Origin: Luteibacter rhizovicinus DSM 16549
Lineage (GTDB): Bacteria > Pseudomonadota > Gammaproteobacteria > Xanthomonadales > Rhodanobacteraceae
Direction: 5' to 3'
Length of the DNA stretch: 64,000 nucleotides
Assembly (NCBI RefSeq): GCF_001887595.1
Contig: NZ_CP017480.1
Location: forward strand, 3,252,001 to 3,316,000
Under the pieces are notes generated by a model that ran no database searches, was not told the origin of the DNA, and was given only the letters and a program-made list of their open reading frames with translations. Shown here one piece after another: positions 1 through 64,000 of the stretch (position 1 is the first letter of the stretch; each line of letters starts with the position of its first letter). The position numbers and the translations under genes were made by a program.

Positions 1-1
1 G

Positions 2-1072
2 CTGCGCGATCGCAGCAACCTCATGATGGGCATCGCACTGCCGCTGGTGCTGATCCTGATCTTCGGCTACGGGCTTTCGTTCGATGTGAAGAACGCGCCG
101 GTGGCCGTGGTGATGGAAGACCACTCGCCGACGGCCAACGACATGATCGCCGGATTACGCCTGTCACCCTACCTGGCACCGACGGTGGTCGACAGCATGC
201 ACGACGCCGAGAACCTCATGCTGGCGCGCAAGGTCGACGCCATCCTGCGCCTTCCGTCTGATTTTTCACGACGCCTGGGCCTGGGCGATGCGCACGTACA
301 GCTGATCCTGCACGGGGCCGATGCCAACACCTCGCGCACCATCCAGGGTTATGTGCAGAGCGCGCTGGCGCAGTCGACGGTGGTCCAGGCCGATCGGTCC
401 GGCGACACGCCCTCGCCGGCGGTGGGCAGCGTGCACCTCGAGCAGCGCCTGTGGTTCAACGAGGCGAACACAAGTACCTGGTTCCTCGTGCCGGGACTCA
501 TCGTTCTCATCACCACCCTGGTCGGCGCATTCCTGACGGCCCTGGTGATGGCGCGTGAATGGGAGCGGGGCACCCTCGAGGCGCTGTTCGTGACACCCGT
601 GCGGCCGCTCGAGATCCTGCTTGCCAAGATCATTCCGTACTTCGGTGTCGGCATGATCGGTTTGCTGATGTGCCTGGTCGCGGCGCGCTTTCTGTTCGAC
701 GTGCCGATCTATGGCTCGCTCTGGCTGATCCTGCTGGTGTCGGTGTTCTACCTGTTCGTGGCGCTTGGCATCGGCCTGCTGATCTCGGCGGTGACGAAGA
801 ACCAGTTCACCGCCAGCCAGCTCGCCCTGGTGACGAGCTTCATGCCGGCGCTGATGCTTTCCGGCTTCATCTACGACCTGCGCAACATGCCGCTGGCGGT
901 GCAAGTGGTCGGCCGGGTCCTCCCCGCGACGCATTACATGGAGGTGCTCAAGAGCCTGTTCCTCGCCGGCAACCTGTGGCCGGTGATCCTCAAGAACTGC
1001 GTCATCCTCATCGGTTACGCCGTGGTGGTGCTGGCGGCGGCACGAATGAAAACCCGGAAGCTGCTCGAATGA
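2..1072 (+). CDS. ABC-2 type transporter permease (5' end outside window)
   Basis: Inner-membrane permease of a YhhJ/YbhS-type ABC exporter. The frame is open from the first bases of the window, so the start lies upstream; 356 residues are visible. An N-terminal membrane segment is followed by a soluble periplasmic region of about 130 residues and then a block of five to six hydrophobic helices. The cytoplasmic phrase REWERGTLEALFVTPV just after the second helix is the typical ABC-2 coupling motif. Its TGA overlaps the ATG of the next permease (ATGA). With the second permease and the outer-membrane lipoprotein it forms the distal part of an efflux operon whose ATPase and membrane-fusion protein should lie upstream. 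The substrate cannot be read from sequence. Confidence 0.9.
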   Translation: MRDRSNLMMGIALPLVLILIFGYGLSFDVKNAPVAVVMEDHSPTANDMIAGLRLSPYLAPTVVDSMHDAENLMLARKVDAILRLPSDFSRRLGLGDAHVQLILHGADANTSRTIQGYVQSALAQSTVVQADRSGDTPSPAVGSVHLEQRLWFNEANTSTWFLVPGLIVLITTLVGAFLTALVMAREWERGTLEALFVTPVRPLEILLAKIIPYFGVGMIGLLMCLVAARFLFDVPIYGSLWLILLVSVFYLFVALGIGLLISAVTKNQFTASQLALVTSFMPALMLSGFIYDLRNMPLAVQVVGRVLPATHYMEVLKSLFLAGNLWPVILKNCVILIGYAVVVLAAARMKTRKLLE

Positions 1073-2196
1073 ACGCCATGCTCGCCTTTATCCGTCGCGT
1101 GGCGAATCTTTGCAGCAAGGAGCTGAGGGTCATCCTCAAGGACCCGGCCAGCCGCGTCCTGCTATTCGTCCCGGCGCTCCTGCAATCGCTGATGTTCGGC
1201 TACGCCGCCACCCTCGACCTGCGGGAGGCTCCGTATGCCTTGCTTGACCAGGACCACGGTCCCGCCGCCGTGCAGCTGGTCGCCAATGTCGAAGGTTCTG
1301 GGGTTTTCCGGCGCGTGGCGACGCTGGACAACGAGCGGGACATCGCCAGCGTGGTCGACGCCGGCAAGGTGCTTTTCGTGCTGCATATCGCACCGCGTTT
1401 CGAGCAACGGCTCAGCGCGGGTGAAGACACGCCGGTGCAGGTGATCCTCGATGCTCGCAATTCGACCACCGCGGGTACCGCGTCAGGTTATCTGGGCGCC
1501 ATCGTGTCCCGCTTCAACACGGACTGGCGGACAGGTCATGGCGGCGCCGATGCGCCGCTGACGATGGACGTACGCGCCTGGTACAACCCGAACCTCGAGA
1601 CACGCTGGTTCATGATGTCGTCCATGATCGCCGTGCTCAGCATGCTGCAAACCCTGATGCTCACCGCGCTCTCCGTGGCGCGTGAGCGGGAGCAGGGCAC
1701 CTTCGATCAGCTGCTGGTGACGCCGTGCACGCCCACCGAGATCATGATCGGCAAATCCGTGCCGTCGATTTTTGTCGGTTTGGTGCAGTCGACCCTGGTC
1801 TTGCTGATCGCGACGCTCTGGTTCCACATTCCGATGGCCGGATCGCTGGTCACGTTGTACACGGGCCTGCTGGTCTTCACCGTGGCCTGCGTCGGTATCG
1901 GCCTGGCGATTTCCTCGCTGGCCGTGAACATGCAGCAAGCCATGCTTTACACCTTCGTGCTGATGATGCCGCTGGTTCTGCTCTCGGGCATGACGACGCC
2001 GATCGCCAACATGCCCACGGCGATGCAATGGCTCACCACGATCAATCCCGCGCGCTACGCGATCCATCTGGTACAGCGGGTGTACCTCGAAGGGGTGGGG
2101 CTGGGCACCGTTATCGCGGACATCGTGCCCCTGCTCATCATCGCTGCCGTCACGCTGCCGTTCTCGGCGTGGCTCTTCCGTCATCGACTTGTCTGA
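1069..2196 (+). CDS. ABC-2 type transporter permease, second subunit
   Basis: 375-residue paralogue of the preceding permease with the same plan: N-terminal helix, extracytoplasmic domain (about residues 40-175), then a C-terminal helical bundle. The REREQGTFDQLLVTP motif lies after the second helix. The ATG overlaps the upstream stop, indicating translational coupling and probably a heterodimeric permease. A long in-frame extension upstream of this ATG is only the shadow of the first permease. The outer-membrane factor follows after 14 bases, which fits a tripartite exporter of the YbhGFSR type. Substrate unknown. Confidence 0.9.
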   Translation: MNAMLAFIRRVANLCSKELRVILKDPASRVLLFVPALLQSLMFGYAATLDLREAPYALLDQDHGPAAVQLVANVEGSGVFRRVATLDNERDIASVVDAGKVLFVLHIAPRFEQRLSAGEDTPVQVILDARNSTTAGTASGYLGAIVSRFNTDWRTGHGGADAPLTMDVRAWYNPNLETRWFMMSSMIAVLSMLQTLMLTALSVAREREQGTFDQLLVTPCTPTEIMIGKSVPSIFVGLVQSTLVLLIATLWFHIPMAGSLVTLYTGLLVFTVACVGIGLAISSLAVNMQQAMLYTFVLMMPLVLLSGMTTPIANMPTAMQWLTTINPARYAIHLVQRVYLEGVGLGTVIADIVPLLIIAAVTLPFSAWLFRHRLV

Positions 2197-2210
2197 CTCC
2201 GGTATCTTCC

Positions 2211-3713
2211 ATGCGTAAGCTGTCTTCTCGTTCCCTGTCCGTGCTCGCGCTGGCGACGACCGTCCTGCTGGGTGGTTGCGCTGTCGGGCCGGACTTCAAG
2301 TCGCCTGAGACCGCCGTGCCGTCGGACTGGTCGTCGTTGCGTGCAGGGGACGCGTCGTTGCACGACGCCGTACCGCAAGGCGCTGCGGTCGCACCGTCGG
2401 CCGAGTGGTGGAGATCGTTCGGCGATCCCGTGCTCGACGCCCTGGAGGCGGATGCGGCGACCGCCAACCCCGACCTGCAGACCGCGGCGCTGCGCTTCGC
2501 CGAGAGTCGCGCGCAACGGCAGACGGCGGCCGCGCAGGGTGGTCCACAGGTCGACCTGACCGCCAGCGCGCAACGCCAGCGACCGAGCGAGAACGGCGCG
2601 ACGAGCCGTACCATCGACGTGCTTGCGCCGGCTGACCGCCGCGATGCGCTGGTCAAGCTTCTGAGCCAACCCTATGACATCTACCAGGCCGGCTTCGACG
2701 CCTCGTGGGAGCCTGATTTCTGGGGTCGCGTGCGGCGGTCGGTGGAAGCGGCGGACGCGCAAGTGTCGGCGTCGGGTGCGTTGTTCGACGGCGCGAGGCT
2801 CGATGTCGCTGCCGATGTGGCGCGCCGGTACTTCGAGTTGCGCGGCACCCAACGACAGATCGCCTTGACGCGTGCCGACCTCGATGCGGCCCAGGATCGC
2901 TTCACGCTGATGAAGGCGAGGGCGGACGGCGGCATGGCCAGCGACGTCGACACCACGCAGCAGCAGGCGCTGCTGGCCGACCTTCGTGGCCGCTTGCCTG
3001 CCTTGCTGGCGCAGGAGGCGAATGCGCTCGATCAACTCGCCCTGCTGGTCGGAAAGACGCCAGGAAGCCTGCAGGGGAGGTTGGCACCTCTCGGTGATCC
3101 GGACGCAACGCCGCCACTGCCGAGTCTCGCGTTGGGCCTTCCTTCCGATGTCGTACGCCGTCGTCCGGATATCCGCCAGGCCGAAGCGCAGCTCCACGAA
3201 GCCACGGCGAACACGGGTGTGGCGATCGCCGATCTGTACCCCCGCATCACCTTGGGCGCGAGCTTCGATTTCGAGGCGCTGCACACGGGAGACTTCGGTG
3301 ACTGGGGTAGTCGTCACTGGTCGGTGGGCCCGAGCCTGGACCTGCCGATCTTCGACATGGGCCGCCGCCGCAGTGTGGTGACCCTGCGCAAACTCCAGCA
3401 GCAGGAGGCCGCCGTGGCCTGGCAGAAGAGCGTCTTGCAAGCCTGGTCCGATGTCGACACGGCGCTCAACGCCTACGCCGCCGAACGCCAGCGCAACGCG
3501 CAGCTCGTCGAACGCGAGCGTCTTTCGCGCGATGCCTGGTCGCTTGCCGATGTGCGCTACCGGAACGGACGAACGGCCTTCATCGACGCGCTCGACGCGC
3601 AGCGAACCCTGCTTGCCGCGCAGCGTGATCGCGCCGACAGCGACGCGCAGCTGGCGACGAAGCGGGTAGCGATCTACAAGGCTATCGGCGGGGGAGACCT
3701 ACCTAGTCGCTGA
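2211..3713 (+). CDS. Outer-membrane efflux lipoprotein (NodT/OprM family)
   Basis: 500-residue TolC-like outer-membrane channel of a tripartite efflux pump. Residues 1-22 form a lipoprotein signal with lipobox LLGGC, so the mature protein starts with a lipidated Cys. CAVGPDF directly after it is the usual NodT/OprM start. Two long coiled-coil repeats follow, as expected of outer-membrane efflux proteins, and the phrase LPSDVVRRRPDIRQAEAQL is a family hallmark. It lies 14 bases after the second permease and is the last gene of the efflux operon. The start chosen is the ATG preceding the signal peptide; the frame is open far upstream only by chance. Confidence 0.93.
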   Translation: MRKLSSRSLSVLALATTVLLGGCAVGPDFKSPETAVPSDWSSLRAGDASLHDAVPQGAAVAPSAEWWRSFGDPVLDALEADAATANPDLQTAALRFAESRAQRQTAAAQGGPQVDLTASAQRQRPSENGATSRTIDVLAPADRRDALVKLLSQPYDIYQAGFDASWEPDFWGRVRRSVEAADAQVSASGALFDGARLDVAADVARRYFELRGTQRQIALTRADLDAAQDRFTLMKARADGGMASDVDTTQQQALLADLRGRLPALLAQEANALDQLALLVGKTPGSLQGRLAPLGDPDATPPLPSLALGLPSDVVRRRPDIRQAEAQLHEATANTGVAIADLYPRITLGASFDFEALHTGDFGDWGSRHWSVGPSLDLPIFDMGRRRSVVTLRKLQQQEAAVAWQKSVLQAWSDVDTALNAYAAERQRNAQLVERERLSRDAWSLADVRYRNGRTAFIDALDAQRTLLAAQRDRADSDAQLATKRVAIYKAIGGGDLPSR

Positions 3714-3757
3714 GCCATGCCGAAAGTTGGGCTAGCGGAACGCCAGGTATCTCGTGT

Positions 3758-3776
3758 ACGTTATGTTATAACATAC
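3758..3776. promoter_or_regulatory. Putative Zur operator (zinc box)
   Basis: GTTATGTTATAAC at 3760-3772 fits the gammaproteobacterial Zur core GTTAT-N3-ATAAC exactly, and a 14-bp perfect palindrome TATGTTATAACATA covers 3762-3775. It is AT-rich in a GC-rich neighbourhood and lies 17 bases before the ATG of a ZrgA-like zinc protein. It probably represses the whole downstream zinc operon when zinc is sufficient. The match to Zur is from known consensus; binding is inferred. Confidence 0.75.
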
Positions 3777-3792
3777 ACAGGATCGGCGACTC

Positions 3793-4314
3793 ATGAAATT
3801 ACGAACGTCGTGTTTCCTCGTCCTGGCACTGGCGACGGGGCACGCAGCGGCCGAAGAGCGGCATCTGGGTCCCCATGTCCATGGCCAGGCGACGCTCCAG
3901 GTATCGGTGGATGGCCCGACGCTGGCGGTCGGGCTGAGTATTCCCGGCCACGATGCCGTGGGCTTCGAGCATCCGCCCGCCAATGCCGAACAGACGAGCA
4001 CGTTGGCGAAGGCCACGGAAACCCTCCGCGGCGGTACGTGGCTCGTGCCGGTGGCCGCGGCGGGATGCAAGGCGCTTCCCGCCAAGGTCGTCGCCGACGG
4101 GTTCGATGCCAGCGCGAAACCCGGCGCTCACGGCGACTTCGATGTGACGTCCCAGTTCACCTGCGCGAATCCCGCGCAACTCGCTTCGCTCGACGTCGGT
4201 CTTTTCAAGGCGTTTCCCGCCTTGCAACGCGTGGTGGTCGACATCGTCGGCGCCAACGGCGCGACTGAGCAGATCCTCGATCGCACGATGACGCGAGTGA
4301 CGCTTTCCCCATGA
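3793..4314 (+). CDS. ZrgA-like zinc uptake protein (DUF2796)
   Basis: 173-residue exported protein with a signal peptide (residues 1-20, cleavage near AAA-EE). It continues with HLGPHVHGQATLQV, the His-containing start shared by the DUF2796/ZrgA family of periplasmic proteins linked to zinc uptake. Further His and Cys residues are spread through the domain (GHDAVGFEH, two Cys), as expected of a metal-handling protein. It is the first gene after the Zur-like box and overlaps the ABC ATPase by 4 bp. Order and content match the Zur-controlled P. aeruginosa PA4063-PA4066 block as I recall it. Exact biochemical role is unproven. Confidence 0.85.
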   Translation: MKLRTSCFLVLALATGHAAAEERHLGPHVHGQATLQVSVDGPTLAVGLSIPGHDAVGFEHPPANAEQTSTLAKATETLRGGTWLVPVAAAGCKALPAKVVADGFDASAKPGAHGDFDVTSQFTCANPAQLASLDVGLFKAFPALQRVVVDIVGANGATEQILDRTMTRVTLSP

Positions 4315-5027
4315 TTCCTTACACCGACGTTCCGCTGGTGTCGTGCCGCGGGCTGCAATTTCGCTGGCCCGGTTCGGACATCACGTTGACGATGGATGAT
4401 TTCACCGTCGCCCCGGGCGAGCGCATGTTTCTCTGTGGTCCCAGCGGCAGTGGCAAGAGCACCCTGCTCGGATTGCTGTCGGGCGTCCTGCACGCCACAC
4501 GCGGTGACGTCACCGTATTGGGCGTTCCGTTCTCCACGCTATCGGCCGAACGTCGCGACCGTTTTCGTGCGGAACATCTCGGTTATGTCTTTCAACAGTT
4601 CAACCTGCTGCCGTTCCTGAGCCCGGTCGAGAATGTCCTGCTGGGCTGTGCGTGGTCCCCGACACGCGCAGCACGCGCAGGCGCGACGTACCCGGCGCGG
4701 CGTGACGAAGCGATCCGGCTTCTCGATGCGCTGGGCCTGATGGCCCAGCTCGTGGAGCGATCGCGAACGGGAAATCTCAGCGTCGGTCAGCAACAGCGCG
4801 TGGCGGTCGCCCGCGCCCTCATCGGCGGCCCGGGCCTGCTCATCGCCGACGAGCCTACGTCCGCACTGGACACGAACAACCGTGACGTCTTCCTTCGCCT
4901 TTTGCTCGCCGAGTGCACGCGGCATGGCACGGGCGTCGTCTTCGTCAGCCACGACATGAGCCTGGCCCGTCACTTCGACCGCGCCGTGAGTCTCGGCGAC
5001 TGCCCGCCTTCGCAGATGGTGGCCTGA
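4311..5027 (+). CDS. ABC transporter ATP-binding protein (MacB/LolD type)
   Basis: 238-residue ATPase with all motifs: Walker A GPSGSGKST (43-51), Q-loop in GYVFQQFNLLPFLSPVENV (91-109), signature LSVGQ (156-160), Walker B LLIADE (176-181) and H-loop His214. It belongs to the LolD/MacB class that works with one-pass FtsX-like permeases, and the next gene encodes such a permease. The start ATG overlaps the zrgA stop. It sits in the second position of the Zur-type operon, so it probably acts on zinc-limited envelope physiology; its substrate is unknown. Confidence 0.92.
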   Translation: MIPYTDVPLVSCRGLQFRWPGSDITLTMDDFTVAPGERMFLCGPSGSGKSTLLGLLSGVLHATRGDVTVLGVPFSTLSAERRDRFRAEHLGYVFQQFNLLPFLSPVENVLLGCAWSPTRAARAGATYPARRDEAIRLLDALGLMAQLVERSRTGNLSVGQQQRVAVARALIGGPGLLIADEPTSALDTNNRDVFLRLLLAECTRHGTGVVFVSHDMSLARHFDRAVSLGDCPPSQMVA

Positions 5028-5029
5028 CC

Positions 5030-6286
5030 GTGAACCTCCTTTCGCTTGCACTGAAAAGTCTTCGCCAGCGCCGTACAGGTGTACTCCTGACCGTCGTCAC
5101 CATTGCCCTCAGCGTTTTTCTTCTCCTGGGCGTGGAACGTGTTCGTGTCGATGCCCGTCGGGGCTTTTCCAGCACCGTGTCGGGTACCGATCTTGTCGTC
5201 GGCGCTCGCTCCGGTCCGGTCAATCTCCTGCTGTATGCCATCTTCCATGTGGGCGAGGCGACCAACAACATCACCTGGAAGACCTACGAGGACATCCGAT
5301 CGATGCCGGATGTGGCCTGGGCCGTGCCGCTGTCCCTGGGCGATTCGCACCGCGGCTTTCGCGTCGTCGGCACCACGACGGACTTCTTCACCCACTATCA
5401 CTACGGAGCGAAGCAGGCCTTGGCGTTTACCCGTGGTGCCGAATTCTCCGATCTCTATGACGCGGTGATCGGTGCGGAGGTCGCCCGCCAGCTGCATTAC
5501 TCGGTGGGAGACAGCATCGTGCTCGCCCATGGTCTTGGCGGTCCCGCGAGCACGCTCCACGCGGACAAGCCGTTTCGCATCAAGGGCATTCTTGCGCCGA
5601 CGGGCACCCCGGTCGACGCTACGATCGCAGTGAGCCTCGAGGCGATCGAAGCGATCCATGTCGACTGGCGCGGCGGCATCCGCCTGCCAGGCATGGAAGC
5701 GAGCGCCGAGGCCGCCCGCCATATGGACCTGACGCCGAAGGCGATTACCGCTTGCCTGGTCGGTCTGAAGTCACGCCTTTCGTCGTTCGCGGTGCAGCGG
5801 GCGATCAACGAGTATCCCGACGAAGCCTTGCTTGCCGTACTGCCTGGCGTCGCCCTCGGTGAACTCTGGCATTTGATCGGCACCGCGGAGAATGCGCTTC
5901 GGGCCGTCAGCGTGATGGTCGTGCTGGTCGGCATGTCGGGCATGCTCACCGCGCTTCTGGCGATGTTGAATGAGCGCCGCCGCGAGATGGCCATTCTCAG
6001 GGCGGTCGGCGCCTCGGCGCGCACGGTGTTCGCGCTTCTGGTGATCGAAAGCACCCTGCTGACGACGTTTGGCGCGATCCTTGGCTGCCTGCTTTTATTC
6101 GGTGTCGTCGCGATCGGGCACGACTACCTGTTGGCCAATGCGGGCCTCGTCCTGGAGCTGGCGCCGTCGGCCACCGAGTGGTGGTTACTCGGTGCTGTCA
6201 TTGTCCTCGGTGTGTTCGCCGGTGCGATTCCCGGCGCGATCGCCTACCGACGCTCGCTCGTCGACGGCTTGCAGGTGCGTCTGTGA
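5030..6286 (+). CDS. FtsX/MacB-like ABC transporter permease
   Basis: 418-residue permease. It has one N-terminal helix (about 15-38), a large periplasmic domain (about 40-285) and three C-terminal helices including MLNERRREMAILRAVGAS, the FtsX-domain coupling phrase. A GTG two bases after the ATPase stop is taken as the start, because the sequence upstream in this frame lies inside the ATPase gene. It pairs with the preceding ATPase. This architecture (MacB/LolCE) usually serves mechanotransmission or lipoprotein and peptide export rather than ion import, so its role under zinc limitation is an open question. Confidence 0.9.
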   Translation: MNLLSLALKSLRQRRTGVLLTVVTIALSVFLLLGVERVRVDARRGFSSTVSGTDLVVGARSGPVNLLLYAIFHVGEATNNITWKTYEDIRSMPDVAWAVPLSLGDSHRGFRVVGTTTDFFTHYHYGAKQALAFTRGAEFSDLYDAVIGAEVARQLHYSVGDSIVLAHGLGGPASTLHADKPFRIKGILAPTGTPVDATIAVSLEAIEAIHVDWRGGIRLPGMEASAEAARHMDLTPKAITACLVGLKSRLSSFAVQRAINEYPDEALLAVLPGVALGELWHLIGTAENALRAVSVMVVLVGMSGMLTALLAMLNERRREMAILRAVGASARTVFALLVIESTLLTTFGAILGCLLLFGVVAIGHDYLLANAGLVLELAPSATEWWLLGAVIVLGVFAGAIPGAIAYRRSLVDGLQVRL

Positions 6287-7035
6287 AGCGCGGCGTCGTG
6301 AGCGGATGGACTCACGCGGCGGTGTTGCCGGCCGTGCTGTTGGCAGCGATGTTGGCCGGATGCTCCGGGTCGTCCGGCGGAAACGTCGCGGACGGGCCGG
6401 CGCCGGCCGCTACGAGTGCGCTCGCCCAGGCACAGGCTGAAGCCGATACGGGTCGTGCACAGCGAGCGGCTGCTGGTGCGGCGGGTATAGCCGCGGCCAA
6501 TGCCTACGCGGCGGCGCACGGCGTGTCGAAAGCCGCAGCCCCAGCAAACGCGGATCTCCTTGGCCCTCCCGATGCGAACGGCTTTGCCGATCTGGACTGG
6601 ACGCGGATGGTGCCCCCCGAGGATTTCAAGACGCTCGAGAATGCGCCCCCGGTGCTGCATGTCGGCAACCAGCGCATGAAGCAGATCGGCACGCTGCATA
6701 CGGTCGATGCGCTCAATGGCGCAAAAGTTCGATTGTCGGGCTATGTCGTTCCGCTCGAATCCGATAGCGAGGGGAATATGGTGGAGTTCTTCTTCGTGCC
6801 GTTCTACGGCGCGTGCATCCATGTCCCTCCGCCGCCGCCGAACATGCTCGTGCATGTGCGGCTGTCCCACGGGATTCCCACGCCAAGCCTGTACGACCCT
6901 TTGACGCTCAAGGGCGTGATGCACATCCAGGTCACCGAGAACGCGCTGGCTGCATCGGCCTATGCCGTGGACAACGGCACGTTGGAACCCTATAGCAACA
7001 CCGACGACGACCGCCTCCGCCGTGCGTTCGAATAA
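6283..7035 (+). CDS. DUF3299 lipoprotein of zinc operon
   Basis: 250-residue lipoprotein. The GTG start overlaps the permease stop (GTGA). The lipobox MLAGC ends the signal peptide, followed by an Ala-rich linker to about residue 100. The conserved domain then includes the phrases [28 protein letters not shown] and GVMHIQ, typical of DUF3299. The single Cys and His in [12 protein letters not shown] could bind metal. DUF3299 proteins commonly follow this ABC pair, as in PA4066, and may be the periplasmic partner of the transporter. Function is not established. Confidence 0.85.
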
Positions 7036-7060
7036 GACCGTACTACCGCAGGAAAACCGC

Positions 7061-8344
7061 ATGAATACCATCGCATCCGTGAGAACCGCCGCGCTGCCGG
7101 TCACCGTGCTTTCCGGCTTTCTCGGCGCCGGAAAGACCACCCTGCTCAATCATGTCCTGCGTAACCGCCAGGGCCTTCGCGTTGCCGTGATCGTCAACGA
7201 TATGAGCGAAGTCAACATCGATGCCGGCTTGGTGCGGAACGGCGGCGCGGAACTCAGCCGTACGGAGGAGAAGCTCGTCGAGTTCTCCAATGGCTGCATC
7301 TGCTGCACGCTGCGCGACGATCTGATGCAGGAGGTGCGTCGTCTCGCGGCAGAGGACCGGTTCGACTACCTGCTCATCGAATCGACCGGCATTTCCGAGC
7401 CGTTGCCGGTGGCAGCGACGTTCCACGTGCGCGACGAAGCCGGCTTTTCCCTCGCCGATGTCGCACGGCTGGACACCATGGTGACGGTCGTCGACGGCCG
7501 TAGCTTCCTCCGGGATTTCTGCTCGAGCGACAGTCTCGAGCAACTCGGTGAAGTCGCCGGCGAGGGCGACGAACGCTCGCTGGTGACGTTGTTGACCGAA
7601 CAGGTCGAGTTTGCGGACGTCATCGTCGTCAACAAATGCGACCAGCTCGACGATGACGCAAGGCACGAAGTGAGGCGTGTGCTCCGCGCCCTCAATCGGG
7701 ACGCGCACCTGGTCGACGCCGAACATGGCGAGGTCGACCTTGCATCGATCCTGGCGACGGGGCGCTTCGACTACGAGCGTGCCCAGCGAGCGCCGGGCTG
7801 GGTGAAGGAACTGATGGGCGAACATACGCCGGAGACCGAGGCGTACGGCATCACCAGCTTTGTCTACCGGAACACGCGGCCGTTTCATCCCGGGCGCTTC
7901 ATGGACATCCTCAACGCAGGTATTCCCGGCGTGCTGCGCGCGAAGGGCTATTTCTGGCTTGCCAGCCGGATGGACTGGGTCGGCAGCCTCGCCATCGCCG
8001 GCGGCGCCACGGAGTCCCTGGCGGGCGGCCATTGGTGGGCCAGCCGTCACCGCGTGAACGAGGGGCTGAAGAAGCCCTTCGCCCTGGCGGACCTGGGCGT
8101 CGCCGCACCGGATGCGAACGAGCTACCCCGCGAAGGTGAGCGCCGCGCCTTGCTCGACATCTGGCATCCGAGGTTCGGCGACCGTCGCCAGGAGCTCGTG
8201 CTCATCGGCGTCGACATGCCGGAAGCGGATATCCGCAAGGCGCTCGATGCCTGCGTATTGCGTGACGACGAGTTCATCCATGGACCGGAGGCATGGCAGC
8301 GGCTGTCCGATCCGTTCCCCTCGTGGTCGCTGGCGGAGCGCTGA
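7061..8344 (+). CDS. COG0523-family zinc GTPase metallochaperone (ZigA-like)
   Basis: 427-residue G3E GTPase. Walker [10 protein letters not shown] spans 19-27. The metal site Cys79-Ile-Cys81-Cys82 lies within [12 protein letters not shown], and the G4 motif VVNKCD follows. A C-terminal CobW domain carries His residues ([14 protein letters not shown]). COG0523 proteins deliver zinc to client enzymes during deficiency, and several are Zur-regulated. The start is the ATG before the P-loop, 25 bases after the DUF3299 stop with a GGA-containing ribosome site; the frame is open upstream but overlaps DUF3299. Context strongly supports a zinc role. Confidence 0.93.
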
Positions 8345-8350
8345 TTCTCG

Positions 8351-9118
8351 GTGCGTGCCTTGCTGACCCATCCCCGGTGGCTGCTCGTCGTTGCAGGCAT
8401 GTCGACCGCCTTCGTGCTCGTGCTCGTCGCGAGAAGGACAACGAATGGCACCGACCACGCGGCCACGGTGGTCGACGTCCCGCGCCCGGTGACATCGACC
8501 CCTGGAACGACGGCTGTCCTGGCGCCACGTGTCGACGCGGGTGACGCGCTAACGGCGATCGGTCCCTCGCTGGTCGCCACGCCGGAAGCGGCCTATGACG
8601 TGGTCTTCCTCACCGTGGCGGCAGCGTATGGGCGCTGCGCGCCAACGCACGCCCACGAGTTCGGTGCGATGGCGGCACGTGCCCGACTGCCCGTGCTGGC
8701 GGGACTGACCAGTGTGCTGGGTCCGCGTACCGGCAGCCGCGCGGCCTTGCTTGTCGGTATCCGCGAGCTGGCCGCCCGCGTCCCCTGTAACGGGCCCTTC
8801 GATCTGTCGATCGGACCCTTTCGCCAACGCGTGACGATCCAGGCCTATGCCGCCTCGTTTCCCGACAGCTACTTCGAGCCGGATCTGTCCACCGCACCGG
8901 TGGCGTTCGCGGGTCGCACGCTCGCCGAGCGCGCCAGCGATTCGTGCAATGGCGTCGCTTACGCGGTCCTGCCGCTCGATGCTCCACGCGCATGGCAGTG
9001 CACCGCCCTTCGCGCCGAAGCGCGCCGCCACATCGCCGCGCTATGTGGCGGCTCGGCCGATGCCGCCGCCCAACAGATTCATGACGTCGTGACGCGACTT
9101 CCTTCGACGTGCCAGTGA
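8351..9118 (+). CDS. Unknown membrane-anchored Cys-rich protein of zinc operon
   Basis: 255 residues, GTG start six bases after the GTPase stop. It has one N-terminal membrane segment (about 8-27), a low-complexity Thr/Pro/Val linker, and a globular domain (about 70-255) that should be periplasmic. The domain holds six Cys residues, an even number suggesting disulfides or a metal site, and the phrase GRCAPTHAHEFG combines Cys and His. I do not recognise the family. Its position between a zinc chaperone and a ZIP transporter suggests a part in zinc homeostasis, but that is inferred from neighbours only. An internal ATG about 16 codons in would cut into the membrane segment. Confidence 0.7.
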   Translation: MRALLTHPRWLLVVAGMSTAFVLVLVARRTTNGTDHAATVVDVPRPVTSTPGTTAVLAPRVDAGDALTAIGPSLVATPEAAYDVVFLTVAAAYGRCAPTHAHEFGAMAARARLPVLAGLTSVLGPRTGSRAALLVGIRELAARVPCNGPFDLSIGPFRQRVTIQAYAASFPDSYFEPDLSTAPVAFAGRTLAERASDSCNGVAYAVLPLDAPRAWQCTALRAEARRHIAALCGGSADAAAQQIHDVVTRLPSTCQ

Positions 9119-9155
9119 CTCCTTTCGCACTCCGCTCAACCTCAGGACACCTGCC

Positions 9156-9914
9156 TTGATCCCGTACAAGAACTTCGACGAAGTGGTGTTGGCCGCCTGC
9201 TTCCTTGCCGCCATATCGCTTGTGTCGCGCCTTGTCGTCTGGCTTCCCGGCGGGATGTTGTCGTCCTGGCTGGTCTGGTTGCAGTCGCTGGCGGTCGGGC
9301 TGCTCATCGGTGACGCGCTGCTGCATGTCCTGCCGGAAGCCGTGGAAACCGGGCAACCGTTCGAGCGCGTCATGGTGGCGCTCGCGGCCGGCGCACTGGT
9401 ACTGGTCGCGGTCGAATGCTGGATTCGTTGGACACCCGGCGCGACGACGGAGGAGGGCGCGCAGCGTACGCCTTTCGCCCGCATGAACCTGGCGGGCGAC
9501 TTCGTTCACCACGTCGTCGACGGCGTCATCGTCGCGGCGGCATTCATCGGCGGCGAAGCCACGGGCATCGCCGTCATGCTGGCGATCGCCCTGCATGAAG
9601 TGCCGCGTGAACTCAGTAGCGCCAGTGTGCTGGTCGCTGGCGGTTACCCACCGCGGCGCGCCTTCGTGCTTTCGCTGGCGATGGCCCTGGGAGTGCCCTT
9701 CGGTGCCCTGATCATGCAACTCGTGCCGCTGACGCCGGTCGGCCTCGGGCTGGCGCTGGCTGCGGCATCGGGCACGGTGCTCTACGTCGCGCTCGCGGAC
9801 ATCCTGCCCGGGGTCTGGGCCCGGTTGGCACCCAACCAGCGGGCCGCTCCCGCCATTGGCATGGGGGCGGGCTTCTTCGTCATGTGGCTGGCTGCGCGTA
9901 TGGAGCAGGGATGA
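9156..9914 (+). CDS. ZIP-family zinc/divalent metal transporter
   Basis: 252-residue polytopic membrane protein with about eight hydrophobic segments. It carries the two ZIP signatures: His118-His119 in FVHHVVDGVIVAAAF (TM4) and His147-Glu148 in ALHEVPREL (TM5), which form the transport metal site. The start is TTG at 9156, giving LIPYKNF; the gap to the upstream gene is 37 bases. ZIP proteins import Zn2+ into the cytoplasm. Placement in a Zur-like operon suggests a high-affinity uptake route alternative to ZnuABC. The stop overlaps the next ATG. Confidence 0.9.
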   Translation: MIPYKNFDEVVLAACFLAAISLVSRLVVWLPGGMLSSWLVWLQSLAVGLLIGDALLHVLPEAVETGQPFERVMVALAAGALVLVAVECWIRWTPGATTEEGAQRTPFARMNLAGDFVHHVVDGVIVAAAFIGGEATGIAVMLAIALHEVPRELSSASVLVAGGYPPRRAFVLSLAMALGVPFGALIMQLVPLTPVGLGLALAAASGTVLYVALADILPGVWARLAPNQRAAPAIGMGAGFFVMWLAARMEQG

Positions 9915-11788
9915 GCATCAAACGTCCTCCGCCGGCCTGGGCACTCCACGCGCTGGGTTCTGTACTGCTCATTGGCGCTATCGCCTGCCTTGCGGCGGCC
10001 AGTGTGCCGGTGCGCGTGCTGGGACTCACGCTCCTGTTCGCGGCCACCGGCCTGTTCAGCGAAGGCGTGACTGCACAGGTGCGCGGTCGCCCCACCGCAT
10101 GGGTCGGACCGTTCCGCGCGATGGTGTATCGACGGCTGCCCGCCAACATCGTGCTTCGGCGCGGCGTGCTGGCCGCGCGCGAGGCACGTCGTCGCTTCGA
10201 TACCATCGACTGGGTGGGCGACTGGCTCCCTGGATTGATCGCGTTCGGCGGCGGCGGCCTCTGCCTCGCCGTCGCGATCGTGCACTTCAAGGCGGTGGGT
10301 CAGGCCATGGGTGCACCGGCCACCTATTCGGCGGCGATCCTCCTGGTGGCCGGCATGCCGCTGCTGATTCTCCAGCGCCTCCTCGTCGCCCGTGCGACGG
10401 GGTCCGGTCCGGCCGTGGAGACGGTGCTGCGGATCCCCCTCGTGTCGAGTCTCGTCCTTGGCGCAGCGACCCTCTTTGCCTCGCTCGGCTACATCTGGGC
10501 GGAGTGGTTCGCGCTGGTGCCACTGGTCCTGGTATCGCTCGCCGCCGCCGAGGCCATGATTCGCGCAAGCGCGTTGCTGTTCACGCCGAAGCGTCCCTTT
10601 GCCGAGCGAACCTCGGCGGCGCTGACCTGGACGGCGAGCCTGCTGCGCCTGCAATGGCCACGTGTCTCGCGCGGGAGCGCGTGGTTGCGGCAGGCGTATG
10701 GCATCGATCTGTCGCAGAGCTGGGTGCTCGCCTACGCACTTCGCGCCGTCTTGCCCGTCACCGCCGCGCTAGCCGTCTTTGCCTGGCTGGCTACCGGCGT
10801 GACGGTACTCGGCGTCGATGAGCGGGCGGTGGTCGAACACATGGGACGTCCGGTCGGGCTCGTCGGTCCGGGTCTGCATCTCCACGCGCCGTGGCCTTTT
10901 GCACGCACGCGTACGGTCGAATTCGGGGCCGTGCACCAGATGCCTATCGTCTTCTCGGCGAGGCCGGGCGGACGCTTGCTGGCCGAGCTGGCCAGTGCAG
11001 GACGCGCGGACGTCGACGCTGGCATGGATGCCGAAGCCATTCCCGCACCGCCCGCGGATCGACTATGGGATGCGAGTCATCCCGGCGAAGCGAGCTACCT
11101 CATCGCGAGCAGCACGGGAGGGCGCGAGGGCTTCCAGATCGTCAACGTCGACCTGCGTGTGATGTTCCGCGTGCCCGACAACCACGACGGCGTGCTCGAG
11201 TCGGTCTACGGCAGCTCCGATGCGGCGGGACTGATACGCGTGGCCGCGGGCCGGCTTCTCGTCTCGCACTTCGCGACATCGACGCTCGACCAGCTGCTCG
11301 GTGAAAACCGCAGCGTGTTCGTCGAGCGCTTCAGGCGCGACCTCCAGGCCAATGTCAGCGCATTCCACGCCGGTATCGCCATTGTCGGCGTCGTCGTGGA
11401 AGCGATTCATCCGCCACCCGGCGCGGCGATGGCGTACCACAACGTCCAGGCTTCGGAGATTCGGGCGGACGCCATGCGTTTCGACAGTCGCGCGCGAGCC
11501 TATGCGCTACGCGGCTCTGCCAGCCAGGACGCGTTGCGCACGGTGAATCTCGCCAAAGCCAGCGCCGCGGAGCAACTGGCGTCCGCCACCGCGACGAGGA
11601 CGACCTTCGAAGCCGATACGCGAAGCCTCGCCGCCGGACACGACGTCTTCGTCTTCGAAAGCTGGCTCACTCATCTTCGCAACGACCTTGGCAAGGCCCA
11701 CCTTACCGTCGTCGATCATCGCATCGACGGCACCCAGACCACGCTGGACTTGCGACCCTTCGCAGGATCCACAGGGGGAACACTTTGA
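9911..11788 (+). CDS. HflK-like SPFH protein with extra N-terminal membrane domain
   Basis: 625-residue protein in two parts. Residues 1-240 contain about six hydrophobic segments with no recognised domain. From about 285 a further membrane anchor leads into an SPFH/Band-7 domain (VLGVDERAVVEHMGRPVGLVGPGLH). A helical region with NLAKASAAEQLASATATRT follows. Canonical HflK is about 400 residues with one helix, so this is an enlarged form. It overlaps its neighbours on both sides by 4 bp. It heads a three-gene SPFH set ahead of a P-type ATPase. Oligomeric scaffolding of the transporter is a guess. Confidence 0.8.
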   Translation: MSIKRPPPAWALHALGSVLLIGAIACLAAASVPVRVLGLTLLFAATGLFSEGVTAQVRGRPTAWVGPFRAMVYRRLPANIVLRRGVLAAREARRRFDTIDWVGDWLPGLIAFGGGGLCLAVAIVHFKAVGQAMGAPATYSAAILLVAGMPLLILQRLLVARATGSGPAVETVLRIPLVSSLVLGAATLFASLGYIWAEWFALVPLVLVSLAAAEAMIRASALLFTPKRPFAERTSAALTWTASLLRLQWPRVSRGSAWLRQAYGIDLSQSWVLAYALRAVLPVTAALAVFAWLATGVTVLGVDERAVVEHMGRPVGLVGPGLHLHAPWPFARTRTVEFGAVHQMPIVFSARPGGRLLAELASAGRADVDAGMDAEAIPAPPADRLWDASHPGEASYLIASSTGGREGFQIVNVDLRVMFRVPDNHDGVLESVYGSSDAAGLIRVAAGRLLVSHFATSTLDQLLGENRSVFVERFRRDLQANVSAFHAGIAIVGVVVEAIHPPPGAAMAYHNVQASEIRADAMRFDSRARAYALRGSASQDALRTVNLAKASAAEQLASATATRTTFEADTRSLAAGHDVFVFESWLTHLRNDLGKAHLTVVDHRIDGTQTTLDLRPFAGSTGGTL

Positions 11789-12780
11789 ACACGCCTGCCG
11801 ATTACGCCGACCCCGCCACCGTGCCGCACGATTCGCCGCCGGTATCCCACCTGCGACACGTGTCCCGCTGGATCGTCGCCAGCGTTATCGTCGTTCTCGC
11901 CGTCGCGGCAGCGTCCTTCGTCGTGGTGAGTCCGGGGCAGGGTGTCGTCATCACCCGGCTGGGAAAACCGGTGCGCGTGCTGGTCGATGCAGGCGGCGCA
12001 CTGAAGTGGCCAGCGCCGATCGAAGCGACGACGGATATCGACTTGCGCCTTCGCACGACGTCCAGCGGCCTGCAGGACGTCGGCACCCGTGACGGCCTTC
12101 GTGTGCTGGTGCAGGCTTATGTGGTCTGGCGTGTTCCTCACGATCCCGACGCCGTCGAGCGCTACCTGCGCGCCGTGCAGAACCAGCCGGACGTCGCCGC
12201 GTCACAGCTCCGGAGCCTGATGGCTTCCTCGCTGGAGATCACGGCGAGCAGCTTCGATCTCGCCCAGCTGGTGAACACGGATCCTGCCAAGGTCCGCCTG
12301 GCCGACTTCGAGGCACGCCTGAAGACCCTGGTCGGCCAGCAGGCGCGAACCGTTTACGGCGTGGACGTCGAGCAGGCGGGTATCGAGCGCCTGACGTTGT
12401 CGACGGAAGCGCTGCAGGCAACCATCGAGCGCATGAAGGCGGAGCGCGACACGGCGTCCGCCCAGCGCTCGGCGGAAGGGCAGCGGGAGGCCGCGCAGGT
12501 CGTCTCCGAAGCCGAGCGCGACGCACGCATCGCCATCGCCGGGGCCAAGGCGGAGGCGTCGTCGATCGAAGCGGATGCCCAGGTGCAGTCGGCCTCGGTG
12601 TACCAGCAGGCCTACGCCTCCGATCCGGCGTTGTACACGCTGCTGCGTTCGTTCGACACGCTCGATGCGACGATCACGCCGAGCACGCGCCTCGTCCTGC
12701 GCACGGATGCCGCGCCGTTCCGTCTGCTGGTCGATGGACCGGTGCCGCACAGCGCCGCTCCGGCGAAATCCCGGCCATGA
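11785..12780 (+). CDS. SPFH/Band-7 protein (HflC-like)
   Basis: 331 residues, TTG start overlapping the preceding stop and preceded by AGGGGG. One membrane anchor lies at about 30-52, then an SPFH domain beginning VVVSPGQGVVITRLGKPVRV. A long charged Ala/Glu-rich coiled coil follows (about 205-270, MKAERDTASAQRSAEGQREA), as in HflC, which stacks into a ring with HflK. Canonical hflK-hflC sit with hfq and hflX and moderate FtsH; here the context is a zinc operon, so a specialised paralogue is likely. Partner choice is inferred from adjacency. Confidence 0.82.
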   Translation: MNTPADYADPATVPHDSPPVSHLRHVSRWIVASVIVVLAVAAASFVVVSPGQGVVITRLGKPVRVLVDAGGALKWPAPIEATTDIDLRLRTTSSGLQDVGTRDGLRVLVQAYVVWRVPHDPDAVERYLRAVQNQPDVAASQLRSLMASSLEITASSFDLAQLVNTDPAKVRLADFEARLKTLVGQQARTVYGVDVEQAGIERLTLSTEALQATIERMKAERDTASAQRSAEGQREAAQVVSEAERDARIAIAGAKAEASSIEADAQVQSASVYQQAYASDPALYTLLRSFDTLDATITPSTRLVLRTDAAPFRLLVDGPVPHSAAPAKSRP

Positions 12781-13817
12781 GTGCTGTGCCAGCGGTGTCC
12801 CTCCTTGGCGATGCGCTCAAGTGGTCGTTTCGGCTGCTCTTCGGCCTGGTCGGTTTGCTTGCCCTGGCCTGGGCGGTGACCGGCGTGTCGCGTGTAGCAC
12901 CGGACAGCCAGGCGGTCGTCACCCGCTTCGGTCAGGTCATCCGTGAAAGCGGGCCCGGCCTGCTGGTGAGTTGGCCGACGCCGATCGATCGCATCATCGT
13001 CCTGCCATCCCCAGGGCGGCAGGTACAGTTCTCGCCCGAGGCCCTGGAAATCGGTGGATCGTTACCGCCGCCGGGCGATGAGTTGTCCACCGGCTACATC
13101 GTCAACGACGAGGCGCGCGAGAACACCTGGTTCTTCCTCACCGGCGATGGCGGCATCGTGCATCTGCGCGTCACCGTGTTCTACCAGATCACCGATGCGA
13201 CCGCGTACGTCATTTCCGCCGACCACGTCGAGCCGGCGCTTCGCAGGGCGGTCGTTGCCGCGGCAGTCAGCGTGTGCGCCAGCCGGGACATGGATTCCAT
13301 CCTCGTCGCGCGTCCGGAGCGGGCCAACGATCCTTCCTATGCGGCGCGCCGGGAACGCTTTCGTACGGACCTGGTGGCTCTGATCAACCAGCGCCTCGAT
13401 GCCATGGGCTCGACGCGCGAGGGCCTCGGCATCCGGGTGGCCCGCACCGATGTCGTCGCCAGCATCCCTGCCGGGGCCAAGGCGTCGTTCGATAACGTGC
13501 TCCAGGTGTCGCAACAGGTCGAGCGTGCGCTCGCGCAGGCGCGTACCACGGCGGAAATCCGTCGGCAGTCGGCCGAACAAATGCGTGAGCAGACGCTCGA
13601 CGAAGCACGCGCCAGGGCGCAGGAAACCGTGAGCGCAGCCAAGAGCAATTCAGCCCTCGTGCTCGCGCTCGGCAAGGACACGACCATGAGTCATGCGATG
13701 GTGCTCGATCAGGTGTATCGGGAGCGCATCAAGTCGCTCTTCGATGTCGCCGAGCGCGTGGATACCGTTCCCGCAGGTGTCGGCGGCCGGGTCCTCGTGC
13801 CGGGGGTAGGCCAGTGA
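12777..13817 (+). CDS. SPFH/Band-7 protein (HflK-like, second copy)
   Basis: 346 residues with one anchor (about 22-45) and an SPFH domain (VSRVAPDSQAVVTRFGQVIRESGPGLLVSWP). A coiled coil follows from about 235 (QVERALAQARTTAEIRRQSAEQM). The ATG overlaps the upstream TGA, and its own stop overlaps the GTG of the ATPase gene. It is the third SPFH protein in a row, immediately before the P-type ATPase. The HflK-like assignment rests on domain order and length; the function is not known from sequence. Confidence 0.8.
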   Translation: MSAVPAVSLLGDALKWSFRLLFGLVGLLALAWAVTGVSRVAPDSQAVVTRFGQVIRESGPGLLVSWPTPIDRIIVLPSPGRQVQFSPEALEIGGSLPPPGDELSTGYIVNDEARENTWFFLTGDGGIVHLRVTVFYQITDATAYVISADHVEPALRRAVVAAAVSVCASRDMDSILVARPERANDPSYAARRERFRTDLVALINQRLDAMGSTREGLGIRVARTDVVASIPAGAKASFDNVLQVSQQVERALAQARTTAEIRRQSAEQMREQTLDEARARAQETVSAAKSNSALVLALGKDTTMSHAMVLDQVYRERIKSLFDVAERVDTVPAGVGGRVLVPGVGQ

Positions 13818-15724
13818 ACGCGGCAGTCAACGCGCCACCCGTACCGGCTGCCCTGCTGACCCGGCGCGAGCGTCGCCACTGGCGGCTGCGCATCGTGCTG
13901 GTCCTCTGGTCGCTGGGCTTGCTCGGGCTGGCGTGGCTGCTCGGTATCGCGGCGGACACGCTGACCGTCGAGCGGCAACTGCTCACGGCACTCGCCGCGG
14001 TCCTGATGGGCGGCCCGGTCATGGCCGCCGCCTTTCGTAGTCTCCGCCAGCCGGATCTCCATGGTGTCGTCGATCAACTCGTCGCCCTGGCGGTGATCGC
14101 GTGCTGGGTTTCGGCGGACTTCGTCACGGCGACGCTGTTGCCGGTGGTGATGATGATCGGCCGCGTGCTCGAGGATCGCTCCTTGCTGGGGTCGCGCGAG
14201 GCGGTGGAGGCGTTGTCGAATCTCACCACGGCCGTCGCCCGACGCATCGACGCCGAAGGGGTGGTGACGTCGATCGATGTCGCGGCGCTTCGGCCGGGCG
14301 ATACCGTCGAAGTGCGTGCCGGCGACAAGGTGCCGGCGGATGGGGTCGTCGTCGATGGCGTGGCGAGCCTGGATACCGCGTCGTTGACCGGTGAGTCATT
14401 GCCCATGGAGGCGACGCTCGGGCAGACCGTGCTGGGTGGCTCGGTGAGTCTGAACGGGGTGCTCCGCGTCCGTGTCACGCGTGTCGGTGGCGATAGCGCA
14501 CTGGGCAGGGTCGTGGCCCTGATGCAGGAGGCTGAGCGTAGCAAGCCGGCGGTGACCCGCCTCTTGGAACGCTACGCGGGCAAGTACCTGATCCTGGTCA
14601 TCCTGCTCGCCGCGATGGTCTGGTTCACCACGCTGAACTCGGCCGCGGTTCTCGCGCTGCTGGTTGCTGCCTGTCCCTCCGCCATGGTGCTTGCCGCGCC
14701 GTCCACGGCGTTGGCGGCAGTCAGCGTCGCCGCGCGTCACGGCATCCTGCTCAAGAGCAGTGTCTTCCTCGAACGTCTCGCCGATGCGGACGCCGTGGTG
14801 CTCGACAAGACAGGCACCGTCACGACCGGCCAGCTTCGCGTGGTCGACGTCAGGTGCGAGCCCGGCGTGTCGTCCGACCATCTCCGCGCGCTCGCCCGTG
14901 CACTGGGCCGCGTGAGCAGTCATCCCGTAGGACGCGCCCTGGCACACCTTTCCGGCGACGACGATGTCGTTCTCGCCGAGGTGCACGAGCAAGCCGGCTT
15001 CGGCATGGTGGCGATGGCCCCGCAAGGCCAGGTGCTGCTAGGCCGCGAAGCCTTGTTCACCGCGCACGGCATCACATGCGATCCCGCGCCCTCGCATGCC
15101 GGCCCCGTGGCGGGCGTCTCCGAAGGGACGCGGTTTCTCGGCTGGATCCTGCTTGCCGACGAACTTCGAGCCGGTGTCGCGGCGACGCTCGATGCCCTGC
15201 GCGACCTCGGCCTTGGCCGGCAGACATTGCTCACGGGCGACCGGGCCAGTGAAGCCGATCGCATTGCGCGTCTGGTCGGCATCGATGAGGTCGTTGCCGG
15301 CGCCCTGCCGCACGACAAGCTGGCCTTTGTTCGTCAACTGGTCGACAGCGGCGGGCGACCGATCGTCGTTGGCGACGGCATCAACGACGCATTGGCGTTG
15401 AGGGCGGGTGCGGTAGGCATCGCCATGGGCGGGCAGGGCAGCGACATCGCCATGGCCTCGGCGGACATCGTACTCACGGGGCACGATTTCGCTCGTGTGG
15501 CGACGTGTGTCCGCCTCGGCCGTCGTGCGCGCCGCACCCTTCAGCTCAATCTCGCCCTGAGCGCTGGTTGGACGGTCGTACTCATCACGCTCGCGCTGGT
15601 CGGTGGCGGTGGCAGCGGTGGCGCGTTGACGGCGGCGGTCCTCCAGAACTGCGCTGCCTTCGGCGTGCTGGCGAGTGCAGGGCGCCTGTTACGGTTCGAC
15701 GAGAGAAGCGGCGTAAACGAATAA
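13814..15724 (+). CDS. P1B-type heavy-metal ATPase with CPS membrane motif
   Basis: 636-residue cation pump. It shows the actuator TGES motif (SLTGESLPM), the metal-path motif Cys287-Pro-Ser, the phosphorylation site DKTGT (Asp331) and hinge GDGIND (about 520-525). There is no N-terminal heavy-metal-associated domain and no Cys/His-rich tail, so it is shorter than CopA or ZntA. CPS differs from the CPC of Zn/Cd and Cu exporters, so the metal cannot be assigned safely; the operon argues for zinc or a competing ion. The GTG start overlaps the upstream stop. It is the last gene of the zinc operon and is followed by a GC-rich hairpin. Confidence 0.9.
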   Translation: MNAAVNAPPVPAALLTRRERRHWRLRIVLVLWSLGLLGLAWLLGIAADTLTVERQLLTALAAVLMGGPVMAAAFRSLRQPDLHGVVDQLVALAVIACWVSADFVTATLLPVVMMIGRVLEDRSLLGSREAVEALSNLTTAVARRIDAEGVVTSIDVAALRPGDTVEVRAGDKVPADGVVVDGVASLDTASLTGESLPMEATLGQTVLGGSVSLNGVLRVRVTRVGGDSALGRVVALMQEAERSKPAVTRLLERYAGKYLILVILLAAMVWFTTLNSAAVLALLVAACPSAMVLAAPSTALAAVSVAARHGILLKSSVFLERLADADAVVLDKTGTVTTGQLRVVDVRCEPGVSSDHLRALARALGRVSSHPVGRALAHLSGDDDVVLAEVHEQAGFGMVAMAPQGQVLLGREALFTAHGITCDPAPSHAGPVAGVSEGTRFLGWILLADELRAGVAATLDALRDLGLGRQTLLTGDRASEADRIARLVGIDEVVAGALPHDKLAFVRQLVDSGGRPIVVGDGINDALALRAGAVGIAMGGQGSDIAMASADIVLTGHDFARVATCVRLGRRARRTLQLNLALSAGWTVVLITLALVGGGGSGGALTAAVLQNCAAFGVLASAGRLLRFDERSGVNE

Positions 15725-15725
15725 G

Positions 15726-15754
15726 CGCCCCGCCTGGCCTTGCCCGGCGGGGCG
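15726..15754. terminator. Hairpin between convergent genes
   Basis: Arms CGCCCCGCC (15726-15734) and GGCGGGGCG (15746-15754) pair perfectly around an 11-base loop. It lies between the stop of the P-type ATPase and the stop of the convergent hydrolase, so it can serve both strands. No clear U-tract follows on either side, so efficiency is uncertain. Confidence 0.6.
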
Positions 15755-15761
15755 TCGCCGA

Positions 15762-16541
15762 TTAGTGGGCGCTGCTGACGCTCTTCACCGCATCCTCGAT
15801 CACGGCCGCCACTTCTCGCGGATGTGATAGCAGCGATACATGGCTGGACGGAAGAACGGTGGTCTTGGCGTTCATCGCCTTGGCTACATCGCGCTCCAGC
15901 TGCGGATTGATCACGCGGTCGTTGGCCGAGACGACGTACCACGACGGCTTCGTCTTCCAGGCAGCGACGGTCACCTTGTCACTGAAGGTGGACTGGGCCA
16001 GCGCGCCCTGGGTGACGGCGAGCGTGGCGGCGTCGGCCTTCGGGATATCCGGCGCGAAGTTGTCACGCACGCCTTCGGCGGTCTGGTAGAGAAAGCCATG
16101 ACCATCGTCGCGGATCGTCGAGAGCGCAGGCGTCTTGGGATACGCGCCAACCAGTTCGCCGGCCGACTGGCCGTCCTTGTTGGCAAAGGCCGCCACGTAG
16201 ACCAGGCCTGCGACACGGGCGTCGTTACCCGCTTCGGTGATCACGGTGCCTGCCCAACTGTGGCCGACGAGGATGACCTTGCCGCTGGCCGATGCCATCG
16301 TGCGCTGGGTAGCGGCAACGTCATCTGCCAATGAGGTCAGCGGGTTCTGCACCACGAGCACCTTGATGCCCTTGGCCTGAAGCAGGGGAATGACCTTGTT
16401 CCAGCTGGAACCGTCGGCCCACGCGCCGTGGACGAGGACCACGGTGACGTCCTGCGCCGGGGCAGCCGTCGGTGCGGCGAAGGAGGAACCGGTTGCCACG
16501 GCGAGTGACAGGGCGGTGATGAGCTTGCGTGTGCGATGCAT
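15762..16541 (-). CDS. Exported alpha/beta hydrolase
   Basis: 259 residues. Signal peptide 1-22 (cleavage near SFA-AP) followed by an alpha/beta-hydrolase fold: oxyanion segment VVLVHGAWADGSSW, nucleophile elbow GHSWAG and a late acid and His (NDRV, SSHVSLLSHP). This arrangement resembles plant-esterase-like (EstC/salicylate-esterase type) bacterial hydrolases, commonly annotated only as alpha/beta hydrolase. Substrate unknown. It is the last gene of a minus-strand group; a 131-base gap separates it from the carbonic anhydrase gene upstream, so it may have its own promoter. Confidence 0.85.
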   Translation of the reverse strand: MHRTRKLITALSLAVATGSSFAAPTAAPAQDVTVVLVHGAWADGSSWNKVIPLLQAKGIKVLVVQNPLTSLADDVAATQRTMASASGKVILVGHSWAGTVITEAGNDARVAGLVYVAAFANKDGQSAGELVGAYPKTPALSTIRDDGHGFLYQTAEGVRDNFAPDIPKADAATLAVTQGALAQSTFSDKVTVAAWKTKPSWYVVSANDRVINPQLERDVAKAMNAKTTVLPSSHVSLLSHPREVAAVIEDAVKSVSSAH

Positions 16542-16672
16542 GGGGTGGTTCCTGAGCGCATGACGGGCCGATGCCCGCGGTACGCCTAGGTTAGGGAGCC
16601 GTTCCGCTCATCGATTGAAGGATTGGAACGCGCGTTGTCCTCTGACGCCACGCGCGCGTCCCTCGCCTCGAG

Positions 16673-17200
16673 TCACGCCGCCGGTGGCACGACCGTCTCG
16701 ATGAGCCCGGTCGCTACGTCGTACAACAGGCCGGAGATGGTGAAGTTCTTGCCCACGACCGGATGGGCGCGGAGGGCTTCGACGTCGATCGCGACCGCCT
16801 TGTACGGGTCGGTGATGGCCTTGGTATCGAGCTGTTCCAGCGGCACGCCCATATACGGTGCGAGCAGTTCCGGCGCGTTGTGGTAGCAACCGTTGATACC
16901 GCACTGCGTGTGTTGGAGAACGACCAGGTTCCAGTCCTTGCCGACTTCCACGCCGCCCGCCTTGGACACGGTGCTGAGGATCTTCAGGGTTTCGAACAAG
17001 GAAGGGTTCACGCGGCCGCCGACGTTGCGGATGATCGCTGCTTCGCCCGGTTGCAGTTTCAGGATATCCATGGGATCGACGCGGGGATCCACGCACCCGA
17101 TGATCAGGGTCTTGAGCGAAGGGATGATCTTCAGCTCCTGATGGAAACCGTGCTCGGCGAACTCGGCGTTGCGCTGTACGAACTGGGTGATGACGTCCAT
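16673..17200 (-). CDS. Beta-class carbonic anhydrase-like protein
   Basis: 175-residue protein with the beta-carbonic-anhydrase zinc ligands Cys36-x-Asp38-x-Arg40 and His97-x-x-Cys100 (VLQHTQCG), predicting reversible CO2 hydration in the cytoplasm. The first motif reads CVDPRVDP where most enzymes have CSDSR/CADSR, marking a divergent subgroup. The chosen start at 17200 is preceded by GAGG at normal spacing; an in-frame ATG at 17269 would overlap the upstream gene. It follows the NmrA-like gene by 25 bases, so the two are probably co-transcribed. Confidence 0.82.
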   Translation of the reverse strand: MDVITQFVQRNAEFAEHGFHQELKIIPSLKTLIIGCVDPRVDPMDILKLQPGEAAIIRNVGGRVNPSLFETLKILSTVSKAGGVEVGKDWNLVVLQHTQCGINGCYHNAPELLAPYMGVPLEQLDTKAITDPYKAVAIDVEALRAHPVVGKNFTISGLLYDVATGLIETVVPPAA

Positions 17201-17225
17201 AACGACCTCGAAGGAGTGAAGGGAA

Positions 17226-18104
17226 TCAGTTGCCGTTGATCTGGTCGGCGTGGAGGCGGGCGAACTCACCCACGGTCATCGAGCGGCGGCCGGTGATCTG
17301 TTCCACGTTGTTGTCGGCACCGGCCATGTGGCCGTGCTGGTAGTCGACCATGGCGCCGCTGAGGTGCTGGACGATGTACTCGGGTACACCCATCGCGGCG
17401 ATCGACTCGGCGTATTCCTGCACCGGGAGATCCTGGAAGACGATCGGACGGCCGAGGGCTTCGGTCAGTTCGGCAGCCATCTGCTCATGGTCCATCTCGA
17501 CCGGACCGGAGAGCGGCACGATCTTTCCGACGTAACCGTCCGCATTCTTCAGCAGGGCGGCAATGGCGCGGCCCTGGTCATCGGCGGCAATCGGCGAATG
17601 ACGGCCCTTGCCGACCGGCATGCGCAGGATGCCCTGCTGCAGGTACGGCAGCTGCCAGGGGTAAAGCAGCCATTCGAGGAAGTAGGTGGGGCGCAGGTGG
17701 ACCACCGGCACGCCAGACCAGTTGAAGACTTCTTCGGAAATGTAGGTATCGCGGCAGGAGTTGCTGCTGGACTCGCGGTCGGCCGAGCGCTGCGAAAGAT
17801 TGATGATCGTCTTCAGGCCGGTCTCTTTCGCGGCCTGGGCGAAGTTCACCGTGGCGGAAAGCAGCCCCGGGGCCACCGGGTATACGAAGTAAGCCGACTC
17901 GACGCCCTGCATGGCGTCGCGCAGCGTGTTCACTTCCTGCAGATCGCCCAGGACCACCTCGGCGCCGAGGGCGCTCAGGGCGGCAGAGCGGTCGTCGTGG
18001 CGACGGACCATGGCGCGGACTTCCAGGCCAAGGGCCAGGGCTTCGCGGACCGCGGCGCGGCCGGTGTCGCCGGTGGCACCCGTGATCAGTACTTTCTTGG
18101 ACAT
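17226..18104 (-). CDS. NmrA-like NAD(P)-binding protein
   Basis: 292-residue atypical short-chain dehydrogenase. The N-terminal dinucleotide motif is GATGDTG (about residues 8-14) in VLITGATGDTGRAAV, and the C-terminal part resembles NmrA/QOR2 NAD(P)H-binding proteins (NLSQRSADRES; VHLRPTYFLEWLL). The SDR YxxxK pair is not obvious, so it may sense or reduce a quinone or other substrate. The start is the ATG before SKKVLIT; the open frame upstream encodes nothing recognisable. It is divergent from the RiPP cluster. Confidence 0.85.
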   Translation of the reverse strand: MSKKVLITGATGDTGRAAVREALALGLEVRAMVRRHDDRSAALSALGAEVVLGDLQEVNTLRDAMQGVESAYFVYPVAPGLLSATVNFAQAAKETGLKTIINLSQRSADRESSSNSCRDTYISEEVFNWSGVPVVHLRPTYFLEWLLYPWQLPYLQQGILRMPVGKGRHSPIAADDQGRAIAALLKNADGYVGKIVPLSGPVEMDHEQMAAELTEALGRPIVFQDLPVQEYAESIAAMGVPEYIVQHLSGAMVDYQHGHMAGADNNVEQITGRRSMTVGEFARLHADQINGN

Positions 18105-18318
18105 GATGGTATTCCTGACAGAGATTCGCTGGACGGGGGCCCGTCCGACGAAACAAATATCCTCCCGCCCCATCAGAGCCGGTAGCCGTCGGTTCCGGCT
18201 ATCACTTATCCCGTTTCAGCATCGCTGGGGATTCAGGCCGGAGATCCAGGATGTGCGTCGCTATTTCTTGCGAGCCTATTGCCTTGCAGGCGCTGCGATT
18301 GCGGCCGCCGCTCGTCAG

Positions 18319-18346
18319 TTGACACGGACCCGGCGGAGCCTATGAT
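18319..18346 (+). promoter_or_regulatory. Sigma-70 promoter of the RiPP operon
   Basis: TTGACA (18319-18324), a 16-base spacer and TATGAT (18341-18346). The -35 is consensus and the -10 has one mismatch. Transcription would start near 18353, leaving a leader of about 24 bases with AGGGG before the ATG at 18377. It is one of the strongest promoter matches in the window. Confidence 0.75.
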
Positions 18347-18376
18347 CTCGTGGCGTTTACTAATCAGGGGAAGATG

Positions 18377-18610
18377 ATGCGCGACACCGTCGATTTGCTA
18401 GAAGCCATTGGCCGTGATGCCAACCTGCGTCGTGCCTCGCCCGAGGTTCTTGCCCGGGTACTCGAGGCGACGCATGCCTCGCCCGGCCTGCTTGAACTGG
18501 TCGCCAACGGCGACAGCACCGGCCTGAAGAACGAACTCGGTCTGGTCGACAGGTATGTCGAGCACATGAGCCAGACAGGCGCCCACGAAGCGGACCTGTT
18601 CCTGAACTAA
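18377..18610 (+). CDS. Split-borosin precursor peptide A
   Basis: 77-residue peptide, first of three paralogues around the methyltransferase gene. The start is fixed by aligning AGGGG-N6-ATG with the two paralogues; the frame is open to GTG 18350, but the promoter places the transcript start after that codon. Residues 1-56 are helical (LLEAIGRDA, SPEVLARVLEA, ASPGLLELVANGD, ELGL), like the borosin-binding domain of SonA in Shewanella. The tail from 57 (VDRYVEHMSQTGAHEADLFLN overall, to residue 77) is the candidate core and ends LFLN. The substrate role is inferred from neighbour and architecture. A weak hairpin (18666-18681) lies downstream. Confidence 0.8.
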   Translation: MRDTVDLLEAIGRDANLRRASPEVLARVLEATHASPGLLELVANGDSTGLKNELGLVDRYVEHMSQTGAHEADLFLN

Positions 18611-18798
18611 GGAACCCTCGGCATGACCCGGAACGACCTGACACGCGCAGATCTCTGGAAAGGCTCCCTGTCAGAGCAGGGTGGCCGCCGGTCGTAAATG
18701 TGAACTGCGTCGCATCTTGACGAGGGGTCGTCGCCGGTCCTCGGACCGCCATCGGCATGCCCTCGTTTGTCATCATCGCTTTTGCATACTGTGACCCC
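18611..18798 (+). other. Gap between precursor A and methyltransferase
   Basis: 188 bases without a supported gene. It holds a 5-bp hairpin CCCTG-TCAGAG-CAGGG (18666-18681) and an inverted repeat CGGTCC-tc-GGACCG (18735-18748). Either could reduce read-through, giving more precursor than enzyme. No convincing second promoter or Shine-Dalgarno sequence is visible before the methyltransferase ATG. Confidence 0.4.
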
Positions 18799-19644
18799 AT
18801 GAACACACCCAATTCCGAATCGACCGACGCTCCCCGCGGCAGCATCACCTCCGTAGGCATGGGCATCACCCTGGGCTCACATCTGACGCCCATCGCGCGT
18901 AACTACATCGAGACCGCGGATATCGTCTTCGCCGCGCTGTCGGATCATGTCGTCGAACTGTGGCTGGAGCGCTTGAATCCGAACATCCGCAGCCTCCAGC
19001 CGTACTACAAGCCGGGCAAGTCCCGGATGAAGACCTATCGCGAATGGGTCGAGGTCATGATGACCGAGGTACGTGCCGGCAAGCGCGTCTGCGCGGTCTT
19101 CTACGGCCACCCCGGGATATTTGCCTGGTCGCCGCACAAGGTGATCGAGGTCGCTCGTGCCGAAGGCTACGAGGCGTACATGGAGCCCGGCATTTCCGCC
19201 GAGGACTGCCTGTACGCCGATCTCGGCATCGACCCGGCCCGCTTCGGCTGCCAGCATCTCGAAGCCAGCCAGTTGCTGTTTTTCGAGCGCAACCTCGATA
19301 CGACTGGCCACGTGATTCTCTGGCAGCTCGGCGTCGTCGGCGATCGTTCGCTGGGGCGGTTCCGGACGCCGGATGCGTACCGCGAACTGCTGACCGAGCG
19401 TTTGTGCCAGGACTATCCGGCTGACCACGAGGTCATCGTCTATCGCGCGCCGACGCTGCCGATCGAAGGCCCGCATATCCAGCGCGTGGCGCTACGCGAC
19501 TTCACCTCCGCCGAATACACGGGTCACGAGACGCTGGTGATTCCGCCGGCCCAGGCACTGAAGCCGAACGCCATCATGCGAGCGCGTCTCGATGCACTCG
19601 ATGCCATCCACGGCTCGGGCGTCGAGCCGGCAGTCACCGCATAA
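18799..19644 (+). CDS. Borosin-type alpha-N-methyltransferase (tetrapyrrole-methylase fold)
   Basis: 281-residue SAM-dependent enzyme. It belongs to the tetrapyrrole-methylase fold but resembles the borosin backbone N-methyltransferases SonM and OphMA. Shared features are an N-terminal SVGMGITLG strand-loop, ARNYIETADIVFAALSD, catalytic-type Tyr69/Tyr70, Arg76 and Tyr80 (GKSRMKTYREWV), FYGHPGIFAW (101-110) and EPGISAEDCLYADLGIDP. It should methylate main-chain amides of the adjacent precursor peptides, acting in trans. Start: ATG 18799; a longer frame from 18757 adds residues without similarity. No clear ribosome site. No other tailoring enzyme, protease or exporter is adjacent. Residue roles are transferred from memory of SonM/OphMA. 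Confidence 0.85.
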   Translation: MNTPNSESTDAPRGSITSVGMGITLGSHLTPIARNYIETADIVFAALSDHVVELWLERLNPNIRSLQPYYKPGKSRMKTYREWVEVMMTEVRAGKRVCAVFYGHPGIFAWSPHKVIEVARAEGYEAYMEPGISAEDCLYADLGIDPARFGCQHLEASQLLFFERNLDTTGHVILWQLGVVGDRSLGRFRTPDAYRELLTERLCQDYPADHEVIVYRAPTLPIEGPHIQRVALRDFTSAEYTGHETLVIPPAQALKPNAIMRARLDALDAIHGSGVEPAVTA

Positions 19645-19680
19645 TCGTTCGGCCAATCCATCCATCCATAGGGGAAAACC

Positions 19681-19914
19681 ATGCGCGACACCGTCGAATT
19701 GCTCGAAGCCATTGGCCGCGATGCCACCTTGCGTCGTGCCTCGCCCGAGGTGCTGGCGCGGACGCTTAGGGCCGTCAATGCCTCGCCCGCCTTGCTCGAA
19801 CGGGTCACCTTCGGTGACAACACCGCGTTGACGAGCGAGCTGGGACTTAGCGACAGATATACCGAGCACCAGACCCAGACGGCGCATGACGACGAGGATT
19901 CCCTCTTCAACTGA
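19681..19914 (+). CDS. Split-borosin precursor peptide B
   Basis: 77 residues, 36 bases after the methyltransferase, ribosome site AGGGGA. The first 27 residues are nearly identical to peptides A and C (MRDTVELLEA, IGRDATLRRA, SPEVLAR), while 28-56 vary more (RAVNASPALLERVTFGD). The tail is the most distinct: EHQTQTAHDDEDSLFN, more acidic, ending SLFN. A conserved leader with a changing tail is the pattern expected of RiPP leader and core. Function inferred from the cluster. Confidence 0.8.
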   Translation: MRDTVELLEAIGRDATLRRASPEVLARTLRAVNASPALLERVTFGDNTALTSELGLSDRYTEHQTQTAHDDEDSLFN

Positions 19915-19974
19915 GGGAGCGTCGACGGGTTGCTTCAAAGTAGCTGATTCAGCAATGACCACTAGGAGAAGACC

Positions 19975-20205
19975 ATGCGCGACACCGTCGAACTGCTCGA
20001 AGCCATCGGCCGCGACGCCAACTTGCGTCGTGCCTCACCTGAAGTGCTTGCGCGGGCGCTCGAAGCGACCCACGCATCGCCCGGCCTGCTCGAACTTGTA
20101 GCGCGAGGTAACAGCGCTACCTTGGCTAGCGAACTGGGTCTTGTGGACCGGTACACCGAGCATCAGAGCCAGACAGGCGCGCACGAAGATTCGCTCCTGA
20201 ACTGA
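19975..20205 (+). CDS. Split-borosin precursor peptide C
   Basis: 76 residues, 60 bases after peptide B, ribosome site AGGAG. Residues 1-45 match peptide A almost exactly (ATHASPGLLELVARG against ATHASPGLLELVANG), so A and C look like the more recent duplicates. The tail is EHQSQTGAHEDSLLN. All three tails keep a hydrophobic pair or triple just before the final Asn. It is the last gene of the unit, followed 13 bases later by a strong hairpin. Confidence 0.8.
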   Translation: MRDTVELLEAIGRDANLRRASPEVLARALEATHASPGLLELVARGNSATLASELGLVDRYTEHQSQTGAHEDSLLN

Positions 20206-20218
20206 AGAAACGCGGTTC

Positions 20219-20257
20219 GGCCCTAGGTAGCCTGCTACGCGCAGGCTACCTAGGGCC
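20219..20257 (+). terminator. 17-bp-stem hairpin after the RiPP operon
   Basis: Perfect arms GGCCCTAGGTAGCCTGC (20219-20235) and GCAGGCTACCTAGGGCC (20241-20257) with a five-base loop. No U-tract follows, so it may act as a factor-assisted terminator or as a 3' stabiliser of the precursor mRNA. It directly follows the last precursor gene. Confidence 0.65.
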
Positions 20258-21002
20258 GGCCGGCCGGTCGCGCGTGTTGTTGCCGCGCTTTCCGACGTGT
20301 CCACGTAAGTCGCCCTTTGGCATCCCGTCTCGGTGAAGCCCGTCACACAATTACCCGCCAAACGTCATATTTTTGCAGCGCAGCGTGACTCCGCTTCGCT
20401 TTAGCGTCTTAATCTGTCCCCAGGGGATTTAGATCGATCCAAGTCACCGCGCTTTGCATCTTGCCGAGATACGAAGAAAGCGATGGCCTGGACTGGGGTG
20501 GGGAGGGCAGAGGGATGGGCGCATCATGCGCCACCCGAGACGTTGCTGCTTCCTGCCAGGCCTGTCTAGGGGAAGGGGAAGCCGCCACATGAAACCAAGT
20601 AGCACCTGTACGTCGATGAGCTCACGCCCGCGCGATGCGCGCGTGGCTGTATTCATGATGCCTGCCGCTCGCGGCCCGGATCGTTTCCGTCGAGCTCCCG
20701 CCAGCAGTCAGTAGGCGGGACCTGTCACTCGTTGTCGCTGCGTTGCCTCTCGTCGCCAGACGATCGCAACACGGGAAACGCTGTCCTGAGTTCGGAGCAG
20801 CAGTCTTCGTCGTAGCGCAATTCACGCCTTGAGTTGTCCCACGCGCACGCTTTCATGCCCGTTGACAGCCAAAAATTTGGATCGATTGAATTCATTGGGG
20901 AGGGCGCATGTCGCCATAGAACGGGCATCTGCAGCAGTGATGTAACGGGGGACCATCGCGCCGATTCAAGCAAGGCGCACACCACTGAGGGAAATAAAAA
21001 AA
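20258..21002 (+). other. Long intergenic region before the TonB receptor gene
   Basis: 745 bases with no gene I can support; the open frames here have poor starts and composition. The right part contains TTGACA (20862-20867) with a weak TTGAAT 18 bases later, and a 9-bp inverted repeat ATGCCCGTT (20855-20863) / AACGGGCAT (20920-20928). That could fold a hairpin in a 5' leader or bind a regulator of the receptor gene. GAGGGA with an A-rich run (about 20988-21002) precedes the receptor ATG. Confidence 0.45.
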
Positions 21003-24000
21003 ATGACTTATCTGCCACTCATGCTCAAGCGCAAGCCGCTTTGCGCCGCGCTAGCCACGGCCACCTTGTCGCTCGTCGGCTATCTGGGGGTCCCGACGAC
21101 CGCTTTCGCGCAGACCGCCGCGCCTGCCGCAACGACGGTGTCCGCACCGGCACAAACGACTCCCGATGCGACGGTAAAGAAGAACGACAAGGACAAGAAG
21201 ACAGATAAGCAGAGCAACGACACCGCTGCCGGTCCGACAAACCTGGATACCGTCGTCGTCACCAGCTATCGCCAGTCGATCGACCAGAACGTCCTGGACA
21301 AGCGCGACGCGAACTCCATCGTCGAAGTCATCAACGCGCAGAACATCGCGCAGTTCCCCGCCAAGAACATCGCCGACGCATTGGCGCACGTGCCCGGTGT
21401 GGTCATCAGTCGCGAATCCGGCGAAGGCAAGACGGTCAGCATTCGTGGCCTGGCGCCCGAGCTGACGCTGACGGAATTGAACGGTAACTACGTCGCCTCG
21501 GCCGATACCTCGGCCGGCCTGACGCGCTCGTTCAACTACACCCTGATGCCGGCGAACATGTTCTCCGAGATCAAGCTCTACAAGAGCCTCGAGGCACGCC
21601 TGGACGAAGGCGGCATCGGCGGTAACGTCGACCTGCACACGCGCCGTCCGCTGGAAATGAAGGCGAACGACGGCTTCGTGTCCCTCAATGGCGCGGGCTC
21701 CGATAACAGCGGCAAGATCACGCCGCAGACCTCGGCCCTGTGGTCGTGGAAGAACAAGGACGAGACGTTCGGCTTCCTCGTCGCCGGTTCGTACCAGAAG
21801 CGCCGCGATATCGATTACACAGCCAAGGCGGACAGCTGGCACTGGTGGAGCAACGACTGTACGAGCCAGGCCACGTGTACCGCGCCACCGACGGATGTGC
21901 ATGGCCGGCCGTACGGTCCCGACGTGGCGCCCAATCTCGACCTGTGGTCCGGCGGCGGTGTCGTCGACCAGGCCGGCAACGTCGATTCGGGCTACTGGAT
22001 GCCGCAACAGTTTTCCACGAGTCGTAACGAGCTGGACCTGAAGACCAAGGGCGCCCAGGCGACCATGCAGTTCAAGCCCAGCGACCACCTGTTGCTGACC
22101 GGTAACTACTTCCGCTTCCAGCGCCAGCAGACCCAGATCACCAACACACTGGAAGTGCCCGAGTGGGGCCTGCCGAGCAACAGCAACTATGCCGACCAGC
22201 AGGGCAGGTTGCTCGCGCCCAACGGCCTGACCTTCGATCCGTCGCATACCATCGTCACCGGCGCGAATTACGTTCTCCCGCCCAATGGCGTCGGTTGTAA
22301 TTCGCTGACCAACCCGGTCACCGGCAAGCCGCGTCAGGCCGTCGATACCTGCTCCACCGAGATTCCGTGGCTGAACGGCAGCTACAACGTCGAAAAGGCC
22401 ACCTCGCAGACCCTCAACCTGGAAGGCGAGTGGGACAACGGAGGTAGCCTCAGCGGCTCGTTCAACGTCGGCCGCACGTGGGCGACGGGCGGCCCCTCGG
22501 TCCAGTTGAGCATGGCCGCCAAACCGCGCAACTTTGTCAACGGCCAGTGGGTGGACGGCAGCAACGGTGCGGCGTGGACGCTCGGCGGCAAGCCGACCCT
22601 CACTGCCTCGCCGGATGTGCTGCAAAACATGTTGGCCGGTGCAGGGCAGGTGGATCTGGGCTCGACCGGTTCCAACATGGTCAACACCAGCAACTCGCAG
22701 AATTTCGCCCAGGCCGATCTCACCTGGGCTTTCGATTCCAGCTGGTTCCAGTCGCTGCAGTTCGGCTTCAAGTACCGCGACAATCACGCCGAGCAGACGA
22801 ACAACGAGCAGCGCTGGTACTGCAAGGGTACGACGCTGCAGTTTCAGACCTGCGATCCGAACGCTGGCCAGTTGCCTGCGGGATTCCTCCAGGCGAACTC
22901 GCTCGACGGGACCAATGAAGCCTACAGCGACAGCACCTTCCCGGCGATCAATTACCCGGCGTACTACAACTATCTCAACCAGACCTACGACCGGGTGCTG
23001 TACAACCACCCCGATGACAAGTCGTCGATTCAGGAGAAGATCGCGGCGGCCTACGTGCAGGCGAACTTCGACACCGGCACCGTCCGCGGTAACGTGGGCC
23101 TGCGCTTTGTCAGCACGGGTCAGGACCTGACGGTTGCCAACGAGATCACAACCAACAACGCGGTGTACTACCACGATGGGGGCGGCAACATCCTGATCTG
23201 CCCGACGACCGGCCAGAACATTGCCGGCGGTGCCTGCGCACCGGGTGACTTCCAGTACCAGCCGCGCGAAGTGGCAGTCGTGCAGACCTTCGAGAACAGC
23301 TCCACGCGCAAGCGCTACAACAAAGCGTTGCCGAGTTTCAATATCGCATGGAACGTCCTGGACGACGTCGTGGTCCGCGCCGCAGGTTCGCAGGCATTGG
23401 CGCGCGCCAACTATACGGATCTGGCTCAGCTGGGCAGCCTGACCAACAACACCCAGGCCTACTACGACGACCGCAAGCAGTTCGGCGCACCACTCCCGGG
23501 ATGGTACGGTAGCGGCGCTAATGCGGACCTGAAACCGTTCACGGCGACCCAGTTCGACCTCGCCACCGAGTGGTACTACGCACCGCATTCGGTGGTTGGC
23601 ATCGATCTGTTCCAGAAGAAGGTGAAGAACTTCGTCGTACCGGTCACGGTCAACAACATCAATGTCGACGTTAACGGTACGCCGACGAACTTCATGCAGT
23701 ACAGCACCAATGCCAATGGCCGCTCGGGTACGTCCAAGGGCATCGAGTTCTACACGCAGCACACCTGGGACAACGGCTTCGGCTACATCGCCAACTACAC
23801 GCTTAACCACACCACGGAAACCCCGGTTTCCCTGGGTGACACGCAGGTGGGCAAGTCCGAGCTGATCGGCAGCGCCAAGTATGCGGCCAACGTGTCGGTG
23901 TTCTACGAAAAGAACGGTCTGCTGCTTCGCGCCAGTGACAACTTCACTGGCCGGACCATGCAGGGCCTCGCGGCAGGCCTTCCGATTTATTCGGCGCCGT

Positions 24001-24194
24001 ATCACCAGATCGATCTGAACGGTGACTACGAGTTCAACAAGCACTTCATGGTCACCGCGTCGGTCATCAACCTGTCGAAGTCGACGCCTCACCAGTACCT
24101 GGGCAGCGATACCACGGCACGTCTGGTCAGCCTCGAATATGCAGGCCGCCAGTACTACGTAGGCATCACGTACAAGTTCGGTGATGGCGGTTAA
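21003..24194 (+). CDS. TonB-dependent outer-membrane receptor (carbohydrate type)
   Basis: 1063-residue receptor. Signal peptide to about residue 37 (TTAFAQ), an Ala/Thr/Lys-rich linker, then a TonB-box-like stretch LDTVVVTSYRQSI (about 81-93). The plug domain follows (IADALAHVPGVVISRESGEG, VSIRGL), then a large beta-barrel ending in Tyr/Phe-rich strands (YYVGITYKF). The size and the TSYRQS box are typical of the xanthomonad and Caulobacter receptors for oligosaccharides. It is followed by GH92 and GH2 glycosidases, so a mannose-containing glycan is the likely ligand. Starts at Met1 or Met7 both leave the signal intact. Confidence 0.93.
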   Translation: MTYLPLMLKRKPLCAALATATLSLVGYLGVPTTAFAQTAAPAATTVSAPAQTTPDATVKKNDKDKKTDKQSNDTAAGPTNLDTVVVTSYRQSIDQNVLDKRDANSIVEVINAQNIAQFPAKNIADALAHVPGVVISRESGEGKTVSIRGLAPELTLTELNGNYVASADTSAGLTRSFNYTLMPANMFSEIKLYKSLEARLDEGGIGGNVDLHTRRPLEMKANDGFVSLNGAGSDNSGKITPQTSALWSWKNKDETFGFLVAGSYQKRRDIDYTAKADSWHWWSNDCTSQATCTAPPTDVHGRPYGPDVAPNLDLWSGGGVVDQAGNVDSGYWMPQQFSTSRNELDLKTKGAQATMQFKPSDHLLLTGNYFRFQRQQTQITNTLEVPEWGLPSNSNYADQQGRLLAPNGLTFDPSHTIVTGANYVLPPNGVGCNSLTNPVTGKPRQAVDTCSTEIPWLNGSYNVEKATSQTLNLEGEWDNGGSLSGSFNVGRTWATGGPSVQLSMAAKPRNFVNGQWVDGSNGAAWTLGGKPTLTASPDVLQNMLAGAGQVDLGSTGSNMVNTSNSQNFAQADLTWAFDSSWFQSLQFGFKYRDNHAEQTNNEQRWYCKGTTLQFQTCDPNAGQLPAGFLQANSLDGTNEAYSDSTFPAINYPAYYNYLNQTYDRVLYNHPDDKSSIQEKIAAAYVQANFDTGTVRGNVGLRFVSTGQDLTVANEITTNNAVYYHDGGGNILICPTTGQNIAGGACAPGDFQYQPREVAVVQTFENSSTRKRYNKALPSFNIAWNVLDDVVVRAAGSQALARANYTDLAQLGSLTNNTQAYYDDRKQFGAPLPGWYGSGANADLKPFTATQFDLATEWYYAPHSVVGIDLFQKKVKNFVVPVTVNNINVDVNGTPTNFMQYSTNANGRSGTSKGIEFYTQHTWDNGFGYIANYTLNHTTETPVSLGDTQVGKSELIGSAKYAANVSVFYEKNGLLLRASDNFTGRTMQGLAAGLPIYSAPYHQIDLNGDYEFNKHFMVTASVINLSKSTPHQYLGSDTTARLVSLEYAGRQYYVGITYKFGDGG

Positions 24195-24202
24195 AGAAGT
24201 CC

Positions 24203-24241
24203 AGCGGGGCCAGGCCTGATACCTGGCCCCGCTTTCGTTTT
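24203..24241 (+). terminator. Intrinsic terminator after TonB receptor
   Basis: Arms AGCGGGGCCAGG (24203-24214) and CCTGGCCCCGCT (24222-24233) pair perfectly with a seven-base loop, followed by the T-rich TTCGTTTTCG. It lies nine bases after the receptor stop and just before the GH92 ribosome site, so it probably gives high receptor and lower glycosidase transcript levels. Confidence 0.8.
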
Positions 24242-24256
24242 CGTCCCCAGGAAAAC

Positions 24257-26632
24257 ATGATGAATTCCCCACAGCTATCGTTCTATCGCCGCCGTGCTCT
24301 CGCGGTGACGCTTTCGGTCTTCGCGCTCGGCACCCTCAGCGCGGCCCACGCAGGCCATGACACACCGTCAACCTCCACCCTTTCGCCCGTCGATGCAGCG
24401 AATCCGCTCGTCGGCACGGCACCGCTGGACAGGAAAGAGTTCATCGGCAATGCGCCGCCACCGGGCGAGCCGCTGTATTCGGGCATGACCTCGCCCGGTG
24501 CGAGCCTGCCGCAAAGCTCGACCGACGCCGCGCCGGTCAACATCAACGCCGACCTGAGTTTCGCCACCGGCGTTCCGGTCGCGTATGCCTACGGGCGCCC
24601 CGCAATGATCGGCTTCACCGGCGGCGGCTCGACGTACGGTGCGCGCGCCGCGCCGATGATCATGCCCGTGGTCGGTGACTGGACCGTCCCGCCAGACTAC
24701 GCGTCGTCGTATTACGACAAGGCGACCGAGAAAGCATCGCCCGGCTACTACGCCGTCGATCTGGCCACGTTCCACACCCGCGCCGAACTGACGGTGACGC
24801 AGTGGACCAGCCTGATGCGCTTCACCTTTCCGGACAGCCATCGGTCTAACGTGGTGGTGAACCTTCGTCGCGGCGGTGGTGACGTCGCAGTCGTCGGTGA
24901 TCGCACTATCACCGGTGTCGACAAAGGAAGCCGCGGCAACCACGACGCCGATGGCCCTTATTTCATCGCGGAATTTTCGCGCCCGTTCGCCGCCTTCGGT
25001 ACGTTCCACGCGGACGTCAATGACAAGGGTGAAGGGCTCGGCCGCGAAGATATCCAGACCGGCCAGCGCACGGTTTCTGGGAACTACGCGGGCGCCTACG
25101 TCACCTTCGATACGAAGGACGGCGATCAGGTGCTGGTGAGGATCGCGCACGGTCACAGTGCGGATGAGGCCGCGCAGCGGCTGCACGCAGCGGATGCCGA
25201 TTTCGACAGCGTGCACCGCAAGGCGCGTGCGGCCTGGGCGCAGCTGTTCGATCGAGTCGAAGTGACTGGCGGTACGCCGAAGCAGCGCGCCTTGTTCTAT
25301 TCGACGCTCTATCACTCCTTTGCCAGCCCGCGTGTCGTCGCACGCAAGGGCGAGCACTACACCGATGCCAAGGGCCAGCTTCAGGTCGCCGCGTACGATC
25401 TTTACAGTCCCGTCCCGTACTGGGACACCGGCCGTAACCAGATCGCCTTGCTGATGTTGCTCCAGCCAAAGGTGGTGCAGGACATCATGCGCTCCGAGCT
25501 GGAGCGGGCACGCGAACACGGCTACATGAACACCTCGTTCCATGGCGACCACGCCGTGTTCCTCTATGACGGCGCCATGCAGCGCGGCATTCCGTTCGAC
25601 TATGCAGGCGCGTACGAGGTATTGCGCAAGAACGCGACCGATCCGAAGGGGCCGCGCGGTTACCTCGCCGAGTACGACAAGAACGGCTGGATTTCGGACA
25701 TCGTGCCGCCGGGCAATCCGAGCCCACCTTATGCCGGTGGCAAGGCCGGTGTCGCGACGACCCTCGAATATGCCTGGGACGACCACGCGCTAGCCGATCT
25801 CGCCCGTCGCCTGGGCAAGAAGGACGATGCCGCGATGTTCGAGCGTCGCGCCGGCAACTACCGCAACGTCTTCGATCCCTCGGTGGGCTTCTTCCGCGGT
25901 CGTACCGACGACGGCAAGTGGATCTCGCCATTCGATCCGGCGGAGCCGTATTACAACTTCATGATGAAGGAAGGTTCGGGCTGGTCGACGCTCTGGCTGG
26001 TGCCGCACGACGTGCAGGGCCTGATGAACCTGCTCGGCGGGCGCGATGCCTTCAATGCCAAGCTCGACACGTTCTTCAACACGCCGTATGCCCCGAAGGG
26101 CATCTGCCGCGACTGCACGGGCGTGATCGGCCAGTACGTCCAGGGCAACCAGCCAGACCAGCAGGCCGCCTATCTCTATGCATGGAGCGGGCAGCCCTGG
26201 AAGACCCAGGCGCTGACCCGTCGCATCCTCGCCGATCTGTACGGCAGCGATGCCACCGGTTACGGTTATCCCGGTATGGATGATCAGGGCTCGACATCGT
26301 CGTGGTATGTGCTCAGCGCCATGGGCTTCTACCCGGTGGATCCCGCGACACCTGACTACATCATTGGCAGTCCGATCTTCGATCGCGTCCGCCTGCACCT
26401 GGGCAACGACAAGGTTTTCGAGATCGACGCAAAGAACAATTCCGAGCGGAACATCTACATCCAGTCCGCCACACTCAACGGCAAGCCCTGGACCAAACCC
26501 TGGTTCAGCCATGCCGACATCGCCAACGGCGCCAAGCTGGAACTGACCATGGGCCCGGAACCCAGTCAGACCTGGGGTAGTAACCCTCATGATGCCCCCG
26601 CATCCATGTCGCCCCCCGCCGCTACCCATTAA
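24257..26632 (+). CDS. GH92 family alpha-mannosidase-type glycosidase
   Basis: 791 residues, exported (signal to about residue 32, AAHA-G). GH92 landmarks: VDAANPLVGT near the N-terminus, then a long beta-sandwich domain. The catalytic (alpha/alpha)6 domain has FYSTLYHSF, KEGSGWSTLWLVPHDVQGL and GMDDQGSTSSWYVLSAMGFYPVDP. GH92 enzymes are Ca2+-dependent exo-alpha-mannosidases. In the +1 subsite region this copy reads GNQPDQQ where the family often has an Asn/His-Glu-Pro pattern, so linkage specificity is unclear. Start at the first of two ATGs, with AGGA upstream. It precedes the GH2 gene by 10 bases. Confidence 0.9.
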   Translation: MMNSPQLSFYRRRALAVTLSVFALGTLSAAHAGHDTPSTSTLSPVDAANPLVGTAPLDRKEFIGNAPPPGEPLYSGMTSPGASLPQSSTDAAPVNINADLSFATGVPVAYAYGRPAMIGFTGGGSTYGARAAPMIMPVVGDWTVPPDYASSYYDKATEKASPGYYAVDLATFHTRAELTVTQWTSLMRFTFPDSHRSNVVVNLRRGGGDVAVVGDRTITGVDKGSRGNHDADGPYFIAEFSRPFAAFGTFHADVNDKGEGLGREDIQTGQRTVSGNYAGAYVTFDTKDGDQVLVRIAHGHSADEAAQRLHAADADFDSVHRKARAAWAQLFDRVEVTGGTPKQRALFYSTLYHSFASPRVVARKGEHYTDAKGQLQVAAYDLYSPVPYWDTGRNQIALLMLLQPKVVQDIMRSELERAREHGYMNTSFHGDHAVFLYDGAMQRGIPFDYAGAYEVLRKNATDPKGPRGYLAEYDKNGWISDIVPPGNPSPPYAGGKAGVATTLEYAWDDHALADLARRLGKKDDAAMFERRAGNYRNVFDPSVGFFRGRTDDGKWISPFDPAEPYYNFMMKEGSGWSTLWLVPHDVQGLMNLLGGRDAFNAKLDTFFNTPYAPKGICRDCTGVIGQYVQGNQPDQQAAYLYAWSGQPWKTQALTRRILADLYGSDATGYGYPGMDDQGSTSSWYVLSAMGFYPVDPATPDYIIGSPIFDRVRLHLGNDKVFEIDAKNNSERNIYIQSATLNGKPWTKPWFSHADIANGAKLELTMGPEPSQTWGSNPHDAPASMSPPAATH

Positions 26633-26642
26633 GAAGCAGACC

Positions 26643-28547
26643 ATGACGACCAACGCAAAAGAAATGTGGGAGCCGCTTCAGCGGCGATGGCATGAGCTGG
26701 CGAAGCGCCAAACGTGGCTCGCCATGACCATCGCCCTCGGAGCTGCTCCCATGGCCATGGCCGCGACGGATAATGCCGCCACCTGGAGCGGCAAGCCCGC
26801 TCTCCTGAGCACCCCCTGGACCGCCGAAGTCTCCCCCACCAACGCCTTGCCCGACTATCCCCGGCCCCAGTTGGCACGTCCTTCGCTGGATCACCCCCAG
26901 TGGCTGAGCCTCAACGGCCTGTGGCAGTACGCAGCCACGGACGGAAACACTGCGCCCGCGTTCGGAAAGGCCCTCAAGGACAAGGTCCTGGTCCCATACC
27001 CGATCGAGTCTGTCCTCTCAGGTGTGCAAAAGCACGCCGACTTCATGACCTACCGCCGCCTGGTGGATATCCCCGCCGCCTTCACCGCACACGGCCAGCA
27101 CGTACGGCTTAACTTCGGCGCCGTCGCGCAGGACGCCACGGTTTACGTCAACGGTAAGGAAGTGGCACGCCATACGGGCGGCTATACATCCTTCAGCGCA
27201 GACATCACGCCGGCGCTCGTTCCGAAGGGCCAGCAGGAGATCGTCGTCGCCGTGCACGCGCCGGTCGACAGCGTCAACGTCATGGTGGGCAAGCAGCGCC
27301 TCAAGCCCGATGGCATCTTTTACACCGCGGCCTCGGGCATCTGGCAATCGGTGTGGCTGGAACCGGTGCCGGCAACGAGTCTGGCGCAGATCGAGTTCAC
27401 TCCGGCATCCAGCCTGGATGCCTTTACCGTGACATCGAAAGTGCAGGGCGCCAACGACAACGCGACGCTGCATATCACCGCGTACGCGGATGGCAGACCG
27501 GTGGGCGAAGCGAAGGGCCCGACCGGTACGCCGCTGCATGTCGCCATCGCGCATCCGCATCTGTGGAGTCCGCAAGATCCTTTCCTCTACACCTTCAAGG
27601 CCACGCTCACCCAGGGCGATCAGCACGACGACGTCACGAGCTACGCCGGCCTGCGCACTATCGGTATCGCCAAGGTGGGCGGCCTCAATCGCATCGTGTT
27701 GAATGGCAAGCCGACCTTCCTGCTGGGCACGCTCGACCAGGGCTACTGGCCGGACGGCATCTACACCGCACCGACCGATGCGGCGCTGAAGTTCGACATC
27801 CAGAAGACGAAGGACCTCGGCTTCAACACCATCCGCAAGCACATCAAGGTCGAGCCCGCGCGCTGGTATTACTGGGCCGACCGTATCGGCCTGATGGTCT
27901 GGCAGGACATGCCCTCGCTGCCGAACGGCCACAACGACAAACTCAGCGATGCCGACAAGGCCGGTTTCCGCACCGACGTCTCGGCCATCGTCGAGCAACT
28001 GAAGGGCGAGACGTCGATCATCGGCTGGATCCCGTTCAACGAAGGCTGGGGCCAGTGGAGCATTCCGGCAGCGGCCGAGCTGGCGGCGCAGATCAAGAAG
28101 ATCGACCCCTCGCGACTGGTCAATGCCCGTAGCGGCGCCAACTGCTGCGACACGAAGGGCGATCCGCAGGCCGGTGACCTCATCGACATCCACGATTATC
28201 AGGGGCCCGGTTTGCCCGCCCCCGATGCGACACGCGCTTCGATGGACGGTGAACACGGCGGCCTGACTCTCGGCGTCGCCGGACACATCTGGCCGAACAC
28301 CGCCATCAACCCGTACGGCGCCGTGAAAGACAACGCCGCCTTGAACGACGGCTACGTCGCCAACACCGCCGTACTGCGTGACAAGGGTCCGGGCATCGGC
28401 GTATCCGGCAGCGTCTACACCCAGATCACCGACGTCGAAGGCGAGCACAACGGCCTATACACCTACGACCGCAAGATCGAAAAAGTAGACGAGGGCAGGG
28501 TGCGCAAGATCAACGAAGCCACGATCCAGGCAGGCGGCCCACACTGA
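26643..28547 (+). CDS. GH2-like glycoside hydrolase
   Basis: 634-residue GH2-clan enzyme: jelly-roll sugar-binding domain (about 70-230, LSLNGLWQY, YRRLVDIPAAF), an immunoglobulin-like domain (about 240-330) and a TIM barrel. The predicted acid/base is Glu467 (FNEGWGQW) and a possible nucleophile is Glu599 (QITDVEGEHNG). The N-terminus is unusual: codons 8-16 (MWEPLQRRW) are read from a REP element (26665-26690), followed by a signal-like hydrophobic run ending AMA-A (about 25-41). The true start could be further in. It is likely co-transcribed with the GH92 gene, and by context a beta-mannosidase or beta-galactosidase-like activity is plausible. Confidence 0.85.
   Translation: MTTNAKEMWEPLQRRWHELAKRQTWLAMTIALGAAPMAMAATDNAATWSGKPALLSTPWTAEVSPTNALPDYPRPQLARPSLDHPQWLSLNGLWQYAATDGNTAPAFGKALKDKVLVPYPIESVLSGVQKHADFMTYRRLVDIPAAFTAHGQHVRLNFGAVAQDATVYVNGKEVARHTGGYTSFSADITPALVPKGQQEIVVAVHAPVDSVNVMVGKQRLKPDGIFYTAASGIWQSVWLEPVPATSLAQIEFTPASSLDAFTVTSKVQGANDNATLHITAYADGRPVGEAKGPTGTPLHVAIAHPHLWSPQDPFLYTFKATLTQGDQHDDVTSYAGLRTIGIAKVGGLNRIVLNGKPTFLLGTLDQGYWPDGIYTAPTDAALKFDIQKTKDLGFNTIRKHIKVEPARWYYWADRIGLMVWQDMPSLPNGHNDKLSDADKAGFRTDVSAIVEQLKGETSIIGWIPFNEGWGQWSIPAAAELAAQIKKIDPSRLVNARSGANCCDTKGDPQAGDLIDIHDYQGPGLPAPDATRASMDGEHGGLTLGVAGHIWPNTAINPYGAVKDNAALNDGYVANTAVLRDKGPGIGVSGSVYTQITDVEGEHNGLYTYDRKIEKVDEGRVRKINEATIQAGGPH
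26665..26690 (+). repeat. REP element inside a coding start
   Basis: TGTGGGAGCCGCTTCAGCGG followed by CGATGG, the same palindromic repeat found in intergenic positions at 28567, 46341 and 46405. Here it is read through as part of the GH2 N-terminus. Confidence 0.8.
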
Positions 28548-28566
28548 CGACGCCGAGGCGGAGACC

Positions 28567-28590
28567 TGTGGGAGCCGCTTCAGCGGCGAT
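28567..28590 (+). repeat. REP element after GH2 gene
   Basis: GTGGGAGCCGCTTCAGCGGC plus GAT, lying between the convergent ends of the GH2 and XRE genes. Arms GCCGCT/AGCGGC form a short hairpin. It is probably an extragenic palindrome that may help stabilise or terminate both transcripts. Confidence 0.75.
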
Positions 28591-28606
28591 GCTCTCCCAT
28601 CAGAAA

Positions 28607-28846
28607 TCAATCAGCCTCGTCGGAATCGTCACCCGTAGACTCCCCCGGCTGATACTCCAACAAATCCCCCGGCTGGCAATCGAGGTATTCGCAGATGCGC
28701 TCCAGAGTGCCGAAGCGAATACCTCGTACCTTGCTTGATTTCAGCAAGGACAGGTTCTGCTCCGTGATCCCCACGTAAGCGGCCAGGGCGCGCGACTTCA
28801 CCTTGCGTCGCGCGAGCATCATGTCGAGATTGATGACGATAGGCAT
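28607..28846 (-). CDS. Small XRE-family HTH regulator
   Basis: 79 residues, nearly all one Cro/CI-type helix-turn-helix domain: MLARRKVKSRALAAYVGITEQNLSLLKSSKVRGIRFGTLERICEYLDCQPGDLLEY. It ends in an acidic tail. This is the YozG-like class that is usually encoded with a DUF2975 membrane protein, here five bases upstream. Start at the ATG before PIVINLD; the longer open frame upstream is out of frame with the real neighbour. It likely autoregulates through the palindromes at 29388-29424. Confidence 0.9.
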   Translation of the reverse strand: MPIVINLDMMLARRKVKSRALAAYVGITEQNLSLLKSSKVRGIRFGTLERICEYLDCQPGDLLEYQPGESTGDDSDEAD

Positions 28847-28851
28847 GGCCG

Positions 28852-29385
28852 TTACACGATCAGGCCGTTGTCTTCGGCAAGCTTTCCGGCCTCGCCCATG
28901 ATCAGGGCAATGACGAAAAACACGGCGCTGATCATTCCCGACCAGACATCGTTGCTGTCGATGTCCAACGCGATCGCGGTGACATGGCCAATGCCGAGAA
29001 GACGTCCAGCCAGCAGTTCGAGCGGCGGCATGAAGCATCCGGCGAGGGTGATCAGCAGCAGTGACAGAGCGAATGCTCGTAGATGACGCACTGCGCGCGC
29101 ACTGAAGAACTCTCCGCTCTCGAACAGGCGTAGCAGCTTGACCAGTCGGTAAAGGCCCACCAGGCAGATGATCGATTCCAGGGCGATTTCGAAGGTCAGC
29201 AAGCCGGGATGGTCCGCCAGCGGTTTGGTGAACGACCGGGTGACTTCGACGTATTTGTTGGCTGTTTCCCACCCGCCCGGCAAGGCCAGGGCGATGTTGG
29301 AGAGCACGACCAGCAGCATGACGACGAGGACGCCATAGCGGAGCCATCGCGCCCGAGATTTGGCCTTAGCACAATCAATAATCAT
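28852..29385 (-). CDS. DUF2975 membrane protein
   Basis: 177 residues with four hydrophobic segments (about 16-36, 65-85, 103-130, 145-168), typical of DUF2975 proteins (YoaS-like) paired with a small XRE regulator. The membrane protein may sense a membrane signal or sequester the regulator; the mechanism is not established. The start is the ATG giving MIIDCAKAKSRARW, 2 bases from a 12-bp palindrome in its own promoter region. Translationally coupled with the downstream XRE gene, which has no ribosome site of its own. Confidence 0.85.
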   Translation of the reverse strand: MIIDCAKAKSRARWLRYGVLVVMLLVVLSNIALALPGGWETANKYVEVTRSFTKPLADHPGLLTFEIALESIICLVGLYRLVKLLRLFESGEFFSARAVRHLRAFALSLLLITLAGCFMPPLELLAGRLLGIGHVTAIALDIDSNDVWSGMISAVFFVIALIMGEAGKLAEDNGLIV

Positions 29386-29387
29386 TG

Positions 29388-29424
29388 TTAAGTACTTAAA
29401 GTTTACTGTTAAACAGTAAACTTT
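29388..29424. promoter_or_regulatory. Paired palindromic operators, divergent promoter
   Basis: A 12-bp palindrome TTAAGTACTTAA (29388-29399) abuts a 27-bp perfect inverted repeat (29398-29424) with arms AAAGTTTACTGTT and AACAGTAAACTTT around one central A. The AT-rich block sits between the divergent DUF2975-XRE operon and the gene at 29443. The obvious candidate binder is the XRE protein, probably as autorepressor controlling both directions. Confidence 0.75.
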
Positions 29425-29442
29425 CTCCGTAAAGTTGTCGGC

Positions 29443-30360
29443 ATGGCAACGATGTCGGAGATGTACGTGGATTGCAAGGCACGCCACGACTTGCGGGCCT
29501 CGTCCACGCTCGCGATGGTCGCTGCGGTGGGTGTGCATGTCCTCGTGTTCCTGGTGATCCGCATCGAGATGCAGCCACAGGTGCAGACGGGTATGGCAGC
29601 GCCTTCCGCACGGGACGTGGCGCTGGAGGTCCGCTTTGTCGGGCGGGCGTCGCGTCCTCGGGCGGTTGCGTCCGAGGACGTTCAAGGTCGCTCGGCCAAA
29701 GCGTCCCAGGTGACCTCGACGACCCGCCCGCTCCCTGCGCCACATGCAAAGCCGAAGGCGGCAGCGGTGCCGGAGACTTCGTCGGTGCCCGCCGCAGATG
29801 CTGCCGTTCTCCGTCAGTCCGGAGCGGCCGACGTAACCACCGAAGCGACCGACATGCCTGCCATGCACAAGACCGATGGCGCACCGGCCATACCGAACTA
29901 CGCGGCGCCACGGCCCACCGACAGCGCCGGCATCATGTCGCATAAGGACATCGTCGGATATACGAGATCCCGTTTCGAAGACGCCTGGGTGCCACGCGAC
30001 GAAAACGTGGTGAGCCAGGGGCTCCGTCGCGCACAAGACGCCGCCACCCTGAAGAAAACGGTGGATTTTGGCCACGGCGTCCGCATGCACTGCGCGATCG
30101 GTCCGCTGGGTGGCGGGTGTGGCTTCGGTGACGCACCGTCGAAGGCAGCGGCCAAGGACGGCGACACCCGGCTCAGCATGGCCCCCTCACACACCCTGGC
30201 GAACGATCTGCCCGATGCACAGGCACTGCCCAGCGAAGCCGCGTGCGTTGCCGCTTACCGCGTCGATGCGCGTGTCCCTCAAGGCTGCCCGACCGACACC
30301 CCGCTAAAAGCCATGGATGCCGAGAACGCCGAGCGCGTTCGACGCACCGTGCAACCCTAG
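29443..30360 (+). CDS. Unknown single-pass membrane protein, Pro/Ala-rich
   Basis: 305 residues. A short cytoplasmic head, one membrane helix (about 23-44, LAMVAAVGVHVLVFLVI) and then a long Ala/Pro/Thr linker (about 55-160). The C-terminal region has four Cys (MHCAIGPLGGGCGFG, EAACVAAYRVDARVPQGCPTD). The layout resembles TonB-like or envelope-spanning proteins, but no TonB C-terminal domain is visible. I do not recognise a family. It shares the palindromic control region with DUF2975-XRE and is followed 7 bases later by another small membrane protein. Xanthomonad genomes often carry such proteins as hypotheticals. Confidence 0.7.
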   Translation: MATMSEMYVDCKARHDLRASSTLAMVAAVGVHVLVFLVIRIEMQPQVQTGMAAPSARDVALEVRFVGRASRPRAVASEDVQGRSAKASQVTSTTRPLPAPHAKPKAAAVPETSSVPAADAAVLRQSGAADVTTEATDMPAMHKTDGAPAIPNYAAPRPTDSAGIMSHKDIVGYTRSRFEDAWVPRDENVVSQGLRRAQDAATLKKTVDFGHGVRMHCAIGPLGGGCGFGDAPSKAAAKDGDTRLSMAPSHTLANDLPDAQALPSEAACVAAYRVDARVPQGCPTDTPLKAMDAENAERVRRTVQP

Positions 30361-30367
30361 GATTCTC

Positions 30368-30691
30368 ATGCATTCGAACAGTAACGACACCCGCCGAACG
30401 CTATCGGGAGCGACATGGGCCGGCGTTCTTGTAGGAGGCGCCATAGCCCTCCTGGTCACCCTCGGTGCGCACGTCCCCGTGATGAGCGCGCTGAAAACCT
30501 CCGCTCACCTGCTCTCCATTCGGTTGGAGAGAGCGACGGGTTGCGACCAGTACGGAGGCGGCATGGGCGCGGCGGGACAGGGCGCTCAGGCGACGATCGA
30601 GGCTTATATCCACGTTTGCATCGATGCCCCCGGATCGGCAGCGCGAGGCAGCTACCTCTTCATGCTGGATCTGGAGAAGGTGCGGCATTGA
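30368..30691 (+). CDS. Unknown small membrane-anchored protein
   Basis: 107 residues with one hydrophobic segment (about 16-38). The soluble C-terminal part contains Cys55, a Gly-rich loop (QYGGGMGAAGQGAQ) and Cys81. No family recognised. It starts 7 bases after the preceding unknown gene and both have an N-terminal anchor plus a presumed periplasmic domain, so they probably act together. Start at the ATG giving MHSNSNDTRRT; upstream in-frame codons overlap the previous gene. Confidence 0.65.
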   Translation: MHSNSNDTRRTLSGATWAGVLVGGAIALLVTLGAHVPVMSALKTSAHLLSIRLERATGCDQYGGGMGAAGQGAQATIEAYIHVCIDAPGSAARGSYLFMLDLEKVRH

Positions 30692-30810
30692 AGAGGGATC
30701 TGAGGATTATTCCTCCGCGAGAAAGACTTAGTTTCGGCGTGGGCAGATTGTAGCCATGGCGTCATTCAAGGAGGATCTCGCCATTGTTCATGGCTCAAAG
30801 GAGAGCCGTC

Positions 30811-31722
30811 ATGAATCGAGACGCCGCTACCCCCGATACCAGACTGGCGCCCTCCGCATCGACCGCACGGGTGTCCTATCGAACGGTCGACATCGATGGC
30901 GTAAAGATCGCCTATCGCGAAGCCGGCGCCAGAAAAAAGCCGACACTGCTCCTGCTGCATGGTGTCCCCAGTTCATCGAGGATGTACGACGGCCTGATGC
31001 GGAAGCTCGGCGATCGCTATCACCTGATCGCGCCCGACTATCCCGGCTTCGGCAACAGCGATGCGCCGACGCCCGCGAACTTCGCGTACACGTTCGATCA
31101 CCTCGCGGCGGTCATACAGAAGTTCACGGACGCCGTGGGAATCGACCAGTACGTCTTGTTCATGCAGGACTACGGCGCGCCGGTCGGTGTGCGCCTCGCC
31201 ATGGCGCGTCCGTCGGCGGTGCTGGGCACCATCTTCCAGAACGGCAACGTGTATGAAGATGGCCTCGGTCCGATCTGGGAGAAGCGCAAGGCGTTCTGGA
31301 CGGATCGCGCCGCCAACGAGCAGGCAGTGCGCCAGACCCATCTGTCCGTGGAAACCACTCGTGCCCGCCACATCGGTACTGATCCGCACGTGGAGGCCTA
31401 CGATCCCGACCTCTGGATGGATGAATACGCCTACCTCAATCGTCCTGGCCAGGCGGAGATCCAGTCCGAACTGATCTTCGACTACCAGTACAACCTTGCG
31501 GCGTATCCGGCCTGGCAGACGTGGCTACGCGGGCAGCAGCTGCCGACGCTGGTCGTATGGGGTAAGCATGATCTGGCGTTCACGGTCCCTGGGGCCGAAG
31601 CGTTCAAACGCGATCTTCCGAACGCGCGCGTAGTCATTCTAGACGCAGGGCATTTCGCCATGGATACCCGACTGGACGAGGTCGCGGAAGCGACACAGGC
31701 GTTTATGCAGGAGCTGCTGTAA
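30811..31722 (+). CDS. Haloalkane dehalogenase-like alpha/beta hydrolase
   Basis: 303 residues. The oxyanion segment is LLLLHGVPSSSRMY, the nucleophile elbow MQDYGAPVG places Asp rather than Ser at the catalytic position, and a late acid (WGKHDLAF) and His (DAGHFAMD) complete the triad. An Asp nucleophile is found in haloalkane dehalogenases and epoxide hydrolases, so C-halogen or epoxide hydrolysis is possible. The halide-binding Trp next to the nucleophile (DW in classical dehalogenases) is Tyr here, so the substrate is uncertain. Start ATG 30811 follows AAAGGAGAG at good spacing. Confidence 0.85.
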   Translation: MNRDAATPDTRLAPSASTARVSYRTVDIDGVKIAYREAGARKKPTLLLLHGVPSSSRMYDGLMRKLGDRYHLIAPDYPGFGNSDAPTPANFAYTFDHLAAVIQKFTDAVGIDQYVLFMQDYGAPVGVRLAMARPSAVLGTIFQNGNVYEDGLGPIWEKRKAFWTDRAANEQAVRQTHLSVETTRARHIGTDPHVEAYDPDLWMDEYAYLNRPGQAEIQSELIFDYQYNLAAYPAWQTWLRGQQLPTLVVWGKHDLAFTVPGAEAFKRDLPNARVVILDAGHFAMDTRLDEVAEATQAFMQELL

Positions 31723-31746
31723 CCGCCTGCGACCTCAATACGTGCC

Positions 31747-32613
31747 TCAGGCCGCGACGCCAGTCGGGTTTCTCTTCGCGCACGTCCGCGCGACAACGAA
31801 CGCCGTGGCCGCCATGGTCAGCGTCATGCCGAAGCCGAATTCCGTCGTGACATACGGGGCGTTTCCATGCGTATTCGTCATCGCATCGAGAACAGCCTGG
31901 ATCAGGGTGTTGTGGATGGCGTGCAACACGACGCTTGGCCAGATGCTGGCTGAAACGGTGCGTAGCCAGCCGCTGATCACCGCCATGCTGACCACCGTGA
32001 GCGTGAAGCAGGTGAGGGCGTAGGCGGGCGGGGTGCCGCTGTTGTAGTCGGCGCCGAGAAGCACTGGGTAATGCCAGGCGGCCCAGATAAGCCCGACGAC
32101 CAACGCACCCTTCGTCGTTCCGAGCCACGCGCCCATCCGAGGCTGAAGGAAGCCGCGCCAGCCGAGTTCTTCCCCGAGAGCCCACATCATGGTCGAGAGG
32201 AAGGCGAAGACCAGCGTCGTGGGAATGCTGAACGCGGCGGCGAAGAGCCCTGCATGGTTGACGACGTGATACGGCTGCGCGGACTGCGCGACGAAGGCCG
32301 GCCAGTCCAGCGCACCCGGTATGAGCAGCCATGCCAGGAAATAAACCGGCAATGCGTAGAACCACGGCAGGAAGTAACTCCATCCGATGACATTCCACTT
32401 CGGCCAGTGCCAACCGAGGCTGTCGATACGAATACGACGGATGAGGCAGGTCACGAGTGCGGCCGCCCCCGGTGCCCACATCGTGATGCGGGAGATCATC
32501 GGTGTCGTGTAGCCCAGGTAGACACTGAAAGCGTCGATGGGTGCACTAAATACGACCAGCCAGAAAAGGAACCAGGCGATGTCTTTGAGGGCGGCTTCAG
32601 ACTTTGCGGTCAT
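31747..32613 (-). CDS. CPBP-family intramembrane metalloprotease
   Basis: 288-residue polytopic protein with about seven membrane segments. It carries the CPBP/Abi (CAAX-protease-like) motifs: GEELGWRGFLQ (Glu-Glu-x3-Arg), WHYPVLL and HAIHN. Bacterial members cleave membrane substrates or are linked to bacteriocin immunity and regulation; nothing here identifies the substrate. Start at the ATG giving MTAKSEAALKD. The longer open frame to 32829 runs through unrelated sequence. About 210 non-coding bases separate it from the hydrolase gene upstream. Confidence 0.87.
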   Translation of the reverse strand: MTAKSEAALKDIAWFLFWLVVFSAPIDAFSVYLGYTTPMISRITMWAPGAAALVTCLIRRIRIDSLGWHWPKWNVIGWSYFLPWFYALPVYFLAWLLIPGALDWPAFVAQSAQPYHVVNHAGLFAAAFSIPTTLVFAFLSTMMWALGEELGWRGFLQPRMGAWLGTTKGALVVGLIWAAWHYPVLLGADYNSGTPPAYALTCFTLTVVSMAVISGWLRTVSASIWPSVVLHAIHNTLIQAVLDAMTNTHGNAPYVTTEFGFGMTLTMAATAFVVARTCAKRNPTGVAA

Positions 32614-32825
32614 GTGCGCATGGCGGTGAAAGGAGGACCCGGTGACGATAGCCGGCAAGGGGACGGCATGCGCATGCCGGACGTCACTTGCATGAGTCCG
32701 ATACCGTGGACTGCGAAAGCATGGCTCATGGCCTGGAAGCGGTCGGTGCACTGACGCATAGGGGCGTGCAGTGCACCGCTCCGGCGCTTGCGCGGATGTG
32801 TTGGGAGTAGGGCAGCGGCTAGGGG

Positions 32826-33845
32826 TCAAAGGTGATCGGCGTCGATCACGGCCTTGGTGAATGCTTCCGGCGCTTCCTCTGGCAAGTTGTGCCCGATCCC
32901 ACCGGTAATCAGCCGGAACTCATACTTCCCGGTGAACTGCCTGGCATACGCCTCCGGCTTCGGATGCGGCGCGCCGTTGGCATCTCCCTCCAGCGTGATC
33001 GTCGGCACTGAAATCTTCGGCGCCTGAGCCAGCCGCTTCTCCAGGCCGTCGTACTTCGCTTCGCCCTTGGCGAGGTTCAACCGCCAGCGGTAATTGTGGA
33101 TGGTGATAGCGACATGGTCCGGATTCTCTAGCGCCTGGGCGCTACGCTCGTAGGTCGCGTCGTCAAAGTTCCACTTCGGTGAGGCGTTCTTCCAGATCAG
33201 CTTGGCGAAGTCGTGATGGTTCTTCGCGTAGCCAAGCTCGCCACGCTCGGTGGTGAAGTAGAACTGATACCACCACTGGTATTCGGCGTCCGGAGGCAGC
33301 GGCGCCTGACCGGCTTCCTGGCTACCAATGAGGTATCCGCTCACGCTGACCAGCGCTTTCACGCGTTCCGGCCACAACGCCGCAACGATATCGGCCGAGC
33401 GTGCGCCCCAGTCGAAGCCACCGAAGACCGCGCGCTTGACGTGCAGCGCGTCCATGAAATCGATGACGTCCTGACCCAGTGCGGCAGGCTCGGCATTACG
33501 CAGGGTGTCGGCGGAAAGGAAACGGGTCTCACCGTAGCCGCGTGCATACGGCACCAGCACCCGGTAGCCCTTCGCGGCGAGGGCAGGGGCCACATCCTCA
33601 TAGCTGTGAATGTCGTACGGCCAGCCGTGCAGGAGAATCACGACGGGACCGTTCGCCGGACCGAGCTCGGCATAGGCGACGTCCAGCACGCCGGCACGGA
33701 TGTGCTTCAGCGGGCCCAGGGGGTCTTGCGAGGCGGTCGTCGAAAGGGTTGTCTGCGGCGGCAATGGCTGCGCCGACTGGGCGTGCGCGCTGCCGATCGT
33801 GCCAGCGAGGGTGGCCAGGATGGCCAGGGCGATCTTCTTATTCAT
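32826..33845 (-). CDS. Exported epoxide-hydrolase-like alpha/beta hydrolase
   Basis: 339 residues with a classical signal peptide (1-23, GSAHA-Q). The alpha/beta-hydrolase core has LLHGWPYDIHSYE, a nucleophile elbow GGFDWGARSA with Asp as nucleophile and Trp after it, and a late GGIGHNLPEE. Asp-Trp is characteristic of epoxide hydrolases and haloalkane dehalogenases, here predicted to act in the periplasm. Start at the ATG preceded by GGAGAG. It is divergent from another exported hydrolase at 34110; the 264-base gap holds both promoters. Confidence 0.87.
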   Translation of the reverse strand: MNKKIALAILATLAGTIGSAHAQSAQPLPPQTTLSTTASQDPLGPLKHIRAGVLDVAYAELGPANGPVVILLHGWPYDIHSYEDVAPALAAKGYRVLVPYARGYGETRFLSADTLRNAEPAALGQDVIDFMDALHVKRAVFGGFDWGARSADIVAALWPERVKALVSVSGYLIGSQEAGQAPLPPDAEYQWWYQFYFTTERGELGYAKNHHDFAKLIWKNASPKWNFDDATYERSAQALENPDHVAITIHNYRWRLNLAKGEAKYDGLEKRLAQAPKISVPTITLEGDANGAPHPKPEAYARQFTGKYEFRLITGGIGHNLPEEAPEAFTKAVIDADHL

Positions 33846-34109
33846 GGGACTCTCCAGGGTGGGCGTCAGGACAGGTATAGGAGACCAAGCGGAGTGGTCC
33901 CGAATATGTCCCGTAGCCCAGCCCAAGCCCTCGAAATGTGTCTCGGCCCACCCCGGATACGTTTCGATACAAAGGCGTGACGCCAGGGCGTGACGATGGG
34001 CGTGGCCCCTCGACGGCGCCCTACCGTTCGGGCATTGTCCAACGGCGCAACAGGGGCAGCGGGGTCCTCGACCCGGATGCTGGGCAACACGGAAGACAGG
34101 GGTTCACGA

Positions 34110-35207
34110 ATGATGAAACGTTGCTTGGTGGCGACGCTGGCCCTCGGGCTGGCCGCCTTGATGTGGGGTTCACTGGCCGTTTCCGCTGACACACCTGCGC
34201 TGAGCCCGACGCAAGGGCCGAGCCTCTCCCCGTCGTGCACGGGCAAACCATCCAAGGTCGACGATTCGGGCTTCGTCGTCATCGGCGGCATCGAACAATG
34301 GGTCACCGCCAAAGGCGACAGTTGCGCCAATCCGATCATCCTCTTCATAAGCGGCGGCCCGGGCAATCCACTCAGTGGCCTTTCCGACAGCATCTACGGT
34401 GCCGGGCAACGCGACTTCATCGTGGTCCAGTGGGATCAGCGCGGCTCCGGCATGACCTATGGTCGTAGCCCGCCCGCACCGGGCGAGAAGCTCACCATCG
34501 AGCGCATGGCGCAGGACGGCAACGAGCTCGCTGCCTATCTGGCCAAGCGGTATGGCAAGCGGAAAGTCATCCTGTGGGGCAGTTCCTGGGGCTCGATACT
34601 GGCCGTCCATATGGCCAAGGCGCATCCCGAACTGTTTTACGCCTATGTAGGCACATCCCAGGTCGTCAATTCGATCGAGACCCAGGCGGCGAGTTACAAG
34701 AAGCTCATGGCGCTGGCTACCAGCGATAACGACACGGCTTCCCTCGCGGTACTCAATGGCGTTGGATCGCCGCCATGGACCGACCCACGTAGCTTCGGCA
34801 AGGTCCGTCGCGTCATCCGCAAGTACGAGGCGAAGGTGACGCTGCCGCCACCATCTACCTGGCACAGGGCAGCGGCCTATACGACCGAAAAGGCGGAGGA
34901 CGACTATGAGGCCGGCGAAGACTATTCGTTCATGAACTTCGTCGGGATGCATGGCGACGGCATGCTGTCGCAGGTCGACCTGCCAAAACTCGGGACCGAC
35001 TTCGCCATACCGGTGTACTTCGTCGAAGGCGCACACGACCTGCTGGCACCGCCGGAAATGGCTCGGCACTACTACGAGAGCATCACCGCGCCGGATAAGG
35101 GCTGGGTGCTTCTTGAGCACTCAGGGCACGATCCGAACCAGGAAGTGGTGGATGCGGAGTACAAAGTTCTGCGCGAGAAGGTCCTACCGCTGACCCAGGT
35201 GAAGTGA
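34110..35207 (+). CDS. Exported proline-iminopeptidase-like alpha/beta hydrolase
   Basis: 365 residues. Signal peptide to about 26 (AVSADT), then an S33-type hydrolase: FISGGPGNPLSG, VVQWDQRGSGMTYG, nucleophile elbow WGSSWGSILAV and the catalytic His in LLEHSGHDPNQE. The GGPG and DQRGSG phrases are typical of prolyl-iminopeptidase relatives, but substrate is unknown. Ribosome site AGGGG precedes the first of two ATGs. Its last 40 or so codons and trailing sequence are duplicated at 35603-35768. A GTTGAC hexamer is repeated just after the stop (about 35218-35240). Confidence 0.87.
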   Translation: MMKRCLVATLALGLAALMWGSLAVSADTPALSPTQGPSLSPSCTGKPSKVDDSGFVVIGGIEQWVTAKGDSCANPIILFISGGPGNPLSGLSDSIYGAGQRDFIVVQWDQRGSGMTYGRSPPAPGEKLTIERMAQDGNELAAYLAKRYGKRKVILWGSSWGSILAVHMAKAHPELFYAYVGTSQVVNSIETQAASYKKLMALATSDNDTASLAVLNGVGSPPWTDPRSFGKVRRVIRKYEAKVTLPPPSTWHRAAAYTTEKAEDDYEAGEDYSFMNFVGMHGDGMLSQVDLPKLGTDFAIPVYFVEGAHDLLAPPEMARHYYESITAPDKGWVLLEHSGHDPNQEVVDAEYKVLREKVLPLTQVK

Positions 35208-35383
35208 GGCTGGTGCTGGCGTTGACGTTGACGTTGACGGAACCGGCAGTCGGGGAAGGGACATTCTTGTCATCGCTGGTGGGCCGAAGGCCGTGCGAGC
35301 CTGCCACTTCAAATTACGCCAAGAAGAAGGCGAATGTGGACCCGAACGAGCCTTTGGCCTAGCGCGGTGAACGGAGAGAGTAA

Positions 35384-35578
35384 ATGTACGCTTACAAAGA
35401 CCTCACATTTAGAGCTGCTCTGCTGACTCTGTTTCCAGCGGTGGTCTACGCATGCACGCGAGATCTTTGGACCGGCGTGAAGGTTTTTGTGTTTGTCACT
35501 TTAGCCTTGCAACCTGTGTTTATCTTCTTGTTTCGACGCGAAATCTTGGAAGCATGGCGTAATCGAACAGGCAGGTAA
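35384..35578 (+). CDS. Small two-helix membrane protein
   Basis: 64 residues with two hydrophobic segments (about 8-25 and 32-50) and a basic C-terminus (FLFRREILEAWRNRTGR). GGAGAG precedes the ATG at good spacing. The gene has lower GC than its neighbours and sits between the two copies of the duplicated hydrolase end, so it may have arrived with that rearrangement. Family unknown. Confidence 0.6.
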   Translation: MYAYKDLTFRAALLTLFPAVVYACTRDLWTGVKVFVFVTLALQPVFIFLFRREILEAWRNRTGR

Positions 35579-35602
35579 GCTCGGATCTGCGCGCCGAGAA
35601 TG

Positions 35603-35734
35603 GAGAGCAATAGCGCGCCGGACAAGGGTTGGGTGCTGCTTGAATACTCCGGGCACGACCCGAATCAGGAGGTGGTGGATGCGGAGTACAACCTGCTGTG
35701 CGAGAAGGTCTTGCCGCTGACCCAGGTGAAGTGA
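35603..35734 (+). pseudogene. Remnant 3' end of a hydrolase paralogue
   Basis: About 43 codons matching the end of the hydrolase at 34110-35207 (APDKGWVLLEYSGHDPNQEV onward to LPLTQVK and the stop), with no start or upstream catalytic part. Differences from the intact copy are mostly synonymous third-base changes, with few amino-acid changes such as His to Tyr. The fragment therefore probably diverged as part of a working gene before being cut down. Confidence 0.8.
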
Positions 35735-35768
35735 GGTTGGTGCTGGCGTTGACGGAACTGGCAGTCTG
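35735..35768 (+). repeat. Duplicated 3' flank of the hydrolase gene
   Basis: GGTTGGTGCTGGCGTTGACG and the following bases repeat the sequence after the intact hydrolase stop (35208-35254). The intact copy has extra GTTGAC hexamers. It shows the duplication extended beyond the coding sequence. Confidence 0.75.
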
Positions 35769-35803
35769 GATAGACTCGGCATAGCGCTGTCATCAGCAGA
35801 CAC

Positions 35804-36184
35804 ATGCAGGCTTTCGCCATGTTTTCCCCCACCGCTCTTGCTGCCGCCTTCGATCGCGTCCAGGACTACTGGTCACCCAAGGTGATCGGCCAGGTCAACG
35901 ACCAGTTACTCAAGGCGGCGAAGCTCAAGGGTGAGCTCGTCTGGCACGCCCACGATGGCCAGGACGAGCTCTTCTATATCGTGAAAGGATCGCTGCGCAT
36001 CGATTTCGAGGATGGCGCCGTGGACCTGAAGGAGGGCGACTTCCTCACCGTCCCGAGCGGTGTTCGCCACAATCCGGTCGCCGCCGACGAATGCTGGGTG
36101 TTGTTGATCGAGCCGGCGAGCACGTTGCACACCGGAGACGAAGTGACCTCGCGCACGCGCAGTCTGGCCGAACAGATGAGCTGA
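35804..36184 (+). CDS. Cupin-domain protein
   Basis: 126-residue single-domain cupin. Motif 1 reads WHAHDGQDELFYIVKGSL (two His and one Glu as possible metal ligands) and motif 2 reads VPSGVRHNP. Small cupins of this type are usually metal-binding enzymes or sugar/ligand sensors; the substrate is not evident. ATG 35804 and ATG 35819 are both possible; neither has a strong ribosome site. Confidence 0.8.
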   Translation: MQAFAMFSPTALAAAFDRVQDYWSPKVIGQVNDQLLKAAKLKGELVWHAHDGQDELFYIVKGSLRIDFEDGAVDLKEGDFLTVPSGVRHNPVAADECWVLLIEPASTLHTGDEVTSRTRSLAEQMS

Positions 36185-36269
36185 GGCGCTCAGTAGGCGG
36201 GGCTGCCTCCGTGCAACTTTCCATGCCCCCGCTGGCACCCACGGGTTTACCGAGGGAGAAGCGGGCGAC

Positions 36270-36899
36270 ATGCATACCGGGGAGCAATACCACGCCGTCA
36301 TCCAGACCTCCCCGCGCGACCGGCAGGTACGCGAGCGCTTCCAGTCCATCGCGCTGGACCTGCTTCCCCAGGGCGCGGACGTGCTGGATTTCGGTGCGGG
36401 AACCGGTATCGACGCCAAGGTATTCGCCGCCCACGGCCATCGGACCTTCGTTTACGAGCCGTCCGATGCCATGAAAGGCTACCTGGCGCAGCACTGCCAG
36501 GACGAGATCGCCCGCGACGCCGTGACCACGGTGTCCTTGCCGTTGACCTGCAAGGTCCACGGGGTCACGGCGAACTTCGCGGTCCTCAATCACATCCCGG
36601 AGCAGGCGGCGCTCTTCGAAGATCTCGCTGCCGTGGTCCAGCCGGGTGGCTTCGTCCTGGCCAGCATGCTCAATCCGTTCTACCTGGGCGATGCGCGCTA
36701 TGCCTGGTGGCGGGCGAACCTCCTGAACCTGATTCGGGACGGCAGTTACGGCATTGCCAGTGAAAGCCGTATCCATCGTTTCACCCCGCGTGCGGTGACG
36801 CGCGCCGCCGCCCCTCACTTCCGGCTCGAACGCCTGGAGCCTCGAGGACTCGGATTGGCCACGCGGCTCTATATGTTCCTGCTCTTTCGGCGGGTGTGA
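36270..36899 (+). CDS. Class I SAM-dependent methyltransferase
   Basis: 209 residues. Motif I VLDFGAGTGIDAKVFA (about 38-53) binds SAM; FVYEPSDAM ends strand 2, NFAVLNHIPE is the motif IV region, and VVQPGGFVLASML follows. The fold is that of small-molecule Rossmann methyltransferases. The acceptor is unknown. It is followed with one base between stop and ATG by a split-barrel flavoprotein, so the two likely act in one pathway. Ribosome site GAGGGAG upstream. Confidence 0.85.
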   Translation: MHTGEQYHAVIQTSPRDRQVRERFQSIALDLLPQGADVLDFGAGTGIDAKVFAAHGHRTFVYEPSDAMKGYLAQHCQDEIARDAVTTVSLPLTCKVHGVTANFAVLNHIPEQAALFEDLAAVVQPGGFVLASMLNPFYLGDARYAWWRANLLNLIRDGSYGIASESRIHRFTPRAVTRAAAPHFRLERLEPRGLGLATRLYMFLLFRRV

Positions 36900-36900
36900 G

Positions 36901-37821
36901 ATGTGGAAGGACTGGGTAAGGCCCTTGGTGCGACCGCTGCCGCAGTGGGCGACGATCGCGCTCGCGTCACCGCAGCAGGTGGTCACCGCGACCCTGCGCT
37001 GGGATAGCTCATCGGCCGACGTCACCGTCGACCATACCGTGGCCTCGCTCAATCCGCTGGTCATCGCGACGAGTGTCGATGCGGGCCAGCATCCCGTTCT
37101 CGAATACCGCGACAACGAGAGCGGGAAACTTCTGGGTGCGCTCCATCTGGTCAGGGACGCTTCGGATATCGGGGCGACGTCGCTCGCGTTTTATCGCGTG
37201 GCATCCGGTGATCACCACTGCCTCAGCGTGCCGCGGCGTTCATGGAATGCCTGGCTGCAGAACCGGATGATGCGAAAGAACCGCTCGTCGAATGGCCTGA
37301 ACACGGATCCCGTGGCGGTCCAGCAGTTGATGATCGCCTACCTGTGCCCGAAGCCGGTGGTGCTGGTCTCCGTGAACACGGACGGCCACCAGAACATCTT
37401 CCCGATGGATCTGATCGGACCGCTCGACCGCCGTGGCTATTTTTCGCTCGCGCTGCGCACGACTAACGTTTCCGTACCGATCCTGCGCGAAGCCCGCCGG
37501 GTTGCCCTGTCCCATGTTCCCGCAACGATGAAGCAAGTCGTCTACCGTCTCAGCGAGCATCACAAACAGGCACTTACCGACTGGAGCGCGCTACCGTTTG
37601 CTGTTCGGTCGTCACGGGAGTTCGGCATCCCGGTCGTGGCCGAGGCGCGGCGTGTTCAGGAGCTGACGATCGTGCATAGCCAGGAGATCGGTTTGCACAC
37701 ATTTTTCGTCTGTCGCGTCGTGTCCGATGAGACGGGCGTGCACGTTGCACAACTGCACCATACGGCTGGCTTTCACCAGGCGCATCGGCTCCGGCGACGC
37801 GTGCCGTTTGCCGAGGTCTAG
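36901..37821 (+). CDS. Flavin-reductase-like split-barrel protein
   Basis: 306 residues. The middle (about 140-210) matches the FMN-binding split barrel of the flavin reductase family: PKPVVLVSVNTDGHQNIFPMDLIGPL, FSLALRTTNVSVPILREARRVALSHVP. The N-terminal 100 residues are less conserved and unlike typical short (160-200) flavin reductases. Start immediately after the methyltransferase stop. Role unknown; a methyltransferase plus a flavoprotein suggests modification of a small molecule. Confidence 0.75.
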   Translation: MWKDWVRPLVRPLPQWATIALASPQQVVTATLRWDSSSADVTVDHTVASLNPLVIATSVDAGQHPVLEYRDNESGKLLGALHLVRDASDIGATSLAFYRVASGDHHCLSVPRRSWNAWLQNRMMRKNRSSNGLNTDPVAVQQLMIAYLCPKPVVLVSVNTDGHQNIFPMDLIGPLDRRGYFSLALRTTNVSVPILREARRVALSHVPATMKQVVYRLSEHHKQALTDWSALPFAVRSSREFGIPVVAEARRVQELTIVHSQEIGLHTFFVCRVVSDETGVHVAQLHHTAGFHQAHRLRRRVPFAEV

Positions 37822-37974
37822 AGGATAAGGACGACTTCTGCGTCTGCCGTCCCGCCGACGTGCAGAGATTTTCACATGACGTGTGGGACATCACATTCAT
37901 GAACGCGCTCACCACCTGCTAACCCTTTCCGCCCGGTACCGTCACGCCAGCGCCGGCCTAATCCGGACTGGCGT

Positions 37975-37988
37975 GCACACATGTGTGC
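37975..37988. promoter_or_regulatory. 14-bp palindrome GCACACATGTGTGC
   Basis: A perfect palindrome 21 bases before a small Pro-rich gene, in otherwise featureless sequence (37822-38009). It could be an operator for the gene at 38010; no regulator is suggested by neighbours. Confidence 0.4.
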
Positions 37989-38009
37989 GCCTCCGACGAG
38001 GGCAAATCC

Positions 38010-38186
38010 ATGGTTGATTCCACAAGCGAAACGGTTCCGGGCGAACTCCCGCTCCAGCCCGACCCCCAGCCCAACCAGCCGGACACTGACCCCGGTGAAC
38101 CTGATCCGGGTTCCCGGGAGTTTCCGGAAGAGCCGGGTCCCGACCAGGTGGGTCAGCGAGACCCCGACAACGGTGTTGAGCGTTGA
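38010..38186 (+). CDS. Small acidic Pro-rich protein
   Basis: 58 residues, highly charged and disordered: repeated Pro-Asp/Pro-Glu units (LPLQPDPQPNQPDTDPGEPD and onward). GAGGG lies at proper spacing before the ATG. No signal peptide or domain. Such proteins occur as hypotheticals in Gram-negative genomes. It may also be a chance frame, but composition and ribosome site favour a real gene. Confidence 0.5.
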   Translation: MVDSTSETVPGELPLQPDPQPNQPDTDPGEPDPGSREFPEEPGPDQVGQRDPDNGVER

Positions 38187-38241
38187 TGTTGGCAGTAAGG
38201 GACCCGGCGTATCCGGTTCTTTTAGGCCGCAGGGGGATAAC

Positions 38242-38493
38242 GTGCACGGCGCGGTAATCTGGTATCACCCGGACTTACGCTGCGCTCTCATTGAGCGCAT
38301 TGGGGGTCTGACCCTGGGCACGCTCGACAAGGGCAGGCTCGACCTCTTCCACAGTGTCTGGGGAGATCTCGCATCCACCGGTCTGAAGACGTTGACCAAC
38401 AGGTCGACAGGTCGCGACGTGGTGTTTACGGTTGAAGCTGTGGCGCTCTCAGAAGACCAGGCGAACGAACTACTGGGACTGCAACAGAGCTGA
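38242..38493 (+). CDS. Hypothetical 83-residue protein
   Basis: GTG start preceded by CAGGGGGA. The protein VHGAVIWYHPDLRCALIERI... looks globular, with mixed hydrophobic and charged residues and no membrane segment. No family recognised. The frame is open further upstream but overlaps the Pro-rich gene and has no better start. Confidence 0.5.
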   Translation: MHGAVIWYHPDLRCALIERIGGLTLGTLDKGRLDLFHSVWGDLASTGLKTLTNRSTGRDVVFTVEAVALSEDQANELLGLQQS

Positions 38494-38576
38494 CCGACGT
38501 TCACACCAGTGTTCGCTGTCCCGTTTAGTCTACTGTCAGGCTGCCGTTACCGGTGGAGTCACAGGGGAAGGGCACG

Positions 38577-39323
38577 ATGGGTAGCCGGCTTGCGTGCGGT
38601 GCATGTCGCGATGGTGGGGAGTTTGAGAAGTCCATCACCATGGCTTTCCAGCCCATCGTCGATGTGAATGCGCGATCGGTCTTTGCCCATGAGGCGCTGG
38701 TGCGCGGTGCCGACGGTGCGTCAGCGCAGGATGTGCTCGCTGCGGTCAGCCCTGGAAACCAGTATGCCTTTGACCAGGCCTGCCGCGTGCGGGCGCTCGA
38801 ATGTGCCGTTGAGGCGAAGCTTCCCGCATTGCTTTCCATCAACTTCCTGCCGAACGCCGTCTACAACCCCGAGCACTGCCTGCGGGCGACCCTGGCGGCC
38901 GCGGAACGTGTCGGTTGGCCCTTGGCCCATATCATCTTCGAAGTGACCGAACACGAAGCCATTTCCGACCCTGCTCACCTGCTCAGCATCCTGCGGACCT
39001 ACCGTGCACGCGGGTTCCAGACCGCCATTGATGATTTTGGGGCAGGCTACGCCGGGTTGAACCTGCTCGCGGACTTTCAGCCCGACCTGCTGAAACTGGA
39101 CATCGGTCTCATCCGAGGCATCGACGGGGACAGGGTTCGCCAGCGTATCGTCCACCACATGACAAGCCTCTGCGCGGACCTCGGTGTCCGCGTCATCGGT
39201 GAAGGGGTGGAGACGGCTGGGGAATCCTCCGCGCTGCGGGACATAGGGGTAGTGCTCCAGCAGGGCTACCACTTTGCCCAGCCATCGACGGGTGCTGCGG
39301 TCGTTCCCGAATTTCAGCGCTGA
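38577..39323 (+). CDS. EAL-domain cyclic-di-GMP phosphodiesterase
   Basis: 248-residue stand-alone EAL protein with no sensory or membrane domain. The catalytic residues are present: Glu39 in HEALVRG, Asn in NFLPNAVY, Glu in FEVTEHE, the Asp pair in AIDDFGAGYAGLNLL, Lys in LLKLDIGLIR, and Glu in GEGVET. It should hydrolyse c-di-GMP to pGpG in the cytoplasm. CAGGGGAAGG precedes the ATG. A Cys-rich N-terminus (CGACRDGG) could add redox or metal sensitivity. Monocistronic. Confidence 0.9.
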   Translation: MGSRLACGACRDGGEFEKSITMAFQPIVDVNARSVFAHEALVRGADGASAQDVLAAVSPGNQYAFDQACRVRALECAVEAKLPALLSINFLPNAVYNPEHCLRATLAAAERVGWPLAHIIFEVTEHEAISDPAHLLSILRTYRARGFQTAIDDFGAGYAGLNLLADFQPDLLKLDIGLIRGIDGDRVRQRIVHHMTSLCADLGVRVIGEGVETAGESSALRDIGVVLQQGYHFAQPSTGAAVVPEFQR

Positions 39324-39344
39324 CCTGGCCCAGTCGACGGCCTA

Positions 39345-39376
39345 TTGACTCTAGACCTAGATCAAGGGTCTAGACT
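39345..39376 (+). promoter_or_regulatory. MerR-type promoter with long spacer
   Basis: TTGACT (39345-39350) and TAGACT (39371-39376) are 20 bases apart, longer than the normal 17, as in promoters untwisted by MerR-family activators. The dyad TCTAGACC (39350-39357) / GGTCTAGA (39367-39374) fills the spacer. Transcription would begin at or next to the ATG at 39383, so the merR message may be leaderless. Confidence 0.75.
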
Positions 39377-39382
39377 TGTCCC

Positions 39383-39799
39383 ATGACGACTCAATCCTCC
39401 CTCACCATCGGCCGCATCGCGCAGTCCGCGGGCGTTGCCATCGATACCATCCGGTTCTACGAGCGGGAAGGGCTGCTGCCTGCCCCGCGACGCCGGCCCT
39501 CGGGTTACCGCGAATACGACCAGGCCACGGTCTCCCGCCTGCGCTTCATCCGACGGGCGAAGGATCTCGGTTTCACGCTCGATGAGATTCGTGAACTGCT
39601 AGCCCTCTCCGCGGACCGGCATGTCGGCGTGGAAGGGGTGCGTGAACGCGCCGCGGCGCGCTTGCTCGCCATCGACGAGCGCATCGCCGAACTGCAGCGC
39701 GTCCGCGACGGCCTGTCGGAGCTCGTCGAAGCCTGCCCGGGTCATGGCGCGCCGGAAGACTGCCCGATCCTCAAAGCACTGGCGGAGCCGAACACATGA
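39383..39799 (+). CDS. cueR: MerR-family copper-responsive regulator
   Basis: 138 residues. The MerR helix-turn-helix lies at 8-75 ([25 protein letters not shown]), then a dimerisation helix. The C-terminal metal loop has two Cys ([13 protein letters not shown]), the CueR-like spacing that selects +1 ions such as Cu(I) or Ag(I). It overlaps the Cu ATPase gene by 4 bp and so is autoregulated with its target from the long-spacer promoter, unlike the divergent E. coli cueR-copA. Metal assignment rests on the loop and the neighbour; other MerR types are possible. Confidence 0.85.
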
Positions 39800-42120
39800 C
39801 GCACGCCTGTTGTTCCCACGACGCGGTTGCCGACGTGGCGACCGTGATCGATCCCGTATGCGGCATGACCGTGGATCCGGCCAAGACCCAACACCACGCC
39901 TCCCATCATGGCCACGATCATCACTTCTGCAGCGCGCGCTGCCGGGAGCGCTTCGTGGCGTCACCGGAGGCGTTCCTCAAACCCAAGACGCCTGAAGCAC
40001 CGATGCCGGCTGGGACGATCTACACCTGCCCGATGCACCCGGAAGTCCGCCAGGAAGGCCCCGGCTCATGCCCGAAGTGCGGCATGGCACTCGAACCCGC
40101 CATGCCCTCGCTCGAGGACGACGACGGCGAGGTCATCGCGCTCGGTGGCCGCCTGGTTACGCTTGTCGCGCTGACGCTGCCCGTCTTCCTGATTGCGATG
40201 GTCCCGCATGTGACCGGGCAGATGTGGCGTCAGCCGTGGGCGGCCGGTCTTGGTTGGGTAGAAGCCCTGCTCGCGAGCGTCGTGGTGCTGTGGGGCGGTG
40301 CGCCGTTCTTCGCGCGCGGCTGGCGTTCGCTGCTGCCCTGGTCGCCGAACATGTACACGCTGATCGCGCTCGGCACCGGCGTGGCGTGGTTGTACAGCGC
40401 GGTGGCGTTTGCCTTACCGGGCCTCTTTCCGCCGGCCATGCGCGACATGCACGGGCAAGTAGCCGTCTATTTCGAATCGGCGGCGGTGATCGTCACGTTG
40501 GTGACGCTCGGCGACTTCCTCGAGTTGCGCGCACGTCGCCAGACAGGTGAGGCCTTGCGCGGGCTTTTGGGCCTCGTGCCGACGACGGCGCGACGCATCG
40601 GCCGAGACGGAAACGAAGAAGACATTCCCCTGGAATCGCTACACGTTGGCGACCACCTGCGCGTCCGCCCCGGCGAAAAGGTTCCGGCCGATGGCAGCGT
40701 GATCGATGGCGAAAGCTATGTCGACGAGTCCATGCTGACCGGCGAGCCGGTGCCGGTGGTCAAGAAGGTGCACGACAAGGTGACCGGTGGCACGCAGAAC
40801 CAGCATGGCGCGTTGGTGATTCGCGTCGACCATGTCGGCCAGGACACCGTGCTCTCGCGCATCGTGGCGCTGGTGGCTGAAGCGCAGCGTTCCCGTGCGC
40901 CGTTACAGCGCGTGGCCGATCGCGTGGCAGCCTGGTTCGTGCCTGCCGTCGTCATCGCAGCGGCACTCGCCTTCGCTGTGTGGTGGATCGTCGGGCCGAC
41001 ACCCGCGCTGACGCATGCCCTGGTCGCTGCCGTTTCGGTGCTGATCATCGCCTGTCCCTGCGCGCTGGGCCTGGCGACACCGATGTCGATCATGGTGGCC
41101 AGCGGTCGTGGCGCCCAGGCGGGGGTTCTGTTCCGCGATGCTTCCGCGATCGAGACACTTCGCGAGGTGGATACGTTGGTCTTCGACAAGACCGGTACGC
41201 TTACCGAGGGCAAGCCGACCCTGGTCGATTTGCACGTCTTCGGTCGCGAGCGTGCCGAGGTGTTGGCGCTTGCGGCGTCGATCGAACGACCAAGCGAGCA
41301 TCCGCTGGCCGCAGCGATCGTGTCGGCCGCGGAAGGCGAGGGCCTCTCGATTCCGGCGGTGACAGGGTTTCAGGCGGTGGTCGGCCGTGGTGTCAGTGGT
41401 CGCGTCGACGGCCACGATGTTGCGCTGGGCAACGTCGACCTCATGGACGATGAGCGCGTGGATATTGCGGCGGGTCGTGAGATCGCCGACAAGGCGCGAA
41501 CCAAGGGCGCGACGGCGATGTTCATGGCGATCGATGGCCGACTCGCCGCTGTGCTTGCAATGGCGGATGCCGTGAAGCCCTCGACGAAGCCGGCGCTCGA
41601 TGCCCTGCATGCCGCCGGCGTGACGCTGATCATGCTGACCGGCGACAACGAGGCGACGGCGAAAGCGGTAGCGTCGTCGCTGCCCATCGACGAGGTGCAC
41701 GCGAGTGCCTCGCCCGAGGACAAGGCGAATATCGTCAAGGCACTGAAGGCGCGTGGCTTGAAGGTCGCCATGGCCGGTGATGGCGTCAATGACGCGCCCG
41801 CGGTGGCCGTTGCGGATATCGGCATCGGAATGGGTAATGGCAGTGACATCGCCATCCAGAATGCGTCGGTCACCTTGTTGAAGGGCGACCTCGCGGGGAT
41901 CGCGCGTGCGCGTGCGCTGTCGGAAGCAACGGTGAAGAACATCCGGCAGAACCTGTTCTTTGCGTTTATTTACAACGCAGTCGGCGTGCCGCTGGCGGCG
42001 GGTGTGTTGTATCCGCTGTTCGGGATCACGCTGTCGCCGATGATCGCGGCCGTGGCGATGAGTCTGAGTTCGGTGTCGGTCGTTGGGAATGCGCTGCGGC
42101 TGCGCCGTATAACGATTTAA
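39796..42120 (+). CDS. copA: Copper-exporting P1B ATPase with YHS and heavy-metal-binding domains
   Basis: 774 residues. The N-terminal part is Cys/His-rich: a YHS-like domain ([31 protein letters not shown]) and a heavy-metal-binding domain ([26 protein letters not shown]), replacing the usual HMA domains. The pump core has TGEP, Cys420-Pro-Cys422, DKTGT (Asp464) and GDGVND. CPC with these domains fits Cu(I)/Ag(I) export from cytoplasm to periplasm. The start overlaps the merR stop (ATGA). A large inverted REP pair follows the gene. Confidence 0.92.
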
Positions 42121-42147
42121 CCAGCAGGTCGCGACTGACCCACTGTT

Positions 42148-42215
42148 GTAGGAGCCGATTTATCGGCGATGGGTGCTAGCCGCAAGCACCCATTCGCCGA
42201 TAAATCGGCTCCTAC
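42148..42215. repeat. Inverted REP pair between convergent genes
   Basis: Two copies in opposite orientation, GTAGGAGCCGATTTATCGGC (from 42148) and its complement (ending 42215). The arms are about 30 bases, differing by one inserted T, around a short loop. It lies between copA and the convergent GH92 gene and would form a strong hairpin in either transcript. It is probably a BIME-like element doubling as bidirectional terminator. Confidence 0.8.
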
Positions 42216-42230
42216 CAAGAGCGCGATCGG

Positions 42231-44624
42231 CTACTTCTTATCGAACGAGGGCGGGGCGTCGGATGGCTTCGTCGCCCAGGCCTTGTTCGGCTTATCCGAC
42301 AGATCGAACTCCAGCTTGCCGCCCTTCAGCGCGAACGACTCCGGCAGCCACGACTTCGTGGTCGCCTTGCCATCGACCTTCAACGCCGTGACATACGGCT
42401 TGCCCATGCCAGCGTTCGGCGCTTCGATCACGACATCGCCATCCGGACGGTGAACGGTTGCCTTCGTAAACAACGGGCTGCCGACCACCATCTCGGCGCG
42501 GCCGGGAATCGACGGATACACACCCAGCGCAGCGAACACGTACCACGAGGACATCTCACCGAGATCGTCGTTACCCGGGATGCCGTTGGGCGCATTCACC
42601 CAGATCGTGTCGAGCACGCGACGCACCAGTTCCTGGGTCTTCCACGGCTGGCCGGCGAAGTTGTAGAGCCACGGCGTGCCGATCGACGGCTCGTTATCCA
42701 ACTCCGCATGCAGCGGGCCGGACTTGGTGACGGCGAAGGTGCCATCGGGCTGGTAGAAAAACGCATCGAGGCGCTTGCGCGCTTTGTCGCGTCCACCCAT
42801 GGCGTCGAACAAGCCGCCGACGTTGAACGGCACCATCCACACGTACTGCGCGGCGCTGCCTTCGACGAACCCATCTTCAGTCGAGGGCGAGAAGGCGTGC
42901 GGAGCTTCTTTGTCGTCGTCCTTGATCAGTGCCCAGGTGCCGTCCGCGTTGCGGTTGCGGATGTAGCCGCCCTCGGGCGTCGCCTTCGGGTCGAACAGAT
43001 TGCGCCAGTACTGCGCACGGCCGAGGAAGCGCTGCGAGGTGGCGGTGTCGCCAAGGCGACCCGCCAGCGCGCTGATGCCGAACTCGGCAGCGACCGTTTC
43101 CAGGGTGTCGGCAGCCGGGCCCCAGGCGGGCGCACCGACGGGGATGTAATGCAGCTTGAGCCAGGCATCCAGGCCGGGACGCTGGCCGACGCATTCGACT
43201 TCACAGCCGTCGTGCGAGAGGTCCAGTGAGGTGGGGTTGTCCGCCGCATGGACGAGCGAGGCGAGGGCGCCCTTCGCGTCGAAATCGCGGCCACCGAAGG
43301 CGTAGATGCCCGCAATCGCCGCAGCGGCGGGATCGCCGTTCATCACGTGCGTGCCGCCGTTGTTGTGTGTCCAGCGATCCCACACGCCGTTGTTCTGCTG
43401 AGCCTGGTTGTAGAGGCTCTGCGCGATGTCGCTCGCGGTTTTCGGCTCGAGCCAGGCGACCATCGGCAGCTGGGAACGATAGACGTCCCAGCCGGAGAAG
43501 TTCGCGTACTGGGCCTTCTGGCCGCCGGCGACCTTGTGCACCTTGTTGTCGAAGCCGGTGTATTCCCCGTTGACGTCGCTGAACACGTTGGGCGTCATCA
43601 GCGAGTGGTAGAGCGCGGTGTAGAACACCGTGCGCTGGTCGGGCGTGCCGCCTTCGATGTCGATGTGCGAGAGGCGCGCATTCCAGGCATCGACGGCTTT
43701 GTCGCGTAGCGCTTCGAATGTCGTTCCCCTGGGATTCTCCGCGTCGAGGTTGGCCTGTGCATTCGCCGTGCTGACGTAGGAGATACCGACGCGGGCATTG
43801 ACCGTACGCGTGCCCTTGGCAAACCCGACCCACGCACCCGAGCCCTTGCCCGTGTCCGGGAAGCCCTTTTCGCCGTATCCCGTGCCGCCCTCGGCTTGCT
43901 TGCCACCCTTGGTGACGGTCGTGTCCTGCCAGGTGCCGGTGGTGGCGAAGGGCTGGTCGAACTCGATCACGTAGTGGACGGTGTAGTAGCTGCGCCGATC
44001 CGCTTCGTTGATGTAACCGCAGAAATTACCGCTGGTGACGTCGCCGCTGATGCGCTGGTGCGCGGCATCGATGGTGACGGTCGCCTTTTCCGAGCCCGAT
44101 TCGGAATCCGAGGCACGAACCAGCACGTTGACCGGCTTGCCGGCGGGGAAGGCGAAGCGTGCCGCGCCCGAATGCAGGGCGGCGGTGAGGTCGGTGGTGA
44201 CACCGTTGTCGAGGGTCACGTGGTAATGGCCGGCCTTGGCAACTTCGTTTGCGTGCGTGAACTTCGACGCATACGCGTGGCGGAAGTCCGTCGACGGCGA
44301 CGTCGTCACGTCGTCGGTGATCGGCATGATCGGGACATCGCCCGAACCACCGGCGCATCCCCAGCCTTCGACATTGGTCAGGCTGAAACCACGGATCGCA
44401 TCGGCGCGGTATTCGTAACCACCCGGCGCGGCGATGGGCGATTTCTTGCCCGGCAGCGGCGAGGCCTCTGGCGAGAACTGCAACATACCGAACGGAACGA
44501 CGGCGCCGGGGAACACGTTCCCCCCGTTGGCCGTGCCGATCAGCGGATTGACGAGGTCGGCGGGGCCGGAAGCGGCGACCACTGCCGCGGGCAGCAGGGC
44601 GGCGGCAAGGACGAACGGGTGCAT
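42231..44624 (-). CDS. GH92 family alpha-mannosidase-type glycosidase, second copy
   Basis: 797 residues, signal peptide 1-20 (AVVAA-SG). GH92 landmarks: LVNPLIGTANGGNVFPGAVVPFGM, VEGWGCAGGSGD, EGSAAQYVWMVPFNVGGLF and GNDDLGEMSSWYVFAALGVYPSIPG. The +1-subsite region reads LDNEPSIGTPWLYNF, closer to the family norm than the first copy. It should release mannose from alpha-mannosides in the periplasm or outside. Start at ATG 44624; an in-frame TTG at 44633 has a better placed GGAG. It stands apart from the TonB locus. Confidence 0.9.
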   Translation of the reverse strand: MHPFVLAAALLPAAVVAASGPADLVNPLIGTANGGNVFPGAVVPFGMLQFSPEASPLPGKKSPIAAPGGYEYRADAIRGFSLTNVEGWGCAGGSGDVPIMPITDDVTTSPSTDFRHAYASKFTHANEVAKAGHYHVTLDNGVTTDLTAALHSGAARFAFPAGKPVNVLVRASDSESGSEKATVTIDAAHQRISGDVTSGNFCGYINEADRRSYYTVHYVIEFDQPFATTGTWQDTTVTKGGKQAEGGTGYGEKGFPDTGKGSGAWVGFAKGTRTVNARVGISYVSTANAQANLDAENPRGTTFEALRDKAVDAWNARLSHIDIEGGTPDQRTVFYTALYHSLMTPNVFSDVNGEYTGFDNKVHKVAGGQKAQYANFSGWDVYRSQLPMVAWLEPKTASDIAQSLYNQAQQNNGVWDRWTHNNGGTHVMNGDPAAAAIAGIYAFGGRDFDAKGALASLVHAADNPTSLDLSHDGCEVECVGQRPGLDAWLKLHYIPVGAPAWGPAADTLETVAAEFGISALAGRLGDTATSQRFLGRAQYWRNLFDPKATPEGGYIRNRNADGTWALIKDDDKEAPHAFSPSTEDGFVEGSAAQYVWMVPFNVGGLFDAMGGRDKARKRLDAFFYQPDGTFAVTKSGPLHAELDNEPSIGTPWLYNFAGQPWKTQELVRRVLDTIWVNAPNGIPGNDDLGEMSSWYVFAALGVYPSIPGRAEMVVGSPLFTKATVHRPDGDVVIEAPNAGMGKPYVTALKVDGKATTKSWLPESFALKGGKLEFDLSDKPNKAWATKPSDAPPSFDKK

Positions 44625-44743
44625 CGCGCGCAAGGGCAGATCTCCGTGGGACCGGTATTTATATCGATTGAAATCCGATTTGGAGTCGCGGTCGTGTGCC
44701 AACGGTCATGGGTGCGCTGCACCATGCCGGGGCGCGGCGGGTG

Positions 44744-45622
44744 TTACCAGAGAATCCCGTCGACCGGCTTGGCCGGCTCCAGCCCATGTGTTTCGCCCAG
44801 CGCATCGCGCAGGTCGATCTCGATGCCGCGGGTGAGCGTGGTCAGCGGGACGTCGTCTTCGAGGTTCTCGAAGGGGTTCTGCATATCGTTGCCGATCTGC
44901 AGCAGGGCGAGAAAGAGAAAGCCGGCGACCGTGGAGCCCAGCGGCGTGTAAACCCCGAGCGTCTCGACCAGGCCGAGCGGCAGCAGGATGCAGAAGCCGT
45001 GGGTGAAAATAGCGGGGTAGGTCGCGTACTGCTGGGGCAGCGGCGTGTTCTTGATCCGCTCCATGCCACCCTGGGCGTTGGAGATGTCGGACAGGGTGCG
45101 CGCCAGGGCCGTCAGCAGGATCGGATCGGGCTTCGCCTCGGCGATGAGCGTGCCGGTGCGGGCGTGGATGGCGTTGGGGACGTTGGTGACGGCACGTAAC
45201 CGTTCCACGTCGTCGGCCGGCAGACGCGCGGACAGTTCGTCCCAGGGCGATTGTCGACGCAGGTGCAGCCGCAAGGCATGCACGTAGGCGATCTGCCGGT
45301 GGACCACGGCAATACCGCTGGCACGCTCGGGCAGCATGGCCAGCGCCTCACGGGCGAGCGTGCGCGAGGCGTTGACCATGGCACCCCATAGCGTGCGCGC
45401 CTCCCACCAGCGCGCGTACGCGGTGGTGTTGCGGAAGCTCAGGTAGACGGCCACGGCCGAGCCGAGCAACGTGAGCGGCAGGGCGGGAAACTCGGCGGTC
45501 CATCGCGGGTGCATCACGTACCAGAAGGCGGTCACGGCCACATCCCACGCGAGCAACCAGATCAGCGGCTTGCCCACATAACGCAGGATGTGTCCGAGAT
45601 GCGCGCGACCGGGAAGGATCAC
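44744..45622 (-). CDS. Bestrophin-family membrane channel
   Basis: 292 residues, four main membrane segments. The bacterial bestrophin (UPF0187/YneE) phrases are present: SFRNTTAYARWWEARTLWGAMVNASR, GFCILLPLGLVE, and the acidic GNDMQNPFENLEDDVPL near the end. Such proteins form pentameric ion channels; the prokaryotic prototype conducts cations, while others are linked to anions such as bicarbonate. Its GTG start overlaps the stop of the carbonic anhydrase gene, making a bicarbonate link attractive but unproven. Confidence 0.88.
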   Translation of the reverse strand: MILPGRAHLGHILRYVGKPLIWLLAWDVAVTAFWYVMHPRWTAEFPALPLTLLGSAVAVYLSFRNTTAYARWWEARTLWGAMVNASRTLAREALAMLPERASGIAVVHRQIAYVHALRLHLRRQSPWDELSARLPADDVERLRAVTNVPNAIHARTGTLIAEAKPDPILLTALARTLSDISNAQGGMERIKNTPLPQQYATYPAIFTHGFCILLPLGLVETLGVYTPLGSTVAGFLFLALLQIGNDMQNPFENLEDDVPLTTLTRGIEIDLRDALGETHGLEPAKPVDGILW

Positions 45623-46290
45623 GCCTTGTGCTCTCGCTTGATCGCTTCGGCCAGGGGGATGAAGTTGCTGGTCGCCTCATCGAGCACGGTGATCTTGCCG
45701 TCACCGATGTCGTAGACCCAGCCGAGCAGGTTGATCGCGTCGTTGGCCAACGCTGCCGCGACGGCGGGATGCGAGCGCAGGTGGGTCAGCTGGAGGCGAA
45801 CGTTCTCCTCGATCAACGCGTGCATGGCGTCGGCGCCCTCGAGCTTGCGCGCGAACACGGCGCTCTTGGCCGCCTGCGCATTGCGCAGCCAGGCTTCGAC
45901 CGTGGGCAGGTCCTTGGTCGACTCCGGATTGAGCAGGCCCTTCATGGCGCCGCAGTCGGTATGACCGCAGACCACGACATGCCGCACTCCGAGCACCATC
46001 ACGGCGAACTCGACCACGGCGGACACACCACCGAGCATCTCGCCGTAGCCCGGCACGATATTGCCGATGTTGCGGCAGACGAAGAGCTCGCCCGGCTGTG
46101 TCTGGGTGATCATCTCCGGCACCACACGGGAGTCCGCGCAGGTGATGAAGAGGGTGTGCGGCGCCTGGCCCTCGGCCAGTTCGCTGAACAGCTTGCGGTT
46201 TTCCGGCTCGGGGAAAATCTTGTGGCTGAAGTCCTCGACGCCCTGGAGCAGGCCGAGGAGGCTGTCGTCGCGTGGGGTTTCCTGGGTCAT
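45619..46290 (-). CDS. Beta-class carbonic anhydrase
   Basis: 223 residues, cytoplasmic. The zinc site is CADSR plus HTDCG (FITCADSRVVPEM; VVVCGHTDCGAMKG), the canonical beta-class ligands (Cys, Asp/Arg dyad, His, Cys). It converts CO2 and bicarbonate. Start at the ATG giving MTQETPRDDS; a longer frame would read through a REP. Translationally coupled with the bestrophin gene downstream. It is distinct from the shorter enzyme at 16673. Confidence 0.93.
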   Translation of the reverse strand: MTQETPRDDSLLGLLQGVEDFSHKIFPEPENRKLFSELAEGQAPHTLFITCADSRVVPEMITQTQPGELFVCRNIGNIVPGYGEMLGGVSAVVEFAVMVLGVRHVVVCGHTDCGAMKGLLNPESTKDLPTVEAWLRNAQAAKSAVFARKLEGADAMHALIEENVRLQLTHLRSHPAVAAALANDAINLLGWVYDIGDGKITVLDEATSNFIPLAEAIKREHKA

Positions 46291-46340
46291 ATGCGTTGCC
46301 TTGGAAAATCTAGGCGAACAGTTTATGACAATAAAGTGGT

Positions 46341-46362
46341 GTGGGAGCCGCTTCAGCGGCGA
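46341..46362 (+). repeat. REP element
   Basis: GTGGGAGCCGCTTCAGCGGC followed by GA, the same unit as at 26665 and 28567. It is the first of three in a cluster between the carbonic anhydrase and gcvP genes. Confidence 0.75.
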
Positions 46363-46404
46363 AAAGCCAACGGAGCGGCTTAGCAGCATGCTTCCCATGG
46401 CATG

Positions 46405-46427
46405 GTAGGAGCCGCTTCAGCGGCGAT
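46405..46427 (+). repeat. REP element
   Basis: GTAGGAGCCGCTTCAGCGGC followed by GAT, same orientation as the copy at 46341. Confidence 0.75.
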
Positions 46428-46462
46428 CCCGCGGCAGCGGGCCGGGGTGCCGCGAGCACCCA

Positions 46463-46485
46463 ATCGCCGATGAATCGGCTCCCAC
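46463..46485 (-). repeat. REP element, inverted
   Basis: ATCGCCGATGAATCGGCTCC plus CAC, the opposite orientation and the GATTTATC-type sequence variant. With the copy at 46405 it forms a head-to-head pair. Confidence 0.75.
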
Positions 46486-46503
46486 AAGAAGCGGTTCCCC
46501 ACA

Positions 46504-46540
46504 AAAGAAAAAGGGCCGGCCAGGTTTCCCTGGCCGGCCC
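46504..46540 (-). terminator. Intrinsic terminator of gcvP
   Basis: Arms GGGCCGGCCAGG (46513-46524) and CCTGGCCGGCCC (46529-46540) with a four-base loop. On the minus strand the stem is followed by a T-rich tract (46504-46512). It lies 13 bases after the gcvP stop. Confidence 0.9.
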
Positions 46541-46553
46541 TTGATGCCGAGGC

Positions 46554-49424
<2,871 letters not shown>

Positions 49425-49470
49425 GACTTGGAGGCATCCGAAAGAACGTGCCGTGCCGGCACGTGGGGCG

Positions 49471-49640
49471 CCCCTCTGTCCTTTTGCCTGAGAGTTTGGA
49501 GGCGGGTAGGCCTCTTGCACCTTCGGCGCCGGATTCAACCGGTCTCTCCAGAGTGATGAAGCACGCCGGTGGTCATGGGGGCCTGAGCGATTACGGGCGT
49601 TGCGCCTTCGGCAGCGGGTCCTTCCGCTTCTCCCACCGGG
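49471..49640 (-). promoter_or_regulatory. Tandem glycine riboswitch upstream of gcvP
   Basis: Read on the minus strand, two aptamers follow one another: 49639-49566 (with GCCGAAGGCGCAACGCC and CTCAGGC) and 49551-49471 (GGAGAGACC, GCGCCGAAGGTGCAAGAGG, AACTCTCAGGCAAAAGGACA). The GCCGAAGG-GCAA core and CTCAGGC end are the glycine riboswitch hallmarks. The region 49447-49466, containing the palindrome GTGCCGGCAC, is the likely expression platform before the gcvP start. Glycine binding should switch gcvP on. Confidence 0.93.
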
Positions 49641-49654
49641 TGTTACTGCCCCGG

Positions 49655-49660
49655 ATTATA
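49655..49660 (-). promoter_or_regulatory. -10 element of the gcvP promoter
   Basis: Perfect TATAAT on the minus strand, placing the transcript start near 49648, just before the first glycine aptamer. The -35 region is weak (GACCCA at a 17-base spacer). The rest of the gap to 49930 shows only the leader of the toxin gene. Confidence 0.6.
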
Positions 49661-49930
49661 CAGTGGGTCGGGCGGCGTGGGTCGCGTGGAGTGCGGCGCC
49701 CTCCGAGCCCAGTCGAATGCCGCTTTAAGGGGCGGACTCCCGCGCGTCGCGACCTAGGCCGATTCCCGGCAGGCCTGTAGGCGAATGGTGATCCTCTGCG
49801 AACGTCAGCGAACAGGCGAAAAAATCCCCGATCCACAATGCATGGTCCGTGTCAGGGAAGGACGGCCGCGTCGTGGCTGGCACGGTCAAGCGGGTTACCG
49901 TCGATCCCGGACTAGACAAGGAGGTCCTTC

Positions 49931-51904
49931 ATGAAAACTCTCGACGTTTCCCGCCGCGCGCTTGCAATAACCCTAGGCGCGGTCCTACTCGCCTGCGCGG
50001 CTCCCACTGTCATCGCGGCACCCAGTACCGCTGAAAAACCCGTCAAGGCGCTCCTCACCTTTGGTGACCCATCGCATATCGACCATGCGGGTGACCTGCT
50101 GGCCGGTCTTCCGAAGGCTGCCGTCCTTGCTGGTGGTTCCCTTCCCGCCGACCAGTTGAAACGCTACGCATTGCCCTCCGCCGGCGCCGTCGCCGTCGTC
50201 GCCGCACGTGACATCGCGTCGCTCGGGGAGAGCCGGGCGGTGCTCATGAGGCTGTTCAACGCCGGGGTGCCCGTCTTTGTCTGCGCCGATGACGCGCACG
50301 GCTCGGATGTCGCAGGACTGTTCGGCATGTCTCCTGAGACGGGCGATGCCATGTTCGTGCGTCAGGCGAACGGCGAGGTTGCCCTGCTGGACAGCGCCAG
50401 CGGCGAGCAGCACTGGAATCCGCGCTGGTCGCAGGCGATGGCTGCTTCGGTGAGCAGCCTTCGGGAAGACAACACACCCGAATTCGCTGGCCTCGACGAC
50501 ACGTCAACCCAGGACGCCGCCAAAGGGGCGGGTGAACCCATCTACACGTTCCACGAAGGACTGATCGAGACCGGTACTGACGAGATCACCGGCCGGGCGA
50601 CCATCCAGGTGATCCGTTCGGCCAGCAAGAACGGCGACGACAAGGAAATCAGCGTGCGTGCGTGGTCGACGATAACGCCCAAGGGGGTGGGCGTCGTCAC
50701 ACACCAACGCGGCAGGCGAGGGGTCCCGACCAAGGTCACAGCCACCTTGCCCTGGGTCTATCGCGCGAGCCACAGAGTTGTGGCGGACGGCGCCCAGGCA
50801 CAGATGGTCCACAGCCTTCCTGGGAGCATGGGGTCGACGGGAACGAGGATGGACTACGAGAAGGTAGGGCGGCGGGGCTACACCATCGGAGGAGGGATGG
50901 GCGCCCACGTGTCGGCTAGCGGCAAGCCCAGCGCAGCTCTGGCGGCAAAGCTACGTTTCAACCTCTCGTTTAGTTACACCAGGGAAAGTACGGAGACCAT
51001 CAGGTACTCGTTCCTGGATTATTCGCTGTTCGCCCGGACCGTCGACGGCGGCAAGCGGATGCTTTGGGAAGCACCTATCGCCCCCCACCTGAAGGATGCC
51101 TTGGTCGAGAACAGCAGGAAAAAAAAATTCAATGGCAAGAACATGACGCCAATGATGTTCAGTGGTTCCCTGGACACTTGGTCGGTATGGAAGTTGCCGG
51201 GTGACTACGAGGGCAAGGTCACCGTGGCGATCGAGGCGGGATACGACCGCAATGAGCGCCTCGCCTCATGGGTTAAGCCGCGCCGCGGTTATTTCGAGGA
51301 GACGAAAACCATCAAGGCAGGAAAGAGCTACGTTTTCGACCTTTCGCATCCCTTCCTCACCCGGGAGATCACCGTGTTGATCCGCTCCGCCGCCGGCGAC
51401 GGCGGATGCCTAACGCAGACCGAAGGCAAGATCTCGGTCGCCTCCTGCGACCCGTCGAACCGGTCGCAGATGTGGGGCCTGGATAGCGAGAGCCGCTATG
51501 TCAATCGGGCCACAAAGCAATGCCTCACCGCCGATACCGAGGATGCCTTGTTGCGTATGTCGTCATGTACGCTCGCGAACAGCCAGCGCTGGGAATGGCG
51601 AGCCGACCGGCTGCATAGCGGTTATGACGATGGCCGACATCGCCTTTACGTCGAGTTGGGCAAGGTGCGCTTCCACGTGCCGCCCGGCCGTTTCGAGGAT
51701 GTACCGGTGAATCCGCATAACGCGGTCCTTTCCCCCTGGTCGGGCTATCCGCGGGCCCCGTTGGCAGGCGAGCTGATTCCCGCGCCCCACGGCGTGAACG
51801 CAGGTTCGGTGCCGTCAAGCTGGGCGTCCACGTACCGTGCCATCAGTCCTGAGCAGCGTTGGGATGTCATCGTGCTGCGCGCAGGGCTGGCGCCTAATCT
51901 ATAG
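49931..51904 (+). CDS. Leukocidin-family pore-forming toxin (V. cholerae cytolysin-like)
   Basis: 657 residues. Signal peptide 1-30; a pro-domain (about 35-160); a cytolysin domain (about 200-485) with a pore-stem-like segment (about 315-350, IGGGMGAHVSAS, KLRFNLSFSYT); then a beta-trefoil lectin domain (about 490-600) with CLT..SCD and QRWEWR (552-557). The lectin region aligns by eye with V. cholerae cytolysin (QRWEWRKG), as does YVFDLSHPFLT with its VDWDHPVFT. It lacks that toxin's last beta-prism domain. It should be exported and form oligomeric beta-barrel pores in eukaryotic membranes. AAGGAGG precedes the ATG. A pro-domain-only paralogue follows. Confidence 0.82.
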   Translation: MKTLDVSRRALAITLGAVLLACAAPTVIAAPSTAEKPVKALLTFGDPSHIDHAGDLLAGLPKAAVLAGGSLPADQLKRYALPSAGAVAVVAARDIASLGESRAVLMRLFNAGVPVFVCADDAHGSDVAGLFGMSPETGDAMFVRQANGEVALLDSASGEQHWNPRWSQAMAASVSSLREDNTPEFAGLDDTSTQDAAKGAGEPIYTFHEGLIETGTDEITGRATIQVIRSASKNGDDKEISVRAWSTITPKGVGVVTHQRGRRGVPTKVTATLPWVYRASHRVVADGAQAQMVHSLPGSMGSTGTRMDYEKVGRRGYTIGGGMGAHVSASGKPSAALAAKLRFNLSFSYTRESTETIRYSFLDYSLFARTVDGGKRMLWEAPIAPHLKDALVENSRKKKFNGKNMTPMMFSGSLDTWSVWKLPGDYEGKVTVAIEAGYDRNERLASWVKPRRGYFEETKTIKAGKSYVFDLSHPFLTREITVLIRSAAGDGGCLTQTEGKISVASCDPSNRSQMWGLDSESRYVNRATKQCLTADTEDALLRMSSCTLANSQRWEWRADRLHSGYDDGRHRLYVELGKVRFHVPPGRFEDVPVNPHNAVLSPWSGYPRAPLAGELIPAPHGVNAGSVPSSWASTYRAISPEQRWDVIVLRAGLAPNL

Positions 51905-51911
51905 ACCAGGC

Positions 51912-51940
51912 GGGGAGCTGCCGAAAGGCAGCTCCCCCTT
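51912..51940 (+). terminator. Intrinsic-type terminator after toxin gene
   Basis: Perfect 11-bp stem GGGGAGCTGCC / GGCAGCTCCCC (51912-51937) closed by a GAAA tetraloop, followed by CTTAAT. It separates the toxin from its paralogue, so the second gene needs its own promoter. Confidence 0.8.
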
Positions 51941-52119
51941 AATCGTCGGAGTCTTGCCGCTTCACTATGCGGGTTCGGCACGCTGGGTAAGCGAAATGCA
52001 TGGATGAAGGCAAGGACAATGCGTCATGGCTTGTAGGCGATAGGAAGGGTTCGGCGAGTAAGCGTGCCCAAGCCGGCACTAACGTCGAAACCGGACTACG
52101 AACAAGGAGGTCCGATCCC

Positions 52120-52755
52120 ATGAAAATATCCGCTCCCCCCTGTAAGCCGCTCCGTTTCGCTGTGGTGGCACTTCTGGCGATGTCCTCTCCGGCACATGCG
52201 TCGTCGACCGAACAGCCAGCCATCACGGCCGTTGTCTCGTTCGGTGATCCATTCGTCCAATGGCCACTCGATCGTTCGTCGCCTTCGGCGTCAGCCGTTC
52301 CAGTGATCCGCCCAGGTGACGCCGACCGCCTCTCGCCCGAAACGTCGAGGCACCTGCTGACCATGGTCGATGCCAGGTCGCTACCGCTGGCGCGCAACGA
52401 AGCCAGGATACTCTCTCGCCTGTTTGCCCAGGGATCCCCGGTCTTCGTGCGCATGGATAGCCCGACGCCCGACGACCTTGTCCACGTGACCGCTGCGTTC
52501 GGTATTGCGCCAACCACGGGTGATGCGATCCTCCGCAAGGATGGCGAGGCCATCGCGGTATTCGCTTCGTCGCCGGAGAGCAGCGCGGATGTGACAGCTC
52601 TGCCCAATTACCCCGCCGCGCCGCGACAGGGTATCGATCACGTCGTCGGTAGGGCGGGAACGCGACCCGTGGTCGTGGGGCCGGAATATGCGGGCACTCC
52701 CGCCGTCTCCGACGACCAGCGCTGGCGCATCGAGGTGTTGCGCCAGGGCCTGTAG
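52120..52755 (+). CDS. Stand-alone toxin pro-domain paralogue
   Basis: 211 residues, signal peptide 1-26 (PAHA-S). The body matches the toxin's pro-domain: VVSFGDPF, MVDARSLPLARNEARILSRLF, GSPVFVRMDS, FGIAPTTGDAIL against LTFGDPSH, FNAGVPVFVCAD, FGMSPETGDAMF. The last residues DDQRWRIEVLRQGL match the toxin end PEQRWDVIVLRAGL. The cytolysin and lectin domains are missing. The leader before the gene (CGGACTA then ACAAGGAGGTCC) repeats the toxin leader, so it arose by tandem duplication with internal loss. It could chaperone, inhibit or protect against the toxin; this is inference. Confidence 0.75.
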   Translation: MKISAPPCKPLRFAVVALLAMSSPAHASSTEQPAITAVVSFGDPFVQWPLDRSSPSASAVPVIRPGDADRLSPETSRHLLTMVDARSLPLARNEARILSRLFAQGSPVFVRMDSPTPDDLVHVTAAFGIAPTTGDAILRKDGEAIAVFASSPESSADVTALPNYPAAPRQGIDHVVGRAGTRPVVVGPEYAGTPAVSDDQRWRIEVLRQGL

Positions 52756-52772
52756 CATGGGCACGTGAGTAC

Positions 52773-52802
52773 GGCTTCCCCCCGTATCGCGGCGGGGAAG
52801 CC
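52773..52802. terminator. Bidirectional hairpin
   Basis: Arms GGCTTCCCC (52773-52781) and GGGGAAGCC (52794-52802) with a 12-base loop between the convergent toxin paralogue and short-chain dehydrogenase genes. Confidence 0.65.
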
Positions 52803-52808
52803 ATTGGG

Positions 52809-53633
52809 CTAGGCGCGGAACTGCTCGCGCATGAAATGCATATAGGCATCTTCCGATGTTTCCCGCCGCGAATGAATCAGCGGACGGATATCGTCCGTGG
52901 CCACATAGCGCAGGCGATCGGTTCCGTCGGTCGTTGCCTCGAAGATCACCTTGGCGACATCTTCGGAGGTGGCGTGGCGGCTGGCGCGTAAACCCTCGAA
53001 CACCTTCCCCGTGGCCGCCACGAAGGCTTCGTAGCCCACCGGTACGGACGCGCTGCCGAACTCGTCCGACGAGCGTGCGCCGAACCGCGTGTCCAGGACG
53101 CCGCCAGGCTCGACGATCTTTACGGCGATGCCTTGCGAGGCCAGCTCGTAAGACAAGGACTCGGAAAAGCCTTCCAGGGCGAACTTGCTCGCGTTATACA
53201 GCGAGATCATCGGCAGGCCGAAGACACCTGCACCGGAGCTCACGTTCACGACGGTCCCTCGTTGACGCGCGCGGAAATGGGCCAGGATGGCGCGCGTGAC
53301 ATCCATGACGCCGAATACATTGACGTCGAACTGTTCCTGGATCTTTTCGCGGCTGGCGCCTTCGAAAATGCCGAACAGGCCGAAGCCGGCATTGTTCACC
53401 ACCGCATCGATCGCGCCGAAGCGGGTAATGCCTTCGGCAATGGCGCCGTCGATACTCGCGAGGTCCTGCACATCCAGGCGCGTGACCAGGATATTGGGGT
53501 GGGCGGCAAGGTCGGTGCCGGCGGCTGGGTCGCGCATAGTGGCGACAACCTGCCAGCCATTCGTGGCGAAGTGGACGGCGGCGGCCTTGCCAAAGCCGGT
53601 CGAGGCGCCGGTAATGAGGACGGTCTGGGTCAT
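52809..53633 (-). CDS. Short-chain dehydrogenase/reductase
   Basis: 274-residue classical SDR. Cofactor motif GASTGFG (about 8-14), structural NNAG, active-site Ser in VNVSSGAGVFG and Tyr-x3-Lys in YNASKFA. The RDP after strand 2 suggests NADP(H). Substrate unknown; similar proteins are annotated as oxidoreductases of the SDR family. The start at MTQTVLIT is preferred over a longer frame that enters the promoter. It is divergent from a LysR gene that probably controls it. Confidence 0.9.
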   Translation of the reverse strand: MTQTVLITGASTGFGKAAAVHFATNGWQVVATMRDPAAGTDLAAHPNILVTRLDVQDLASIDGAIAEGITRFGAIDAVVNNAGFGLFGIFEGASREKIQEQFDVNVFGVMDVTRAILAHFRARQRGTVVNVSSGAGVFGLPMISLYNASKFALEGFSESLSYELASQGIAVKIVEPGGVLDTRFGARSSDEFGSASVPVGYEAFVAATGKVFEGLRASRHATSEDVAKVIFEATTDGTDRLRYVATDDIRPLIHSRRETSEDAYMHFMREQFRA

Positions 53634-53729
53634 GAGCGTTTCCAATGGATGACCCACGACAAACTAGTTGCGCACGGCCGTACTAACAATCAGGCTTATC
53701 CGGGACGTATCGATGCGGGAATTCGCACA

Positions 53730-54635
53730 ATGCACAAGGCCGGCCTGATCGAATTACAGGCGGTGCTCGCCGTGGCGACGCACCAGAGCTTTCGCCGTGC
53801 GGCTGTTGCCGTGGGTATGTCGCCCTCGGCATTGAGTCATGCCGTGGCCGCCCTGGAACAACGCATGGGCGTGCGCCTGTTCAATCGTACGACGCGCAGC
53901 GTGTCGCTGTCCGAAGCAGGCGAGCAGTTCGTTTCCCGCATCCGGCCCGCCCTTGGCGAGATATCCGCCGCGATGGAAGCCGCCAACGCTTTCCGCGACA
54001 GCCCGACCGGGACCTTGCGCATCAATACTTCCGAAGGCGCGGCATCGATGATCCTCGAGCCGATGCTGTTCGAGTACGTACGTCGTTATCCCGAGATGCG
54101 GCTGGATGTCGTCACTGAGGGTCGCTTCGTCGATATCGTCGGCGAAGGTTTCGATGCCGGCGTACGCATCGCGGGGGATGTGCCACAGGACATGGTTGGC
54201 GTGCGCTGCACAGGGCGCCTGCGCTTCATCGTTGTCGGCTCGCCTGCGTACTTCGAGAACCGACGTAAGCCGAAAGTCCCTGAGGATCTTCTGGAGCACA
54301 CCTGCATTCGCAGTCGTTTGCCCAGCGGCACGTGGTACCGCTGGGAATTCGAAAAGCGCGGGCAGGAGCGACGCATCGATGTTGACGGTCCCCTGGGACT
54401 CGACAGTCATCACCTGATGGTCGCGGCAGCCCTGGATGGCATGGGATTGATATGGACCAGCGAGTGGAACGTCGCCCCTTATCTCGCGGACGGCCGCCTC
54501 GTGGCTGTGCTCGAAGACTGGTGCCCGTATTTCGATGGCTTGAATGTTTATTACCCGGTGCACCGGCACATGTCGGCAGGGCTCCGGGCATTCATCGATC
54601 TCGTGCGCGAAAAGGCGGAAGGGGCCGCACCTTGA
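53730..54635 (+). CDS. LysR-family transcriptional regulator
   Basis: 301 residues. N-terminal winged helix (3-62, LIELQAVLAVATHQSFRRAAVAVGMSPSALSHAVAALEQRMGVRLFNR) and the effector-binding domain (about 92-300, PTGTLRINTSEGAA). It groups by eye with the AaeR/DmlR-like LysR regulators. The start is the ATG before HKAGLIELQ; the open frame upstream overlaps the divergent SDR. The shared 96-base intergenic region should contain its binding site. Effector unknown. Confidence 0.92.
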   Translation: MHKAGLIELQAVLAVATHQSFRRAAVAVGMSPSALSHAVAALEQRMGVRLFNRTTRSVSLSEAGEQFVSRIRPALGEISAAMEAANAFRDSPTGTLRINTSEGAASMILEPMLFEYVRRYPEMRLDVVTEGRFVDIVGEGFDAGVRIAGDVPQDMVGVRCTGRLRFIVVGSPAYFENRRKPKVPEDLLEHTCIRSRLPSGTWYRWEFEKRGQERRIDVDGPLGLDSHHLMVAAALDGMGLIWTSEWNVAPYLADGRLVAVLEDWCPYFDGLNVYYPVHRHMSAGLRAFIDLVREKAEGAAP

Positions 54636-54718
54636 TTGGCCTTAGACAAGGCGCGGATGTGGTTTGTCGTGAGTTCGCGCTTTCGCTCCTTGCGTCGTCC
54701 GTCGCCGTCTCTCGGTAT

Positions 54719-55450
54719 TTACCAGGGATCCACGCCTTCGGTGCTGGTGAACCCACCCGTGGGGCTATCCGGGAGCAGGGCGATGCGCACCGTCTCGGCG
54801 GCACCCTCCTCGATGGTCTGATGACCGCTGTGTCCGTTGAGATCGGTAGCGGTGTAACCCGGGTTCACGGCATTCACCTTGATGCCCAGATCCTTGAGTT
54901 CCGCTGCTAGCAGCACCGTGAACATGTTCAAGGCTGCTTTCGAACTGTTGTACCCGGTGATCTTCACCGCTGCGTAATCCCAATCCGGATCCGCGTTCAA
55001 CGTAAGCGAACCCAGGCCGCTGGATACATTGACGATGCGCCCGGCGGCGGACTTCTTCACCAGTGGCAGCAGTGCCTGGGTGACGGCGATCGTGCCGAAG
55101 AAGTTCGTTTCGAAGGTCTGCCGAACGACATCGAGGTCGGTCACGCCGGGCAGGCCATCGCCTTGGACGGCGATGCCTGCATTGTTGACGAGCACATCGA
55201 TGTGGCCTTCGTTGGCTTCGATATCGGTGGCCGTTGCCTTCAGTGACGCGCTGTCGGAAAGATCGACAGCGACGTAGCGCACGTCGATGCCTTCGTTTTG
55301 CAGGGTCTTGGCGGCGTCGACGCCACGTGCGTGGTCGCGGGCTCCGAGCAGGATCCGGTAGCCGGCCTTGCCGAGTTGACGTGCGACTTCCAGGCCAATG
55401 CCCTTGTTGGCGCCCGTGATCAAGGCGATTCGGCGATCTGCTGCATTCAT
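54719..55450 (-). CDS. Short-chain dehydrogenase/reductase
   Basis: 243 residues. GANKGIG cofactor motif (14-20), NNAG, VSSGLGS with catalytic Ser, and YNSSKAA with Tyr-x3-Lys. The sequence resembles the carbonyl-reductase-like SDRs (LITGANKGIGLEVARQLG). The RDH after strand 2 suggests NADPH. It is divergent from a TetR gene 90 bases away that probably regulates it. Substrate unknown. Confidence 0.9.
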   Translation of the reverse strand: MNAADRRIALITGANKGIGLEVARQLGKAGYRILLGARDHARGVDAAKTLQNEGIDVRYVAVDLSDSASLKATATDIEANEGHIDVLVNNAGIAVQGDGLPGVTDLDVVRQTFETNFFGTIAVTQALLPLVKKSAAGRIVNVSSGLGSLTLNADPDWDYAAVKITGYNSSKAALNMFTVLLAAELKDLGIKVNAVNPGYTATDLNGHSGHQTIEEGAAETVRIALLPDSPTGGFTSTEGVDPW

Positions 55451-55540
55451 GGCGTTTCCTTCGATGTTGGGTTTGGAATGGCGCTGTGCTCGGCGGTCTG
55501 TTCTAAGATATGAATCATCCTTCGGTTTTTACATTCGCAT

Positions 55541-56173
55541 ATGCCCGTCGTTCCCTCGGAAGCGCTCAAGGCCCGTAAAACCCCACGCCAGGCGCGTTCA
55601 TCGGCCACGATGGCGGCGATTCACGAGGCGACCTTTCAGGTTTTGCTGTCCGATGGCATCGGCCGGCTCACGACGACGCGTGTGGCGGAACGGGCAGGGG
55701 TGTCCGTTGGCACGATGTACCAGTACTTCCCGCACAAGCAGGCGCTGCTCTACGCGGTGCTGGACGAGTACCTGGAGCACGTCGTCGTGGCCGTGGAAGA
55801 GGCATGCCTTCGTTTCGAGGGCGCACGCCTGGCGGAGATGTCCGATGGCCTCACCCAGGCCTATCTCGATGCCAAGCTGCGCCATATGCCGGCGTCGCTC
55901 GCCCTCTACGCGGTCGCCGCCGAACTGGACACGGCAGCGCTGGTGGCCGATGTGGTGAGGCGGGTCGATCAATGCATCGAGCGCCTCCTCCAGAGCGCCT
56001 CTGACGCTGCCTTCGACGACCTCGGCAAGGTGACGTTCGCCCTGCGGACGATGCTCGTCGGCACGGTCCGGGCGGGGCTGGAGAACGATGCATCGCCCGC
56101 GGCCCTGGCGATGCTGCGCACCCAGCTGCCGATCATGTGCCGCGCTTACCTGGCCACCGTCTCGCGCCAGTAA
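55541..56173 (+). CDS. TetR-family transcriptional regulator
   Basis: 210 residues. TetR helix-turn-helix at about 20-65 (ATMAAIHEATFQVLLSDGIGRLTTTRVAERAGVSVGTMYQYFPHKQALL). The C-terminal ligand domain resembles that of AcrR-like members with a C-terminal TetR_C region. Divergent from the SDR at 54719, which is the probable target. The next SDR downstream has its own operators, so this regulator may not control it. Confidence 0.92.
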   Translation: MPVVPSEALKARKTPRQARSSATMAAIHEATFQVLLSDGIGRLTTTRVAERAGVSVGTMYQYFPHKQALLYAVLDEYLEHVVVAVEEACLRFEGARLAEMSDGLTQAYLDAKLRHMPASLALYAVAAELDTAALVADVVRRVDQCIERLLQSASDAAFDDLGKVTFALRTMLVGTVRAGLENDASPAALAMLRTQLPIMCRAYLATVSRQ

Positions 56174-56186
56174 GGGCACTTGCTAA

Positions 56187-56223
56187 ATGACCAGCGGTCA
56201 TTTACGTTATGACCACTGGTCAT
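56187..56223. promoter_or_regulatory. Twin palindromic TetR operators
   Basis: ATGACCAGCGGTCAT (56187-56201) and ATGACCACTGGTCAT (56209-56223), two 15-bp dyads with centres 22 bases apart, on about the same face of the helix. They sit 14 bases before the SDR ATG. The TetR protein encoded two genes on (57035) is the natural ligand and would autoregulate the operon. Confidence 0.85.
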
Positions 56224-56237
56224 TTCGGAGGTGTTCC

Positions 56238-57017
56238 ATGGCATCGAACGGTTGGGCGCTGGTCACCGGCGCATCGAGTGGGCTGGGGCGGGATTTCGCG
56301 CATGCGCTGGCCCAGCAAGGCAGCAACGTCGTTCTGGCAGCGCGCCGTGCCGAACCCATGGAGCGATTGGCCGATGATCTGCGCTCGCGTTACGGCGTGC
56401 AGGCACGTGTCGTGCCGCTGGATCTCTCAGCCGATGGCGCGGCTGCTGCATTGAAGCTACGCCTCGACGGCGAGGGCATCCTCGTCGACACGCTGATCAA
56501 TAACGCCGGTCATGGCATCACGGCGGAATTCCTGGAGGCGCCGATCGAGCGGATCAACGCGATGCTTCGCCTCAACGTGCTGGGCCTCACCGACCTGACC
56601 CATGTGTTTGCCAACGACATGGCCCGGCGTGGTGGCGGCAAAGTGATGCTCGTGGCCAGTGTTGCGGCTTTCCAGCCTTGTCCTCATTTCGCCGCCTACG
56701 CCGCCAGCAAGGCCTACGTCCTGTCGCTGGGCGAGGCGCTGCATACCGAGCTCAAATCGCGGAACGTGGTGGTGACGGTGCTCTCGCCAGGCGTCACCGA
56801 GACATCGTTTTTCGATGCCGCGGGCGAGGCTCCCAACGCGGCGATGAAGCGGATGATGATGAAGTCGCGCCCGGTGGTCGACATTGGCCTGGCTGCGATG
56901 GCGGCAGGCAAATCGGCGGTCATAGCGGGCCGCATCAATCGCGTGATGGCCTTCCTGTCACGGCTGTTCTCGCGACAGCAGCTCTCGCGTATCACCTATA
57001 GAATGGCCACCACCTGA
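56238..57017 (+). CDS. Short-chain dehydrogenase/reductase
   Basis: 259 residues, DltE-like SDR. GASSGLG cofactor motif (about 10-16), NNAGHG, VASVAAFQP with catalytic Ser, YAASKAY with Tyr-x3-Lys. The C-terminal basic hydrophobic tail (INRVMAFLSRLFSRQQLSR) may attach to the membrane. CGGAGGTG precedes the ATG. Operon with the TetR gene 17 bases downstream; repressed through the twin operators until an unknown inducer binds. Substrate unknown. Confidence 0.9.
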   Translation: MASNGWALVTGASSGLGRDFAHALAQQGSNVVLAARRAEPMERLADDLRSRYGVQARVVPLDLSADGAAAALKLRLDGEGILVDTLINNAGHGITAEFLEAPIERINAMLRLNVLGLTDLTHVFANDMARRGGGKVMLVASVAAFQPCPHFAAYAASKAYVLSLGEALHTELKSRNVVVTVLSPGVTETSFFDAAGEAPNAAMKRMMMKSRPVVDIGLAAMAAGKSAVIAGRINRVMAFLSRLFSRQQLSRITYRMATT

Positions 57018-57034
57018 TGATGGATTGAGCGTGC

Positions 57035-57685
57035 ATGGTTCGATACGCCCTGGCGGCCGAGGATAAGGAAGCGCGTCGTGACGCGATCCTGGCGGCCGCA
57101 CGCACGCTGTTCCTGCGCGATCCGGAAAAGTTGCCTTCCGCGGCGGCCATCGCGACGGAAGCGGGGCTGGCGAAGGGTACGGTGTACCTGTACTTCGCGA
57201 CCAAGGAGGAGATCTTCATGGATCTCCTTCACGTCGAGCGCGTGGCGATGATGACGCGCATCCGCGAGGCGTTCGCGCCGGACGGGCGGTCGGTGGACGA
57301 GAAGGTCACGGCGTTTCTCGCTGCTTACGTCGCACACGTCGCTGGGCAGCCCGACATCCTCAAGCTCGAATCGCTGGGCTACAGCGTGCTGGAGCGAAAT
57401 ATCGAGCAGGACCGGCTGCGCACCTATAAGCAGGAGCTCGGCGCGGCGCTGGTCGGTGCGGGCACGGTGGTCGAGGCGGCGCTGGGCCTGACTGAAGGCG
57501 AGGGCGCGCGCGTGCTCGTCCACAGTTACGCGCTGACGCAGGGGCTGTGGCAGGCGCTCGACATCCCACCCGATTGCCTGGCGATGATGGGCGATGCGGC
57601 GTTGGCATTTACCAGCCTGGACTTTGCCACGGAGCTTAAGGTGTCGCTGGATCGTTATTGGCGCGGCTTGCTCAACCAGGCTTAG
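57035..57685 (+). CDS. TetR-family repressor of the SDR operon
   Basis: 216 residues. Helix-turn-helix at about 14-60 (ARRDAILAAARTLFLRDPEKLPSAAAIATEAGLAKGTVYLYFATKEEIF), then a TetR C-terminal helical domain. Co-transcribed with the preceding SDR and probably binding the ATGACC-N3-GGTCAT sites upstream. Its stop overlaps the end of the convergent VOC gene. Confidence 0.9.
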   Translation: MVRYALAAEDKEARRDAILAAARTLFLRDPEKLPSAAAIATEAGLAKGTVYLYFATKEEIFMDLLHVERVAMMTRIREAFAPDGRSVDEKVTAFLAAYVAHVAGQPDILKLESLGYSVLERNIEQDRLRTYKQELGAALVGAGTVVEAALGLTEGEGARVLVHSYALTQGLWQALDIPPDCLAMMGDAALAFTSLDFATELKVSLDRYWRGLLNQA

Positions 57686-58062
57686 TCCCAGCGATTGGCG
57701 TTCCCGGGAAAGTCGGCGCGTTGGGCGCGCACGACACAGAAGCGCTGACCGGTGGGCGCCTGCATCACCACCCACCGCTCCAGCCTTTCGGCGACGACGG
57801 CGCCGAGTTTCTCCAGGCGAGCGACTTCGGCGGGAATGTCGTCCGTCTCGATATCCAGGTGAACGCGGCTCCCGTGGCTGACACGCTGCACTTGCACGAT
57901 GGGCTCCTCGGGCGGCGAGGTCAGCATGCGGTAGTTGTCCTCGGACCCTGGATGTTCGAGGTCGACCGGACGCCCCAGCGCGTCGGCCCAGAAACGGGCT
58001 GCCTGGTCGACATCCCCGGTGTTGCAGTCGATCAATACCGCGCAAAGCCTTGAATGATGCAT
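57682..58062 (-). CDS. VOC/glyoxalase-fold protein
   Basis: 126 residues with two beta-alpha-beta-beta-beta repeats of the vicinal-oxygen-chelate fold (VLIDCNTGDVDQAARFWADALGRP; VHLDIETDDIPAEVARLEKLGA). One metal-type His and Glu are visible, so enzyme or binding protein are both possible. Common annotation is glyoxalase/bleomycin resistance superfamily. Ends overlap the TetR gene by 4 bp, convergent. Confidence 0.82.
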   Translation of the reverse strand: MHHSRLCAVLIDCNTGDVDQAARFWADALGRPVDLEHPGSEDNYRMLTSPPEEPIVQVQRVSHGSRVHLDIETDDIPAEVARLEKLGAVVAERLERWVVMQAPTGQRFCVVRAQRADFPGNANRWD

Positions 58063-58101
58063 GGCGATCTCCGGTTGGACGGCTACCCCGAATATAGGCG
58101 T

Positions 58102-59061
58102 TTAGCCGGCAGGAAGCATGCCGATGGACTGCATCCATTTTTCCGCGAGCTGGGGCCATGCGCCGATGGGCATATCTTTCTTGCGCAGGGCGAAGGCGTG
58201 GCCACCGGTGGCGTAGAGATGCATCTCGACCGGCACGCCGTGTTCTTTCAGTGCGAGGAAATACGTCACCGAGTTGCGAACGTTGTCGACGGGATCGTCT
58301 TCGGCTTGTACCAGGAACGTTGGTGGTGTCTTAGCCGTTATATGTAGCGTGGGATTGAGAACGACACCTTTTCCCTCCCACAGGCGGCCAGGATAGAGGG
58401 CCATGGCGAAGTCGGGCCGGGCGCTCAGTGTGTCGGCTTCATCGACCGGTGCGTAATTCTTGCCACTGGCGTTACTCACGTCCGCCACCATGTTGCCGCC
58501 GGCCGAGAAGCCGATCACTCCTACCTTGTGGGGATCGACGTGCAGGCTCGATGCTTGTTGGCGGATCAGCCGGATGGCTCGCTGGGCGTCCTGCAGGGCC
58601 ATGTGGACCGTCGGCTCCCTTCGGCAGTCGCACGAACCATCCCATTGCGGGCCAGAGTTCGGAACGCGGTATTTGAGAAGAACGCAGGTGATGCCCTTGC
58701 TGGTCAACCAGTCGCAGATCTCGGTGCCTTCCCCGTCCATGGCGAGGACCCTGAATCCGCCACCTGGAAACACGACGACGGTCGTGCCGGTGCTTGGCCC
58801 CCGGGCTGGAACGACGGTCATGGTCGGTCGCGTGACGTTCTCGATCGTGGCCCCGTTCTTGACCGATTCCGGTCCGGTGACGGGTGGCCGTGCGATCACC
58901 TGGCCTTCGGGCCAGAGCGGGACCTGGGTGAGTGGAGCAGGGGGCTGCCACGTTGCTGGCGCAGTGGCCGAGGCTTGCGAGTCCTGTGGGGATGCACTTG
59001 CGGCCATGCTCGCGAAACATAGGGCCGCGATCAGCCCGGCCTGACGCCACGTGTGATTCAT
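58102..59061 (-). CDS. Exported acetyl-esterase/BD-FAE-like hydrolase
   Basis: 319 residues. Signal peptide 1-23 (MAASA-S). Alpha/beta-hydrolase of the acetylxylan-esterase-related type: PLWPEGQ near the start, oxyanion loop VVVFPGGGFRVLAMDGEG, nucleophile GFSAGG, late acid in QAEDDPVDN and His in GGHAFAL. These enzymes deacetylate plant-wall or other acylated carbohydrates, which suits the glycan-degrading gene content of the window. Start at the ATG before NHTWRQAG. Confidence 0.87.
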   Translation of the reverse strand: MNHTWRQAGLIAALCFASMAASASPQDSQASATAPATWQPPAPLTQVPLWPEGQVIARPPVTGPESVKNGATIENVTRPTMTVVPARGPSTGTTVVVFPGGGFRVLAMDGEGTEICDWLTSKGITCVLLKYRVPNSGPQWDGSCDCRREPTVHMALQDAQRAIRLIRQQASSLHVDPHKVGVIGFSAGGNMVADVSNASGKNYAPVDEADTLSARPDFAMALYPGRLWEGKGVVLNPTLHITAKTPPTFLVQAEDDPVDNVRNSVTYFLALKEHGVPVEMHLYATGGHAFALRKKDMPIGAWPQLAEKWMQSIGMLPAG

Positions 59062-59156
59062 CGACTTGGTCCTCTCCTGAGAGTGGCCCAAGTTATCCAC
59101 GATAAAGGGCAGGGATGTGGCGATAAGCTGGCGCCGAAACTGCTGATCGCCGTGCG

Positions 59157-59669
59157 TCAATATCCATTGACTTCGATCGTCAGGATCCTTGGGTCGTTCT
59201 GTGCATTGCCTGGTTGCAGGTCCATCGTGATGTCCTGGCCACGATGGCTCGATCCGTAGCTGAAATCGACATGGATGTGGTCCAGCTGCACGGAGGGCGC
59301 GAATCGTGTGGCCGGGGACAGGCACTCGATGATGCGCATGGCGTTGACTCCGGCGAACTCCGTGGAGCTGTATTTCATCAACGACGCGCACGCGACCTTC
59401 CCGGGGTCATAGTTTCCGTGGTTACAGCTTTTTCCGATAAGCCCCAGACCTGCGCTCGTGGACCGGGCGAACCAGGAAGTCTGGAGTTCGATCTTGCGCT
59501 CATCATGCGGTTTGACTGAGGTGACGAACGCCTTCAATGGCGCACAGATGGGGTCGGCTTTGGGACCGGCTGTTCCGCATGCAGGCGAGAGGGCGGCGCC
59601 GAAGGCTACGGCCCCAAGCAAGATGCGTGTGCGCTGCTTGGCAACACTTGCCGAGACGCTTTCCATCAT
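59157..59669 (-). CDS. Hypothetical exported protein
   Basis: 170 residues with a signal-like N-terminus (hydrophobic run LLGAVAFGAALSPACG). The C next to that run may be a lipidation site, though the lipobox is poor. The mature part has several Cys (DPICAPLKAF, GKSCNHGNY, VACASLM, IIECLSP), probably disulfides. No family recognised. It follows a small membrane protein gene by two bases and is likely co-translated. Confidence 0.6.
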   Translation of the reverse strand: MMESVSASVAKQRTRILLGAVAFGAALSPACGTAGPKADPICAPLKAFVTSVKPHDERKIELQTSWFARSTSAGLGLIGKSCNHGNYDPGKVACASLMKYSSTEFAGVNAMRIIECLSPATRFAPSVQLDHIHVDFSYGSSHRGQDITMDLQPGNAQNDPRILTIEVNGY

Positions 59670-59671
59670 TC

Positions 59672-59887
59672 TCAGGGTCTCAGGCGATCGGCAACGAACG
59701 CGCCTGGAACGGCCCCCAGGCAACATAGTGGTGCTGCCAGCCCATTAAGTCCCCACGCCTTCGCGATATGGAAACCTGCTTCTCGCAGCCCGGCGGGAAC
59801 AAGAACTACCAGGGCAAAGGCGGCCAGAATGCCGAAGAAGGCACCGGCACGCCAAAGAGCCAATCGATGGGAAAAGCGGGCGGTCAT
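59672..59887 (-). CDS. Small two-helix membrane protein
   Basis: 71 residues with two hydrophobic segments (about 11-33 and 45-63). GAGG precedes the ATG. Its stop is two bases before the start of the hypothetical exported protein, so the two form an operon. Family unknown. Confidence 0.6.
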   Translation of the reverse strand: MTARFSHRLALWRAGAFFGILAAFALVVLVPAGLREAGFHIAKAWGLNGLAAPLCCLGAVPGAFVADRLRP

Positions 59888-59977
59888 CCTAAGTACCTCG
59901 CGTTAACTGGGGCGATGGTACCCGTGCTGCGTCTGTACATCCAATCACGCGGCTGCCGACGGGTTCCAGCTGTTCCG

Positions 59978-60544
59978 CTATCGCGCACTATCGCCCGAAA
60001 GCCATTCGCGAATCTGTTCGTTCGCCATGCCACGCCCCAGCTTTCCATCCATGTATCGCCACGATACATCGTGGTGTTCCCGATCCAGCGAGTCGATGCA
60101 GTCCTTCGCCAGAATGATGTCGTAGTCTCTCTGATAGGCGTCCACTACCGTGGTTCGCACGCACGAGTGCGTATTGACGCCGGCAACGATCAATCGGTCG
60201 CAGCTTAACTGCGATAGCAGGTCATCGAGGGTAGTGCCGAAGAACGCGCTGTAGCGTTTCTTCAGGATGAAGTGATCCGTGGTCTCGATGTCGAGTTCGG
60301 GAAGGAGATCGGCGCCAGGAGTTCCGGCGATGACCACCTTGATCTGGCCGCGTCGCACCTCCAGCGAGGCATCGCTGAGGTCAGCCGCAAATTCCTGTCG
60401 CACCCAGACGACGGGGACGGCGGCGTCCCGGGCCATCGCGGTGAGGGCATTGGTATGACCTGCGAGGGCCGGCCGGAGCAGGGACAGCCGCTGGTGCCCG
60501 AAGAAGTCGGCCTGCATGTCGATGAGAAGGGCAACGGTCGTCAC
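59978..60544 (-). CDS. Isochorismatase-family hydrolase
   Basis: 188 residues with the triad of cysteine hydrolases of this fold: Asp9 (LLIDMQADFF), Lys in FILKKRYSAFF and Cys in GVNTHSCVRTT. Members cleave isochorismate, nicotinamide or ureido compounds; the substrate cannot be told. GTG start; no better ATG upstream. Monocistronic. Confidence 0.88.
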   Translation of the reverse strand: MTTVALLIDMQADFFGHQRLSLLRPALAGHTNALTAMARDAAVPVVWVRQEFAADLSDASLEVRRGQIKVVIAGTPGADLLPELDIETTDHFILKKRYSAFFGTTLDDLLSQLSCDRLIVAGVNTHSCVRTTVVDAYQRDYDIILAKDCIDSLDREHHDVSWRYMDGKLGRGMANEQIREWLSGDSAR

Positions 60545-60708
60545 GATCGCACCTCGGCTTCGGGTGGGTCACGCTGACCAATGTACCGCGTTGAGCAGGG
60601 CACCATCATGACGGTTTGCATGGCCAGTCATTCCTCAGCCTTCGCAAGTTCTGATGGCTGGCGCATTCCCGCGTAGGATGGGGCATCCACTACCGGGCGG
60701 GCCCTTAC

Positions 60709-61395
60709 ATGTCATTTCGTGTCCTGATCATTGGCGGAACCGGGCAGGTTGGCGCCGCCGTCGTGCGCGCCCTGGCTGCTGAACCGTCGTGCGTTGAGAT
60801 CGTGATGGTCAACCGCAGGGCGATTTCCCCCGCTCCAGGCCCTCGCGTGCGACAAGTCGTGCTTGATACGAAGGCGGCCCGGTTTCAGGTCGACGTAACT
60901 CGGCTAGCCGAGGAAATGATGGCGCAGGGCGATCCGGTCTACGCGGCATCCTGCGTGGGTGTGGGGTCGGGGAGCATGAAGTGGAGCGAGGAAGAGCTGA
61001 AGGCCCTCGAGATTGGCGTCGTGGGCGGATTTGCCCGAGGTTGTCATGACGCGGGTATTGCTCACTTCGCTTTGCTATCGGCCGTAGGAAGCACGCCGAA
61101 AAGTCGGTTTCGCTATGTGCGCGTCATGGGGTTGAAGGAGCAGGCCATCGAAGCGGTGGGTTTTCGGCGTCTCGCTATCTTTCGTCCTGGCATCATCGCT
61201 GGCAATGTCCACACGCCGGGTTACGTAGCGTGGCTGGGACGCTTGATTCCCGGCCGGTTTGGCTCGGTCGAGCAGGACGACATCGGGCGCGCATTCGTTG
61301 CCGAGTTCGTCCACCACCCGGCGGGGAGCGGGGTCGTGCATCTCGAGAACGACGCGATGAGGCAAGCGTCGAAAGGCCTTCCACCAGGCGGCTAA
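60709..61395 (+). CDS. NAD(P)-binding Rossmann protein (HTATIP2/TIP30-like)
   Basis: 228 residues. Cofactor loop GGTGQVG (about 9-15), HFALLSAVGSTPKSRFRYVRVMGLKEQAIEAVGF with the Tyr-x3-Lys-like positions typical of atypical SDRs such as TIP30, and FRPGIIAGN. Probably an NAD(P)H-binding oxidoreductase or redox sensor. Monocistronic; its stop overlaps the end of the convergent pentapeptide-repeat gene. Confidence 0.83.
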   Translation: MSFRVLIIGGTGQVGAAVVRALAAEPSCVEIVMVNRRAISPAPGPRVRQVVLDTKAARFQVDVTRLAEEMMAQGDPVYAASCVGVGSGSMKWSEEELKALEIGVVGGFARGCHDAGIAHFALLSAVGSTPKSRFRYVRVMGLKEQAIEAVGFRRLAIFRPGIIAGNVHTPGYVAWLGRLIPGRFGSVEQDDIGRAFVAEFVHHPAGSGVVHLENDAMRQASKGLPPGG

Positions 61396-61994
61396 TCGAC
61401 CAGTTCGATACCCAGGCCATACAGAAGCCCGGCGGCCTCAGTGCGTGTGAAGCGCGCACCCTTGACCTGGTTCTCCCGGATATCCATCACGTAGTGGGTC
61501 GCTTCGCTGAAGTCCGCGCCTTGCAGCCTCGTGCCGCCGAACAGACTTTCGGCAAAGTCCGAGTAGGTGAAGTTCGAGCGGGAAAAATCACCCTGCCGGA
61601 AGTCAACGTTGCGGGCCTTGCACTCCTCCAGCACAAGCTCCTGCAGGTTCAGGCCGAAGAACGATGTGTAGTTGACGATCGACTTGCGGAAGGCGAGTTT
61701 CGCCGGTGCCGCGTATCGCGGCCAGTCCGCGCGCGTCCAGTCGACGCCGATGACCTTGCACTCGTCGAATGCCACCGACTGAAACTTGCTGGCGTTGAGC
61801 TTCACATTGCTCAGGTCACACGAGCGGAACGTGCATTCGATGAACTTGCAGTGGTCGAACTCGGCGTCGCTGAAGCTGCACTGGGTGAACGTGCACTCTT
61901 CGAACGTTTTCCCGGCGATCGTCCCTTCCGCGAGGTCGAGGCCCTGGAAGGTCTTGAGGTAGAACTCGTTCTCTTCACCGATCATGTCGCTCAT
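61392..61994 (-). CDS. Pentapeptide-repeat protein (Qnr-like)
   Basis: 200 residues made of A(D/N)LXX-type pentapeptide repeats in two blocks (about 30-75 and 105-165), interrupted by a loop (DWPRYAAPAKLAFRKSIVNY), which is the Qnr/McbG layout. Such proteins form a right-handed quadrilateral helix and can mimic DNA to protect gyrase. Whether this one gives quinolone protection is unknown; the central loops typical of Qnr are short. Start at ATG giving MSDMIGEENEF. Confidence 0.87.
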   Translation of the reverse strand: MSDMIGEENEFYLKTFQGLDLAEGTIAGKTFEECTFTQCSFSDAEFDHCKFIECTFRSCDLSNVKLNASKFQSVAFDECKVIGVDWTRADWPRYAAPAKLAFRKSIVNYTSFFGLNLQELVLEECKARNVDFRQGDFSRSNFTYSDFAESLFGGTRLQGADFSEATHYVMDIRENQVKGARFTRTEAAGLLYGLGIELVD

Positions 61995-62015
61995 GCGCAG
62001 ATTATGTCCGTGGCT

Positions 62016-62561
62016 TTAGTCGCAGTCCTGATAGCCGCCAAGCGTGCCGCAATGCCGACAGCGAAAGAGGTAGGCAGTCGGTGATCCGTCTTTGTGCAGA
62101 TCGCGATAGAAGCGCTCCCAGTCGGTTCCCTCAAGGCCGGTATTTTCTCTTATGGCCCTGATCGCGTCATCACCTATGGCTTTGAGTTCTTTGTGGCCCT
62201 GACGCCCTAGATACATTGCGGCATCGTTGCAGTGCGTCCACCATTGTTCCTGCTGCCACCCGGAGAACCCGGGCGTGCGATGGGCGATCTCGCTGATCAC
62301 GTCTTTCGGCACATGATCCCATGCCCCATACCCTCCAATCCCCGACTCATCGGCGAAGGTGGCGCCAAACCTGGCATGGGCTGTCCCGTCCGAGATGCAC
62401 CAGGGACACAGGCTGTTCTGGTACTCCTCGATAGCGTAGACGGGGCCGGTGTAGATGAATCCGCGTATTTGTTCGCAGCACTCGCAACGAATGTCCGATG
62501 CAGTGATGCTCCCGGTGGCGAGGGCGTCTGGGTGATAGCGAAAGTGTGGAAGCGTGTTCAA
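62016..62561 (-). CDS. cbrC: CbrC family protein
   Basis: 181 residues of the UPF0167/CbrC family: LPHFRYHPDALATGSI, CECCEQIRGFIYTGPVY, LCPWCISDG and a C-terminal CRHCGTLGGYQDCD. Several CxxC pairs suggest zinc sites. The family is linked in E. coli to CreB-dependent colicin E2 tolerance; function otherwise unknown. TTG start, giving LNTLPHF, fits the family N-terminus better than a longer frame. Confidence 0.85.
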   Translation of the reverse strand: MNTLPHFRYHPDALATGSITASDIRCECCEQIRGFIYTGPVYAIEEYQNSLCPWCISDGTAHARFGATFADESGIGGYGAWDHVPKDVISEIAHRTPGFSGWQQEQWWTHCNDAAMYLGRQGHKELKAIGDDAIRAIRENTGLEGTDWERFYRDLHKDGSPTAYLFRCRHCGTLGGYQDCD

Positions 62562-62705
62562 AGGGTTTCACTCAAGGCAAGCGGATATAGCGTCGGTCGA
62601 CTTATGCTGCGTCCCAGCATTCGGATTAGCCTGGGGAGGAATGGTCGGAAGTGTACTTGCGCTGCTACGCTTTGCCATCCAGCGGCCAGGGCGAGGACGG
62701 CTCCG

Positions 62706-63404
62706 TTGAAAACGATCGGGATGCTCGGCGGCATGTCCGCCACCTCCACGCAAATCTATTACCGTGAACTGTGTCGGCTCACGAGCGAGCGTCTCGGCGG
62801 TCTGCATTCGCCGGAGCTGCTCATTCGTTCGCTGGACTTCGCGGGCATCGAGGCCCTTCAGGCCGAAGGAAACTGGGATAAGGCTGGCGACATCCTCAAC
62901 GCCGAGGCAATGGCCCTGCAGCGCGGAGGCGCCGATTTTCTGATCCTGGCGACGAATACGATGCATAAGCTGGCGGACAGGATGATGCGGGGTCTGTCGC
63001 TTCCGTTGCTGCATATTGCCGATGCCACGGCGGCGGTCGTGCGAGGAGAAGGCTTGCGTCGGCCGGGGCTCATCGCCACCGCGTTCACCATGGAGCAGTC
63101 CTTCTATCTGGACCGCCTGTCGGCAGCAGGTCTCGATCCTATCGTCCCCGAAGCCGCCGATCGTGCCGATGCGCACCGGATCATCTACGAGGAGCTTTGC
63201 CGCGGTGTCGCCACGCCCGAGAGTAAGACTCGGTTCGTCGCCATCGCTGCGCGGCTTGTGGAGCGGGGTGCGGACGCCATGATCCTGGGCTGCACCGAGG
63301 TTGGCATGCTACTCGACGAGGGCAATGTGTCCGTGCCGGTGTTCGACACGACGCTGATTCATTGCGAAGCGGCTTTGGATTTCGCTGGAGTTACCCATGA
63401 CTAA
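62706..63404 (+). CDS. Aspartate/glutamate racemase family protein
   Basis: 232 residues. Opening KTIGMLGGMSATSTQIYYRELC is typical of the aspartate-racemase (YgeA-like) group. Two catalytic positions are ATNTMHK, where the usual Cys is Thr, and LGCTEVGML, which keeps the second Cys. As in YgeA-like enzymes, broad-specificity amino-acid racemisation is possible, but the missing first Cys is a caution. TTG start with GAGGA upstream; a longer frame is open to 62232 but overlaps cbrC. Overlaps the next gene by 8 bp. Confidence 0.82.
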   Translation: MKTIGMLGGMSATSTQIYYRELCRLTSERLGGLHSPELLIRSLDFAGIEALQAEGNWDKAGDILNAEAMALQRGGADFLILATNTMHKLADRMMRGLSLPLLHIADATAAVVRGEGLRRPGLIATAFTMEQSFYLDRLSAAGLDPIVPEAADRADAHRIIYEELCRGVATPESKTRFVAIAARLVERGADAMILGCTEVGMLLDEGNVSVPVFDTTLIHCEAALDFAGVTHD

Positions 63405-64000
63405 AGTCAAAGTTGCCGGTTTCGGTGTCTCGCTGGATGGCTTCGCCGCAGGCATCGACCAGAGTTTGGATAACCCGCTTGGTGTACGAGGCCCGGAGCT
63501 TTTCCAGTGGTTCTTCCCGACGCAGTCGTTTCGCCAGATGCAGGGGAAAGAGGGTGGTGAAACCGGGCCGGATGATGAGTTCGCCAGACGTGCCATGGCT
63601 GGCTTCGGTGCCTTCATCCTCGGTCGCAACATGTTCGGTCCCGTGCGTGGTGAATGGCCGGACGATCAATGGAAGGGTTGGTGGGGCGACAATCCGCCTT
63701 ATCACGCGCCGACGTTCATCTTGACGCACTACCCGCGGCCTCCCATCGAGATGGAAGGCGGAACCACGTTTTACTTCGTCACGGATGGCATCGAGGTCGC
63801 GCTGCAAAAAGCGCGCGAGGCCGCCGGCGGCAAGGACATCAAGATCGGCGGCGGTGCCGAGACGGTCAGGCACTATATCCGGGCCGGCCACGTGGACGAA
63901 ATCCACCTCGCTGTCGCTCCCGTCGTCCTTGGCGAAGGTGAGTCGCTCTTCAGTGGGCTGGATCTGCGGGCACTTGGATATCGGACCGTCGAGCATGTTC
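63397..64000 (+). CDS. Dihydrofolate reductase/RibD C-terminal family protein (3' end outside window)
   Basis: 201 codons visible, open to the window end. Opening KVAGFGVSLDGFAAG, then FILGRNMFGPVRGEW, HYPRPPIEMEGGTTFYFVTDGIE and the GGGAETVRHYIRAGHVDEIHLAVAPVVLGEGESLF block are typical of YyaP/YwjB-like RibD C-terminal-domain reductases. It probably binds NADPH; the substrate is unknown. The ATG overlaps the racemase end in another frame, so the two are coupled. Confidence 0.9.
   Translation, partial: MTKVKVAGFGVSLDGFAAGIDQSLDNPLGVRGPELFQWFFPTQSFRQMQGKEGGETGPDDEFARRAMAGFGAFILGRNMFGPVRGEWPDDQWKGWWGDNPPYHAPTFILTHYPRPPIEMEGGTTFYFVTDGIEVALQKAREAAGGKDIKIGGGAETVRHYIRAGHVDEIHLAVAPVVLGEGESLFSGLDLRALGYRTVEHV

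What the first reader, a model, noticed from the sequence alone, without database searches (positions are those of the whole stretch)
18319..20257. Probable split borosin (alpha-N-methylated RiPP) gene cluster with three precursors
Directly seen: a SAM methyltransferase of tetrapyrrole-methylase fold flanked by three short paralogous peptides (A before, B and C after), a strong promoter and a closing hairpin. Known: SonM/SonA of Shewanella and fungal OphMA are backbone N-methyltransferases with this fold, where the precursor carries a helical borosin-binding domain and a C-terminal core. The enzyme shares YGHPGIF and EPGISAEDCLYADLGIDP-type motifs and Tyr/Arg/Tyr positions. Inference: the peptides are methylated on main-chain amides. 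An annotation pipeline would call the enzyme tetrapyrrole methylase and miss the peptides.
Basis: partly seen in the sequence, partly recalled or inferred. Interest (0 to 1): 0.95.

Follow-up and report, generated by a model that had tools for sequence, protein, structure and literature searches.

The report
Peptide-methylating operon that lost its sensor
A Luteibacter bacterium carries a gene for an enzyme of the kind that methylates peptide backbones, with three small peptide genes that are its predicted substrates; at most related loci examined a similar pair sits beside a gene for a membrane sensor predicted to make the messenger c-di-GMP, so such peptides may be signals.

Summary
Observation confirmed; the split-borosin reading is supported. 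The 281-aa enzyme (18799-19644) matches SonM at 1.3e-69 and OphMA-type enzymes at about 1e-50, against 5e-5 for the best corrin methylase, and keeps SonM's four catalytic/cofactor residues. Three paralogous 76-77-aa precursors flank it, under purifying selection (dN/dS 0.07-0.13). Methylation is untested. Wider setting: of 68 methyltransferase ORFs examined (the window's included), 57 have within 6 kb a gene for signal peptide, TPR-like part, transmembrane helix and intact GGDEF motif; in three genomes enzyme and GGDEF are one ORF. Precursor and sensor diverge together (r 0.82). The window locus and its nearest relative lack that sensor and carry only short, tail-less precursors; the genome holds 17 intact precursors at three loci, two with the sensor. 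Best reading: a split borosin of a lineage whose N-methylated peptide is probably the ligand of a diguanylate cyclase, the window copy being a receptor-less cassette. A GGDEF-bearing borosin architecture is already named in a figure legend (PMC11395268), and the main borosin papers were not held, so novelty of the operon link is unproven.

The parts
18319..18346 (+). promoter-like site TTGACA-16-TATGAT before the gene cluster
   Evidence: 11 of 12 consensus matches, mean 0.3 in shuffles; function untested
18377..18610 (+). precursor A, 77 aa (BBD-like leader about residues 1-55, core-like segment after it)
   Evidence: (7.7e-39 to profile A1, which contains it), dN/dS 0.12 against L037
18542..18607 (+). 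predicted core region of precursor A (residues 56-77, holding VEHMSQTGAHE)
   Evidence: by alignment to SonA; register uncertain, methylation untested
18799..19644 (+). SonM-type peptide alpha-N-methyltransferase (by homology), 281 aa
   Evidence: SonM 1.3e-69; 115 of 251 aligned residues identical, catalytic residues kept; SonM chains are Foldseek ranks 1-12 for the read-through model
19681..19914 (+). precursor B, 77 aa
   Evidence: (7.1e-34 to profile A1, which contains it), dN/dS 0.13
19846..19911 (+). predicted core region of precursor B (residues 56-77, TEHQTQTAHDD)
   Evidence: as for A
19975..20205 (+). precursor C, 76 aa
   Evidence: (4.8e-39 to profile A1, which contains it), dN/dS 0.07
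20140..20202 (+). predicted core region of precursor C (residues 56-76, TEHQSQTGAHE)
   Evidence: E62, H63, Q66, T67 conserved in at least 90% of the 51 sequences aligned; methylation untested
20218..20258 (+). perfect 18-bp inverted repeat after the last precursor
   Evidence: one copy in the window at up to 3 mismatches; z -5.4; no T-run

Best explanation
The window holds a split-borosin gene cluster, a SonM-type methyltransferase gene with three short precursor genes whose peptides it is predicted to methylate on main-chain amides, and it belongs to a lineage in which such peptides are likely the ligands of a predicted TPR-sensor diguanylate cyclase encoded beside them, a gene that this locus lacks and has probably lost. 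Steps: (1) shown from sequence: enzyme family, catalytic residues kept, three paralogous precursors under purifying selection. (2) Inferred: the precursor's N-terminal domain docks on the enzyme as SonA's does, and SAM-dependent methylation falls in or next to the conserved EHxSQTG segment (about residues 62-68; register uncertain). (3) Shown by sequence in relatives: at most examined loci a precursor gene directly precedes a gene for signal peptide + TPR-like part + transmembrane helix + GGDEF with an intact GG[DE]EF motif. (4) Inferred: a cut-out methylated peptide reaches the periplasm, binds the TPR part and changes c-di-GMP synthesis. (5) Inferred: the window's tail-less peptides act as extra or diversified ligands, perhaps on the sensors at the genome's two other borosin loci. 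My confidence is about 0.93 for the borosin part (1-2) and about 0.4 for step 4.
For: Enzyme: SonM 1.3e-69, OphMA-type about 1e-50, best corrin enzyme 4.7e-5; Y58, R67, Y71, Y93 of SonM kept. Enzyme and precursor travel together: 46 pairs co-diverge, Mantel r 0.77 against a maximum of 0.26 in 2000 permutations, and none of 5000 within-genome partner swaps reaches it. Sensor link: 57 of 68 methyltransferase ORFs in 66 loci have a same-strand full-length TPR-GGDEF within 6 kb; among the other 11, L130 has GGDEF and methyltransferase in one 857-aa ORF, and so have L137 and L138, which were outside that count. In the own genome 27 loci match the sensor query, only 2 over its full length, and both sit at its other two borosin loci. 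Precursor and sensor co-diverge over 58 adjacent pairs, r 0.82; 0 of 3000 within-genome swaps reach it. All 87 full-length sensors in the fetched loci keep GG[DE]EF. 11 of 20 sensor genes without a nearby methyltransferase have a precursor directly upstream. Window and L037 nest inside sensor-bearing loci at strong support. Their precursors are still under purifying selection.
Against: No call shows methylation, a product, export, cleavage or a c-di-GMP effect. I recognised no exporter or protease gene at the window-orthologous loci, though not every recurring ORF there was scanned. By eye the precursors have no signal peptide, so how a peptide would reach a periplasmic sensor is unexplained. 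9 of 20 methyltransferase-free sensors have no precursor found beside them. Without the sensor are also L131 (same family), L120 (same order) and the 3 enzymes sampled outside the order, L127-L129. Only 51 of 87 sensors have an RxxD I-site by the pattern used; the two of the own genome do not. The direct precursor-to-SonA match is weak: profile E 0.19 against PDB, hhalign 66%, none with C alone or profile A1. Models of precursor and read-through pair were low in confidence and the precursor found no convincing fold match. Co-divergence also follows from shared ancestry of whole gene sets. The core is polar, whereas a review calls the cores methylated by tested borosin enzymes primarily hydrophobic (PMC11285071, passage).
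Confidence: 0.55

Rival explanations
1. Ordinary split borosin whose product is an exported bioactive or protective peptide; the GGDEF neighbour regulates production or is merely co-transcribed, and is not the peptide's receptor.
For: Enzyme and precursor evidence as above. The window locus and L037 keep enzyme and precursors under selection without the sensor. Three class-level loci lack the sensor.
Against: Sensor co-divergence with the precursor, natural enzyme-GGDEF fusions and precursor-sensor pairs without a local enzyme are not expected of a chance neighbour, though a regulator could also show them.
Confidence: 0.3
2. The precursor is a cytoplasmic partner protein, not the source of a released peptide: its helical domain and methylated tail stay whole and tune the methyltransferase or the cyclase inside the cell.
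For: By eye the precursors have no signal peptide; no protease or exporter was recognised at the window-orthologous loci (not all ORFs scanned); precursor-sensor pairs exist without an enzyme nearby; in the fusions the methyltransferase follows GGDEF, so on its predicted cytoplasmic side.
Against: Co-divergence is higher with the sensor part (r 0.82) than with the GGDEF part (r 0.70), which points to the TPR side, predicted to be periplasmic.
Confidence: 0.1
3. A metal-handling borosin: the His/Asp/Glu-rich tails of the long precursors bind metal.
For: Tails of 10 long window-orthologue precursors are 54% D/E/H against 22% in the leader, and less conserved (44% pairwise identity) than leader (76%) or core (70%).
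Against: The window's own three precursors have no such tail; composition alone is weak evidence.
Confidence: 0.04
4. A corrin, siroheme or YabN-type methylase beside unrelated small ORFs.
For: PF00590 fold family, 74.2 bits.
Against: SonM 1.3e-69 against 4.7e-5 for the best corrin enzyme; NCBIfam models far below cut-off; co-divergence with the precursors.
Confidence: 0.01

Closest known systems
SonM/SonA split borosin of Shewanella oneidensis (type IV)
   Same: Separate methyltransferase and precursor of about 75 aa; 115 of 251 aligned residues identical, same catalytic residues; leader of similar length; sensor-linked precursors of the same order match SonA at 2.2e-15 (L126) and about 2e-9 (L123).
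   Different: Three precursors, a polar core, and a leader only weakly similar to SonA; most examined relatives have an adjacent TPR-GGDEF gene. Whether SonM has one beside it could not be checked here.
Fused fungal borosins (OphMA, dbOphMA, MroMA)
   Same: Homologous methyltransferase domain, E 7e-45 to 2e-50.
   Different: Precursor is not fused; TAA and TAG lie between enzyme and precursor B.
GGDEF-bearing borosin architecture named in the Figure 1 legend of Xu et al. 2024 (PMC11395268)
   Same: GGDEF and borosin methyltransferase are associated, as in the fusions L130, L137, L138.
   Different: The legend (section read) only names the domain; the figure and its source papers were not seen. 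The window locus has no GGDEF.
TPR peptide receptors of the RRNPP type (recalled, from no call)
   Same: A TPR domain reading a short self-made peptide would be the working analogy.
   Different: Here the TPR part follows a signal-like peptide and feeds a GGDEF domain; no homology was tested.

Membership tests
split borosin (type IV-like) | alpha-N-methyltransferase and precursor encoded as separate, adjacent genes (definition in PMC8429565 section 6) | tested here: met
   four separate ORFs within 18377-20205
split borosin (type IV-like) | enzyme homologous to SonM/OphMA rather than to tetrapyrrole methylases | tested here: met
split borosin (type IV-like) | catalytic Y58, R67, Y71 and cofactor Y93 of SonM (PMC8429565 passages) | tested here: met
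   Y70, R76, Y80, Y102; also F108 and W175 for F99 and W166; Q178 is R187 and R68 is M77
split borosin (type IV-like) | precursor leader is a five-helix borosin binding domain homologous to SonA | tested here: inconclusive
   AF2 gives five helices within residues 2-53 but pLDDT 59, no convincing fold match; hhalign to SonA 66%, E 5.5e-5 for one comparison, PDB profile E 0.19; indirect link: window-family profile A5 finds the L123 precursor at 3.5e-5, which matches SonA at about 2e-9
split borosin (type IV-like) | backbone N-methylation of the core by mass spectrometry | not testable with these tools
   needs co-expression and LC-MS/MS
fused borosin (types I-III) | precursor fused to the methyltransferase | tested here: not met
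   TAA (position 282) and TAG (position 291) separate enzyme and precursor B
corrin/siroheme/YabN methylases | score above the curated NCBIfam cut-offs | tested here: not met
   best 40.8 bits against a cut-off of 525; the other six listed are below theirs too
sensor-coupled borosin locus (enzyme + precursor + TPR-GGDEF; my own grouping) | full-length TPR-GGDEF within 6 kb on the same strand | tested here: not met
   window: none; met at the genome's other two borosin loci

The most novel reading that the evidence does not exclude
Backbone-N-methylated ribosomal peptides are bacterial signals: in this order a borosin methyltransferase, its precursor and a periplasmic TPR-sensor diguanylate cyclase form a ligand-receptor system that writes a self-made methylated peptide into c-di-GMP. 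The window is an orphan-ligand cassette that shed its receptor and acid tails and multiplied its ligands in a genome with 17 precursors.
Probability: 0.35. Interest if true: 0.9.

Novelty: new variant of a known kind. Interest (0 to 1): 0.72.

Why it matters
In 2021 no type IV pathway was yet tied to a final natural product (PMC8429565, discussion passage); a later paper by Crone and others reports, by its title as I recall it, one bacterial borosin product, but it was not held. In the passages I read I saw no biological role for a bacterial borosin. A receptor-like partner gene next to the precursor gives a direct assay: bind the methylated core to the TPR domain and read c-di-GMP. If it works, borosins would be a peptide-signalling system in Gram-negative bacteria and backbone methylation a way to make a durable signal. 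Even without that, this genome offers 17 natural precursors for a family of peptide methyltransferases that is of interest for engineering.

Tried and rejected

Direct search of PDB with precursor C and with profile A1 did not find SonA; profile A5 found it only at E 0.19 among unrelated hits.

Glycan-use neighbours (TonB receptor and two glycosidase-like ORFs, 21003-28547) recur at 7 to 9 of 11 orthologous loci, in opposite orientation at several; I treat them as synteny, not as part of the system.

Remnant of a lost sensor gene: tblastn of 87 sensors against the window and L037 found nothing convincing (the 1e-4 hit in L037 covers residues 5-78 of an ORF called too long at its start, which there includes a precursor).

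Methylated positions: two alignments place SonA L63/I65 at different residues of the window precursors, so only a segment is named.

Acid-tail tests: 44 of 50 sensor-bearing loci and 0 of 4 sensor-free loci have an acid-tailed precursor (Fisher 6.6e-4; 54 of 66 loci, 12 left out because the profile found no precursor at the cut used, and one short fragment in L050 dropped). Per precursor, 50 of 56 long (80 aa or more) and 4 of 34 short ones directly precede the sensor gene. In both, weak hits in L116, L119 and L121 were let in by hand. Loci and array copies are related, so these p-values are not independent evidence.

Not checked: the neighbourhood of SonM in Shewanella (the 56 genomes gave 2 matches, of unknown name). 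Papers: Imani 2022, Lee 2024 and Crone 2023 were not held; Cho 2022 was not looked up. Searches of the held library: borosin with Luteibacter 0 papers, with diguanylate cyclase 0, with GGDEF 1, with c-di-GMP 0. Seen of papers: PMC8429565 sections 6 and 7 and passages; PMC11395268 sections 3 and 28 and passages; PMC11285071 passages; all others search listings only.
Full report
OBSERVATION. The four genes, the promoter-like site and the hairpin are present at the stated places. The enzyme start at 18799 is chosen by homology: many close relatives are also 281 aa and begin alike. A, B and C are 77, 77 and 76 aa. Spacing is 188 bp from A to enzyme, 36 bp from enzyme to B and 60 bp from B to C, all on one strand, so one transcript is likely but not shown. 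Between the window and L037 (enzyme 95% identical), dN/dS is 0.04 for the enzyme and 0.12, 0.13 and 0.07 for A, B and C, so the short ORFs are real, selected genes. The genome is of the same genus as G019, whose contig C11 has the length of a Luteibacter sp. dw_328 contig with the same match.

ENZYME. PF00590 at 74.2 bits. Against PDB: SonM 1.3e-69, dbOphMA 1.8e-50, OphMA about 2e-49, MroMA 7e-45; best tetrapyrrole enzyme 2e0k at 4.7e-5. No NCBIfam model listed passes its cut-off. SonM residues that PMC8429565 ties to catalysis and locking (passages) are mostly conserved: Y58, R67, Y71, Y93, F99, E146 and W166 are kept (window Y70, R76, Y80, Y102, F108, E155, W175); R68 becomes M and Q178 becomes R. 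6375 database proteins match at E<=1e-20 (not all need be borosins), so the family is large.

PRECURSORS. Precursor C has 103 matches at E<=0.01 including A, B and itself. Those whose record names an organism are Luteibacter or Pinirhizobacter. There are short forms (76-81 aa, and one of 51) and long forms (93-128 aa); the long ones aligned have an acidic, often His-rich tail. E62, H63, Q66 and T67 are at least 90% conserved in the 51 of 103 sequences aligned. The leader is linked to SonA weakly in direct comparison and better through intermediates: the window-family profile A5 finds the L123 and L126 precursors (3.5e-5 and 2.2e-3), which match SonA in PDB at about 2e-9 and 2.2e-15.

OWN GENOME. 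Three enzymes: the window copy, C1:1826249-1827064 (66%) and C1:4541942-4542721 (55%). Precursors: 3, 11 and 3 intact ORFs plus one fragment at C1:1823413-1823562. In a census of 147 family genomes the own genome has 18 profile matches and the next highest 5 (at most 35 candidates scored per genome). The close relative G019, with 13 precursors at three loci, was not among the 147.

DISTRIBUTION. Enzyme matches at E<=1e-30 in 94 of 147 family genomes, but at E<=1e-25 in only 4 of 274 genomes sampled across the class, the own one included.

THE SENSOR. One search showed a recurring ORF of about 600 aa beside enzyme and precursor; it is present at 10 of the 11 loci orthologous to the window (L038-L047, not L037). 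Three window-type examples and a neighbouring paralogue scanned are GGDEF proteins (1e-32 to 1e-37) with TPR matches mostly below cut-off before it; the two of the own genome pass curated TPR cut-offs. Their start looks like a signal peptide and a hydrophobic helix precedes GGDEF: by a simple hydropathy rule all 87 full-length examples in the fetched loci pass both, and all 87 keep GG[DE]EF; 51 of 87 have an RxxD I-site by the pattern used. I then examined 66 loci with 68 methyltransferase ORFs. They were taken from well over 100 enzyme matches, by enzyme match, some for their number of precursors or an odd frame length, none for a sensor. 57 of 68 have the full-length sensor on the same strand within 6 kb. 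The 11 without are the window, L037, L071, L091, L094, L120, L127-L129, L130 and L131. L130 is a fusion of TPR, GGDEF and methyltransferase in 857 aa; L137 and L138, fetched later, are alike (821 and 867 aa). Left out before the count: L065, L066 and L087 (second fetches of loci counted), L067 (not used) and L073 (3.3-kb contig). L128 is a short stretch (6.7 kb) but was counted.

SPECIFICITY. 46 enzyme-precursor pairs co-diverge (r 0.77; maximum of 2000 permutations 0.26; 0 of 5000 within-genome swaps reach it; L053, L071, L073 and L087 dropped beforehand). 58 adjacent precursor-sensor pairs, some from loci picked by the sensor, co-diverge with r 0.82 for the sensor part and 0.70 for GGDEF; 0 of 3000 within-genome swaps reach either. 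Such correlations also arise when whole gene sets share ancestry, so they show that partners travel together, not that they bind.

SENSORS WITHOUT ENZYME. Among 15 genomes of the genus (own one included) I count by hand 51 full-length sensors, 30 of them within 6 kb of an enzyme. I fetched 20 of the other 21: 11 have a precursor directly upstream, 9 have none found, and none of the 20 has an enzyme in its 12 kb.

WHAT THE WINDOW IS. In the enzyme tree the window and L037 form a supported pair (100/94) nested with L038 (100/99) and ten further sensor-bearing rows (100/96), so the sensor was most simply lost there. The own genome has no window-type sensor elsewhere: its two full-length matches are 46% and 36% identical to the L045 sensor and sit at the other two borosin loci, while the best matches in relatives, mostly beside window-type enzymes, are 63-74% identical to it. 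The four sensor-free loci with a profile-found precursor (window, L037, L091, L094) have only tail-less precursors, against 44 of 50 sensor-bearing loci with an acid-tailed one; relatedness of loci makes this softer than its p-value.

MECHANISM. Shown: enzyme family, residues, gene order, selection, sensor architecture by sequence, natural fusions. Predicted: docking of the leader on the enzyme and methylation in or near residues 62-68. Inferred: release of a methylated peptide and sensing by the TPR part with a change in c-di-GMP. Unknown: protease, exporter, role of the acid tail.

AGAINST KNOWN. As an enzyme-precursor set this is a split borosin, close to type IV. A GGDEF domain in a borosin architecture is already named in a figure legend of PMC11395268 (section read), so the association as such is not new. 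Whether the gene set with the TPR sensor is in print I could not learn: the main papers were not held, and searches of the held library for borosin with diguanylate cyclase or with c-di-GMP gave none.

CHANGES AFTER SELF-CHECK.

Noticed in passing
L035:5590-9180 (own genome, about C1:1822589-1826179, minus strand): Tandem array of 11 intact precursors after the second borosin methyltransferase, ending in the only acid-tailed copy, which abuts a TPR-GGDEF gene; one further copy is a fragment. G019 has 7 at its corresponding locus (L051).
   Followed up: partly
L036:8590-8901 (own genome, third borosin locus): Precursor whose C-terminal part looks by eye like four to five copies of a unit of about nine residues (TDEFRAVQMV/TAFHGALMI/SDFQASQIL/TDFQATQMG/TEFQ), a possible multi-core precursor.
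   Followed up: no
L095-L101, L103, L109, L112, L113: Precursor directly followed by a TPR-GGDEF gene with no methyltransferase nearby: possible substrates of an enzyme encoded elsewhere.
   Followed up: partly
L130:6138-8711, L137:6341-8806, L138:4571-7174: Single ORFs joining GGDEF and borosin methyltransferase, each with a SonA-like precursor just upstream (TPR by Pfam only for L130, below its cut-off).
   Followed up: yes
L093:3282-11120 and L074:6001-11419: Repeated precursor + TPR-GGDEF units (three and two) behind one methyltransferase.
   Followed up: no
window 21003-28547: TonB-dependent receptor followed by two large ORFs that look like glycosidases (recalled resemblance, not scanned); they recur at 7 to 9 of 11 orthologous loci.
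   Followed up: partly
window 18799-20205: Enzyme, precursor B and precursor C all start in the same reading frame; probably chance.
   Followed up: no
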